Source: an uncultured Spirochaetales bacterium (GTDB lineage Bacteria > Spirochaetota > Spirochaetia > Sphaerochaetales > Sphaerochaetaceae). Taken from it: DNA of 41,317 bases. Below, piece after piece: positions 1-41,317 of this stretch. The stretch spans positions 1 through 41,317 of the forward strand of contig CASFLH010000011.1 of assembly GCA_949295505.1 (NCBI GenBank). The letters are read 5' to 3'. Under the pieces are notes generated by a model, which was not told the origin of the DNA, did not search any database, and worked only from the letters and a program-made list of their open reading frames with translations. A program made the translations under genes and the position numbers. The first letter of the stretch is position 1. Every line of letters starts with the position of its first letter.

Positions 1-1142
1 GTGACAATCGGAGCGGCTTCCGTGAGACCATAACCCTGTATGAATTCCAGTCCCAGTCCATGGAAATCCCATACGACCTTCGGGGAGAGCGGACCAGCTC
101 CCGAGATAAGGAGCCTGACTTTATCAAGCCCGGCATGCGATGTGATCACACGCTGGAAAAAGCCCCTGAGAGGTGATTTCCCGGACAATTTGTGAATCAG
201 GCTGTTTATGTCCATGAGGAAGCGCACAAAAATGTATTTCAGCCTGCCCTGCTCCCTGATTCTCGACATGATCCCGGAAAGAAGCTTGTTATAGAGAAGA
301 GGTATGCCCATGAAGACAGTGACAGCACCGCGCTTGAGATCATCAAGCATGCGGGAGACGGCAAAGCCATGGCCGAAGAGGCATTCCGCTCCTATCCTGA
401 CAGCCTCCAGCAGCACCGCTGTGCAGCAGTAGCAGTGGTGAAGCGGCAGGAGAGCATAGGTTACGTCCTTCTCCGAAAGCATACGGACCTCATTGACTGT
501 CATATAGACATCCGAGGTGATGTTCGCGTGAGACAGTTCCACACCCTTCTCATTTCCTGTGGTGCCGGACGTGAAAATGATTGCTGCTGTATCATTCTCC
601 TCAACAGAAGGGACAGCCTCTGTCTCATCTTCAGCTTCAGATATCCTCATCCAATCCCCTTTCCCATCGAGTGATGCCACTCCCAGCAGCGAGGAGAACC
701 ACTCTTCATCCGCTTCCTTCAGGGAAGAGAGAATGGCGGAGTCCGCAATGATGAACCTTACTTCCGCGAATCTGGCAAGCCTGATGCATTTCGAGGCCTT
801 CATCTGGGCATCCATCGGCACTGAAACACAGTTGGCTTCGGGAATAGCGAAGTATGAAAGCGCCCAGTCAGGGCTGTTGCGCCCCATAAGCATGACTTTG
901 TCGCCTTTCCTTAAACCTGCATGCCTGAGATACGCAGCTTCATGACGGACAATCTCCAGAACCTCCCGGAATGTCAGGGAAATCTTCTCCCTTCCCCTGA
1001 AGACAGAGAACGCGACATTGTCACGGAATTTATCCTCTGAGACTTTCAGCATCTCCGGAAGAGTCGGCCATGTGCCTTTTACGATTCTTCCCCTGTATTC
1101 ATCAAGTTCATCCCATGGGTGCTTGTCATCATATCTTCGCAT
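1..1142 (-). CDS. Long-chain acyl-CoA synthetase (AMP-binding), 3' part missing
   Basis: N-terminal 380 residues of an ANL-superfamily adenylating enzyme that activates a fatty acid with ATP and CoA; the gene runs off the left edge. The frame starts at an ATG (1142-1140) giving MRRYDDKHPW, with GGAAAG about 8 nt upstream. Seen in order: an N-terminal segment with GRNSPDWALSYFAIPEAN, the P-loop-like adenylation motif IFTSGTTGNEKGVELSHANI, the LLPLHHCY segment, and the YGLTEAAP motif just before the edge. The spacing fits the membrane-associated long-chain acyl-CoA ligases (about 600-640 aa), so roughly 40% is outside. It is divergent from lon across about 105 bp. The substrate chain length cannot be read. 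The family is well supported; the exact substrate is inferred. Confidence 0.9.
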   Translation of the reverse strand, partial: MRRYDDKHPWDELDEYRGRIVKGTWPTLPEMLKVSEDKFRDNVAFSVFRGREKISLTFREVLEIVRHEAAYLRHAGLRKGDKVMLMGRNSPDWALSYFAIPEANCVSVPMDAQMKASKCIRLARFAEVRFIIADSAILSSLKEADEEWFSSLLGVASLDGKGDWMRISEAEDETEAVPSVEENDTAAIIFTSGTTGNEKGVELSHANITSDVYMTVNEVRMLSEKDVTYALLPLHHCYCCTAVLLEAVRIGAECLFGHGFAVSRMLDDLKRGAVTVFMGIPLLYNKLLSGIMSRIREQGRLKYIFVRFLMDINSLIHKLSGKSPLRGFFQRVITSHAGLDKVRLLISGAGPLSPKVVWDFHGLGLEFIQGYGLTEAAPIV

Positions 1143-1198
1143 ATATTACGATTCTTTCCACACTGTGCGAACATAATCAACAAAGAAGCATCAGCTTC

Positions 1199-1227
1199 TT
1201 GCCGGTTAGGCATTCTCCAATTACATT
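1199..1227 (+). promoter_or_regulatory. Candidate lon promoter
   Basis: TTGCCG (1199-1204), a 17-bp spacer and TACATT (1222-1227) lie 20 bp before the lon start, which has an AAAGGGG ribosome binding site. No CIRCE-type heat-shock inverted repeat is visible in the acyl-CoA synthetase/lon gap. Confidence 0.45.
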
Positions 1228-1247
1228 TATCGTACAAAGGGGTAATA

Positions 1248-3743
1248 ATGGACACAGATAATAACGCATTCACACCAGCAGAGGAGAAGGAGACAATCGA
1301 AAGAAGAACGATAGTGCTTCCTCTGCTTGAAAGGCCTCTTTTCCCGGAGACCTTCACTACCCTTCTGATCGGCAGGCCGCAGGATGTCCAGATAATCTCC
1401 AAGGTTCTGGAAGGAGATGGCTGTTTCGTTGCGCTGCTTCAGGATCAGAACAACGGCTACAAGGAAATAGGTACGCTGGCAAAGATATCAAGGTACATCA
1501 GGCTTCCCAACAACTGCATACATGTATTCGTCTCGACACTCCAGAGAGTGAAGGTGGAAAGTCTGGATATCGACGGGCAGATCACATACGCCCATCATAT
1601 CCCATACCCAGACACTCCAGTGAAGAACGCGAAGGAAACAGCTTCTTATGTGAGGGTGCTGCGCGACACAGTCACGGCCCTGAGCCAGACCACGAACCTC
1701 TTCTCATTCGCGACAGAGGTGAATGTCTCCAATATCGATGATCCTTCCCTCCTCTCCTTCTATGCCGCCTCAGCAATCAATGCTCCGGGGCGTATGCTGC
1801 AGGAGATACTTGAGACAAGAAGCGCGAAGGACAGAATAGAGAAACTCCTCACATACATAGCTTCCGAGAAAGACATCATCGACAAAGAGAATGAGATCAA
1901 GCAGGAAATCTACGACAAGATCCGCAACCGCAACAGGGAGCAGCTCCTGCGGGAGCAGATCCGGGCTCTGAACAATGAGCTTTCCGAGCTCACCGGCACC
2001 AAGCAGGGTGAAGGAAAGGCAAGCAAGGGCGATGATCTCTGGACAAGGGCCAAGAACAAGAAGCTGCCCGAGGCATACCGCGCTCAGGTTGACAAGGAAC
2101 TTGAGAAGCTCTCCGGGCTGGAGACGATGAATCCGGAGTACGCGATGACAAAGCTTTACATCGAGACGATACTCTCGCTTCCGTTCTCCTTTGAGGACAA
2201 GGCTCCTGATTACTCCATCAGCAAAGTGAAAAAGGTGCTTGAGCATGATCATTACGGCATGAAGGAAGTCAAGGAGAGGATAGTGGAATTCCTCGCCTCC
2301 CGCCTCAAAGCGGGAAACGGCAAAGGTGCCATAATCTGCCTTTCGGGTCCTCCGGGAGTCGGCAAGACGTCCATCGGCTACTCCATCGCCAGAGCTCTTG
2401 GAAAGAAGATTTTCCGCTTCAGCGTAGGAGGCATGAGGGATGAGGCTGAAATAAAGGGACACAGAAGGACATATGTCGGCGCCATGCCAGGAAAGATCAT
2501 ACAGGCGATGAAGACTGTAGGAGTCCCTGATCCCGTGATCCTCATCGATGAAATCGACAAGATGGGAGAATCATTCCAGGGCGATCCTGCATCCGCGCTT
2601 CTTGAGGTGCTCGATCCTGAGCAGAACACCAGCTTCCAGGATTTCTACATCGATCTGCCCTATGATCTTTCTGATGTCCTCTTCATCGTAACTGCGAATG
2701 ACCCATCAAGGATTCCGGAGCCGCTTCTCGACAGAATGGAGATAATCGAGCTTTCAGGCTATACACCTGAAGAGAAGATCCACATCGGGCACGACTATCT
2801 GGTACCAAGGCTTCTGAAGAAGAATGGCCTGAACAGGAAGGAAATCCGATTCGACTCAAAGGCTCTCTCAATGATAGCAGAGGAATATGCAAGGGAAGCA
2901 GGCGTAAGGAATTACGAGAAATCTCTTGATAAAATCATGCGCAAGGTCGCGCTGGAGATACTGGAAAAGGGCGACGACATGAAGCTTCCTGTGTCAATCA
3001 GGGGGCGCAGCGTGGAGAAGTATCTTGGAAAACCTGTCTTCCCCGCCGATGATATCATCAGGGCCGACAAGCCGGGAACGGCTATCGGTCTTGCCTGGAC
3101 AAGCATGGGAGGAGACGTGCTCCTCATCGAGGCTGAATCGATACCGATGAAGGGAGAGCTGAAAGTGACAGGTCAGCTGGGCTCCGTGATGCAGGAATCC
3201 GTATCCATCGCATGGTCGTCACTGAAGAAAGAAGCATACCTCAGAGGACTTGATCTGTCATTCTTCGATGATGAGACGGTGCACATACACATACCTGAAG
3301 GCGCAACGCCGAAAGACGGGCCATCAGCTGGTATCACGCTCTTCACGGCTCTCTGGTCCATGTTCCGCGACGAAACCATCAAACCAGGCCTTGCGATGAC
3401 GGGAGAGCTTACCCTCACTGGGCGCGTGATGCCTATCGGCGGACTGAAGGAAAAGATTCTCGCAGCCAGACGCAACGGCATCAAGGAGATCATCATCCCT
3501 GAGCGTAACCGTACAGACCTTGATAAACTTGACGAGCAGGTGAAGGGAGATGTGGTATTCCACACCGTATCCGATATCTCAGAAGTCATCGCCATCGCGT
3601 TCCCCGAGGAAAGCTCGAAGAGGCTGGACAAAGCTATACTGAAGGCGCTGAAGGAAGAGAAACGCAAGAAAGCTGAAGAGGAGAAGGAGAAAGAGACTAT
3701 GAGGCAGGCAGCTGCATTCGAGAAGGTGATGAGATGGCAATAG
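1248..3743 (+). CDS. lon: ATP-dependent protease La (Lon)
   Basis: Cytoplasmic ATP-dependent serine protease (AAA+, MEROPS S16) that degrades misfolded and regulatory proteins. It has 831 aa from ATG 1248, which follows AAAGGGGTAATA; the frame is open further upstream, but this start has the ribosome site and begins at the normal N-terminus. Domains: LON substrate-binding region (about 20-220), helical linker, AAA+ module with Walker A GPPGVGKT (367-374) and Walker B LIDEID (432-437), and a protease domain with catalytic Ser693 in PKDGPSAGIT and Lys736 in GGLKEKILAA. The Ser-Lys spacing of 43 residues equals that of E. coli Lon (679/722). The C-terminus ends in a Lys/Glu-rich helix. It overlaps the next gene by 10 bp. 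All key residues are intact, so it should be active. Confidence 0.98.
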   Translation: MDTDNNAFTPAEEKETIERRTIVLPLLERPLFPETFTTLLIGRPQDVQIISKVLEGDGCFVALLQDQNNGYKEIGTLAKISRYIRLPNNCIHVFVSTLQRVKVESLDIDGQITYAHHIPYPDTPVKNAKETASYVRVLRDTVTALSQTTNLFSFATEVNVSNIDDPSLLSFYAASAINAPGRMLQEILETRSAKDRIEKLLTYIASEKDIIDKENEIKQEIYDKIRNRNREQLLREQIRALNNELSELTGTKQGEGKASKGDDLWTRAKNKKLPEAYRAQVDKELEKLSGLETMNPEYAMTKLYIETILSLPFSFEDKAPDYSISKVKKVLEHDHYGMKEVKERIVEFLASRLKAGNGKGAIICLSGPPGVGKTSIGYSIARALGKKIFRFSVGGMRDEAEIKGHRRTYVGAMPGKIIQAMKTVGVPDPVILIDEIDKMGESFQGDPASALLEVLDPEQNTSFQDFYIDLPYDLSDVLFIVTANDPSRIPEPLLDRMEIIELSGYTPEEKIHIGHDYLVPRLLKKNGLNRKEIRFDSKALSMIAEEYAREAGVRNYEKSLDKIMRKVALEILEKGDDMKLPVSIRGRSVEKYLGKPVFPADDIIRADKPGTAIGLAWTSMGGDVLLIEAESIPMKGELKVTGQLGSVMQESVSIAWSSLKKEAYLRGLDLSFFDDETVHIHIPEGATPKDGPSAGITLFTALWSMFRDETIKPGLAMTGELTLTGRVMPIGGLKEKILAARRNGIKEIIIPERNRTDLDKLDEQVKGDVVFHTVSDISEVIAIAFPEESSKRLDKAILKALKEEKRKKAEEEKEKETMRQAAAFEKVMRWQ

Positions 3744-4963
3744 AGCTTCTATCTCCCGCGGGCAATTACGACAAGCTTGCGGCTGCTTTCAGCTACGGAG
3801 CCGATGCGGCGTACATGGGAATGACTGAGTTCTCCCTGCGCCGCAATGCCGGCAACTTCTCCGCTGAGGAAATCGAGAAAGTCAGGGAACTTAAGGAGAA
3901 GACGGGCAAGCGCATTTACTGCACGATGAACATACTCTTCCATCAGAGGGATATGGAACGCATACAGACCATGGCTGATGAAATACGGTCATGGCCTTTC
4001 GATGCGTTCATCATCTCCGACATCGGGCTTGTCCCTTTTCTGAGAAAGAACTTCCCGGAAAGGGAGCTTCATCTTTCCACACAGGCCTCATGCCTGAATT
4101 CGGAAAGCGTGAAGATGTACCGCGACATGGGTTTTTCACGCGTAATTCTTGGCAGGGAGGCCAGCATCGATGATATTAAGCGCATCAGGGATGCCGTGCC
4201 GGAGATGGAGCTTGAGGCGTTTGTCCATGGCGCAATGTGCATGGCATATTCCGGACGCTGCCTTCTTTCCGCCCACCTTGCAGGAAGGAGCGGCAACCAG
4301 GGGGATTGTTCCCATACATGCCGCTGGAACTATAAACTGCACTACGCTATCGAGGAAGAGGAGAGACCCGGAATCTACTATCCGATAAGCGAAGAAGACG
4401 GATATACGACAATCCTCTCATCGAAGGATCTCTGCATGATCGACCATGTAAAGGAACTGGAAGAAGCGGGACTCTCATCGCTGAAGATCGAGGGAAGGAT
4501 GAAATCCATCTACTATGTCGCAGTTGTCACAAGGGCATACAGGAAGGCCCTGGACGATGCTGAGGATAAGGACCGCTACAAGAGGGATCTATTCGATGTC
4601 TCTCACAGGGAGTACACAACCGGATTCTTCTTCTCTTCCGGTCCAGTGGACGGAGAGACGGATGTATCACGTCCCACAAGCTATGGCTATGAGCGCAATT
4701 ATCTCTTCCTCGGCATCGTCGGCAAAGAGAAGGAAAAAGGCGTATACGAGATTGATATCCGCAATCAGATAACGCCGGAAGGCCTGGAATTCATCGGGCC
4801 CGATGTCCCTCTTCTGACCGCTGCTGACATAACGCTTCTCGATGAGAACATGGAAGAGACAGGAAAGCTCGACCATGGGCATACAGGCTATATAAAGACA
4901 GCTTCCCCACTCAGGGAAGGGTATATCATCAGGAAGCTTTCAGCCTCCCCTATTGTCCAGTGA
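3734..4963 (+). CDS. U32 family peptidase-like protein (TrhP/YegQ type)
   Basis: 409-aa member of the U32 family, once called collagenase-like. Characterised relatives act in prephenate-dependent tRNA or rRNA hydroxylation (TrhP, RlhA) or ubiquinone hydroxylation (UbiU/V) and carry an Fe-S cluster. The N-terminus ELLSPAGNYDKLAAAFSYGA is typical of the TIM-barrel start. The U32 signature reads EAFVHGAMCMAYSGRCLLS (161-179), followed by GNQGDCSHTCRW; Cys169, Cys176, Cys192 and Cys196 are candidate [4Fe-4S] ligands. A C-terminal small barrel follows. The ATG overlaps the 3' end of lon, so the two are translationally coupled. I infer an RNA-modification role rather than proteolysis; which nucleotide is modified cannot be told. 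Confidence 0.93.
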   Translation: MAIELLSPAGNYDKLAAAFSYGADAAYMGMTEFSLRRNAGNFSAEEIEKVRELKEKTGKRIYCTMNILFHQRDMERIQTMADEIRSWPFDAFIISDIGLVPFLRKNFPERELHLSTQASCLNSESVKMYRDMGFSRVILGREASIDDIKRIRDAVPEMELEAFVHGAMCMAYSGRCLLSAHLAGRSGNQGDCSHTCRWNYKLHYAIEEEERPGIYYPISEEDGYTTILSSKDLCMIDHVKELEEAGLSSLKIEGRMKSIYYVAVVTRAYRKALDDAEDKDRYKRDLFDVSHREYTTGFFFSSGPVDGETDVSRPTSYGYERNYLFLGIVGKEKEKGVYEIDIRNQITPEGLEFIGPDVPLLTAADITLLDENMEETGKLDHGHTGYIKTASPLREGYIIRKLSASPIVQ

Positions 4964-4970
4964 GGAAGAT

Positions 4971-5696
4971 ATGAGAAAAGCGATAACCATACTCATTCTC
5001 ATCGTCTTTTCGCTCTCAGGTGCTGCTGCATATACCGATTCCTTTGCTGCTATGCAGTCCTCGCCTCTCTTCCTCAGTCTTCTTTATGTGGTAAAAAACG
5101 GAGGAGATGAGGCGGAGGCGGAAAAGGCTTATCAGGATTACATCCTCTCCACCTCCGATCCTGTGGCCCTATCGAGGGTTGAATACCACATGGTCAGATA
5201 CTTCATGGATAAAGGCATGGAAGAAAACGCGGAGACTCATCTTGACAGACAGCTCACGATGCTTGAAGCTATCCCATCCGACACGCCGGACGTGCAGAAG
5301 CTGGCGGCTGAAGTCGATGCCACATCATCCGAATACTATGTCACAGGCAAACTGAAGGTAGGGATGGAGAACAACAAGCTTGTGAAGGAGATGTACAAAA
5401 AGTTCCCCGATGAATTCTATGCCGCGATACAGGAAGGATTCCGCCTTCTGTATGCGCCTCCTATCGCGGGCGGATCCGCGAAAAAGGCACTGAGGATATT
5501 CAACGATGTGGAAAAGAACCAGGAAGGTATTTCATATCTCGACCATTACTCACTGACCGTGGGAAAGGCAATGGCGCTTTCCAAGACAGGAGAGCATGAG
5601 GAGAGCGGTGAATACCTTGAAAAGGCGGAAAGAATCTATTCCTTCGATCCTGCCTTCGAGGAGATAAGGGAAAACAACAAAGAAGGCAGAAAGTGA
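4971..5696 (+). CDS. Exported helical-repeat (TPR-like) protein, function unknown
   Basis: 241 aa from ATG 4971, preceded by GAGGAAGAT; an in-frame start 18 bp upstream lies within the previous gene and lacks a site. The N-terminus MRKAITILILIVFSLSGAAA is a clear Sec signal peptide with likely cleavage after AAA, so the mature protein is periplasmic; there is no lipobox cysteine. The rest is alpha-helical with repeated paired helices rich in Ala, Glu and Tyr, and the end (AMALSKTGEHEESGEYLEKA) resembles a TPR unit. It is the last gene of the lon-U32 run, 7 bp after it. I do not recognise an orthologue and assign no function. Confidence 0.75.
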   Translation: MRKAITILILIVFSLSGAAAYTDSFAAMQSSPLFLSLLYVVKNGGDEAEAEKAYQDYILSTSDPVALSRVEYHMVRYFMDKGMEENAETHLDRQLTMLEAIPSDTPDVQKLAAEVDATSSEYYVTGKLKVGMENNKLVKEMYKKFPDEFYAAIQEGFRLLYAPPIAGGSAKKALRIFNDVEKNQEGISYLDHYSLTVGKAMALSKTGEHEESGEYLEKAERIYSFDPAFEEIRENNKEGRK

Positions 5697-5746
5697 TTCA
5701 GGTTCAGGTTTCCATCCACCAGCTTGGAAAGCTTTCTTCCAAGGAT

Positions 5747-5775
5747 TTTCAAATCTGCTGACACGGTGATATAAT
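5747..5775 (+). promoter_or_regulatory. Promoter of the glycosyltransferase gene, extended -10
   Basis: TTTCAA (5747-5752), a 17-bp spacer and a perfect TATAAT (5770-5775) preceded by TGA (TGnTATAAT, extended -10). The predicted start of transcription is near 5781-5783. Confidence 0.65.
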
Positions 5776-5781
5776 ACTGCT

Positions 5782-5815
5782 CCGGGACAAAAGAGGAAGG
5801 GCTTTTGTCTCCCGG
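5782..5815 (+). promoter_or_regulatory. 5'-terminal stem-loop in the glycosyltransferase leader
   Basis: CCGGGACAAAAG (5782-5793) pairs with CTTTTGTC and CCGG (5802-5815), with a 2-nt bulge. The loop AGGAAGGG resembles a ribosome binding site. No T-run follows, so it is not a terminator. It begins where the promoter predicts the transcript to start, leaving about 42 nt to the GTG start of the gene. Confidence 0.5.
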
Positions 5816-5857
5816 ACTCCGGTTCTTGCCGGGATAATCTAAAAATAAGAGGAATAA

Positions 5858-7006
5858 GTGGAACTCTGGCTCAGCATCTACGCAGTGTTAATGGCAATAC
5901 TCGGGCTTTATTCAGCTGTCAACATCACGCTGAATCTGCTCTATTTCAGGCGGCTTGGAAAAGTCAGCCGGAAGGATGAGGGTCCTCTTATCTCCATTGT
6001 GATTCCTGCCCGCAACGAGGAGAAGAACATCGGGAAGCTGCTTGATTCCCTCATCGTGCAGGATTACAGCAACATCGAGATCCTTGTCATCAATGACCAG
6101 AGCACGGACAGGACTGGGGAAATACTGGAAGAGTATGCCGCCAGAGACAGCCGTATCCGGATATTCGAGACGGAGAATGGAAAGAAGCTGAACAGCAACG
6201 GCAAGATCAACGCCCTTCTGCAGCTCATCCCGCACGCTACAGGTGAATACATCATCGCAACGGATGCCGACACCATCCATGCCCCGGACTGCGTATCCCA
6301 TGCCTATTCCGTGATGAAAACCCATAATCTTGATATAATCTCAGGTTTCCCAAAGGAAATCTGCTCATCATATTTCGGCAGCATATGCATTTCAGCGATG
6401 ATGCTCACATACGTCTTCGTTCCGCAATGGCTGGTTTACCGATTCCCTATTCCAGCTGCCACATTCGCAATCGGTCAGTTCATAATGATGAGAAAGGATG
6501 CATACGATGAAACCGGCGGCTATGACAGGCTCAGGAACGAGATATGTGACGATATCGGGATTGTGCGCCTTTTTGTCCGCTCAGGAAAGCGCTATGCATT
6601 CCTCGACATGTCATCACACTCATCATGTGTCATGTACAGGACAGGAAAGGAATCCTTCAACGGCATCGAGCGCTCGATAGCAGGGGTCATTCCCACGAAA
6701 GCCTCCCTTTTCATCCCCATTGCGATTATAGTCCTCCTGCTGCTTCATATAGCATTCTCACCAATCGCGGCTATCATGCTCCTTATCTTCAGTTTCTCTT
6801 CGAAAGCTATTCTCATGACAGCAGGTTCCATCCTGGTCATTGCGGCATGGTATGCAGGGTGCAAAAGCGCCAGATGGAGGAAACGCATATCGATAGCGTG
6901 TCCATTCACGATTCTTGTCATTGTGATCATGTATCTTCATAGCTTCCTGCGCAGCATCACAGGCAAAGGCTTCGAATGGAAGGGCCGGATTGTCGGTGGA
7001 AAATGA
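5858..7006 (+). CDS. Membrane-anchored family 2 glycosyltransferase
   Basis: 382-aa processive-type GT2 enzyme transferring a sugar from a nucleotide donor to a lipid or polysaccharide at the inner membrane. The GTG start 5858 follows AAGAGGAATAA. An N-terminal membrane segment (about 2-25) precedes the GT-A domain: ISIVIPARNEEKNIGKLL, INDQSTDRTGEI, then the metal-binding DAD in ATDADT, GQFIMMRKDAYDETGGYD, and the acceptor region EICDDIGIVRLFVRSGKR. Two to three membrane helices fill about residues 285-370. The layout resembles carotenoid or glycolipid glycosyltransferases such as CrtQ more than cellulose synthase, and the classic QxxRW is absent. It stands alone with its own promoter, so the acceptor is unknown. 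Confidence 0.88.
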   Translation: MELWLSIYAVLMAILGLYSAVNITLNLLYFRRLGKVSRKDEGPLISIVIPARNEEKNIGKLLDSLIVQDYSNIEILVINDQSTDRTGEILEEYAARDSRIRIFETENGKKLNSNGKINALLQLIPHATGEYIIATDADTIHAPDCVSHAYSVMKTHNLDIISGFPKEICSSYFGSICISAMMLTYVFVPQWLVYRFPIPAATFAIGQFIMMRKDAYDETGGYDRLRNEICDDIGIVRLFVRSGKRYAFLDMSSHSSCVMYRTGKESFNGIERSIAGVIPTKASLFIPIAIIVLLLLHIAFSPIAAIMLLIFSFSSKAILMTAGSILVIAAWYAGCKSARWRKRISIACPFTILVIVIMYLHSFLRSITGKGFEWKGRIVGGK

Positions 7007-7092
7007 AATTTCAGCATAACCAATCTTTTTTTGTTGAAATTCATTCTTATTATGTTATCATCAAATAAATGAGCCATAGGGAGGTGGGTAGA

Positions 7093-7275
7093 ATGTCAAT
7101 CCACGAAGAGCTGCTTGCTCAGTTTGAGACTTATGTTGCGGAAAGCAACAGATTCGAGGCAAAAGGCGTAAAAGCTTCTGCAGCAAGGGCACGTAAAGCT
7201 CTGGCAGAAATCGCAAAACTCTGCAAAGAAAGAAGAAAGGAAATCCAGGAGTCAAAGACTGCTGATAACACCTGA
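7093..7275 (+). CDS. Histone H1-like protein of the Hc1 family
   Basis: 60-aa basic, helical protein starting at ATG 7093, with GGAGG 8 nt upstream; an in-frame ATG at 7069 lies upstream of that site and is rejected. The pattern KGVKASAARARKALAEIAKL followed by KERRKEIQESK matches the short Hc1/histone-H1-like proteins of spirochaetes, chlamydiae and Bacteroidetes, in which the usual core is KGNKAAGTRARK. Such proteins are thought to bind DNA non-specifically and shape the nucleoid. It is monocistronic, with an AT-rich upstream stretch (7007-7068) that probably holds its promoter and a strong terminator after it. Abundant expression is an inference from this layout. Confidence 0.85.
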   Translation: MSIHEELLAQFETYVAESNRFEAKGVKASAARARKALAEIAKLCKERRKEIQESKTADNT

Positions 7276-7314
7276 TTCGAACATTTTAATTAATTGTTTT
7301 CAAACAAAGCAGTT

Positions 7315-7345
7315 AAGACGATCGAAAGATCGTCTTTTCCTTTTT
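7315..7345 (+). terminator. Intrinsic terminator after the Hc1-like gene
   Basis: Perfect 9-bp stem AAGACGATC / GATCGTCTT closed by a GAAA tetraloop and followed by TTCCTTTTT. Confidence 0.93.
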
Positions 7346-7356
7346 GGCATTATCTC

Positions 7357-7385
7357 TAGCCAAGTAAAGGCTACCATGCTATCAT
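7357..7385 (+). promoter_or_regulatory. Candidate promoter of dat-ddc, extended -10
   Basis: TAGCCA (7357-7362), 17 bp and TATCAT (7380-7385) preceded by TGC, giving an extended -10 of the kind seen elsewhere in this window. It predicts a transcript start near 7391. The same bases could also form a stem (GCCAA 7359-7363 with TTGGC 7391-7395, GGCT with AGCC), which would matter only if transcription began earlier. Confidence 0.5.
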
Positions 7386-7390
7386 CAGCC

Positions 7391-7478
7391 TTGGCCCTGA
7401 GGTATCAGGAGACTTAACGAAACATAGGGGCTGGCATTGCCAGACAATTTAACTATGGAATAAAGGACCGGTAAGAGA
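7391..7478 (+). promoter_or_regulatory. Folded 5' leader of dat-ddc
   Basis: About 88 nt of leader containing two perfect small hairpins, CCTGA-GGTA-TCAGG (7396-7409) and CTGGC-ATT-GCCAG (7431-7443), joined by an unpaired AC-rich strand. GCCCT (7394-7398) could alternatively pair with AGGGGC (7426-7431), competing with both hairpins. The gene start is a GTG with only a weak AAGAGA site. It does not match any riboswitch consensus I can recall, and a regulatory role is only inferred. Confidence 0.35.
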
Positions 7479-8831
7479 GTGAACGAGAAGAACCTGACAA
7501 ATGCATGGTTTATCGGGCGTCAGAATGACTTCGAGTCTTCTGCCAGAAGCTATCCGAGGAAATTCCCATTCGCACTGAAAAGCGCAAAGGGATCATGGGT
7601 CGAGGACGTAGAAGGAAACAGGTATCTGGATTTCCTTTGTGGCGCAGGAACGCTGGCATTAGGCCATAACGATGACGAGATCAGCAAGGCAATGATCGAT
7701 CTCATTTCGTCAGGCTCACCTCTGCATACCCTGGATCTCACCACCCCTGTCAAGGACAGATACGTTGAAACCATCTTCTCGGTGCTTCCGAAGGAAATGC
7801 AGGGAAACGTGAAGATCCAGTTCTGTTCTCCCTCCGGTACCGATGCGGTGGATGCCGCGATCAAGCTCTGCAAGACCGCAACCGGAAGAGGAACGGTCAT
7901 CGCATTCAGCGGAGGATACCACGGCATGGGTCACGGGGCGCTCTCGCTGACAGGAAACCTGAACGCGAAATCAAAGATACAGGGCCTTATGCCAGGTGTA
8001 CAGTTCATGCCTTACCCTAACTCATACCGCTGTCCATTCGGCCTTGGAGGAGAGGCCGGAACTGCGGCTGCATGCGCTTACTTCGAAAGAGCTCTGAAGG
8101 ATCCGGAAAGCGGCATCGCGAAACCTGCTGCTGTGATCATAGAACCGATCCAGGGCGAGGGCGGCGTAGTACCGACCCCTGCCCTATTCCTGCAGACAGT
8201 ACGGCGCGTCACGAAAGAGCTGGATATTCCGATGATTGTCGATGAGATACAGTGCGGTATCGGCCGCAGCGGTGACATGTTCGCATTCCAGGAAAGCGGT
8301 ATTATCCCGGATGTCATCCTGATGAGCAAAGCAATCGGCGGAAGCCAGCCGATGAGTGTTGTCGTATACAACAAGGATCTCGACAAATGGACAGCAGGTG
8401 CACATGCCGGAACGTTCAGAGGAAACCAGCTTGCGATGGCTGCGGGAACTGTCGTCCTCAAGAGAGTCTCGGATCCTTCATTCCTCAGCGAAGTCAGGAG
8501 GAAGGGAGAGAAAATCCGCCGAGCCCTTGAAAAACTGAAAGAAGAGGTCCAGATCATCGGTGACGTAAGAGGTCGTGGCCTCATGCAGGGAATAGAGTTC
8601 ATCAATCCGCGCGGGGAGAAGGACATCATGGGTCATCCGGAGCCATCCGGCACAATCGCCGCAGAGGTTCAGAAGAGATGCTTTGAAAAACACCTCATCA
8701 TGGAGAAAGGCGGAAGGAACGGCAGTGTCATGCGCTGCCTCTGCGCTCTTACCGTAACTGATGATGAGATAGATACGATGCTTTCGATTTTCTCGGATGT
8801 CGTCAGGGAAATCAGCAGTGAACTCAGATAA
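7479..8831 (+). CDS. dat: L-2,4-diaminobutyrate:2-oxoglutarate aminotransferase
   Basis: 450-aa class III, PLP-dependent aminotransferase that makes L-2,4-diaminobutyrate from aspartate semialdehyde and glutamate. The GTG start 7479 is the only one giving the family N-terminus. Residues that fit the Acinetobacter Dat/EctB branch: SYPRKFPFALKSAKG, GAGTLALGHN, the HTLDLTTPVKD segment, FSGGYHGMGHGALSLTGNL, and the PLP lysine Lys284 in MSKAIGGSQP; the C-terminal MEKGGRNGSVMRCLC is also typical. It overlaps the downstream decarboxylase gene, the same dat-ddc pairing known from Acinetobacter. Together they form a route to 1,3-diaminopropane. Ectoine genes are absent nearby, which argues against an EctB role. 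Confidence 0.93.
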   Translation: MNEKNLTNAWFIGRQNDFESSARSYPRKFPFALKSAKGSWVEDVEGNRYLDFLCGAGTLALGHNDDEISKAMIDLISSGSPLHTLDLTTPVKDRYVETIFSVLPKEMQGNVKIQFCSPSGTDAVDAAIKLCKTATGRGTVIAFSGGYHGMGHGALSLTGNLNAKSKIQGLMPGVQFMPYPNSYRCPFGLGGEAGTAAACAYFERALKDPESGIAKPAAVIIEPIQGEGGVVPTPALFLQTVRRVTKELDIPMIVDEIQCGIGRSGDMFAFQESGIIPDVILMSKAIGGSQPMSVVVYNKDLDKWTAGAHAGTFRGNQLAMAAGTVVLKRVSDPSFLSEVRRKGEKIRRALEKLKEEVQIIGDVRGRGLMQGIEFINPRGEKDIMGHPEPSGTIAAEVQKRCFEKHLIMEKGGRNGSVMRCLCALTVTDDEIDTMLSIFSDVVREISSELR

Positions 8832-10245
8832 TATCACAGTGCTTTCCTGCAGGAAGGAAGATAAGGCGGCTTTCAAGGCCGCCATCTCATCCACCGTTGA
8901 GGCTATTCTCGATTCAATCAGGGACGACTCTGCATTCTCGGGAATCGGGCCATTTGACCTGCGGGACGAAATCAGGGCATTGCCGCTACTGCCAGAGAAC
9001 GGGGATGGATGGGAGACTGTTCTGGACTCCCTGAAAGAGACAGTCCTCCCCCACATGCTTCGTACATGGTCACCATCGTACATGCCGCATCTGCACTCAC
9101 CTGCTCTGATCGAATCCATCGCGGCGGAACTCATCATCGCAGCATTCAACTCATCAATGGACAGCTGGGATCAGGGGCCTGCAGCCACAGAGCTGGAGGT
9201 CAGGGTTGTCAGCGAACTATGTTCACTCTTCGGATATGGAGAGGGTTCGGATGGGGTCTTCACATCAGGTGGAAGCCAGTCGAACATCTCCGCCTGCATC
9301 GCGCTGCGTGACCGTTTCATACAGGAAAGACTGGGATGGGATACTAAGAAGAAAGGCCTTCCTGATGATTACAGGAAGCTGCGGATTTATGTTTCGGAGA
9401 TCTCGCACTTCTCCTTCGACAAAGCCGCACACATGATGGGGCTTGGCTATGATGCCGTGGTGAAGCTTCCTGTCGACAGCAGAGAAAGGATTGATGCCGC
9501 AAAGGCAGAGGAAATCATCCGGAAGGACAAGGAATCAGGCCTGCTGCCATTTCTCATCGCAGCGACAGTCGGCACGACGGATTTCGGCAGCATTGACAGC
9601 GTGGACGAGCTGAGGACGATTGCTGACAGGTACGGCATGTACCTTCACGCTGATGCGGCATATGGATCAGGTGCTGTCCTTTCATCATACAGCAGCAGGC
9701 TCGGCAACCTTTCACTTGCGGACTCAATCACAATCGACTTCCACAAGATGTTTCTTCTGCCAATCAGCGCCTCAGCCCTGATCGTCAGGGATGCAAGCAT
9801 CCTCGATGCATTCCAGCTCCATGCTGATTACCTGAACAGGGAAGAGGATGAGGAAGACGGATACATCAACCTTGTCGGCAAGTCAATGCAGACAACAAGG
9901 CGCTTCGATGCTCTCAAGGTCTATGTCTCCTTCAGGATGAGAGGGAGGAATGGATACAGGAAGATCATGGACACAGCAATCGGCAACGCCTCATATTTCC
10001 ATGAAAGGATAAAGAGTGACCCAGATTTCATCGCGCCGATCAAGCCAGAACTAAGCTCTGTTGTCTTTGCGCTCAAAGGCGGGGATGAGAGGAACAAAAC
10101 CACAAGACGCCGGCTTCTCTCCGAGGGCATAGTCATCGGCCAGACAGTATTCAACGGGTCTGTAATGCTCAAATTCACGCTTCTCAATCCTGCCTTGACA
10201 CATGAGCATATCGACATGCTGATCGAGAGAATCAAGAAAGCATAA
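8818..10245 (+). CDS. ddc: L-2,4-diaminobutyrate decarboxylase
   Basis: PLP-dependent group II decarboxylase, 475 aa from GTG 8818 (AGGGAA 8 nt upstream). An ATG at 8797, giving 482 aa, is the alternative and lacks a good site. It converts L-2,4-diaminobutyrate to 1,3-diaminopropane. Diagnostic pieces: SMDSWDQGPAATELEV, which is nearly the Acinetobacter Ddc wording; VFTSGGSQSNISACIALRD; HFSFDKAAHMMGLG; HADAAYGSGAVL; and the PLP lysine in IDFHKMFLLP (Lys310 from the GTG). Length is close to the family norm of about 490. The start overlaps the dat 3' end by 14 bp, so the two are coupled. Substrate assignment rests mainly on the dat pairing; relatives decarboxylate glutamate or aromatic amino acids. 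Confidence 0.9.
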   Translation: MNSDNITVLSCRKEDKAAFKAAISSTVEAILDSIRDDSAFSGIGPFDLRDEIRALPLLPENGDGWETVLDSLKETVLPHMLRTWSPSYMPHLHSPALIESIAAELIIAAFNSSMDSWDQGPAATELEVRVVSELCSLFGYGEGSDGVFTSGGSQSNISACIALRDRFIQERLGWDTKKKGLPDDYRKLRIYVSEISHFSFDKAAHMMGLGYDAVVKLPVDSRERIDAAKAEEIIRKDKESGLLPFLIAATVGTTDFGSIDSVDELRTIADRYGMYLHADAAYGSGAVLSSYSSRLGNLSLADSITIDFHKMFLLPISASALIVRDASILDAFQLHADYLNREEDEEDGYINLVGKSMQTTRRFDALKVYVSFRMRGRNGYRKIMDTAIGNASYFHERIKSDPDFIAPIKPELSSVVFALKGGDERNKTTRRRLLSEGIVIGQTVFNGSVMLKFTLLNPALTHEHIDMLIERIKKA

Positions 10246-10283
10246 GAGGAAAGGAATCATTCACAGGCTGGATGCAGCATTTT

Positions 10284-10327
10284 CAAAAGAAACCCTCCAA
10301 ACTGGCTTCTGTCCAGCTTGAAGGGTT
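10284..10327 (-). terminator. Intrinsic terminator of valS
   Basis: An imperfect long stem (AACCCT/AGGGTT, CAA/TTG, CTGG/CCAG; 10291-10327) is followed on the minus strand by TTTCTTTTG. The plus-strand side lacks a T-run, so it mainly serves valS, though it could slow ddc transcripts too. Confidence 0.75.
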
Positions 10328-10354
10328 CTCATCGCACGGTTTGAGGCTTCTTTT

Positions 10355-13006
10355 TCAGAATGACTTCAGAAGCTCGATATGCTCCTTTGACTTCGCAATC
10401 TTATCCTCGAATTCAGCTTTCTTCGACTTCTCCTTCTCCACTGCTTCTGGCTTGGCATGGGAGATGAAGTTCTCATTCGAAAGCTTCTTCACAGAGCCCT
10501 CGAGAAGCTTCTCGTTCTTCTCGATCTCATTCTCAAGTCTTCTGATCTCAGCTTCGATGTCAATTGCCTCGCGTACGAACACGAATGCCTCAAAGCCAAG
10601 TCCTGTTGCGGGAAGCGCGCCCTTGACGTCCTCCGAGCCATCGGTATCGATGGAGACGGATGAAGCTGACATGAAAGAAGCAAGAAGCGATGCCTCCTCC
10701 TTCATGAAGGCGGCTGTCCTGCTGTCAGAAGATGTCCTGATTACGACACGGAGTTTCTTCTCCGGTGCAATCTGCAGATTGGAGCGAGCCGCGCGCACAA
10801 GCCTTGCAGCTTCCTGAAGGACTGAAACAAGCTCATCTGCCTCCTTATCCTCCAATGCGCTGTCATACTTCGGATAAGAAGAGGCAATGACATCACCGCT
10901 GTGATTCGGAAGCTTCTGATAAATCTCCTCTGTAATGAAAGAGAGGAATGGATGCATGAGTCTCATGCTCTTCTCAAGGATATCCATGAGAATCGAAACC
11001 TGCAGATCCTTCTCCTCATCGCTGCCATGAAGGAGCTTGCCCTTTGATGCCTCGATATACCAGTCGCAGAAATCATTCCAGAAGAATGAATAGATTGTCT
11101 GTGCAGCTTCGTTGAAGCGATAGCTCTCCATTGCGGTTGCTATCTCGGCAGCGGCGGCATTGAAGCGCGAGTAGATCCATCTGTCCATGATTGACAGCTT
11201 CTCACGCGGAATCTCCACGAGGTTCCTGCCCTCAAGATTCATAAGAAGGTATCTGGTAGCGTTCCATATCTTGTTGGCGAAACGTGAACCGAGACGGAAG
11301 GAATCCATATCAATCATGACATCCTGGCCCTGAGCCGCAAGATAGCAGAGCGTGAACTTCATTGCATCCGCGCCATACTTGTCAATGACTTCAATCGGGT
11401 CGATACCATTTCCAAGGGACTTCGACATCTTCCTGCCCTGGATGTCACGGACAAGTCCCGTGATGACGATATCGCGGAAAGGTGCCCTGCCAAGGAATTC
11501 CTCGGACGCCATGATCATCCTGGAAATCCAGAAGAAGATGATGTCATAAGCGGAAACAAGGGTGTTGGTTGGGAAGAACCTGTCCAGATCAGGAGTCTTT
11601 TCAGGCCATCCAAGCGTCGAGAACGGCCAGAGCCACGAAGAGAACCAGGTATCAAGGACATCCTCATCCTGCTTCAGATTGTGCCCATGGCACTCCGGAC
11701 ACTCATCAGGATCCGTGCGGGACACAATCATTTTCCCGCAGTCCTGGCAATACCACACAGGAATGCGGTGTCCCCACCACAGCTGCCTTGAAATGCACCA
11801 GTCACGGATGGTCTCCATCCAGTGCACATATGTATTCTCCCATCTTCTCGGATAGAAGACGATATCACCATTTCTCCATGCAGCAAGCGCCTTGTCAGCA
11901 AGGGATTTCATGCTTACGAACCACTGCTCTGAAAGATAAGGTTCCACCGTTGTATGACAGCGATAGCAGTGTCCAACATCATGGGCATGGTCTGTGACCT
12001 TGACAAGGTATCCGCCTTTCTCCAGATCCTCGACAACAAGCTTCCTTGCCTCTTCCGCCTGCATGCCCCTGTATTTCTCCGGCACGTTCTCATTGAGAGT
12101 TCCATCAGGGTTAAGGAGATTGATGGCCTCAAGACCATGCCTTCTGCCGCATTCCCAGTCGTTCGGATCATGTGCCGGTGTAATCTTGACCATACCGGTA
12201 CCGAATTCCTTGTCAACGAAGCTGTCAGTGATGATTGGGATCCTTCTCTCCGTCAGTGGCAGCAGAAGCTCCTTGCCTACGATGGAAGTATATCTCTCGT
12301 CGTCAGGATTGACGGCAACCGCGACATCCCCGAACATCGTCTCCGGACGTGTCGTCGCCACCGTGATGAACCCGGATCCATCAGCATAAGGATACCTTAC
12401 ATCATAAAGCTTTCCGGGGACATTCTCATATTCCACCTCGTCATCAGCAAGCGCAGTACCGCACTTGGGACAATAATTCACAAGATATTTGCCTTTGTAG
12501 ATGAGGCCGCGCTCATAAAGCGTGACAAAGGCCTCGCGGACTGCACGGGAAAGCCCCTCGTCCATCGTGAAGCGTTCCCTGTCCCAGTCGCAGGAACAGC
12601 CCATCTTCTCAAGCTGGTTCTTGATGATATCGTGATGCTTTTCCTTGACAGCCCAGGTGCGCTCAACGAATTTCTCACGTCCGAGATCCTGGCGTCTCAG
12701 CCCTTCTTTCTGCAGCTGGCGCTCGACAACATTCTGCGTGGCGATACCGGCGTGATCGGTACCAGGCACCCAGAGCGTCGGACGGCCAAGCATCCTGTGA
12801 TACCTTACGATGATATCCTGCAGGCTGTTGTTCAGGGCATGGCCCATGTGAAGGATTCCCGTTACGTTGGGAGGCGGCATGACCACTGAGAAATGCTCTT
12901 TATCAGAAGAAACAGGCGCGAATTCCTTCTTCGCCTTCCATTCCCTGTATATTCTCTCCTCGAAATCCTTTGGATCGTAGTTACGGGACAATTCAACTGC
13001 TTTCAT
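10355..13006 (-). CDS. valS: Valyl-tRNA synthetase
   Basis: 883-aa class I synthetase that charges tRNA-Val and edits threonine. Start at ATG 13006 (MKAVELSRNYDPKD) with GGAGGCGGAAG upstream; the open frame extends 34 codons further but without a site. Seen: HIGH motif as HMGH (53-56) in NVTGILHMGH, editing-domain region (GSGFITVATTRPETMFGD), Cys pairs CPKCG, CYRCH, CQDCG and CPECH that suggest zinc knuckles, KMSKS (526-530) and a C-terminal Lys/Glu-rich coiled-coil arm. Length is normal. It is monocistronic with its own promoter and terminator and is divergent from glgA. Confidence 0.98.
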   Translation of the reverse strand: MKAVELSRNYDPKDFEERIYREWKAKKEFAPVSSDKEHFSVVMPPPNVTGILHMGHALNNSLQDIIVRYHRMLGRPTLWVPGTDHAGIATQNVVERQLQKEGLRRQDLGREKFVERTWAVKEKHHDIIKNQLEKMGCSCDWDRERFTMDEGLSRAVREAFVTLYERGLIYKGKYLVNYCPKCGTALADDEVEYENVPGKLYDVRYPYADGSGFITVATTRPETMFGDVAVAVNPDDERYTSIVGKELLLPLTERRIPIITDSFVDKEFGTGMVKITPAHDPNDWECGRRHGLEAINLLNPDGTLNENVPEKYRGMQAEEARKLVVEDLEKGGYLVKVTDHAHDVGHCYRCHTTVEPYLSEQWFVSMKSLADKALAAWRNGDIVFYPRRWENTYVHWMETIRDWCISRQLWWGHRIPVWYCQDCGKMIVSRTDPDECPECHGHNLKQDEDVLDTWFSSWLWPFSTLGWPEKTPDLDRFFPTNTLVSAYDIIFFWISRMIMASEEFLGRAPFRDIVITGLVRDIQGRKMSKSLGNGIDPIEVIDKYGADAMKFTLCYLAAQGQDVMIDMDSFRLGSRFANKIWNATRYLLMNLEGRNLVEIPREKLSIMDRWIYSRFNAAAAEIATAMESYRFNEAAQTIYSFFWNDFCDWYIEASKGKLLHGSDEEKDLQVSILMDILEKSMRLMHPFLSFITEEIYQKLPNHSGDVIASSYPKYDSALEDKEADELVSVLQEAARLVRAARSNLQIAPEKKLRVVIRTSSDSRTAAFMKEEASLLASFMSASSVSIDTDGSEDVKGALPATGLGFEAFVFVREAIDIEAEIRRLENEIEKNEKLLEGSVKKLSNENFISHAKPEAVEKEKSKKAEFEDKIAKSKEHIELLKSF

Positions 13007-13038
13007 AATGCTGCTTCCGCCTCCATGACGACTCAAGG

Positions 13039-13067
13039 AGTGTATCAGATATAAGGAAATGCAACAA
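13039..13067 (-). promoter_or_regulatory. valS promoter
   Basis: On the minus strand TTGTTG (13067-13062), 17 bp and TACACT (13044-13039), the latter preceded by TGA (extended -10). The leader is about 30 nt with a GGAGG site. Confidence 0.55.
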
Positions 13068-13092
13068 CAGAGAAAGATGGAGGGAAAAAAAC

Positions 13093-13121
13093 TGTGAATG
13101 ATATGCAAATGCGATTATAAT
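13093..13121 (+). promoter_or_regulatory. glgA promoter
   Basis: Perfect TATAAT (13116-13121) with a weak TGTGAA -35 at 17 bp. The leader is about 15 nt and contains GGGAGGAAAT before the ATG. Confidence 0.55.
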
Positions 13122-13142
13122 CATTTTCTGTTGGGAGGAAAT

Positions 13143-14600
13143 ATGAAGAAGATACTCTTCGCAGCTTCAGAATGCGTTCCATTCGTTAAGACAGGAGGAC
13201 TGGCAGATGTGGTAGGCAGTCTTCCCCAGGCATTCGACAAGAATGAATACGATATAAGGGTGATCATACCGAACTATCACGCCATAAAGCCGGAATGGAG
13301 GGAGAAGATGGAATGCATCTACTACTTCCAGATGGATAACAGGATATATGTGGGAGTTCACCGGCTCGAGCACGATGGCATCACGTATTATTTCATCGAT
13401 AATGAGCAGTATTTCGGAGGGCTTGTTCCATATTATGATCTCTATCAGGATCTGGAGCGCTTCGCATATTTCTCCAAAGCCGTGCTGTCAGCACTGCCGC
13501 TGATCGGATTCAGGCCTGACATCATCCACTGCCATGACTGGCAGACATCCCTGATTCCTGTCTATCTGAATACCGTCTTCCAGGGCGATCCGTTCTTCCG
13601 CGGAATCAGGACCATATTCACCATCCACAATATCCGCTTCAAAGGAGAATGGGATGTCGGACATATCAGATGGGTATCAGCGCTTCCTGATGAGGTATTT
13701 GAGCCTGGACTGCTCGTAAGCCCATACCAGGACAGATCGATACCGAAGAATGACTGGAACTGCACGATGATGCGGGGCGGCCTCGTATACTCCGACTACA
13801 TCACAACCGTAAGCAACAGCTATGCCTGGGAAATCCAGACACCCGAGTTCGGGGAGGGACTGGAAGATATCCTTAAATGGAGACATGAGCGGCTCTGGGG
13901 CATCATAAATGGAATCGACTACAAAGCATGGAATCCGGCTACTGACAAGAATATCGAGAACAAGTACTCGGCAAAGGACCGCAAGAGCAAGAGGAAAAAG
14001 AACAAGGCTGCGCTGCAGAAGGAACTCGGGCTTCCGGAGAATCCTGATGTGCTTACCCTTGCCATCGTGTCCCGTCTCACGGACCAGAAGGGCCTCGATA
14101 TCATTGATCAGGTGATGGATCAGATTCTCTCGCTGAATGTGAATCTCATCGTACTTGGCACAGGCGAGAACTACTACGAGAACATGTTCAGGTATTACCA
14201 GGGCAAATACCCCGATAAAGTCAGGGCAATCATTGCCTATTCCGATCCGCTTGCCCACAGGATCTATGCAGGAGCTGACGCCATTCTCGTTCCTTCTGCA
14301 TTCGAGCCTTGCGGCTTGACACAGCTCATTGCCCTTCGCTATGGAATGATTCCTATTGTCCACGAAATCGGAGGCCTGAAAGATACCGTCAAGCCGTTCA
14401 ACGAATATGAGGACAGCGGCACCGGATTCTCATTCCACAACTATTCCGGCGGGGATCTCCTTGACAGGGTCAAACATGCCGAATGGATCTGGTACAGCAG
14501 GCATGAGCTCTGGGATCATATGCAGAAGCGCGGAATGGAGGAAGACTGGTCGTGGAAGAAATCCGCAGAGATCTATAAGGATCTCTACTCAAGGATGTGA
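13143..14600 (+). CDS. glgA: Glycogen synthase (ADP/UDP-glucose)
   Basis: 485-aa GT5 glucosyltransferase that extends alpha-1,4-glucan chains from a nucleotide-glucose. The start ATG 13143 follows GGGAGGAAAT; the upstream in-frame ATG at 13098 precedes the -10 box and is rejected. Seen: the donor-binding KTGGLADVVGSLP near the N-terminus (Lys16), HCHDWQTSLIPVYL, TIHNIRFKGEW, the C-terminal Rossmann domain with AIVSRLTDQKGLDII, and the conserved SAFEPCGLTQLIALRYG. Full family length. A small DUF6506 gene overlaps its stop codon by 1 nt. No other glg gene is in the window. The function is secure; the preferred nucleotide is not readable. Confidence 0.97.
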   Translation: MKKILFAASECVPFVKTGGLADVVGSLPQAFDKNEYDIRVIIPNYHAIKPEWREKMECIYYFQMDNRIYVGVHRLEHDGITYYFIDNEQYFGGLVPYYDLYQDLERFAYFSKAVLSALPLIGFRPDIIHCHDWQTSLIPVYLNTVFQGDPFFRGIRTIFTIHNIRFKGEWDVGHIRWVSALPDEVFEPGLLVSPYQDRSIPKNDWNCTMMRGGLVYSDYITTVSNSYAWEIQTPEFGEGLEDILKWRHERLWGIINGIDYKAWNPATDKNIENKYSAKDRKSKRKKNKAALQKELGLPENPDVLTLAIVSRLTDQKGLDIIDQVMDQILSLNVNLIVLGTGENYYENMFRYYQGKYPDKVRAIIAYSDPLAHRIYAGADAILVPSAFEPCGLTQLIALRYGMIPIVHEIGGLKDTVKPFNEYEDSGTGFSFHNYSGGDLLDRVKHAEWIWYSRHELWDHMQKRGMEEDWSWKKSAEIYKDLYSRM

Positions 14601-14884
14601 TGCGTTACGCCTTTCTTATCATGGGACCGTACGATCCGCAAATGGATGACGTACGGTTTTCCCATCCGCCTGTCACGAGGATGATAGGCGTCCCAGACAT
14701 ACAAAGCGCGGAGAAAGCCGCAGCGGAGCTTAGGGAAGAAGGATACGATGCCATCGAGCTCTGCGGAGCTTTCGGGGAAGAAGGCGCGAAGAGAATCATC
14801 GAGGCAACTGGACACGCGGTGGCGGTAGGATTCGTCACGCATTTTCCCGAAGATGATGGGCTTTTCATGAAGGTCTTCGGCTGA
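14600..14884 (+). CDS. DUF6506 family protein
   Basis: 94-aa cytoplasmic protein whose ATG overlaps the glgA stop (TGATG), with AAGGATG as ribosome site, so it is translated with glgA. Visible pieces are an N-terminal MRYAFLIMGPYDP strand, a central TRMIGVPDIQSAEKAAAELR, then EEGYDAIELCGAFGEEGAKRI and VGFVTHFPEDDG. The IELCGxFG element is what I associate with DUF6506, a small alpha/beta family of unknown function. No catalytic residue set can be assigned, but the lone cysteine in ELCGAFG is a conserved-looking candidate. A link to glycogen metabolism is only implied by coupling. Confidence 0.72.
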   Translation: MRYAFLIMGPYDPQMDDVRFSHPPVTRMIGVPDIQSAEKAAAELREEGYDAIELCGAFGEEGAKRIIEATGHAVAVGFVTHFPEDDGLFMKVFG

Positions 14885-14914
14885 AAAAAAAGATGGCAGG
14901 CTTTATAACCTGCC
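14884..14914 (-). terminator. Terminator of the cysS/sigma/anti-sigma run
   Basis: Minus-strand stem GGCAGGT / AGCCTGCC (14914-14895) followed by ATC and eight T residues. On the plus strand the poly-A lies upstream of the stem, so it does not terminate glgA transcripts efficiently. Confidence 0.88.
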
Positions 14915-14945
14915 AATCCCATCTCCAATCCCCAATGGCAATGCT

Positions 14946-15500
14946 TTATTCTGCCTCCGCCTCTGCTGGAACAGCAGTTTCAAGCGGTTGCAGGCCTTTT
15001 ATCGAAATATCGACATTATAGCCTTTGCTATCCAGATACTGCAGGATCTCTTCAAGCGTGTAATTCTCCAGACCCGCCGTATCTGACACATAATGGACAT
15101 TCGTGCTGTCCGCCTGAAGCGCGAATGACGGAAGGATATCTTCTGTCTGCTCTGCGGATGTACCGAAGAACATGAATCCTCCAATGAAGATAAAGACAAC
15201 CGCTGCCGCCGCCGTTATAAGCGACGGCAACGATATCTCCAGGCGTCTGCGGATAAAGCTGACCTTGTTTCCACTCTGGAAATACTTCTTATCAAGGAGG
15301 GAGAATATCCTGTCCTTATTCCGCATCAACTGCTCCTCCGGGAACGCTGCGGACAGGATTCTCCTGTCAAGTGATTTCATATCATCCAGGTGCTTGCGGC
15401 AAGCCGCACAGTGCTCAAGATGCTCTTCCACCTGAGTCCTGTATGGCTCTGGAAGCTCACCATCGAGATAAGCTGACAGCATCTGCGAATCAATACACAT
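14946..15500 (-). CDS. Anti-sigma factor with zinc-finger (ZAS) domain and one membrane helix
   Basis: 184-aa partner of the sigma factor encoded just upstream. The cytoplasmic N-terminus carries the zinc anti-sigma signature HLEHCAAC (His27, Cys31, Cys34) within the usual helix ELPEPYRTQVEEHL. A Lys/Arg-rich linker leads to a hydrophobic helix (about 94-112, LITAAAAVVFIFIGGFMFF), after which about 70 residues, acidic and ending AVPAEAEAE, should lie outside the inner membrane as a sensor. It overlaps the sigma gene by 11 bp, the standard coupling for such pairs. The inducing signal is unknown; the external region matches no sensor domain I recognise. Confidence 0.9.
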   Translation of the reverse strand: MCIDSQMLSAYLDGELPEPYRTQVEEHLEHCAACRKHLDDMKSLDRRILSAAFPEEQLMRNKDRIFSLLDKKYFQSGNKVSFIRRRLEISLPSLITAAAAVVFIFIGGFMFFGTSAEQTEDILPSFALQADSTNVHYVSDTAGLENYTLEEILQYLDSKGYNVDISIKGLQPLETAVPAEAEAE

Positions 15501-16023
15501 CCCTATCCTCCGTTAAAAGGGCCTCTTCAAGCTTCTTTCTGGCCCGGTAAACCCTCACCTTCACATTAGTCTCGGAAATGCCAAGCACCTTTGCTATCGC
15601 CTTATAATCCAGACCGGAATACTCCTTCAGCTGTATCACCAGCCTCAGATTCTCCGGCAGACTCTCAATAGCGCTTCTCACAGCCCTCCGCTCATCTGCC
15701 TCGACAGCTGCCTGAGCAGCGTCACGCATATCAACGGAGACTGAGGGATTATGCCTGGCCTTCTCCACCATCTCAATCTCACGCTTGTTGCGCCTTATGT
15801 GATTCAGCGCAAGATTCTTGGCTACCCTTATCAGCCAGTACTTAGCATCATCAGCACTCGGGAAGGTCATGTTCTTAACATAGAACCTCTCAAATGCCTC
15901 CTGCGTGAGATCCTCCGCGATTTCAATGTTGTATACGATGTGCATGGTCACCTGCATTATCAGATGATAATTCTCATCGTAGATGCGCCTGAAATCATCA
16001 CGGTCAGTGCTCTTTATCTCCAT
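15490..16023 (-). CDS. ECF (group 4) RNA polymerase sigma factor
   Basis: 177-aa RpoE-type sigma factor. Region 2 is at the N-terminus with IYDENYHLIMQVTMHIV, EDLTQEAFERFY and WLIRVAKNLALNHIRR (the DLTQEAF helix contacts core and the -10). Region 4 is a helix-turn-helix with LPENLRLVIQLKEYSGLDYK and AKVLGISETNVKVRVYRARK. There is no C-terminal extension. It lies 27 bp after cysS with only a distant AGGAG site, and overlaps its anti-sigma partner. I could not pick out a typical ECF promoter (AAC then a short -10) upstream, so autoregulation is not shown; readthrough from cysS is likely. Confidence 0.93.
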   Translation of the reverse strand: MEIKSTDRDDFRRIYDENYHLIMQVTMHIVYNIEIAEDLTQEAFERFYVKNMTFPSADDAKYWLIRVAKNLALNHIRRNKREIEMVEKARHNPSVSVDMRDAAQAAVEADERRAVRSAIESLPENLRLVIQLKEYSGLDYKAIAKVLGISETNVKVRVYRARKKLEEALLTEDRDVY

Positions 16024-16050
16024 CTTATTAACACTCAGCTCCTGAAAAGG

Positions 16051-17454
16051 TTACACAATTCTTTCAAGAACAGCGCCGGAAGGCGTGTCCTTGACATTGA
16101 ACCCACGCTTTCTCAGCTCATCACGGATCTCATCAGCCCTTCTGAAATCCTTTGCCTTCTTGGCCGCGGTGCGCTCTTCAAGCAGCCTGAGATCTTCTTC
16201 CGAGCCTACAGCTTCGCTCTTCGAGGCCTCTGCCTCACTGAGCTTCAGGCCGAAGATCCTGTCCATATGGTACGCGGCTGCCAGCTTATCAGAAGCCGGA
16301 ACGCTGCCGTCTTTGACCATCTTCCAGAGTATGGACATCGCCTGTGGCGCACCAAGATCATTCTCCATAGCCTCGTCGAATGCCTTCATATATCCTGCGG
16401 CAAGTTCACCAGGCTCGGAAGAGGGTTCCGCTTCAGCCTTGCACTGAGCGATTCTCTCCATAAGCCCCTGCCTTGCCGCCCTTGCGGCGTCAAGCGCCTC
16501 ATATGAGAACCTCAGCTGGCTTCTATAATGCCCGGAAAGGCAGAAATAGCGGTAATCAAGGGCATCGTATCCCTTCTCCTCTAGGACAGGAAGCGTAACA
16601 AAACCACCTGATGATTTCGACATCTTGGCATTGCCCATCAGCAGGAACTCACCATGGCACCAGTAATTGACCCATGTCTTCCCTGTCGCGGCCTCAGACT
16701 GCGCAATCTCATTAGTGTGATGCACTGGGATGGCATCGATACCTCCGCAGTGTATGTCAAAATGCTCGCCGAGATACTTCATCGACATCGCAGAGCATTC
16801 AATATGCCATCCTGGATAGCCTCTTCCCCATGGGGAATCCCATGTCATTGCCTGTCCTGCGAATTTCGAATTCGTGAACCACAGAACGAAATCCTTCGGA
16901 TTGCGCTTGTTGGAATCAATCTCGATTCTGGCACCGCTTCTGAGATCATCGATATTGAGCTTCGCAAGTTTTCCGTAATCATCGATAGAATCAATGGAGA
17001 AATAGACGTTTCCTCCCGCTGTGTAGGTATGACCTCCATCTTCCAGACGTTTTATGAGATCGATCATATCCTGGATATGGTCAGTTGCCTTGCAGACGAT
17101 ATCAGGTCTGATGATATCCAGCGCCTCCTCATCACGGAAGAAGGCCTTTGTATAGAATTCGGCTATATCCCAGACGCTTCTGCCCGTTTCCCTGGCCGTC
17201 TTCTCCATCTTGTCTTCTCCGTCATCGCCATCTCCGGTAAGGTGCCCGACATCTGTTATATTCATCACATGCCTGACTTCATAGCCTGCATTCTCAAGCG
17301 TACGCTTCAGGACATCCTCAAATATATATGTTCTGAGATTTCCGATATGCGCATAGTTATAGACCGTAGGGCCGCAGCAGTACATCGAGACATGACCCGG
17401 AACGATAGGAACAAAATCCTCGATACACCTCGACATTGTGTTATATAGCTTCAT
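16051..17454 (-). CDS. cysS: Cysteinyl-tRNA synthetase
   Basis: 467-aa class I synthetase. The start ATG 17454 (MKLYNTMSRCIEDF) has AGGAGGG 7 nt upstream; the frame is open for 52 further codons without a site. Seen: the zinc cysteine and HIGH-like motif in MYCCGPTVYNYAHIGN, HIECSAMSMKYLG and HCGGIDAIPVHHTNE (other zinc ligands), KMSKS in NAKMSKSSGGF, and the C-terminal anticodon-binding helical domain with KDFRRADEIRDELRKRGF. Length is normal. It leads a minus-strand run with the ECF sigma and anti-sigma genes, and is divergent from murB. Confidence 0.98.
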   Translation of the reverse strand: MKLYNTMSRCIEDFVPIVPGHVSMYCCGPTVYNYAHIGNLRTYIFEDVLKRTLENAGYEVRHVMNITDVGHLTGDGDDGEDKMEKTARETGRSVWDIAEFYTKAFFRDEEALDIIRPDIVCKATDHIQDMIDLIKRLEDGGHTYTAGGNVYFSIDSIDDYGKLAKLNIDDLRSGARIEIDSNKRNPKDFVLWFTNSKFAGQAMTWDSPWGRGYPGWHIECSAMSMKYLGEHFDIHCGGIDAIPVHHTNEIAQSEAATGKTWVNYWCHGEFLLMGNAKMSKSSGGFVTLPVLEEKGYDALDYRYFCLSGHYRSQLRFSYEALDAARAARQGLMERIAQCKAEAEPSSEPGELAAGYMKAFDEAMENDLGAPQAMSILWKMVKDGSVPASDKLAAAYHMDRIFGLKLSEAEASKSEAVGSEEDLRLLEERTAAKKAKDFRRADEIRDELRKRGFNVKDTPSGAVLERIV

Positions 17455-17472
17455 AAAGCCCTCCTGTATTCT

Positions 17473-17499
17473 GTCATAATATTCCGAATCGCCTGTCAA
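17473..17499 (-). promoter_or_regulatory. Candidate cysS promoter
   Basis: A perfect TTGACA on the minus strand (17499-17494) with TATGAC (17478-17473) at a short 15-bp spacing. The -35 is convincing; the exact -10 is not. Confidence 0.35.
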
Positions 17500-17529
17500 T
17501 CTCAAGAAGAGGAACATACAGGCTTTTTC

Positions 17530-17538
17530 TGCTAGAAT
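17530..17538 (+). promoter_or_regulatory. Extended -10 of murB, implying a leaderless mRNA
   Basis: TGC followed by TAGAAT (17533-17538), then six bases and the murB ATG. No -35 and no ribosome binding site are visible. Confidence 0.6.
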
Positions 17539-17544
17539 CATCAT

Positions 17545-18444
17545 ATGGCGATTGAGAGACAGGGACTGAGCAATCTGGTTCTTACGGAAGGAATGGACAT
17601 GAGAAGGCACTCATCTTTCTCGACAGGAGGGAAAGCTGAATACTACGCTGAGCCAAGAAGCGTCTTTGACTGTCTTATTGCACTTGAAACAGCCTACAGG
17701 AAGAATCTGAGCATCACGGTAATCGGGGCAGGAACCCATGTGCTGGTATCGGACAGCGGTATCCCTGGCCTCGTGATATCCACAGCGAGCATGAGGGGGA
17801 TGTCCATCAAAGGCAATCTGCTTATCGCGTCAGCAGGGGAAACACTGGACAACATAATAAATATCGCAATCGAGCACAACCTGACAGGCCTGGAGGAAAT
17901 AGCGGGAATACCCGGCACAATCGCAGGCGCAGTCTCCGTGAACGCCTCCGCAAACGGCAGCGCCATATCGGATTTCTTCTTCTATGCGGATTACATAACA
18001 CCCGACGGGAAGATACACAGGCGTCCGGGCTTCCATGATTCCTTCAGAAAGCAGAAAAGCCCATTTTTAAGCAGTGACCTGATCATCTCCGTCGCCCTCC
18101 GCCTCACACCTTCGAGGGCCTCAGCGGAAGCAAGGGTCAGGAAAGAGAGATTTGTCGAGATGATGTACATCCCGCCGTGCAGGAGATTCTCCGGTGAGAT
18201 ATTCCGCGACCCGGCAGAGATGAAGGCTGATGAGACCATACGCCTTGCAGGCCTCACTGGCCCCAATGGAAGCAGAGCGGAATTCTCTGAGTACCAGCCC
18301 AATTCAATACTCACATACCCAGGATGCACCTCGGACGAGATATACCATCTCATCAGGATGGGAGAGGAACGGGTCAGGGAAAAGCTCGGGATCAGGCTTG
18401 AACGGTCCATCACGCTTCTCGGGGAATTCACAGATCCGCTCTGA
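17545..18444 (+). CDS. murB: UDP-N-acetylenolpyruvoylglucosamine reductase
   Basis: 299-aa FAD enzyme completing UDP-MurNAc synthesis for peptidoglycan, cytoplasmic. Seen: the N-terminal HSSFSTGGKAEYYAEP element, the FAD-binding VIGAGTHVLVSDSGIPGLVI and GLEEIAGIPGTIAGAVSVNA, and a C-terminal MurB-C domain with the conserved glutamate region RLERSITLLGEF. The length and absence of the extra loop put it with type II MurB. The usual GAVVMNAGAYG appears as GAVSVNASANG, and the serine loop reads FRKQKSPFL, so it is a diverged copy but retains the core. The start lies 6 bp after a -10 box. It ends 17 bp inside the convergent downstream gene. Confidence 0.93.
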   Translation: MAIERQGLSNLVLTEGMDMRRHSSFSTGGKAEYYAEPRSVFDCLIALETAYRKNLSITVIGAGTHVLVSDSGIPGLVISTASMRGMSIKGNLLIASAGETLDNIINIAIEHNLTGLEEIAGIPGTIAGAVSVNASANGSAISDFFFYADYITPDGKIHRRPGFHDSFRKQKSPFLSSDLIISVALRLTPSRASAEARVRKERFVEMMYIPPCRRFSGEIFRDPAEMKADETIRLAGLTGPNGSRAEFSEYQPNSILTYPGCTSDEIYHLIRMGEERVREKLGIRLERSITLLGEFTDPL

Positions 18445-19456
18445 GATGCAGATCAAAAGAGCCATCTCCTCCTATCATCATACGGATGGAAAATGAGTCT
18501 CCCGAGACAGAGGGGGAAAAACCAATGAAGGGAATGCCGTTTTCATATCCGGCTGTGAAGTCCCCTGCGCGGAGGATGATGAAAATCCCCTCCTCAGTAT
18601 CATACCCTGCTTCAACCTGCTTCCATGAAAAAGAGAATCTCTCGCGATGCACCCTCTTCCCTCTTCTCGTGAACGCCGTCTCCATTTCGGAACGGAACTC
18701 GATGTCCCCGAATTCAAGCAAGGACAATGCATATGCATCCTTCCTGCGGTAATCATCGCTGAAGACAGGGACATCCCCTGAGGAAAAGGAGAACATGAAA
18801 AGATAACCTTGCTCACCGAAGCTTCCACGGATACCGAATACCGGACTGAAGCTGTCCTGCAAGGCAATAAGCGAACCAATGGAAACTGAAAAAGAATAAT
18901 CATCTATGGAGAAGCCTGCCGAAAGGAAGCTGCGGCTTCCGACCTCCGCTGCATACGACATAAGCGCTGTCAACCGAAATGCACCTGGAGAAAGGTCAAA
19001 GCCCGCATAGACTGTGGTGAATTCCTGGCTCTCTCCGGCATCATAGTGAAAGCCTCTTCCACCTCCATCACCATACACGGCCATCATCGCGGCCTCCACC
19101 CACTCTCCTGAGAATGAAATCCCCGCAAGGGGTCTCTCGTCTACGGAGAAAATTATCCCCATTCGTTCATAATCAAGAACAAAGCCGTTCCAGCCTTCAC
19201 CATTGCCCGGCCTCGTCACGTAAGGGCGCAGCGACAGATTCACGCCATGCGGATTGCTGAATGTCTTCACCATGCCCTTCTCCCCGATTTCACCGAAGGA
19301 CAGGGAGCCAATGCTGAACCATGCACGTCCAGAAGACAGTCCAAACGAAGCTAGTTCCGAACTCAGGGTTCCTCTGCCAGAAGATACCACGAGTCCTGTT
19401 CCGGCAAGGTCTGCAAGCAGCAAGAGGGAAATAACCACAAGAAGAACTTTTCTCAT
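18428..19456 (-). CDS. Predicted exported beta-rich (outer-membrane) protein, spirochaete-type
   Basis: 342 aa, unrecognised. The N-terminus MRKVLLVVISLLLLADLAGT is a signal peptide. The rest is a chain of alternating hydrophobic/polar strands rich in Ser, Gly, Phe and Tyr (for example RSFLSAGFSIDDYSFSVSIG and FTAGYENGIPFIGFSPSVSG), ending in a strand LHLRADL; this suggests an outer-membrane beta-barrel. There are no cysteines to suggest a lipoprotein. The 3' end overlaps murB convergently by 17 bp. A small inverted repeat GCTCC/GGAGC sits 12-26 nt before the start and includes the only GGAG site. A second protein of this kind is at 34065-35084. Function unknown. Confidence 0.7.
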   Translation of the reverse strand: MRKVLLVVISLLLLADLAGTGLVVSSGRGTLSSELASFGLSSGRAWFSIGSLSFGEIGEKGMVKTFSNPHGVNLSLRPYVTRPGNGEGWNGFVLDYERMGIIFSVDERPLAGISFSGEWVEAAMMAVYGDGGGRGFHYDAGESQEFTTVYAGFDLSPGAFRLTALMSYAAEVGSRSFLSAGFSIDDYSFSVSIGSLIALQDSFSPVFGIRGSFGEQGYLFMFSFSSGDVPVFSDDYRRKDAYALSLLEFGDIEFRSEMETAFTRRGKRVHRERFSFSWKQVEAGYDTEEGIFIILRAGDFTAGYENGIPFIGFSPSVSGDSFSIRMMIGGDGSFDLHLRADL

Positions 19457-19528
19457 ATCATGTATACGCTCCGGGCGGAGCTCTGTGTCAGGAACGAAGT
19501 CAAAATAAAAGGAATTCGTTTTATGATA

Positions 19529-19557
19529 GTGACTTTCCCATCATTTTCTGATACCTT
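19529..19557 (+). promoter_or_regulatory. Candidate ackA promoter
   Basis: GTGACT (19529-19534), 17 bp and TACCTT (19552-19557) preceded by TGA. The remaining leader of about 25 nt contains CAGGAGA before the ATG. Confidence 0.4.
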
Positions 19558-19589
19558 TCCCTGCTGTAAATCAGGAGAATATAGAAAAT

Positions 19590-20954
19590 ATGGTTATACT
19601 TACTCTGAACTGCGGCAGCTCATCTGCCAAGTACCAGGTCTATGACTGGGAGCAGAAGGATGTGCTCTCTGTCGGTGTTGTTGAACGCATTGGTCTTGAA
19701 TACTCCACAATCGAGCAGAAATCAATCGGCAAGGAGACATATCAGGAACGTTTTGTCTCCCCAACACACAAGGAAGCCATTGAGCTCATCCTCAAGATGC
19801 TTGTCGATGAGAAATACGGCTGTATCAAGTCCCTTTCCGAAATCGGAGCTGTAGGTCACCGCGTACTTCATGGTGGTGAGCTTTTCAAGAAGTCAACGCT
19901 TGTTACAGACGAAGTCGTCAAGGAGCTTAAGGAACTCATTCCGCTTGGACCGCTTCACATGCCGGCAAACATCATGGGCATTGAGGCTGCAAGAAAGCTG
20001 ATGCCGAATGTGCCACACGCAATCGTCATGGACACTGCATTCCATCAGACAATGCCGGAAGAGGCTTTCATGTATGCAGTTCCATATGAGTGGTATACGA
20101 AATACAATGTGCGCCGCTATGGCTTCCATGGCACAAGCCACCTTTACTGCGCTAAGCGTGCCGCCCTCCTTCTCGGCAAGGAGAACAAGGATACGAATGT
20201 CATCATCCTCCATATCGGCAATGGCGCTTCCGCATGCGCTGTCAAGAATGGCGTCTGCGTTGAGACATCCATGGGTCTTACCCCGCTCGAGGGCCTTGTC
20301 ATGGGATCAAGATCAGGCGACATAGATCCGGCAATCATCCCTTACATCTGCAACAACACAGGACTTACTGCCAGTGAGATGGACACATATCTCAATAAGA
20401 AGTCAGGTCTTGTGGGAATCTGCGGAATGTCTGACAGACGCGACGTACACGAGGCCGCAATGAATGGCAACGAGAAGGCAATGCTCGGCGTCAATATGGA
20501 AATCCATAGGATCAAGAAGTATATCGGTGCATACGCAGCCCTTCTTGGCAGGGTTGACGCCATTGTCTTCACAGCGGGTGTAGGCGAGATGGGCGAACAT
20601 ATCAGATATGGCTCATGCGAAGGCCTCGAGAACCTTGGAATAATGATTGACAAGGAGAAGAACGACCTTTCACACTGCCGCAATGCCGAAACATGCATCT
20701 CAAAGGATGAGAGCCCTGTAAAGATCTTCGTCATACCGACCGATGAGGAGCTTGTCATGACAGAGGACGCGCATGCGCTCATGGATGGCACCTATGATAT
20801 CCATACAAACTTCCACTATACCTTCGAGAGCCCGGACTACGTGAACAAAGCACGTGCTCGCGCCCTCAAGGAGCAGCTGAAGAAGAAGCCAGAGCTTGAG
20901 AGGATTATCGCGATTCCACCAGCAAAGACATCCTGCTCAGTCAAAGGCTGCTGA
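19590..20954 (+). CDS. ackA: Acetate kinase with a C-terminal extension
   Basis: 454-aa ASKHA-fold kinase interconverting acetyl phosphate + ADP and acetate + ATP, the ATP-yielding end of fermentation. Seen: the N-terminal signature LTLNCGSSSAKYQVY, GHRVLHGGE, PLGPLHMPANI, DTAFHQTMPEEAF, RRYGFHGTSHLY (catalytic His and neighbours), HIGNGASACAVKNG, DTSMGLTPLEGLVMGSRSGD-like residues (here ETSMGLTPLEG) and FTAGVGEMG. After the usual end (VIPTDEELVMTEDA) there are about 55 extra residues, basic and ending in a Cys-containing tail (TSCSVKGC). The start ATG 19590 has AGGAGA 12 nt upstream. Pta is not in the window. Confidence 0.97.
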   Translation: MVILTLNCGSSSAKYQVYDWEQKDVLSVGVVERIGLEYSTIEQKSIGKETYQERFVSPTHKEAIELILKMLVDEKYGCIKSLSEIGAVGHRVLHGGELFKKSTLVTDEVVKELKELIPLGPLHMPANIMGIEAARKLMPNVPHAIVMDTAFHQTMPEEAFMYAVPYEWYTKYNVRRYGFHGTSHLYCAKRAALLLGKENKDTNVIILHIGNGASACAVKNGVCVETSMGLTPLEGLVMGSRSGDIDPAIIPYICNNTGLTASEMDTYLNKKSGLVGICGMSDRRDVHEAAMNGNEKAMLGVNMEIHRIKKYIGAYAALLGRVDAIVFTAGVGEMGEHIRYGSCEGLENLGIMIDKEKNDLSHCRNAETCISKDESPVKIFVIPTDEELVMTEDAHALMDGTYDIHTNFHYTFESPDYVNKARARALKEQLKKKPELERIIAIPPAKTSCSVKGC

Positions 20955-20960
20955 AAGCAC

Positions 20961-20983
20961 GAGGCCCTGATGGGCCTCTTTTC
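20961..20983 (+). terminator. Terminator of ackA
   Basis: Perfect GAGGCCC-TGAT-GGGCCTC stem followed by TTTTC; an outer AAAGCAC/GTGCTTT pair (20954-20960 and 20986-20992) can extend it. Confidence 0.93.
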
Positions 20984-20990
20984 ATGTGCT

Positions 20991-21019
20991 TTCATTTTTA
21001 TTATTTACATTATTATAAT
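20991..21019 (+). promoter_or_regulatory. Candidate promoter of the recQ-like gene
   Basis: TATAAT (21014-21019) in an AT-rich stretch with a weak TTCATT -35 at 17 bp. A second TATATT sits only 4 bp before the ATG. A short dyad CCGAAATCGG (21020-21029) lies between them. Confidence 0.4.
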
Positions 21020-21080
21020 CCGAAATCGGAATTTAGATTCAATATATGACAACTAATTCGGACTGAAGCGTATATTAGGT

Positions 21081-22439
21081 ATGACAGAAGAAAGGAAAAT
21101 GCTGAAAGAACGCTTCGGGGTGTCATATCTCAGACCGTATCAGGAACTGACAATAGCCCACATCATGGAAGCCCGTAATAAAGGTACAGGGAGAATCCTA
21201 TGCTGTCTGCCTACCGGAAGCGGCAAATCGCTATGCTTCATGTATCCGATTGCAGTCCTGAAAAAACGTTGCATCCTCATCTATCCACTCCTCTCGCTGA
21301 TGAATGATCAGGCTATGCGTTTCTCTAGAGCTTGAATACCATTTTTTGTGCTTCGCGGAGGTATGGAATGGGAAGACAGACAGAAAACATTGGAAGGAAT
21401 ACGTAGAGACAGCAGTGCCGCTATCATCACAAATCCTGAGATGCTTCTCGCGATGGCGAGGCGTGGCGAGCTTTCAGCATTCGGGGAGACGGAGCTTCTT
21501 GTCATTGATGAGGCGCATACTGCCGTGACATGGGGAGACAGCTTCCGTCCCTCGTATTCATCGCTTCCAGATCTCATTGAGGCAATTAATCCCCATTCAG
21601 TGCTGGCATTCACGGCAACCATGGACGAGAGGATTGAACGCGGGATTATAAGAAGAATCTTCTCAGGAAAGCAGCCTCGCATTGTAAGAGGAAGCAGCGA
21701 CAGGGAGAATATTTTCTACCATGCGATAAGAAGCCTTTCAAAAATCCATGATGCAGCTAGGATACTTACCCCGCTCTCATCACGTCCTGCTGTCATATTC
21801 TGCCGCTCAAGGTTCCTTGCCGAGGAGACAGCGAGGAGGCTTGAACCCTGCTTTGATATACGTCCTTACCATGCGGGACTTAAGAAGAGCAGGAAAAATG
21901 AGCTAGAGAGATGGTTCCTGGGCTCGGGAAGCGGCGTACTCTCTGCAACGTCAGCTTATGGGCTTGGCGTGGACAAGGGCAACATACGCACAGTGATACA
22001 TCTCTCGCTACCCTCCTCTGCCGCTGATTTCCTTCAGGAATCAGGGCGTGGCGGAAGAGATGGGAAAAGAATGGATTCATACGTACTGTATGGTCAGGAT
22101 GAGCACACGGAGGTCGAAAGCATATTCACCTCAGGGCACTGCATACGCACAGGACTTCTCAATGCGATGGGGGAAGAGCCGGAAAGCGATCACTGCCTCT
22201 CCTGCTCCTCTTGCATGGACGACGGGTACATCAGAGCCGGAGAAGAAGAGATTATCAAATGGGTACGCTTCCACCCCTTCTCGAAGCCAGAAAGCCTAGC
22301 AGAATGCCTTTCCAGTCCATCAGTTTTCAGCAAGCACCATCTCAGTGGCTGGTCAAAAGAGGAGATAACCGCAGCTTCTGACATTCTCTGTGAAGAAAAA
22401 CAGATCAGAAAGATATGGGGACGATTGTTTGTGTTTTAA
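21081..22439 (+). pseudogene. RecQ-family DNA helicase interrupted by one in-frame TGA
   Basis: A single reading frame of 453 codons, including its own stop, broken at 21333-21335 by TGA. Part 1 (84 aa) carries the Q-motif-like FGVSYLRPYQ and Walker A LPTGSGKSL, ending LMNDQAMRFSRA. Part 2 resumes in the same frame as IPFFVLRGGMEW, with DEAH, AFTATMDE, VIFCRSR, GLGVDKGNIRTVIH and the motif VI QESGRGGRDGK, then a reduced zinc region (CLSCSSC). At this site RecQ proteins usually have Gly, as in AGIP, so a GGA to TGA change explains it. No other decay is visible. Part 2 could only be translated separately from GTG 21348 or ATG 21363 and would lack the ATP-binding loop. HRDC and most of the winged-helix region are absent, so it is a short RecQ. 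A sequencing error is possible. Confidence 0.85.
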
Positions 22440-22453
22440 TAATTCCACTCAGA

Positions 22454-22462
22454 TGCTAGAAT
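22454..22462 (+). promoter_or_regulatory. Extended -10 of the galactokinase gene
   Basis: TGC plus TAGAAT (22457-22462). The predicted start is near 22469, so the leader is about 14 nt and just includes the AAGGAG site of the gene. Confidence 0.55.
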
Positions 22463-22482
22463 CATGCAAAAAGGAGTTTCAG

Positions 22483-23733
22483 ATGATATCCGATCTTCAC
22501 AGAGTTTATCCCGACCTCTACGGCAGGGAATATGATGAAAAGGAAATGGACAGCCGTTTCTCCCACCTTCTGGAAAAGCATAAGGAGCTTTTTGGCAGAA
22601 GCGACGCCGCTATATTCTCTGCTGCGGGCAGAACAGAAATCGGTGGGAACCACACAGATCATAACCTTGGGAAAGTAATCGGAGGATCCGTGAACCTCGA
22701 TACCATCGGAGCTGTCTCAAAGCGCAGCGATAACCGCGTCATCATCGCCAGCGAGGGTTTTCCTGTCGTTGACGTTGACATCTCGGATCTGAGCGTCAGG
22801 GAAGGCGAGAAGAATGGGACGGACAGTCTTGTAAGAGGAATCGCAAAAGCCTTCAAGGAAAGAGGCATTGAGGTAAGTGGATGGGAAGCGAATACCACGA
22901 CTCGTGTCCTTGGGGGATCCGGACTTTCCTCATCCGCAGCGATAGAAGTGCTTATCGCAGAGATTTTCAACAGTCTCTGCAATGAGGACAGGCTTGACCC
23001 AATAGAGCTGGCAAAGATCGGAAAGTACGCGGAAAATGTCTACTTTGGGAAGCCGTCAGGACTCCTGGACCAGGCATGCTGCGCCCATGGCGGTATAGTC
23101 GGTATCGACTTCAAAGACAATGATAATCCTGAGATCACACCGATTGATATATCCTTTGAGGATTACGGCTATGCGATGATCATCACCGACACAAGAGGTT
23201 CGCATGCGGATCTCACAGGCGAATACGCGGCAGTTCCTCCGGAGATGAGGGAAGTGGCGGCTTTCTATGGCAAGCAGAACCTGCGGGAAGTCTCCTTCCA
23301 GGATTTCATCCGCGACATGAAGGCTATCAGGGATAAGATCGGCAATGACAGAGCACTTCTGAGGGCTTACCATTTCTTCACGGAAAATCAGAGAGTCGAT
23401 TTCATGCTCCAGACACTTAAGGAAGGAGACATAGATGGATTCCTGGCATTTGTCACAGAGTCCGGAAACAGCTCGTTCCGCTTCCTCCAGAATGTCTATC
23501 CATCATCATCGCCCCGTGACCAGGGACTTTCCCTCGCAATCGCGCTCTCAGAAGAGATACTGCAGGGCGAAGGCGCTGTGAGAGTTCACGGAGGAGGATT
23601 TGCAGGCACAATCCAGGCCTACGTCCCCGTAGGAATGACAGAGCGCTATATAAGCGGAATGGAAGGGCTTTTCGGCCCCGGATGCTCAATGCGCATCGCA
23701 ATCCGCCGCCGCCCGGTATCAAGATTGATCTGA
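22483..23733 (+). CDS. galK: Galactokinase (GHMP kinase)
   Basis: 416-aa cytoplasmic GHMP-family sugar kinase phosphorylating galactose at C1 (Leloir pathway). The start ATG 22483 lies 6 nt after AAGGAG; earlier in-frame ATGs precede or overlap the promoter. Seen: galactokinase motif 1 as GRTEIGGNHTDHN, a clade variant of the textbook GRVNLIGEHxDY; GHMP motif 2 LGGSGLSSSAAIE; the PSGLLDQACCAHGG region with the catalytic Asp; and motif 3 RVHGGGFAGTIQAYVP. No other gal genes are adjacent, so specificity for galactose over a related sugar comes from family resemblance only. Confidence 0.9.
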   Translation: MISDLHRVYPDLYGREYDEKEMDSRFSHLLEKHKELFGRSDAAIFSAAGRTEIGGNHTDHNLGKVIGGSVNLDTIGAVSKRSDNRVIIASEGFPVVDVDISDLSVREGEKNGTDSLVRGIAKAFKERGIEVSGWEANTTTRVLGGSGLSSSAAIEVLIAEIFNSLCNEDRLDPIELAKIGKYAENVYFGKPSGLLDQACCAHGGIVGIDFKDNDNPEITPIDISFEDYGYAMIITDTRGSHADLTGEYAAVPPEMREVAAFYGKQNLREVSFQDFIRDMKAIRDKIGNDRALLRAYHFFTENQRVDFMLQTLKEGDIDGFLAFVTESGNSSFRFLQNVYPSSSPRDQGLSLAIALSEEILQGEGAVRVHGGGFAGTIQAYVPVGMTERYISGMEGLFGPGCSMRIAIRRRPVSRLI

Positions 23734-23734
23734 C

Positions 23735-23749
23735 CCCTTCTCAGAAGGG
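23735..23749. repeat. Short perfect inverted repeat between galK and the MATE gene
   Basis: CCCTTC-TCA-GAAGGG immediately after the galK stop. It overlaps the candidate -35 of the MATE gene. No T-run follows, so it is either a weak terminator or an operator-like site. Confidence 0.45.
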
Positions 23750-23766
23750 CAGAGGCAAGTTATACT
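23738..23766 (+). promoter_or_regulatory. MATE gene promoter, implying a leaderless mRNA
   Basis: TTCTCA (23738-23743), 17 bp and TATACT (23761-23766), then seven bases to the GTG start. No ribosome binding site. Confidence 0.55.
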
Positions 23767-23773
23767 CCCTCTC

Positions 23774-25132
23774 GTGAAAGCACGTACTATCAACAGCAAC
23801 GGAATCACGGAGGGAGTTATCTGGCAGCAGCTGCTCGCCTTCTTCTTCCCGATCCTATTCGGTACATTTTTCCAGCAGCTGTACAATACAGCTGATGCTA
23901 TCATCGTTGGGCAGTTTCTTGGAAAGGAAGCCCTTGCAGCTGTTGGCGGAGGCACTGGCACTGCCATAAACCTGCTGATAGGTTTCTTCACAGGCCTTGC
24001 ATCTGGCGCGACGGTAATAATCTCCCAGCACTATGGAGCAAAGAATGAAGAGAGGGTTTCAGCCTCGATACATACAGCTATTGCCCTTGCTCTTGCAGGA
24101 GGTCTCATCATCTCCGTTCTGGGTTATGTTTTCACGCGTCCTCTGCTTGAGCTGATAGGAACACCGGATGATGTTCTTCCGCTTGCAGTCACGTACATGC
24201 AGATTTATTTCCTGGGAGGAATCCCTGTAGTCATGTACAACATGGGGGCTGGCATCTTCCGTGCAATGGGAGACAGCAGAAGCCCGTTTTATTTCCTCAT
24301 AGCAAGCTGTCTGACGAATATCGTGCTGGACCTTCTCTTCGTAGGCGTATTCGGCATGAATGTCGAAGGTGCGGCAATCGCAACCGTCATATCCCAGGTT
24401 CTTTCCATGGTGCTGATCTTTGTCACGCTGATGAGGCGGAAAGATTCTGCCAGACTGAGGATCCGCAGTATCGCATTCGACAGAACGCTTCTGCGTCAGA
24501 TGCTGATGATCGGCTTCCCCGCCGGCATCCAGTCCATCATGTATACCATCTCAAATCTCATCATCCAGGCAGCAATCAACCAATACGGTACGGACACTGC
24601 AGCGGCGTGGGCAGGATGGTCAAAGCTGGATCAGATCTTCTGGATGTTCATCAATGCATTCAGCATCGCCATCACGACATTCGTGGGACAGAATTACGGA
24701 GCAGGAAAGGTGGACAGGGCAATGAAAGGCGTGAAGACCGTAACAATCATGTCCATCATATCAACGCTGGTGATAGAAGCCGGATACTTCCTCGTCGGAC
24801 GCTACGGTCTCATGCTATTCATCACAGACAGCGAGGTTCTCGAGATCGGCGTCTCCATTATGCACTACATAGTCCCATGGTACATCACATATATTGCCAT
24901 CGAGCTTCTCTCCGGAGCGATAAGAGGTGTCGGAAAATCTCTGGTCCCGACGCTCATCTCCGTTTTCGGGATCTGCGTGCTGCGCGTGATCTGGATATAT
25001 ATATCACCGCTCATCAGCCCGACACTCTTCGGAATTCTCTTCTCCTATCCGTTCTCATGGGTTGTCACATCCATGCTCTTCATCATCTATTACTACAAAG
25101 GCAATATCTACGATTCCCGGAAAAAGCACTGA
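23774..25132 (+). CDS. MATE-family multidrug/metabolite exporter
   Basis: 452-aa inner-membrane protein with twelve predicted helices in two halves of six, the MATE (MatE/NorM-DinF) layout; such proteins export cationic compounds in exchange for Na+ or H+. Typical pieces: PILFGTFFQQLYNTADAIIV, AVGGGTGTAINLLIGFFTGL and, in the second half, FPAGIQSIMYTISNLIIQAA and TFVGQNYGAGKVDRA. Starts at GTG 23774, seven bases after a TATACT box. No regulator is next to it. The substrate is unknown. Confidence 0.94.
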   Translation: MKARTINSNGITEGVIWQQLLAFFFPILFGTFFQQLYNTADAIIVGQFLGKEALAAVGGGTGTAINLLIGFFTGLASGATVIISQHYGAKNEERVSASIHTAIALALAGGLIISVLGYVFTRPLLELIGTPDDVLPLAVTYMQIYFLGGIPVVMYNMGAGIFRAMGDSRSPFYFLIASCLTNIVLDLLFVGVFGMNVEGAAIATVISQVLSMVLIFVTLMRRKDSARLRIRSIAFDRTLLRQMLMIGFPAGIQSIMYTISNLIIQAAINQYGTDTAAAWAGWSKLDQIFWMFINAFSIAITTFVGQNYGAGKVDRAMKGVKTVTIMSIISTLVIEAGYFLVGRYGLMLFITDSEVLEIGVSIMHYIVPWYITYIAIELLSGAIRGVGKSLVPTLISVFGICVLRVIWIYISPLISPTLFGILFSYPFSWVVTSMLFIIYYYKGNIYDSRKKH

Positions 25133-25168
25133 GAAAACAAGAGCCTGCTCCTGACGAGGAACAGGCTC
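25132..25168 (-). terminator. Terminator between MATE and thrC
   Basis: Stem GAGCCTG / CAGGCTC (25141-25168) with a further inner pairing. On the minus strand it is followed by TTGTTTTCTC, so it terminates thrC; on the plus side only ATTGCTT follows and efficiency for the MATE transcript is doubtful. Confidence 0.82.
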
Positions 25169-25185
25169 ATTGCTTCATTCCGCGT

Positions 25186-26442
25186 TCAGCTGAAAAGCAG
25201 ATGATAATCAGCTGGGATTTCCACCGATGACGGCGTCTTATGCATGATCTCATAGAGATTCTTCGGTATCGCGATTTCCCTTCCGATCAGCGGCTCGACA
25301 ATATCATTGAATTTAGCGGGATGCGCTGTAGAGACCACTACGGAATACGGCTCAGCGACATGATCCCTTCTCACCCGTTCTCCGCATGCCGTATGAGGAC
25401 AGATTACATATCCTGATTCATCATAGACTTCCTTGATTGTCTTCCTGATCTCATCATCCGTCACTGAATAAGCGGATACATTGTCACGGAATGCCTCGAT
25501 ATCAGGGAACATGGCAAAAAGTCTCTCGATATTCGAAGGCGCGCCAACATCCATCGCGTTGGCAAGTGTCTTCAAAGAAGGTCTCGGTTCATACTTTCCT
25601 GTCTCAAGGTAGTCGGTAATCGGACGATTAGCATTGCACGCGAGGACAATACGCTTTATGGGAGCACCCATCGCTTTTGCCCAGTATGCGCCCGTTGCGT
25701 TTCCGACATTGCCTGATGGGATGACAAATACAGCTTCCTCCCCGTATTTCAGCTGGTAAATCGAAGAGGCATAGACGTAGTAAGCCATCTGAGGAAGCAA
25801 CCGCCCGAGATTGATTGAATTAGCGCTGGAAAGTCCCTTGAGATCAGGATCCATGAAGGCTTCCTTTACCATTCTCTGGCAGTCATCGAATGAGCCATCG
25901 ACTTCATAGCTGGAGACATTGCCATCCCACCCGGTGAGCTGCATGCGCTGTCTCTCGGCAACCCTTCCCTTGGGAAACAGGACCTTCACTGCAAGGTGAT
26001 TCCTGCCATGGAATGCCGACGCGACAGCCCCTCCGGTATCACCGGATGTTGCAACAAGGATCGTCAGATCCTCATTTCTCTTCTCAAGAAGCTTCTCCAT
26101 GGAAAAGGCAAGGAATCTGGCGCCGAAATCCTTGAACGCCGCAGTAGGCCCGAAATAGAGCTCTAGCGTGTCCTTGCCACCTTCGCTATGGAATGGGACG
26201 GGAAAACTGAACGCACTGCGGCAGATCTCCTCGAGGTCTCCCTCAAGCTCATCACCTTCAAAATAAGGGATGAGGGCCTGATACATCGCATACCATGCGC
26301 CCCTTTCAAGAGTGAATGAATCAGGAAGGCATGGAATGCTTTCCGGCATAAAGAGGCCCCCATCCGGAGCAAGTCCCTTAAGTATTGCGTCAGAAGCGGA
26401 AAACCACTCGCCGCCTTCTGCTCTCGTCGAAATGAATCTCAT
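25186..26442 (-). CDS. thrC: Threonine synthase
   Basis: 418-aa PLP enzyme making L-threonine from O-phosphohomoserine, last step of the threonine pathway. Start ATG 26442 with GGAGG 4-5 nt upstream. Seen: N-terminal MRFISTR, GLAPDGGLFMPE, the PLP lysine Lys104 in GPTAAFKDFG, VATSGDTGGAVASAFHG, VIPSGNVGNATGAYWAK and a C-terminal TAHPAKFNDIVEPLIG. Matches the bacterial/fungal long form without the plant SAM-binding extension. It follows the thrA-like gene by 9 bp, forming an operon. Confidence 0.97.
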   Translation of the reverse strand: MRFISTRAEGGEWFSASDAILKGLAPDGGLFMPESIPCLPDSFTLERGAWYAMYQALIPYFEGDELEGDLEEICRSAFSFPVPFHSEGGKDTLELYFGPTAAFKDFGARFLAFSMEKLLEKRNEDLTILVATSGDTGGAVASAFHGRNHLAVKVLFPKGRVAERQRMQLTGWDGNVSSYEVDGSFDDCQRMVKEAFMDPDLKGLSSANSINLGRLLPQMAYYVYASSIYQLKYGEEAVFVIPSGNVGNATGAYWAKAMGAPIKRIVLACNANRPITDYLETGKYEPRPSLKTLANAMDVGAPSNIERLFAMFPDIEAFRDNVSAYSVTDDEIRKTIKEVYDESGYVICPHTACGERVRRDHVAEPYSVVVSTAHPAKFNDIVEPLIGREIAIPKNLYEIMHKTPSSVEIPADYHLLFS

Positions 26443-26451
26443 GTTTCCTCC

Positions 26452-28851
26452 TTATACCTTTGATCCGAGGTAGGCGCTCAGACGGAGGATATCCGCAAAA
26501 ACACCACCCGCAGTCACCTCAGGGCCAGCCCCCGGTCCTTTGATCACCAATGGCTGGCTGTCATATCTTGCTGTCCTGAAGGAAATGACATTATCCGTTC
26601 CCTTCGCCTGCGAGAAAGGATGATCCTCAGGATACTCCTTGAGAGCGACGGAGCATACGCCATCCTCCACTTTGCCGACATAGCGGAGTCTCATTCCCTT
26701 AGCCTTGGCGGCATTATAAAGCGAAAGCATATGCTCATCCATATCGCTGAGACCTGCAAGGAAATCATCAAGGGAAAGATCCCTCATGCTCTCTGGCACA
26801 AGCGATTCAACAGCGATATCAGCAGTCTCGGTCGTGTATCCAAGCTCGCGGGCAAGAATGACAGTCTTTCTGGCAACATCCATCCCGGAAAGATCATCTC
26901 TCGGATCCGGCTCCGTATAACCAAGGCTCCTAGCCTTCTTAACAAGTTCGGAGAACGGCACGCTGCCGTCATATTCCGAGAACAGCCAGCAAAGCGTACC
27001 TGATACCATTCCTTCCACGCTTATCACCCTGTCTCCGGTTTCACGGAGATCCTTCAGGGTGCATATCACAGGAAGTCCTGCACCTACGGTTGTCTCATAG
27101 AGGAACTTCCGACCGGTCTTCCTGGTGCTTTCCATAAGCTCCCGGTAATAGCTGTACGGGCCTGCCCCAGCTTTCTTATTGGGAGTGATCACATGGAAAC
27201 CGTTGTTGATCAGCTTCACATACTGCATTGCCCTCGACTCAGAGGACGTGCAGTCGATTATGACTTTATGAGGATAGTACTGTGCGGCAATGTGGGAAAG
27301 GAAGATTGACTCATTGTATGCAATCGCCTCCTTCCGGAACTTTTCCCTCCATGAGGAAAGCTCGATGCCCTCTTCTGAAAGCAGCATCTTCTTCGAAGTG
27401 GCGATGCCGCGCACTCTGATATCGAGATCAAACTCTCTTCTGAGCCTGTCACTCTCTGCTGAAAGCTGGTCAAGGAGTGTTCCTCCGATATTCCCTGGTC
27501 CGAAGAGACCGACAGAGAGAGTCTGCTGGGAAAGGAAGAAGACGGAATGGAGCGCCCTCAGAGCCCTGCCGCTCTCATCTGCCTTGATAACGGCGCTGAT
27601 ATTCCTCTCGGAAGATCCCTGCGCGATGGCGCGCACGTTGATTCCTGCCCTACCTAGGGAGGAGAGGAACGCACCGGCAGTACCCGTATGCCCGGGCATT
27701 CCCTCGCCGACAGCTGCGATAATCGCGAGATCTGTCTCCGAATCGATGGCAGAGATTCCTTTTTCCGCGATCTCATGTGAGAATTCAGCTTTTATCGTGC
27801 GGACAGCCTCGGAAGCCTGACGCTGAGGGACGCAGAAGCAGATGGAATACTCAGAGGATGCCTGTGATATGAGGATCACTGAAATACGCTCGTTCCTGAG
27901 CGCCGTGAAAAGCCTTGAGGAGAATCCGGGAACACCGGACATGCCGGAACCTTCAACATTGATCATCGCAACGCTGCGCACAACAGAGAATGCTTTTACA
28001 AGCAGCCCATCATCAACAGCTTTCCCTGTTATCTCAGTGCCTTTCTCCTCGATATCCCCCCAGCAGCGCAGCGTTATCGTGATGCCGGCATCGGAGGCTG
28101 GCTGGAACGACTGCGGATGGATGATAGGAGCTCCGAAGAACGAGAGCTCAGTGGCTTCGCTGTATGTAAGATGGCGGATGACAGAAGCAGAAGGAACGTC
28201 CTTGCGGGAGGCAGTGCACAGAGGAGAACGTGAATTCCAGAAGGTGACAGGTGCTTTGTGAGCCGCAGCGATAAGAGAAGCAGTGTACTCACTTTCTCCT
28301 TCCTTTCTCGGTTTTCCCGCAGCATCTGTCGAAGCGGGAATGAGGAAGAGCTCCCCTGTCACGAAAACAGCGCCTTCAGGGAACGATGCTGTTTCCAATG
28401 CCGCCCTAGGTGTCAGAACACAGGAGGGGATACCCGCCTCGCTGAAGGCTTCAGAGATGATCCACGACAGAAAGAGCATCGTAAGCTCTCCCATGTACCG
28501 CCCTGCAGCTTCCGGAACATCCTTCATGATCCAGACAGCACGAAGAACTTCCTCCATATCGGAGAAGGCACTGTTCATCTTCTCCTGCACGGACTCCGGA
28601 GCCTCAAGGACACCCTCCGCCAGTTCATTCCAGATGCTCTGGCTCTTTTCAAGGCGGCTCCACAGCTTCTCCTCGTTCTCAGCTGCTGCAGCCAGAAGCC
28701 CGTCAAGCTGATAATCAGACGAGCGTACAGGTGACAGGACAAAGACTTCGGTCTTCTCCTCTTCTTCCCTGAAGAGGGATATCAGTTTTCTCACTCCCTG
28801 CGGGTGGGAGAGCATTGCACCTTCTAGCGCATGGATACGAACGGAATGCAT
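26452..28851 (-). CDS. thrA: ThrA-like protein: degenerate aspartate kinase domain fused to homoserine dehydrogenase
   Basis: 799 aa from ATG 28851, six bases after GGAG; an ATG 12 bp earlier is the alternative. Layout follows E. coli ThrA: kinase-like domain (about 1-290), two ACT regions (about 290-440; IAAVGEGMPGHTGTAGAFLS is the second), and homoserine dehydrogenase (about 445-799). The dehydrogenase half looks intact: GLFGPGNIGG, TPNKKAGAG, ETTVGAGLPV and DDLSGMDVARKTVILAREL. The kinase half is not: the N-terminal KFGGTSV is replaced by RIHALEGAM, so the catalytic lysine is missing; the GSDYxA motif reads GESEYTA, although the MGEL glutamate remains. I infer an active dehydrogenase with a non-catalytic, possibly regulatory kinase fold. 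A separate aspartate kinase would be required elsewhere. Confidence 0.88.
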   Translation of the reverse strand: MHSVRIHALEGAMLSHPQGVRKLISLFREEEEKTEVFVLSPVRSSDYQLDGLLAAAAENEEKLWSRLEKSQSIWNELAEGVLEAPESVQEKMNSAFSDMEEVLRAVWIMKDVPEAAGRYMGELTMLFLSWIISEAFSEAGIPSCVLTPRAALETASFPEGAVFVTGELFLIPASTDAAGKPRKEGESEYTASLIAAAHKAPVTFWNSRSPLCTASRKDVPSASVIRHLTYSEATELSFFGAPIIHPQSFQPASDAGITITLRCWGDIEEKGTEITGKAVDDGLLVKAFSVVRSVAMINVEGSGMSGVPGFSSRLFTALRNERISVILISQASSEYSICFCVPQRQASEAVRTIKAEFSHEIAEKGISAIDSETDLAIIAAVGEGMPGHTGTAGAFLSSLGRAGINVRAIAQGSSERNISAVIKADESGRALRALHSVFFLSQQTLSVGLFGPGNIGGTLLDQLSAESDRLRREFDLDIRVRGIATSKKMLLSEEGIELSSWREKFRKEAIAYNESIFLSHIAAQYYPHKVIIDCTSSESRAMQYVKLINNGFHVITPNKKAGAGPYSYYRELMESTRKTGRKFLYETTVGAGLPVICTLKDLRETGDRVISVEGMVSGTLCWLFSEYDGSVPFSELVKKARSLGYTEPDPRDDLSGMDVARKTVILARELGYTTETADIAVESLVPESMRDLSLDDFLAGLSDMDEHMLSLYNAAKAKGMRLRYVGKVEDGVCSVALKEYPEDHPFSQAKGTDNVISFRTARYDSQPLVIKGPGAGPEVTAGGVFADILRLSAYLGSKV

Positions 28852-28868
28852 AGACATCTCCATATTCT

Positions 28869-28892
28869 GGAAAAGCTCCCTTTCGGGAGCCT
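28869..28892 (-). terminator. Terminator or attenuator between rpmB and the thrA-like gene
   Basis: Minus-strand GGCTCCC-GAAA-GGGAGC stem followed by TTTTCC, 18 nt before the thrA-like start. No promoter is evident between it and thrA. Confidence 0.75.
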
Positions 28893-28914
28893 TATTTCCG
28901 GATTGTGTGTAAGG

Positions 28915-29145
28915 TTATACGATCTTCTCGATCTTGCCGCTTCTCAGGCAGCGTGTACAGACCTTGATTGTTCTCGGCGTACCGTTGATGAGAGCCTTCA
29001 CGGAAACGAGATTGGGCTGGAATGTGCGCTTCTTGGTCACGCCGATATGCTGACCGACACCACCCTTCTTCTTAGCCTGTCCCTTGCGAGGAACGATGCT
29101 TCCGGAGATAGTTCCCTTGCCGCAGATTTCACATCTTCTTGCCAT
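28915..29145 (-). CDS. rpmB: 50S ribosomal protein L28
   Basis: 76-aa large-subunit ribosomal protein. Start ATG 29145 (MARRCEICGKGTISG) preceded by AAGGTGGAT; four extra in-frame codons upstream are unlikely. Seen: the CxxC pairs CEIC and CTRC, giving the zinc-ribbon form of L28; RTFQPNLVSVKALING; and VCTRCLRSGKIEKIV at the end. It is not next to rpmG as in many bacteria, but upstream of the threonine genes, separated by a terminator hairpin. Expression should be high; a TATAAG box lies about 14 bp before the start but its -35 is unclear. Confidence 0.96.
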   Translation of the reverse strand: MARRCEICGKGTISGSIVPRKGQAKKKGGVGQHIGVTKKRTFQPNLVSVKALINGTPRTIKVCTRCLRSGKIEKIV

Positions 29146-29263
29146 GTTATCATCCACCTTATATTGTTGTCTGAAAGAGAGGCTTCCTTTTCAGAATGCC
29201 AGTCACAGCTAAGAGACTATACATGAACGCCTAATCTTTGTAAATAGCTATAGGAGGATGAAC

Positions 29264-29671
29264 ATGCTGCTGACAGCGCTGACACTTGATGAATCGCCAA
29301 GGCTGAGATGGCGGAAAATACTGACGGAGTACTTCAGAGTCACCGGGGACTGGAGCGTTTATTCGCTCTCTCCTTGCATCATCGTAGGAGAAGGAGACGT
29401 GTTCAGCACTTCATTCAGCATCGGAAACGGCAGCATCACGTTCGCTCCTTCACCTTGCTGGAATGGGAGATTCATGGTCCTTCCCGCCGAGAAACCATGT
29501 CTGCTTACCCCTGATCTGGATCCAGGCCTTTTCATCTCCTGCAGAAAGGAGCTTACTGGTTATGATTTCCCCCGTTTCCATGCCACGATAGACGGTGTTG
29601 CGCTGATAGAGAAAGAAGCAGACAGCTTCAGGATTCTCCGCTCGCGGCATCTGAGGAAGGACAGAGACTGA
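29264..29671 (+). CDS. Hypothetical protein, unrecognised
   Basis: 135 aa from ATG 29264, six bases after AGGAGG; an ATG directly abutting that site (29258) is rejected. The protein is probably cytoplasmic, with no signal or membrane segment. The N-terminus LLTALTLDESPRLRWRKILT is helical and is followed by short beta strands, e.g. SIGNGSITFAPSPCWNG. It has three cysteines (SLSPC, SPCWNG, EKPCLL) and ends in a basic RSRHLRKDRD. The excellent ribosome site and codon use like its neighbours argue it is real. Its last 44 bp overlap the convergent nth gene. I assign no function. Confidence 0.6.
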   Translation: MLLTALTLDESPRLRWRKILTEYFRVTGDWSVYSLSPCIIVGEGDVFSTSFSIGNGSITFAPSPCWNGRFMVLPAEKPCLLTPDLDPGLFISCRKELTGYDFPRFHATIDGVALIEKEADSFRILRSRHLRKDRD

Positions 29672-30254
29672 GAACAGGACACACGCTGCAGCGCGGTCTT
29701 GGACGGCATATTTCCCTTCCATGGAGATTAAGGACCATCGACATGCGGCTCCAGAGATCCCGAGGAAAACGCTCACGGATTTCCCTCGCGGCTTTTCCCC
29801 TGTCAGCTGTATCGGTAAAGCCAAGGCGCATTGCAACCCTCACGAAATGTGTATCAGCTATGACTGCAGGAAGCCCAAGCACGTGCTCGGCATAGCATTC
29901 CGCTGTCTTCTCTCCGATTCCAGGGAGCAATGTGAGGCTCTCCGGGTCATGGGGAAGCCCATGCTCGGCGATGTACCGTGACACGCTTATAATCCTCGGG
30001 GCCTTTGTCTTCCACAGTCCAGCCGGTCTGATTATCATCCCAACATCCGCCTCATCAGCCTCTGAAAGAGCCACTGCATCCGGGTAGCGCGCAAACAGGG
30101 CGGAAGCGGTACTCACTGCCTGCCTGTCGGTAGTTGATGCACTGAGCATTACAGTGATGAGGAATCTCCATGGATCATTTTCCGTGATGAAGGAAATCTC
30201 ACGCGGAGCGTTTTCATCGAGTTTTTTCCATATTGTGTTGACCGTGTTATCCAT
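29628..30254 (-). CDS. nth: Endonuclease III-like DNA glycosylase/AP lyase
   Basis: 208-aa HhH-GPD base-excision repair enzyme removing oxidised pyrimidines. Start ATG 30254 (MDNTVNTIWKKLD) with AAGGA immediately upstream; the longer open frame would run through the tRNA-Pro gene and is rejected. Seen: the helix-hairpin-helix LPGIGEKTAE with the catalytic Lys116, and the aspartate Asp134 in IADTHFVRVAMRLGF. The C-terminal cluster loop CRPRPRCSVCPVLSLC is Cx5Cx2Cx5C, one residue shorter than the usual Cx6 spacing, but all four [4Fe-4S] cysteines are present. The substrate loop reads LSASTTD rather than LSAQATD. Function is well supported. Confidence 0.92.
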   Translation of the reverse strand: MDNTVNTIWKKLDENAPREISFITENDPWRFLITVMLSASTTDRQAVSTASALFARYPDAVALSEADEADVGMIIRPAGLWKTKAPRIISVSRYIAEHGLPHDPESLTLLPGIGEKTAECYAEHVLGLPAVIADTHFVRVAMRLGFTDTADRGKAAREIRERFPRDLWSRMSMVLNLHGREICRPRPRCSVCPVLSLCPSSDAASGES

Positions 30255-30266
30255 TTTCCTTATAAT
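30238..30266 (+). promoter_or_regulatory. Promoter of tRNA-Pro
   Basis: TTGACC (30238-30243), 17-bp spacer, perfect TATAAT (30261-30266), 11 bp before the mature tRNA. It lies across the start codon of the opposing nth gene. Confidence 0.85.
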
Positions 30267-30277
30267 GCACCCTCGTA

Positions 30278-30350
30278 CGGGATGTCGCCTAGCGGCTATG
30301 GCGCCTGCTTTGGGAGCAGGATATCGATGGTTCGAGTCCATTCATCCCGA
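30278..30350 (+). tRNA. tRNA-Pro(UGG)
   Basis: Complete cloverleaf: acceptor CGGGATG / CATCCCG, anticodon stem CCTGC / GCAGG around loop TTTGGGA with anticodon TGG (30311-30313), T-arm loop TTCGAGT, discriminator A. The 3' CCA is not encoded. Confidence 0.96.
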
Positions 30351-30374
30351 AAGAAATCCTAACATAGAGGAAAG

Positions 30375-30404
30375 CCTCGTTCCACCATGGATACGAGGTT
30401 TTTT
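30375..30404 (+). terminator. Terminator of tRNA-Pro
   Basis: CCTCGT / ACGAGG stem with a further CCA/TGG pairing in the loop, followed by six T residues. Confidence 0.88.
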
Positions 30405-30462
30405 CATTTTGAGGCATTGCTTCAGGAAACACTCTCGGAAGAGATATATCGAAGGTATTGCA

Positions 30463-30502
30463 GAAAGGAAAAGGGCCGCCATACTCGCATACAGCAGCCC
30501 TT
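30463..30502 (-). terminator. Terminator of tRNA-Arg
   Basis: Minus-strand AAGGGC / GCCCTT stem with a large partly paired loop, then TTTTCCTTTC. Confidence 0.75.
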
Positions 30503-30505
30503 CGA

Positions 30506-30579
30506 TACGCCCTACAAGATTCGAACTTGTCACCTACTGCTTAGAAGGCAGTTGCTCTATCCAGGTGAGCTAAGGGCGC
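30506..30579 (-). tRNA. tRNA-Arg(UCU)
   Basis: Complete cloverleaf on the minus strand: acceptor GCGCCCT / AGGGCGT (with a G-U at the end), D-arm containing TAGCTCACCTGGATAGAGCA, anticodon stem ACTGC / GCAGT around CTTCTAA with anticodon TCT (30545-30543), T-arm ACAAG TTCGAAT CTTGT, discriminator A. CCA is not encoded. Confidence 0.96.
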
Positions 30580-30586
30580 ATTATCA

Positions 30587-30607
30587 GTATGCGGACGCGC
30601 CGCATAC
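30587..30607. repeat. Perfect 8-bp inverted repeat in the tRNA-Arg 5' leader
   Basis: GTATGCGG / CCGCATAC separated by 5 nt, lying between the tRNA-Arg promoter and the mature 5' end (8 nt away). No T-run follows. Confidence 0.7.
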
Positions 30608-30614
30608 CCTAGTG

Positions 30615-30643
30615 TTTATAAACGAATTCCAATTCTCTGTAAA
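30615..30643 (-). promoter_or_regulatory. Promoter of tRNA-Arg
   Basis: Minus strand TTTACA (30643-30638), 17 bp, TATAAA (30620-30615). The transcript would carry an approximately 30-nt leader with the inverted repeat before the tRNA. Confidence 0.7.
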
Positions 30644-30662
30644 GTACCCTTCTCGATTTCCC

Positions 30663-31166
30663 CTACAGTATGCAGCCCATATGCTCGCCGTCGACATATT
30701 CCCCGTCCACGCATAAGAGCATTGGTGAAACGCCCTCAGAGACGAAACCATTGCGTTTATAGAAAGCCTTCGCGCGCTCATTGTCTGCCCGGACATCCAC
30801 CTGCAGCTTTACCACACCCCGCTCCTTAGCCTCGGATACAGCGAACTCAAAGAGATGCTGCGCGATTCCTGTGCCCCAGTATTCCTTTCTGACAACTATG
30901 GCAAGCTCCCCTCTGTGCCTTGTCCGGACACGGACAGGAATACGGATATTGCAGGTTCCGGTAATCACGCCATCCGTGATGGCTAGCGCGAACACTGAAG
31001 GCGTATTGCGAAGCTCGGTGATGAAAAGCCTCTCGTCATGCACTTCCATATCCTCTGTTTCCGCAACGGACAGAGCCAGGTTATCCGTATCACCTGCTAC
31101 CCTTTTCATGAAATCAAGGAGAGCAGGAGCGTCCGCTGCTCTTACCATTCTGTAATCTGTATCCAT
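30663..31166 (-). CDS. GNAT-family N-acetyltransferase
   Basis: 167-aa cytoplasmic acetyl-CoA-dependent acyltransferase. The start ATG 31166 (MDTDYRMVRAADAPALLDFM) lies 7 bp after a -10 box. Seen: beta4 strand RHRGELAIVV followed by motif A, KEYWGTGIAQHLFEFAV (the R/Q-x-x-G-x-G/A acetyl-CoA loop), then VDVRADNERAKAFYKRNGFV with the motif B Asn and Tyr, and a C-terminal strand VDGEYVDGEHMGCIL. Full length for a single GNAT domain. The substrate cannot be deduced; amine, aminoglycoside and protein targets are all possible. Confidence 0.9.
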   Translation of the reverse strand: MDTDYRMVRAADAPALLDFMKRVAGDTDNLALSVAETEDMEVHDERLFITELRNTPSVFALAITDGVITGTCNIRIPVRVRTRHRGELAIVVRKEYWGTGIAQHLFEFAVSEAKERGVVKLQVDVRADNERAKAFYKRNGFVSEGVSPMLLCVDGEYVDGEHMGCIL

Positions 31167-31173
31167 AGCGAAT

Positions 31174-31182
31174 ATTGTAGCA
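31174..31182 (-). promoter_or_regulatory. Extended -10 of the GNAT gene, implying a leaderless mRNA
   Basis: Minus strand TGC plus TACAAT (31179-31174), then seven bases to the ATG at 31166. No -35 or ribosome site. Confidence 0.6.
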
Positions 31183-31199
31183 TCAGTGCAGACAGAAAT

Positions 31200-32288
31200 C
31201 TAATCTCTTCTGAATGCAGTGGAAATATATGCTTTCCTCACGCTGTCTATGATAGCTGTCCGCAGCGCTTTCTCAGACTCAGGGCCAAGAGAGAGCCTGG
31301 AGACAGGGCCTTCAAGACGTCTCATGGCCTCCATCGCGACTCTTTCCGCCGCATACGATGTGTCTGGAATAGAAGCAGTGCGTTCCTTCCATGCCCTGAA
31401 TTCCCCGGCGGCGCTCTCTGCCTCTCTGTTCACAATCTCCACAGCCTGCTCTTTCGCACCTTCCCGGACTCCGAGATCACTGACCCTGATCACGCCCTCG
31501 ATATCGGGAAGATCTGGCGGAGAAGAGAGATCGAAAAGCGGTTTTCCTGCCAGCTTCGAGGCTTCTTCCGGAGTAAATGTCAGATAAAGCCCTGAAGAGG
31601 CAGAGATCACGGCATCTGACTGTAAAGCTTCTTCCATCCGGTTCTCATAAGAAACAGCGACCGCTCCCGGAGGTATGAGGAATGTCTTCGTCTCGTCACG
31701 CAGCGTGATATGGACTTCATGCTCCGGCAAAAGCAAGGAAGCAACGGTTCTTGCGCTCTCCCCAGACCCGACAATAAGGACACGGGGATAACCTGCAAGC
31801 CGCTTCGCAACTGCCTCTGCGATGCTTTTATCGAAGACGCGGAGCTTATATGCCGTATGCATCTTCTTGGAAAAAGCCACAGCCATATTCAGCAGCTTGT
31901 CAAGAAGAGGAGAAGAAGAGCCTATGAGCCTTGCCGCAGCAGATGCAGCGGCAATCTGTCCCTGTACAGTGTCTTCCCCGAAAAGCGGGGAGATGATACC
32001 GGAAGAGAGAAGGAAGATATGCTTTTCAGCATCCGGCCCCTCAATGCTGTATCTGCATCTGCTTACAGCGATAGGATTGACGCCCAAGGCTCTCTCTAGT
32101 GTCTCCGGTGGGACTTTGTTCTCGGATACAACCTCCGCCCTATCGCAGGTGATAATCAGCACGAACGGGAACCGGATTGTCTTCAGAAGCTTCCGGCCGC
32201 ATGTTATAAGCACCTCATCACCCCTGTTCTGCAGGTGTGAGAAAAGCGTGACCGCGGGTGTGAAATCAAGACCGGTGACGGATAGCAT
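31200..32288 (-). CDS. hemA: Glutamyl-tRNA reductase homologue (diverged)
   Basis: 362 aa, shorter than typical HemA (about 410-430). HemA reduces glutamyl-tRNA to glutamate-1-semialdehyde for tetrapyrrole synthesis. The catalytic-cysteine motif reads LIITCDRAEVV with Cys48, against the usual STCNRTE. The second signature reads FLLSSGIISPLFGEDTVQGQI, against SGLxSxVxGExxILGQV. A NADPH-binding Rossmann domain follows (RVLIVGSGESARTVASLLL), then a helical dimerisation end. Start ATG 32288 is 6 bp after a TATCCT box. No other tetrapyrrole gene is adjacent; cobalamin or sirohaem rather than haem supply is possible. The family is clear, activity less so because of the motif changes. Confidence 0.85.
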   Translation of the reverse strand: MLSVTGLDFTPAVTLFSHLQNRGDEVLITCGRKLLKTIRFPFVLIITCDRAEVVSENKVPPETLERALGVNPIAVSRCRYSIEGPDAEKHIFLLSSGIISPLFGEDTVQGQIAAASAAARLIGSSSPLLDKLLNMAVAFSKKMHTAYKLRVFDKSIAEAVAKRLAGYPRVLIVGSGESARTVASLLLPEHEVHITLRDETKTFLIPPGAVAVSYENRMEEALQSDAVISASSGLYLTFTPEEASKLAGKPLFDLSSPPDLPDIEGVIRVSDLGVREGAKEQAVEIVNREAESAAGEFRAWKERTASIPDTSYAAERVAMEAMRRLEGPVSRLSLGPESEKALRTAIIDSVRKAYISTAFRRD

Positions 32289-32294
32289 ACCTGG

Positions 32295-32323
32295 AGGATA
32301 CCATAGCAGCCATTTCTTGTCTT
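32295..32323 (-). promoter_or_regulatory. hemA promoter, implying a leaderless mRNA
   Basis: Minus strand AAGACA (32323-32318), 17 bp, TATCCT (32300-32295) preceded by TGG; six bases to the ATG. The -35 overlaps that of the divergent response-regulator promoter. Confidence 0.5.
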
Positions 32324-32345
32324 TTTCTCTTTATCCCTGTAGCAT
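32317..32345 (+). promoter_or_regulatory. Response-regulator promoter, implying a leaderless mRNA
   Basis: TTGTCT (32317-32322), 17 bp, TAGCAT (32340-32345), then seven bases to the ATG. No ribosome binding site. Confidence 0.55.
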
Positions 32346-32352
32346 CCAAGAC

Positions 32353-33036
32353 ATGAGAATACTTGTCGTAGAAGATGATCAGGATATCAGCATGCTGATT
32401 ACCTTCCATCTGAAAGCAAACGGCTTTGAGACAGATACAGCATCCAATGGACGGGAAGCTGTCGAGAAACTGTCACAGGGAGGATACGCCCTCGCCCTGC
32501 TGGATATCCTCATCCCAGAGCTCTCAGGTATCGAGGTGCTGAAATACATCAGGACGGAAAGCCCTTGCCCTTCCCTTCCCGTCATAGTTGCCTCCGCACT
32601 GACAGAGGAAGCTGAGATAATCGCGTCCCTTGAGCTTGGAGCAGACGATTACATCACCAAGCCTTTCTCTCCCAAGATCCTCGTTGCCAGAGTCCGCTCT
32701 GTCATAAGACGAGCCGAGCACAGAGGGATAACAGGGACTGTCCGGACGGAGAAAGGCCTCTTCATGGATCCAGGGACACGGAAATGCATTGTAAATGATG
32801 AACCCGTGGTGCTGACAGCCACTGAATTCGATATGCTTCTGGCGCTCATCAGGGAAGGCGGCAGGGTGCTGACAAGAACAGAAATCATCGAGAGAATCAA
32901 AGGAAATGATTATCCCGTCACTGAGCGGTCAATCGACGTGCAGATCGCTTCGATCAGAAAGAAGCTTGGCAGCATGGGGACCGCTATAAAGACAGTATGG
33001 GGGATTGGATACAGGTATGCCGAAGAAGAGGGGTGA
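32353..33036 (+). CDS. OmpR/PhoB-type response regulator
   Basis: 227-aa two-component DNA-binding regulator. The receiver domain (1-115) has the acidic pair in VVEDDQD (Asp8, Asp9), the phosphoacceptor Asp51 in LALLDILIPELSG, and the conserved Lys in DDYITKPFSPKIL. The C-terminal winged helix (about 130-227) has VVLTATEFDMLLALIREGGR, VTERSIDVQIASIRKKLG and the wing IKTVWGIGYRY. The start ATG 32353 sits 7 bp after a -10 box; the frame is open upstream but has no credible start. It overlaps the kinase gene, so the pair is co-translated. The similarity is to PhoB; no phosphate genes are here. Confidence 0.95.
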   Translation: MRILVVEDDQDISMLITFHLKANGFETDTASNGREAVEKLSQGGYALALLDILIPELSGIEVLKYIRTESPCPSLPVIVASALTEEAEIIASLELGADDYITKPFSPKILVARVRSVIRRAEHRGITGTVRTEKGLFMDPGTRKCIVNDEPVVLTATEFDMLLALIREGGRVLTRTEIIERIKGNDYPVTERSIDVQIASIRKKLGSMGTAIKTVWGIGYRYAEEEG

Positions 33037-34072
33037 TAAAGACCGTTACCTGCAGATTATCGAGGCAATGGGAGAAGGTGTGCTCCTGATTTCCCGCAAG
33101 CATCGCATCGCGCTCGCGAACAGAAGCGCGGAGACGATGCTGGGACTCAGCAGTGCCCTGAGGGGCAAACGGCTTGAGGAACTCTTCTCTGGAAGCGAGC
33201 TGGCAGAGCATGTTGATTCTGTCTTCCATACAAAGGCACGGCAGATCTTCAGGATCAGCAGCTATCACAATGCCATCGGCGATGACGCCGTGGTACGAGG
33301 GAAAGGCCGCGAGAAGCAGTACGAATTCTGCATCACGCTCCTGGATGACAAATACGCCGTCGCAATGTTCAGCGATGTCACGATGCTTGAACGGCTCGAG
33401 ATGGTCAGGCAGGACTTCGTGTCCAATGTGTCGCATGAGCTAAAGACACCTCTTACAGCCATTGCAGGATTTGCGGAGACACTAGCGGAAGAATCCCTTT
33501 CCGATGAGGAGAGAAAAGGATTTGCAAGAATAATACAGAAGAATGCCACACACATGCAGCGAATCATCGCAGATCTGCTGCTGCTCACCTCGCTTGACCG
33601 TGCAGAGATAGCCCCGGCCATGGAACGGACAACGGACACGCGCCTTCTGCAGGAGGTCAAGGCATACACGCAGTACAAGGCAAGCACGAAGGAGATAAGC
33701 GTCACCTATTCCTCTTCCGATGAGACAATCCTATGCAGTGAATCTCTCATCGTTCAGGCATTGATCAATCTCGTCGTCAATGCGATATCCTACTCCCCCC
33801 AGCAGTCAGAGGTCACTGTCAGTACACGACGCAAGGGAGACATGCTGGAATTCATAATCGCAGATAAAGGATTCGGAATCTCCGAAGATGATATACCAAG
33901 GATATTCGAGCGCTTCTACAGAGTCGACAAAGCGCGTAGCCGCGAAGGTGGGGGAACCGGACTCGGATTATCAATCGTGAGACACATCGCCATCATCCAC
34001 AAAGGGACAATCAAAGTGGAAAGCAAGCTGGGAGAAGGCTCTGTATTCACACTCTCCCTACCCGTCAGCTGA
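33017..34072 (+). CDS. PhoR-like sensor histidine kinase without membrane segments
   Basis: 351 aa from ATG 33017 (TTG 33005 is an alternative), overlapping the regulator gene by 20 bp. Order: PAS-like sensor (about 10-125; YLQIIEAMGEGVLLISRKHR), HisKA dimerisation with the phosphorylated His140 in SNVSHELKTPLTAIAGF, and a HATPase with the N box ALINLVVNAISYSP, G1 DKGFGISEDD, F box FERFYRVDKARS and G2 GGTGLGLSIVRHI. No hydrophobic stretch long enough to cross the membrane is present, unlike most PhoR proteins, so it should sense a cytoplasmic ligand or a partner. All catalytic boxes are intact. The 3' end overlaps the convergent downstream gene by 8 bp. Confidence 0.94.
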   Translation: MPKKRGDKDRYLQIIEAMGEGVLLISRKHRIALANRSAETMLGLSSALRGKRLEELFSGSELAEHVDSVFHTKARQIFRISSYHNAIGDDAVVRGKGREKQYEFCITLLDDKYAVAMFSDVTMLERLEMVRQDFVSNVSHELKTPLTAIAGFAETLAEESLSDEERKGFARIIQKNATHMQRIIADLLLLTSLDRAEIAPAMERTTDTRLLQEVKAYTQYKASTKEISVTYSSSDETILCSESLIVQALINLVVNAISYSPQQSEVTVSTRRKGDMLEFIIADKGFGISEDDIPRIFERFYRVDKARSREGGGTGLGLSIVRHIAIIHKGTIKVESKLGEGSVFTLSLPVS

Positions 34073-35084
34073 TATAGGAGAAGACAAGGGAAGGTGCGAA
34101 GACTGAGAAGTCCGTGGCCTTGAAGGAAAGGCCGATCGATCCTGAGAATCCGCTGCCTTCCCCTCGTAGGAAGAAACTCACGAAGGCGTTCTCAGGACGG
34201 AAGGCAAACAACATATGGCTCTCTTCCAGATATGATGCGGCAAATGTCACAGACGACTCAGGAAGCAGCTGGAAAGTAAGCTCCCCCTCTATCTCCACAG
34301 ACCGCGTATCTTCATCAACAAGCCCCGTCATCGAGAGTGAGCAACGCGGGCGGAAGAACCTGAGATCGCCCTCATCTGTGAACCTGCTAGGCCCCAATGA
34401 TATGGCGACCGTCGTCGATTCTGCCATCGCATCCCAGCCGAAATAGAGGTTGTCATCACGCAGCGTCAGGAACTCCCCCACATATATGCCGACAGAAAGC
34501 GGACCGATGTAACCGATTGCACCAATGCCGACATCGAATGATTCGCTTCCGGACTCCCTCTCGAAAGGAGAGAACCAGGCATTGGCGAATATATCGCTCA
34601 GGCTGTCGACAATTCTGTTGCGGCGGATCATCTTGTTGCCACCAGACAGTCTCATCCCAATCGAGAAATGAGGGATTGAATAAGCCATATCGACTTCAAT
34701 CCTGAGAGACGAGTGGATATCATAAGCCGGATCATCGCTTTCAACACGTTCGAAATCAGTGCCGAAGAACGCTGTCAGCGCAACATAGCGGGCTATGAAT
34801 GAAGCCTGCAGATTCCAATGCTGGTTCTGTAGGAGCGGCATGCTGTCATGACCGAAGAGTGAGGCATCGAGATCATCGGCCCAGGAAGCGGAGAATGCGA
34901 ATGGACCTGTCGAAGTCTCCATGAGGCTCAGTGCAGCCGGATTTGCAAACATATCCGAGAATCTTCCCGTGTAAGCTACAGAACTGAGTGGGCTGTCCAG
35001 CGGATTCACGTCAGTGATGGAAAGCGCAGATAGCCCGCATGCGGCAGACACAAGGAAAAGGAGAATCAGCACCAATCTCTTCAT
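34065..35084 (-). CDS. Predicted outer-membrane beta-barrel protein, spirochaete-type
   Basis: 339 aa from ATG 35084 (MKRLVLILLFLVSAACGLSA, signal peptide). An in-frame GTG at 35090 is excluded because it begins one base after the -10 box and could not be in the transcript. The mature N-terminus DSPLSSVAYTGRFSDMFANP followed by AALSLM resembles the NPA-type opening of FadL-like and UPF0164-type barrels. It is then a series of amphipathic strands (SFIARYVALTAFFGTDFE, GPLSVGIYVGEFL), ending in SVFAPSLVFSYIS with an aromatic near the C-terminus. A transport or adhesin role cannot be distinguished. It is divergent from dinB. Confidence 0.75.
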   Translation of the reverse strand: MKRLVLILLFLVSAACGLSALSITDVNPLDSPLSSVAYTGRFSDMFANPAALSLMETSTGPFAFSASWADDLDASLFGHDSMPLLQNQHWNLQASFIARYVALTAFFGTDFERVESDDPAYDIHSSLRIEVDMAYSIPHFSIGMRLSGGNKMIRRNRIVDSLSDIFANAWFSPFERESGSESFDVGIGAIGYIGPLSVGIYVGEFLTLRDDNLYFGWDAMAESTTVAISLGPSRFTDEGDLRFFRPRCSLSMTGLVDEDTRSVEIEGELTFQLLPESSVTFAASYLEESHMLFAFRPENAFVSFFLRGEGSGFSGSIGLSFKATDFSVFAPSLVFSYIS

Positions 35085-35091
35085 CGCCACG

Positions 35092-35100
35092 ATTATAGCA
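35092..35100 (-). promoter_or_regulatory. Extended -10 of the 35084 barrel gene, implying a leaderless mRNA
   Basis: Minus strand TGC plus a perfect TATAAT (35097-35092), then seven bases to the ATG at 35084. Confidence 0.65.
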
Positions 35101-35114
35101 GATTGGAGCTATTA

Positions 35115-35123
35115 TGCTATACT
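35115..35123 (+). promoter_or_regulatory. Extended -10 of dinB, implying a leaderless mRNA
   Basis: TGC plus TATACT (35118-35123), then six bases to the dinB ATG. No LexA-type operator is visible. Confidence 0.62.
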
Positions 35124-35129
35124 CATGAC

Positions 35130-36290
35130 ATGGGCGATGTATTCTTCCATATCGATCTAGATGCCTTTTTCGCCTCTGTTGAGATTCTCGATCATCCGGA
35201 ATACAGAGGAAAGCCCCTCATAATCGGAACACCGGGACCAAGGCATGTCGCCTCCACCTGTTCGTATGAAGCAAGGAAATATGGTGTCCATAGCGCGATG
35301 CCGATGACAACTGCCCTGCGCCTGTGTCCTGACGCGATCTGTGTTCCCGGACGCATGAGACGGTATGCTGAGATGAGTCGCCGCGTGATGGGGATTATCA
35401 GGGATTTTGCCCCCGGCTTTCTGCAGGTATCTGTTGATGAAGCGTTTCTCGACCTTACGGGAATGGAGCGTATTTATCCCCTCCCAGGCAAGGCCGCAAG
35501 GCTTTTGAAGGAAACCATACGGTCGGAAACGGGACTGACCGTCTCAATAGGTGTCGCGGCCTCCCGCTTCATCGCCAAGCTGGCATCGGATTACCGCAAA
35601 CCGGATGGCCTCACAATCGTTCCCCATGGAAAGGAAGAGCTTTTCGTCGATTCCGTAGGACTCAGGAAACTCTGGGGCATTGGGGACTCTACGTATAAAA
35701 GTCTTGAGAAAAAAGGTATAACAACAACCCAGACGCTGAGGAAATACAGCGAAAAGGAACTCTGCCATCTCTTTGGGGAAAGCAGCGGAAGCTATCTCTA
35801 CAGGATAGCGCGCGGCATCGATCCGGGGATATACCAAGGGGAGACAAAATCCCGTTCAATCTCCACTGAGGAGACTTTCTATCCGGATATTTTCGGATAC
35901 GATACCCTTGACGCCTATCTTCTTGAGATGTCGCAGGAAGTGATGTTCAGGGCACTTGACGAGAAGAAAGTGCCGAGGACTGTCGGTATCAAGCTCCGAT
36001 ACGGCGACTTCACGACCACAAGCGTGCAGGAAACGCCACAGAGAGCCATATACTCCTCATCCGATGTATATGAGATCGCGAGGCAGCTGCTCAGGCAGCG
36101 CTACACAGGAGATGGCGTACGGCTTCTGGGAGTATCGCTCTCCGGAATCTACGATGGCGAGGATGTCGAGCAGAGGGATCTCTTTTCTGACAAGGAAGAG
36201 AAGGAAAGAACGCTGGAGAAAACCATTCTCTCGCTATCGCGCAAGGGTTCGCGGATTATCAAGGCAAGAAACCTTAAAAACGATGAATGA
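35130..36290 (+). CDS. dinB: DNA polymerase IV (Y family)
   Basis: 386-aa translesion polymerase. Start ATG 35130 (MGDVFFHIDLDAFFASVE); earlier in-frame codons precede the promoter. Seen: the catalytic acid in HIDLDAFFASVE, STCSYEARKYGVHSAMP (steric-gate and nucleotide-binding segment), VSVDEAFLDLTG with the paired Asp-Glu, SIGVAASRFIAKLASDYRKP, the thumb helix-hairpin-helix LRKLWGIGDSTYKSLEKKGI, and a little-finger domain. The C-terminus DVEQRDLFSD is a plausible beta-clamp-binding peptide (QRDLF). Normal length; all catalytic residues present. It is divergent from the 35084 barrel gene. Confidence 0.96.
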   Translation: MGDVFFHIDLDAFFASVEILDHPEYRGKPLIIGTPGPRHVASTCSYEARKYGVHSAMPMTTALRLCPDAICVPGRMRRYAEMSRRVMGIIRDFAPGFLQVSVDEAFLDLTGMERIYPLPGKAARLLKETIRSETGLTVSIGVAASRFIAKLASDYRKPDGLTIVPHGKEELFVDSVGLRKLWGIGDSTYKSLEKKGITTTQTLRKYSEKELCHLFGESSGSYLYRIARGIDPGIYQGETKSRSISTEETFYPDIFGYDTLDAYLLEMSQEVMFRALDEKKVPRTVGIKLRYGDFTTTSVQETPQRAIYSSSDVYEIARQLLRQRYTGDGVRLLGVSLSGIYDGEDVEQRDLFSDKEEKERTLEKTILSLSRKGSRIIKARNLKNDE

Positions 36291-36302
36291 CGGTGAAACA
36301 AC

Positions 36303-36331
36303 TTTACCTCAGAATATGCCGATGATATAAT
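36303..36331 (+). promoter_or_regulatory. Promoter of the BIG2 lipoprotein gene
   Basis: TTTACC (36303-36308), 17 bp, TATAAT (36326-36331) preceded by TGA. The leader of about 24 nt contains GGGAGGAAAG. Confidence 0.75.
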
Positions 36332-36361
36332 TCCCTTGTTTTTCATTAGGGAGGAAAGAGG

Positions 36362-36736
36362 ATGAGAAAGAGAAGCCTTTCATTGCTGCTTGTCGCAGCT
36401 TTAGTGCTTATCACACTGGCAGTAAGCTGCAAAGATGAACCGGAGACGATGCCAGTCGATGTTCAGATTATACACTCTGATGGTACTTCTGTTAAGGAAC
36501 CGCTTGAAATACCAGTTGGTGACGAAGAACAGCTCGACGCAAAGGTCCTGCCATTTGAGTTCCCCACTCTGACGCCATCTGTTGAATGGGAAGCAGAGGA
36601 TCCTGAAGTCGCGACTGTCGATGAGACAGGTCTTGTCACAGGAGTGAAGGTAGGCGCTACGAAGATTATCGTCAGAGCGGGCAATGCTTCCGATGAATGC
36701 ATTGTCAATGTTATTGAAGTCCCTCACGGTATATGA
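36362..36736 (+). CDS. Small lipoprotein with one bacterial Ig-like (BIG2) domain
   Basis: 124 aa, start ATG 36362 with GGGAGGAAAGAGG upstream. Signal peptide MRKRSLSLLLVAALVLITLA followed by a lipobox with Cys23 (LAVSC), then an acidic linker. The body (about 33-118) is one BIG2/Ig-like domain: strands VDVQIIHSDGTSV, GDEEQLDAKVLPF, the hallmark SVEWEAEDPEVATVDETGLV, then GVKVGATKIIVRAGN. Such domains occur in surface lipoproteins and adhesins. Monocistronic between its own promoter and terminator. Inner versus outer membrane destination in spirochaetes cannot be read from the +2 residue. Function unknown. Confidence 0.9.
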   Translation: MRKRSLSLLLVAALVLITLAVSCKDEPETMPVDVQIIHSDGTSVKEPLEIPVGDEEQLDAKVLPFEFPTLTPSVEWEAEDPEVATVDETGLVTGVKVGATKIIVRAGNASDECIVNVIEVPHGI

Positions 36737-36757
36737 TTGACTGAGCAGGACTCGCAA

Positions 36758-36793
36758 AAGGACTGACTGGCATCTGCCATGAAGTCCTTTTTT
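36758..36793 (+). terminator. Terminator of the BIG2 lipoprotein gene
   Basis: AAGGACT / AGTCCTT stem with an inner TGGC/GCCA pairing, followed by TTTTTTC. Confidence 0.92.
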
Positions 36794-36805
36794 CTTTTAC
36801 GGCAC

Positions 36806-36834
36806 TTCACCGAATGCGCTCTTGATGATATGCT
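36806..36834 (+). promoter_or_regulatory. Promoter of the trmL-proC-serS-pncB operon, implying a leaderless trmL start
   Basis: TTCACC (36806-36811), 17 bp, TATGCT (36829-36834) preceded by TGA; six bases to the trmL ATG. No ribosome site. Confidence 0.55.
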
Positions 36835-36840
36835 CTCAGC

Positions 36841-37338
36841 ATGCTCAGCATCTGCCTTTTCCATCCAGAGATACCGCAGAATACGGGGAACATTGCCAGG
36901 ACCTGCGCTGTCACGGGAACAAGACTCTGTCTTGTGAGGCCGCTTGGCTTCGATATCTCCGAGAAGAGCGTACGGCACGCAGGCCTCGATTACTGGAACG
37001 AGGTTGATATCACTGTATACGATTCCATCGAGGCATTCATGGAAAGGCATTCAGGCGATGAGATCTGGCTTTTCTCGAAAAAAGGCAGCATTCCATACAC
37101 AGATGCGCATTTTGATAACAGCAAGGACACATATTTGATATTCGGACCGGAGAGTACAGGTCTTGATGAAGATCTTCTCAAAGCATACTCTGACAGAGTG
37201 CTGAGGATTCCGATGAGACATGGTGTCAGATGCCTCAATCTGTCCAACAGCGCGGCAATTGCCGCTTATGAATACTATAGACAGCTAGGCTTTCCCGGAT
37301 TCGAGATGATGGGAAGGATAGGTCAGGAGGATCTATGA
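36841..37338 (+). CDS. trmL: tRNA (cytidine/uridine-34-2'-O)-methyltransferase
   Basis: 165-aa SPOUT-fold methyltransferase that 2'-O-methylates the wobble base of tRNA-Leu isoacceptors using SAM. Seen: N-terminal LFHPEIPQNTGNIARTCAVTG, LVRPLGFDISEKSVRHAGLDYW, the trefoil-knot SAM motifs IFGPESTGLDEDLL and RIPMRHGVRCLNLSNSAAIAAYEYYRQ (the latter two read over about 30 residues). The length matches minimal TrmL/CspR proteins. The ATG is 6 bp after a -10 box. It opens an operon with proC, sharing ATGA (4-bp overlap). Confidence 0.95.
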   Translation: MLSICLFHPEIPQNTGNIARTCAVTGTRLCLVRPLGFDISEKSVRHAGLDYWNEVDITVYDSIEAFMERHSGDEIWLFSKKGSIPYTDAHFDNSKDTYLIFGPESTGLDEDLLKAYSDRVLRIPMRHGVRCLNLSNSAAIAAYEYYRQLGFPGFEMMGRIGQEDL

Positions 37339-38132
37339 GAATCTCAATAATCGGCTGCGGGAACATGGGAGGAGCAATAGCTTCCGCTCTCGCTGCTTCT
37401 GAATGGGAAGTCTCGGTATACGATAAGGCAGAGGAAAAGGCCATTGCGCTCTCTGAGGGGACAAGCATCTCCGTTCTCTCCTCTCTTGAGGATGCGAATG
37501 GCAGCGGTGCGATAATCCTTGCAGTGAAACCACAGGTTCTTCCATCCCTGTACGAGCGGCTGAGAGAAGTAGAGACCGACCTGTGGATCTCTATCGCAGC
37601 AGGTGTGCCGCTTTCGGTACTCGAGGATCATATCGGAAGAGATAATGTCGTCAGGTTCATGCCGAATATAGGCGCGAAATCAAGGAAGTCCGTGACAGCA
37701 ATCGCTGCTGGCAGTGAAGTCAGCACAGAGCAGAGGGATCTGGCGCTCTCAATTGCATCCGCATTCGGTTCGGCATATTTCCTTCCGGAGAGCCTTTTCC
37801 CGGCTTTCATCGGCATCTCAGGTTCCGGCATCGCTTTCTACTTCGAGATGATGCACCAGATGGCAATGGCTGGAGTCAAGGCGGGAATCCCATATCCGGA
37901 AGCACTGGCTATCGCACGCGATACAGCGATCAGTGCCGCGGAGACGGCAAAGGATACAGGCAGGAATGCAATTGAGCTGGAGACAATGGTCTGCTCCGCC
38001 GCAGGGACGACAATCGAAGGTGTCAAGGCCCTTCAGGATGGAGGCTTTGCATCTGCTGTGATGAATGCAGTTGAAAGCGCTGCTTCAAGAAGCATTGAGC
38101 TCGAGACAAAAGCACGCTATGGAGAAATATAG
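37335..38132 (+). CDS. proC: Pyrroline-5-carboxylate reductase
   Basis: 265-aa cytoplasmic NAD(P)H enzyme for the last step of proline synthesis. The ATG overlaps the trmL stop (ATGA), with CAGGAGG upstream. Seen: Rossmann IIGCGNMGGAIASALA at the N-terminus, ILAVKPQVLPSL, FMPNIGAKSRKSVTAI, and the C-terminal helical domain with the ProC signature region FIGISGSGIAFYFEMMHQM and VCSAAGTTIEGVKALQDGGF. Normal length. proA/proB are not in the window. Confidence 0.96.
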   Translation: MRISIIGCGNMGGAIASALAASEWEVSVYDKAEEKAIALSEGTSISVLSSLEDANGSGAIILAVKPQVLPSLYERLREVETDLWISIAAGVPLSVLEDHIGRDNVVRFMPNIGAKSRKSVTAIAAGSEVSTEQRDLALSIASAFGSAYFLPESLFPAFIGISGSGIAFYFEMMHQMAMAGVKAGIPYPEALAIARDTAISAAETAKDTGRNAIELETMVCSAAGTTIEGVKALQDGGFASAVMNAVESAASRSIELETKARYGEI

Positions 38133-38134
38133 AA

Positions 38135-39409
38135 ATGATTGATGTAAGAGAACTGAAAACCCGCTATGAGGAAATCAGGAAGAATATCGAGAACCGCTTC
38201 ATGAATGTCGATCTGGACAAGATTGTCAGCGATCAGGAAAAGCGCGCCGCCCTGATGCAGGAGACAGAGAGCCTCCGTGCAAAGAGGAATGAGAATGCCC
38301 AGAAAATGAAGGGCAAGCTTGATCCGGATACACGCAAAGCCCTGATTGAGGAAGGAAAGGCCATCAAGGATGAGCTTGCCAAGATCGAGGCAGAGTATAA
38401 CGAAATCGACAGAGTCTTCAGCGAAGAAGCGAGAACCATCCCCAATTACACTCATCCGGAGGCACCGATCGGAAAAGAGGACAAGGACAGCCTTGCAGTG
38501 AAATTCTATGGGGAACCGACAAAGTTCTCCTTCAAGGCAAAAGACCATGTCCAGATCGGAGAGGACCTGGACATCCTCGACTTCGACAATGGTGCAAAGG
38601 TTGCAGGACAGAAGTTCTATTACATAAAGAACAAAGGCGTAATACTCCAGATGGCGCTTGAGCACTATGCGATGGATATCGTCCTCAAGCATGGCTTCAC
38701 ACCATTCATCACTCCAGATATCGCCAAGGAGGAGATTCTCAACGGCATCGGGTTCAATCCTCGTGGGGCTGAATCCAACATCTATACGATCGAGGGTACA
38801 GGCACCTGCCTCGTGGGGACTGCTGAGATCACGCTCGGAGGATATTATTCAGGCGAGATCATCCCCAAGGATAAGCTTCCTATCAAGATGACTGGACTCT
38901 CCCACTGCTTCCGCAGGGAGGCCGGTGGCGCGGGACAGTACTCTAAAGGGCTTTATCGCGTCCACCAGTTCTCCAAGCTCGAGATGTTCATCTACTGTCT
39001 TCCTGAGGAGAGCGACAAGTTCCATCAGGAGATACTCTCGATCGAAGAGGAGATTTTCCAGGGACTGGGACTGCCCTACCGCGTCGTCGACACGGCAACA
39101 GGAGATCTCGGTGCCCCCGCATACCGCAAGTTCGATATCGAGGCATGGATGCCGGGCCGTGGCGATAACGGTGAGTATGGAGAGGTTACATCAACCTCGA
39201 ACTGCACGGATTATCAGGCAAGATCGCTCAATATCCGCTATCGCGATGATGATGGCAAGCCGAAGTACGTGCACATGCTGAACGGAACAGCCGTTGCGCT
39301 TTCCCGCGCGATTGTCGCAATACTGGAAAATTACCAGAATGAGGATGGCTCCGTGACCATTCCTCCTGCACTGGTACCGTACTGTGGATTTGACAGGATT
39401 GAGAAATGA
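38135..39409 (+). CDS. serS: Seryl-tRNA synthetase
   Basis: 424-aa class II synthetase charging tRNA-Ser. Start ATG 38135 with GGAGAAATATAGAA upstream, 2 nt after proC. N-terminal coiled-coil arm (about 25-110, QEKRALMQETES-like heptads here EKRAALMQETESLRAKRNEN) binds the long variable arm of tRNA-Ser. Motif 2 is FRREAGGAGQYSKGLYRVHQ and motif 3 lies in LNGTAVALSRAIVAILENYQ. Length is normal and the end VTIPPALVPYCGFDRIE is typical. It overlaps pncB by 4 bp (ATGA). Confidence 0.97.
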   Translation: MIDVRELKTRYEEIRKNIENRFMNVDLDKIVSDQEKRAALMQETESLRAKRNENAQKMKGKLDPDTRKALIEEGKAIKDELAKIEAEYNEIDRVFSEEARTIPNYTHPEAPIGKEDKDSLAVKFYGEPTKFSFKAKDHVQIGEDLDILDFDNGAKVAGQKFYYIKNKGVILQMALEHYAMDIVLKHGFTPFITPDIAKEEILNGIGFNPRGAESNIYTIEGTGTCLVGTAEITLGGYYSGEIIPKDKLPIKMTGLSHCFRREAGGAGQYSKGLYRVHQFSKLEMFIYCLPEESDKFHQEILSIEEEIFQGLGLPYRVVDTATGDLGAPAYRKFDIEAWMPGRGDNGEYGEVTSTSNCTDYQARSLNIRYRDDDGKPKYVHMLNGTAVALSRAIVAILENYQNEDGSVTIPPALVPYCGFDRIEK

Positions 39410-40866
39410 CTGAAACCAGCGCTCTGATCACCGATTTCTATGAGCTGACGATGATGCATGGCTACTACCTCGAGAATCATGACTCGAAGGCAGTATTCGA
39501 TATGTTCTACCGCAACAACCCCTTTCAGGGTGGGTATACGATCTTCACAGGGATTGAAGAGCTTGTTGACAAACTGGAAGGACTGAGATTCAGCGAAAGC
39601 GACATCTCCTATCTCCGCTCGCTCTCTATTTTCGATGAGGGCTTCCTTGAGTATCTGAAGACATATCGCTTCCATGGTGATGTCTATGCATTCGATGAAG
39701 GCACCCCGGCATTTCCAGGAGAGCCTCTGATCAGGATTGAAAGCGACCTGATGGATGCCCAGCTTGTGGAAACACTGCTACTCAACACCGTGAATTTCGA
39801 GACACTCATCGCAACAAAGGCCTCGCGCATGACGCTCGCGACAAAAGGGCACGGCAGCATCATGGAATTCGGACTCAGAAGAGCGCAGGGAGAAAATGGC
39901 GCTCATGCCGCATCCCGCGCATCCTTCATAGGCGGAACGAAATCAACAAGCAACACCTATGCAGGCAAGAAGTACGGAATCCCTGTTGCCGGGACAATGG
40001 CCCATTCCTGGATCATGAGCTACTCGTCAGAGGAGGAGGCCTTCAGGAAATTCGTGGAAATCTATCCAGATAACGGCATTCTCCTGATTGATACATATGA
40101 CACGCTTGGGTCCGGCATCGAAGCTGCCATCAAGATCGGGCTTGAACAGAAGGCAAAAGGAAAGAGAATCGGTGTCAGGATTGATTCCGGGGACCTTTCG
40201 TATCTCACGAAGGAAATCAGGGCGCGTCTCGACGCAGCTGGTCTTGAGGATGCCACTATCTGTGTCTCCAACGATCTTACGGAGGAAATCATAAGAAGCC
40301 TCGTCTCAGACGGAGCCCCTATCGACAGCTGGGGAATCGGGACACACCTCGTGACTGGTGGCTCGCAGTCTTCCCTCAATGGCGTCTACAAGCTCTCCGC
40401 GAAGGAAGAGAACGGGACGATGATACCATGCCTCAAGGTCTCTAACAGTTACGAGAAAACCACGAACCCTGGCATCAAGCAGGTCTACAGGTTCTTTGAC
40501 AATGCGGGAGGAGCGCTTGCGGATCTCATTACACTGAATGACGAAGAAATGATGCAGGGCAAGGATATCACATTCTTCCATCCATTCTCGACTGCTGATT
40601 TCTTCGTCATGAAGAAAGACAGGTACGCCACCATGGTTCCGATGCTCACGAAGAAAATGGAGAATGGCAGGAGAATCACTCCCTCCCCTTCACTTTCGGA
40701 GATCCAGAAGACATCTGCGGAGAAGCTTGCCGCCTTTGACAAATCATACAAGCGTCTCATAAACCCGCACATCTACAAGGTCTCGCTCTCGGAGAACCTC
40801 AGGAATCTCAAGACAGATCTCCTGGTAAGGACACGAACAAAGGAAAGAGAGGCAAGAAACAGCTGA
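39406..40866 (+). CDS. pncB: Nicotinate phosphoribosyltransferase
   Basis: 486-aa enzyme making nicotinate mononucleotide from nicotinate and PRPP in NAD salvage. The ATG overlaps serS (ATGA) with AGGATTGAG upstream. Seen: N-terminal LITDFYELTMMHGYY, MFYRNNPFQGGYTIFTG, EFGLRRAQGENGAHAASRAS, the catalytic-region histidine in GTMAHSWIMSY, IDTYDTLGSG, RIDSGDLSYL and the phosphate-binding GIGTHLVTGG. The length of about 485 fits the longer bacterial type. It is last in the trmL operon, before a strong terminator. Confidence 0.97.
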   Translation: MTETSALITDFYELTMMHGYYLENHDSKAVFDMFYRNNPFQGGYTIFTGIEELVDKLEGLRFSESDISYLRSLSIFDEGFLEYLKTYRFHGDVYAFDEGTPAFPGEPLIRIESDLMDAQLVETLLLNTVNFETLIATKASRMTLATKGHGSIMEFGLRRAQGENGAHAASRASFIGGTKSTSNTYAGKKYGIPVAGTMAHSWIMSYSSEEEAFRKFVEIYPDNGILLIDTYDTLGSGIEAAIKIGLEQKAKGKRIGVRIDSGDLSYLTKEIRARLDAAGLEDATICVSNDLTEEIIRSLVSDGAPIDSWGIGTHLVTGGSQSSLNGVYKLSAKEENGTMIPCLKVSNSYEKTTNPGIKQVYRFFDNAGGALADLITLNDEEMMQGKDITFFHPFSTADFFVMKKDRYATMVPMLTKKMENGRRITPSPSLSEIQKTSAEKLAAFDKSYKRLINPHIYKVSLSENLRNLKTDLLVRTRTKEREARNS

Positions 40867-40888
40867 TAATATTTCTCCAGCATCCAAG

Positions 40889-40920
40889 AAAGCAGGACTC
40901 TTAAACGGTCCTGCTTTTTT
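40889..40920 (+). terminator. Terminator of the trmL-proC-serS-pncB operon
   Basis: Perfect 10-bp stem AAAGCAGGAC / GTCCTGCTTT with a 9-nt loop, running into TTTTTTCTCTTTTT. Confidence 0.95.
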
Positions 40921-40949
40921 CTCTTTTTGTGTCCACATCGAAAACTCAA

Positions 40950-40958
40950 TGATAGAAT
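40950..40958 (+). promoter_or_regulatory. Extended -10 of the last gene, implying a leaderless mRNA
   Basis: TGA plus TAGAAT (40953-40958), then six bases to the ATG at 40965. No ribosome site. Confidence 0.6.
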
Positions 40959-40964
40959 CAGAAT

Positions 40965-41317
40965 ATGATTGAGAAAAAGGAATACAGGATAGCAGAGCTT
41001 GTGACAATCACGGCTTCTCCCGAAGCCATCATCTCCGGCAGCATGAATGATGAAATCAAGGATCGCATTCTGAAAACGATAGAGACAGAGGCTCCGATTC
41101 TGGAAAGCCTCCTTTTCAAGAGAGTCATAAACTCTATGTCACTGAAGAAAGCAGGATCACGCATACTCCCAGTCCTTGACATGATTGCCTCCTCTCTGGA
41201 TGTGAGGATAACCGATGATGACGGAGAACGTGTCTTCCATCGGGATGGTGATGATGGCTGCTTCCGTCCTACCCCCGACTCCACCATCCGCTATTCGTAT
41301 CAGATTCCCACGGAGGA
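40965..41317 (+). CDS. DUF3320-like protein, 3' end outside the window
   Basis: First 117 residues of a protein that continues past the right edge. The segment IETEAPILESLLFKRVINSM followed by SLKKAGSRILPVLDMI resembles the DUF3320 domain, in which a conserved EgPI helix, an RR-type motif and GxRI occur. That domain normally sits at the C-terminus of very large helicase/nuclease proteins. Here it starts about 37 residues from the N-terminus, after AELVTITASPEAIISGSMND, so the protein may be a stand-alone or partner form. DGERVFHRDGDDGCFRP continues the match. Function unknown; family assignment is by eye. Confidence 0.6.
   Translation, partial: MIEKKEYRIAELVTITASPEAIISGSMNDEIKDRILKTIETEAPILESLLFKRVINSMSLKKAGSRILPVLDMIASSLDVRITDDDGERVFHRDGDDGCFRPTPDSTIRYSYQIPTE

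Follow-up and report, generated by a model that had tools for sequence, protein, structure and literature searches.

The thrA-like gene of an uncultured member of the Sphaerochaetaceae probably encodes a threonine-regulated homoserine dehydrogenase to which an aspartokinase pseudoenzyme is fused as a scaffold, aspartyl phosphate being made by a separate enzyme, LysC. Despite passing the annotation model for the bifunctional enzyme, the protein is likely, from its motifs, to have the single function of homoserine dehydrogenase. The gene lies in the window, the whole stretch of 41,317 nucleotides that was analysed, in the following setting.

26452–28863, minus strand: thrA-like gene, an open reading frame of 803 amino acids with the domain order of ThrA
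28300–28863, minus strand: degenerate aspartokinase N-lobe (residues 1–188), from a profile match to intact ThrA N-lobes and the predicted fold
28819–28836, minus strand: IHALEG (residues 10–15) replacing VLKFGG in the alignment, with Ala12 equivalent to the catalytic Lys
28009–28299, minus strand: kinase C-lobe (residues 189–285), its fold predicted to remain, its motifs for substrate and ATP gone
28279–28299, minus strand: GESEYTA (residues 189–195) aligned with NGSDYSA, the Asp replaced by Glu192 and the preceding Arg by Glu188
28225–28239, minus strand: WNSRS (residues 209–213) aligned with the ATP-site WTDVD, Thr-Asp of TDVDG replaced by Asn210-Ser211
27535–27996, minus strand: two ACT domains (residues 290–443), threonine-site Gln334 and Gln415 present
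26455–27522, minus strand: homoserine dehydrogenase domain (residues 448–803), five checked catalytic residues present
25186–26442, minus strand: thrC, threonine synthase, directly 3' of the thrA-like gene
25141–25168, minus strand: terminator-like hairpin 3' of thrC, from a terminator scan
28915–29157, minus strand: rpmB (L28), directly 5' of the thrA-like gene

Pfam finds in the protein, in order, an amino acid kinase domain, two ACT domains, an NAD-binding domain and a homoserine dehydrogenase domain, the first of these (AA_kinase) matching over profile positions 74–231 only. Against the NCBIfam ThrA model, NF006959, the protein scores 800 bits (cut-off 726), and the best stretch of the match begins at residue 190, profile position 206. 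An earlier note on this DNA had reported the replacement of KFGGTSV by RIHALEGAM and of GSDYxA by GESEYTA. Both changes are borne out, at residues 9–17 and 189–195 respectively; the interval to which they were assigned, 28560–28851, holds the first motif, whilst GESEYTA falls outside it. Met1 of E. coli ThrA aligns with residue 8 of the window protein, the two starts thus lying within seven residues of each other, and the open frame reaches only 17 further codons upstream. The N-terminus has therefore diverged and is not missing. This rules out a frameshift, a lost 5' end or a wrong start, in keeping with the earlier view that no frameshift explains the changes. The gene upstream is indeed rpmB, but the terminator said to lie there fares less well: the intergenic hairpin (28875–28890) passes the terminator scan on the plus strand only, so that a coding-strand terminator upstream of thrA is weak at best.

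The loss extends across the family. ThrA matches among 139 family genomes comprise 104 of full-length type (at least 775 bits; in one case a contig end truncates the match) and six shorter ones. From the 104, 91 genomes yielded a sample of 93 distinct full-length sequences (13 genomes were not included), which was compared with 12 intact references, namely E. coli ThrA and MetL and ten spirochaete ThrA sequences. The Lys of KFGGTSV, present in all 12 references, is Ala in 85 of the family sequences, Ser in seven and a gap in one. Lys5, Glu127, Arg204 and Asp208 (E. coli numbering) are each found in 0/93 of the family and 12/12 of the intact proteins. Thr227 (0/93 versus 10/12), Asp228 (1/93 versus 12/12), Asp230 (0/93 versus 10/12) and Lys263 (1/93 versus 9/12) have gone the same way. 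The Asp column of GSD holds Glu in 92 sequences and Gln in one, and 83 of the 93 have an acidic residue (Glu or Asp) in place of the preceding Arg, with Ser191 of the motif retained in 72. A search found no published catalytic residue numbers; the roles given to these catalytic and ATP-site residues are those of aspartokinase structures. On that footing the aspartokinase residues, Lys, Glu of RGE, Arg and Asp of RxGSD and Thr of TDV, are each absent from all 93. A catalytic lysine relocated elsewhere, which would have spoken against a dead kinase, is not seen, as no column in residues 5–285 has Lys in at least 90% of the 93 family sequences. The commonest Lys column of the kinase region, position 26, reaches 69/93 and is the sole column with Lys in at least 40. 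An assembly error can be dismissed, the state being identical in 93 distinct family sequences.

The remainder of the protein is retained. Both threonine-site glutamines of the ACT pair and five checked dehydrogenase residues (the catalytic E, D, D, K and K) are present in 93/93 family sequences, in keeping with the earlier view that the ACT domains and the dehydrogenase half look intact. The fold of the kinase appears to have been kept as well. In HHalign the N-lobe is colinear with intact ThrA N-lobes (probability 97.5%, E 6e-12) and matches ThrA plus LysC N-lobes at 96.7%, the match to LysC N-lobes alone being weak (probability 52%, E 1.4e-4). Whilst a model of the full-length protein is poor (pLDDT 44.6), one of residues 1–290 is of moderate quality (pLDDT 68, pTM 0.67, from 8 similar sequences). 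The best 40 rows of a Foldseek search with it are aspartokinases, and it superposes on the threonine-sensitive aspartokinase of M. jannaschii with a Z score of 17.9 (266 aligned residues, 4.2 Å rmsd), against about 12 for other amino-acid kinases; the N-acetylglutamate synthase structures 2r8v and 3d2p are among the matches, at Z 11.9. On this model of pLDDT 68 the N-terminal half is predicted to have an aspartokinase fold. Residue counts, profile alignment and this superposition agree with the earlier claim of dead kinase motifs on a retained fold. As judged by motif, the protein would be an amino-acid-kinase pseudoenzyme, a putatively dead kinase fold fused to a dehydrogenase predicted to be active.

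Median dN/dS is 0.093 in the N-lobe (28 usable close pairs, range 0.044–0.249), 0.059 in the C-lobe (29 pairs), 0.039 in the ACT region (23) and 0.056 in the dehydrogenase (27), the usable pairs being drawn from 58 close pairs and not independent of each other. These medians of 0.04–0.09 per region (range 0.007–0.304) rule out a recent pseudogene. Mean pairwise identity within the family is 0.35 in the N-lobe and 0.54–0.66 in the other regions; for nine intact outgroup ThrA sequences the corresponding values are 0.33 and 0.46–0.55. Two tryptophans have become conserved in the N-lobe. W111 occurs in 92/93 family sequences and in both partly decayed sequences described below, W78 in 88/93 and in neither of those two, and each is found in 0/12 intact ThrA sequences, which argues for constraint on the N-lobe.

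The search of the genome for a separate, intact aspartokinase that the earlier note had proposed was successful. AA_kinase matches four proteins of the genome to which the window belongs, a draft of 113 contigs with a completeness of about 80%: the window ThrA, an aspartokinase (L001), one that by inspection reads as a carbamate kinase, and one other. L001 is a protein of 436 amino acids with intact KFGGSSV, RGGSDITG and WTDVSG motifs. A second gene of the kind predicted is present, and its product may supply the aspartyl phosphate. A LysC match is present in 105/110 family genomes with a pseudo-ThrA-type match. It is absent from the other five (G009, G033, G058, G063 and G104, of which G033 and G063 are 94–95% complete drafts), which counts against a takeover by LysC. 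At 42 LysC loci (36 from the family, five from other spirochaetes and one from E. coli) the Lys, Glu, Arg, GSD Asp and TDV Asp are present in 42/42, and the Thr of TDV in 38/42.

For the dehydrogenase step, a PF00742 search of the window's draft genome found the window ThrA as sole match. Sixteen genomes were searched in this way, 11 with pseudo-ThrA, and in nine of these it is the sole match (G000, the window's own genome, and G091, G093, G076, G479, G063, G029, G028 and G136). G023 and G025 carry a second, single-function homoserine dehydrogenase gene beside it. Semialdehyde-dehydrogenase-type matches (PF02774, a model not specific for aspartate) occur in 7/7 genomes searched. A canonical homoserine kinase was not found in the window's genome, about 80% complete, where the thrB model gives 19 bits against a cut-off of 168 and TIGR02535 has no match, nor do the two models match in the closed genomes of three relatives (G091, G093 and G076); an APH-fold match might fill this step. 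Two genomes that are 94–98% complete, G069 and G002, have a LysC match and no homoserine dehydrogenase match, and are perhaps threonine and methionine auxotrophs.

Taken with what is known of these enzyme families, the intact motifs suggest that LysC would make aspartyl phosphate for the whole pathway, that the window ThrA would convert aspartate semialdehyde to homoserine, and that threonine binding to the ACT pair would shut the dehydrogenase off. The apparently dead kinase fold, to go by its conservation, has probably been kept to hold the ACT pair and the oligomer such that the threonine signal reaches the dehydrogenase. The kinase fold had earlier been proposed as the sensor of threonine. 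This part of the proposal is not upheld as worded: the motifs place threonine binding in the ACT pair, and "scaffold" describes the kinase fold more aptly.

Other readings of the kinase half deserve consideration. It may be a slowly decaying relic with at most a role in solubility, the dehydrogenase and ACT pair working independently of it. In favour of this, and against a scaffold, sequence change is quicker in the N-lobe than in other regions, as expected of slow decay, with lower identity and higher dN/dS; intact ThrA outgroups, however, have an N-lobe identity of 0.33 as well. The N-lobe is also trimmed in three lineages (g22, g10 and g7), and one relative has an early stop codon within it. 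Yet length and colinearity are preserved across 93 distinct sequences, median dN/dS is still near 0.09, and the conserved W78 and W111 speak of constraint, so that a relic seems unlikely, albeit not implausible. The newly conserved N-lobe residues could instead belong to a remodelled pocket binding a ligand other than aspartate or ATP, by analogy with the binding of arginine by the kinase domain of N-acetylglutamate synthase, a precedent described in PMC5146650. Resting on a model of only moderate quality (pLDDT 68), such a pocket would be rather improbable. That the kinase remains active by way of other residues can scarcely be credited: the predicted fold is retained, Ser191 of GSD persists in 72/93 and Lys at position 26 in 69/93, but Lys, Glu, Arg and Asp are missing from 93/93 and the region is without any Lys column reaching 90%.

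A bolder proposal is that the dead half assembles with LysC into mixed dimers or tetramers, by which threonine bound to the ACT domains of ThrA would control the first step of the pathway in trans. The LysC proteins of G136 and G137 (both g22) and of G028 (g10), L150, L151 and L152, have no Pfam ACT match, and their tails beyond the kinase domain measure 51–83 residues, compared with 159–164 in L120–L149. In the third g22 genome, G138, LysC is truncated by contig ends. The same three genomes have a trimmed ThrA N-lobe and a ThrA that retains the ACT region, and a pairing of LysC with ThrA would account for the short tails. A missing Pfam ACT match in itself means little, since L153–L155, with tails of 139–162 residues, lack one too, and the loss of the second threonine-site Gln in g22 ThrA argues against the pairing, which we regard as decidedly doubtful. 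Partial parallels exist. Corynebacterium-type aspartokinase is an alpha2beta2 assembly in which beta consists of ACT domains only, and TIGR02078 stands for paired Pyrococcus kinase subunits. As in the putative ThrA–LysC complex, kinase and regulatory ACT domains there lie on different polypeptides, but in the window the ACT-bearing protein is a dehydrogenase.

Returning to the scaffold, the window ThrA shares with E. coli ThrA (NF006959) the kinase-ACT-ACT-dehydrogenase order, the threonine-site glutamines and the dehydrogenase residues, and differs in having lost the catalytic and ATP-site residues of the kinase. Monofunctional homoserine dehydrogenases with an ACT domain and under threonine control exist; they resemble the window protein in their single activity so controlled, and differ from it in having no kinase fold. 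The closest precedent is N-acetylglutamate synthase, which likewise joins an amino-acid-kinase fold to a different enzyme and has retained it in a regulatory role. Its arginine site is in the kinase domain, whereas the window ThrA is predicted to bind threonine in ACT domains apart from the kinase fold and has a dehydrogenase as fusion partner. A study of P. aeruginosa ArgA is said to deal with ancestral kinase activity. Regulatory use of amino-acid-kinase domains is thus already known (N-acetylglutamate synthase, PMC5146650). Among the papers listed by a search of open-licence sources, outside which most subscription papers lie, none deals with a dead aspartokinase half in ThrA, which is only a weak sign that no such report exists. 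A textbook bifunctional enzyme seems here to have lost one activity family-wide with its fold kept, and NF006959 still annotates it as bifunctional. In metabolic models, ThrA genes of the family should not be counted as aspartokinases.

ThrA model matches occur in 291/392 genomes of the phylum. Among the 29 full-length family matches listed, the profile start is 194–207 in 22, 174 in one and 1–30 in six; the full-length matches listed outside the family start at 1–4, except in G431 (18) and G390 (65). The match start is only a rough marker of a dead kinase, being unreliable in those six of 29 and in two partly decayed outgroup sequences that start at 3–4, and residue counts were accordingly taken from alignments. 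Twelve spirochaete outgroup sequences were chosen from the listed matches (families f3, f4, f8, f12, f14 and f19). In ten of these the Lys, Glu, Arg and Asp of the kinase are all present; the other two, from Spirochaeta smaragdinae (G479, L161) and G387 (L165), show partial decay. Four other families of the class have ThrA sequences whose kinase motifs are intact.

In a phylogeny built from the ACT and dehydrogenase regions (59 rows, of which 45 are from the family and 14 outgroup), a single change separates intact from decayed kinases, on a branch with support of 75/81 that recurs in 79% of 200 bootstrap trees. The ThrA of S. smaragdinae is placed within the rows of the family (91/97), and the branch leading to MetL is very long. 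S. smaragdinae has also been grouped with Sphaerochaeta in PMC3726837. The kinase was probably lost in the common ancestor of the family and the S. smaragdinae lineage, once LysC had made it redundant. The class thus offers a natural series, comprising intact, partly decayed (S. smaragdinae), dead, trimmed and mirror-image forms, with which the contribution of the kinase fold to threonine control, separate from catalysis, becomes directly testable.

The trimmed forms come from six family genomes (L103–L108), in g22, g10 and g7, in which the N-lobe is shortened further by roughly 50–100 residues (stop-to-stop frames of 653–749 amino acids) with the dehydrogenase kept; the N-lobe is thus dispensable in some lineages. 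L107 and L108 (from G025 and G023) are pseudo-ThrA sequences with a kinase region decayed further and the first threonine-site Gln changed to Arg. In one relative, G041 (L041 and L006), the N-lobe is interrupted early on by a stop codon, the remaining frame being open. Two draft genomes, G054 and G006, have two full-length ThrA copies each, reflecting either duplication or a mixed bin. The mirror image is seen in L167 and L168 (from G390 and G494), whose kinase motifs are intact and whose dehydrogenase has lost catalytic residues, TPNKK having become TLNTL and the DDLSGMDVARK motif lacking both Asp and Lys. In both genomes the contig also carries a separate homoserine dehydrogenase match, at a distance of about 3 kb.
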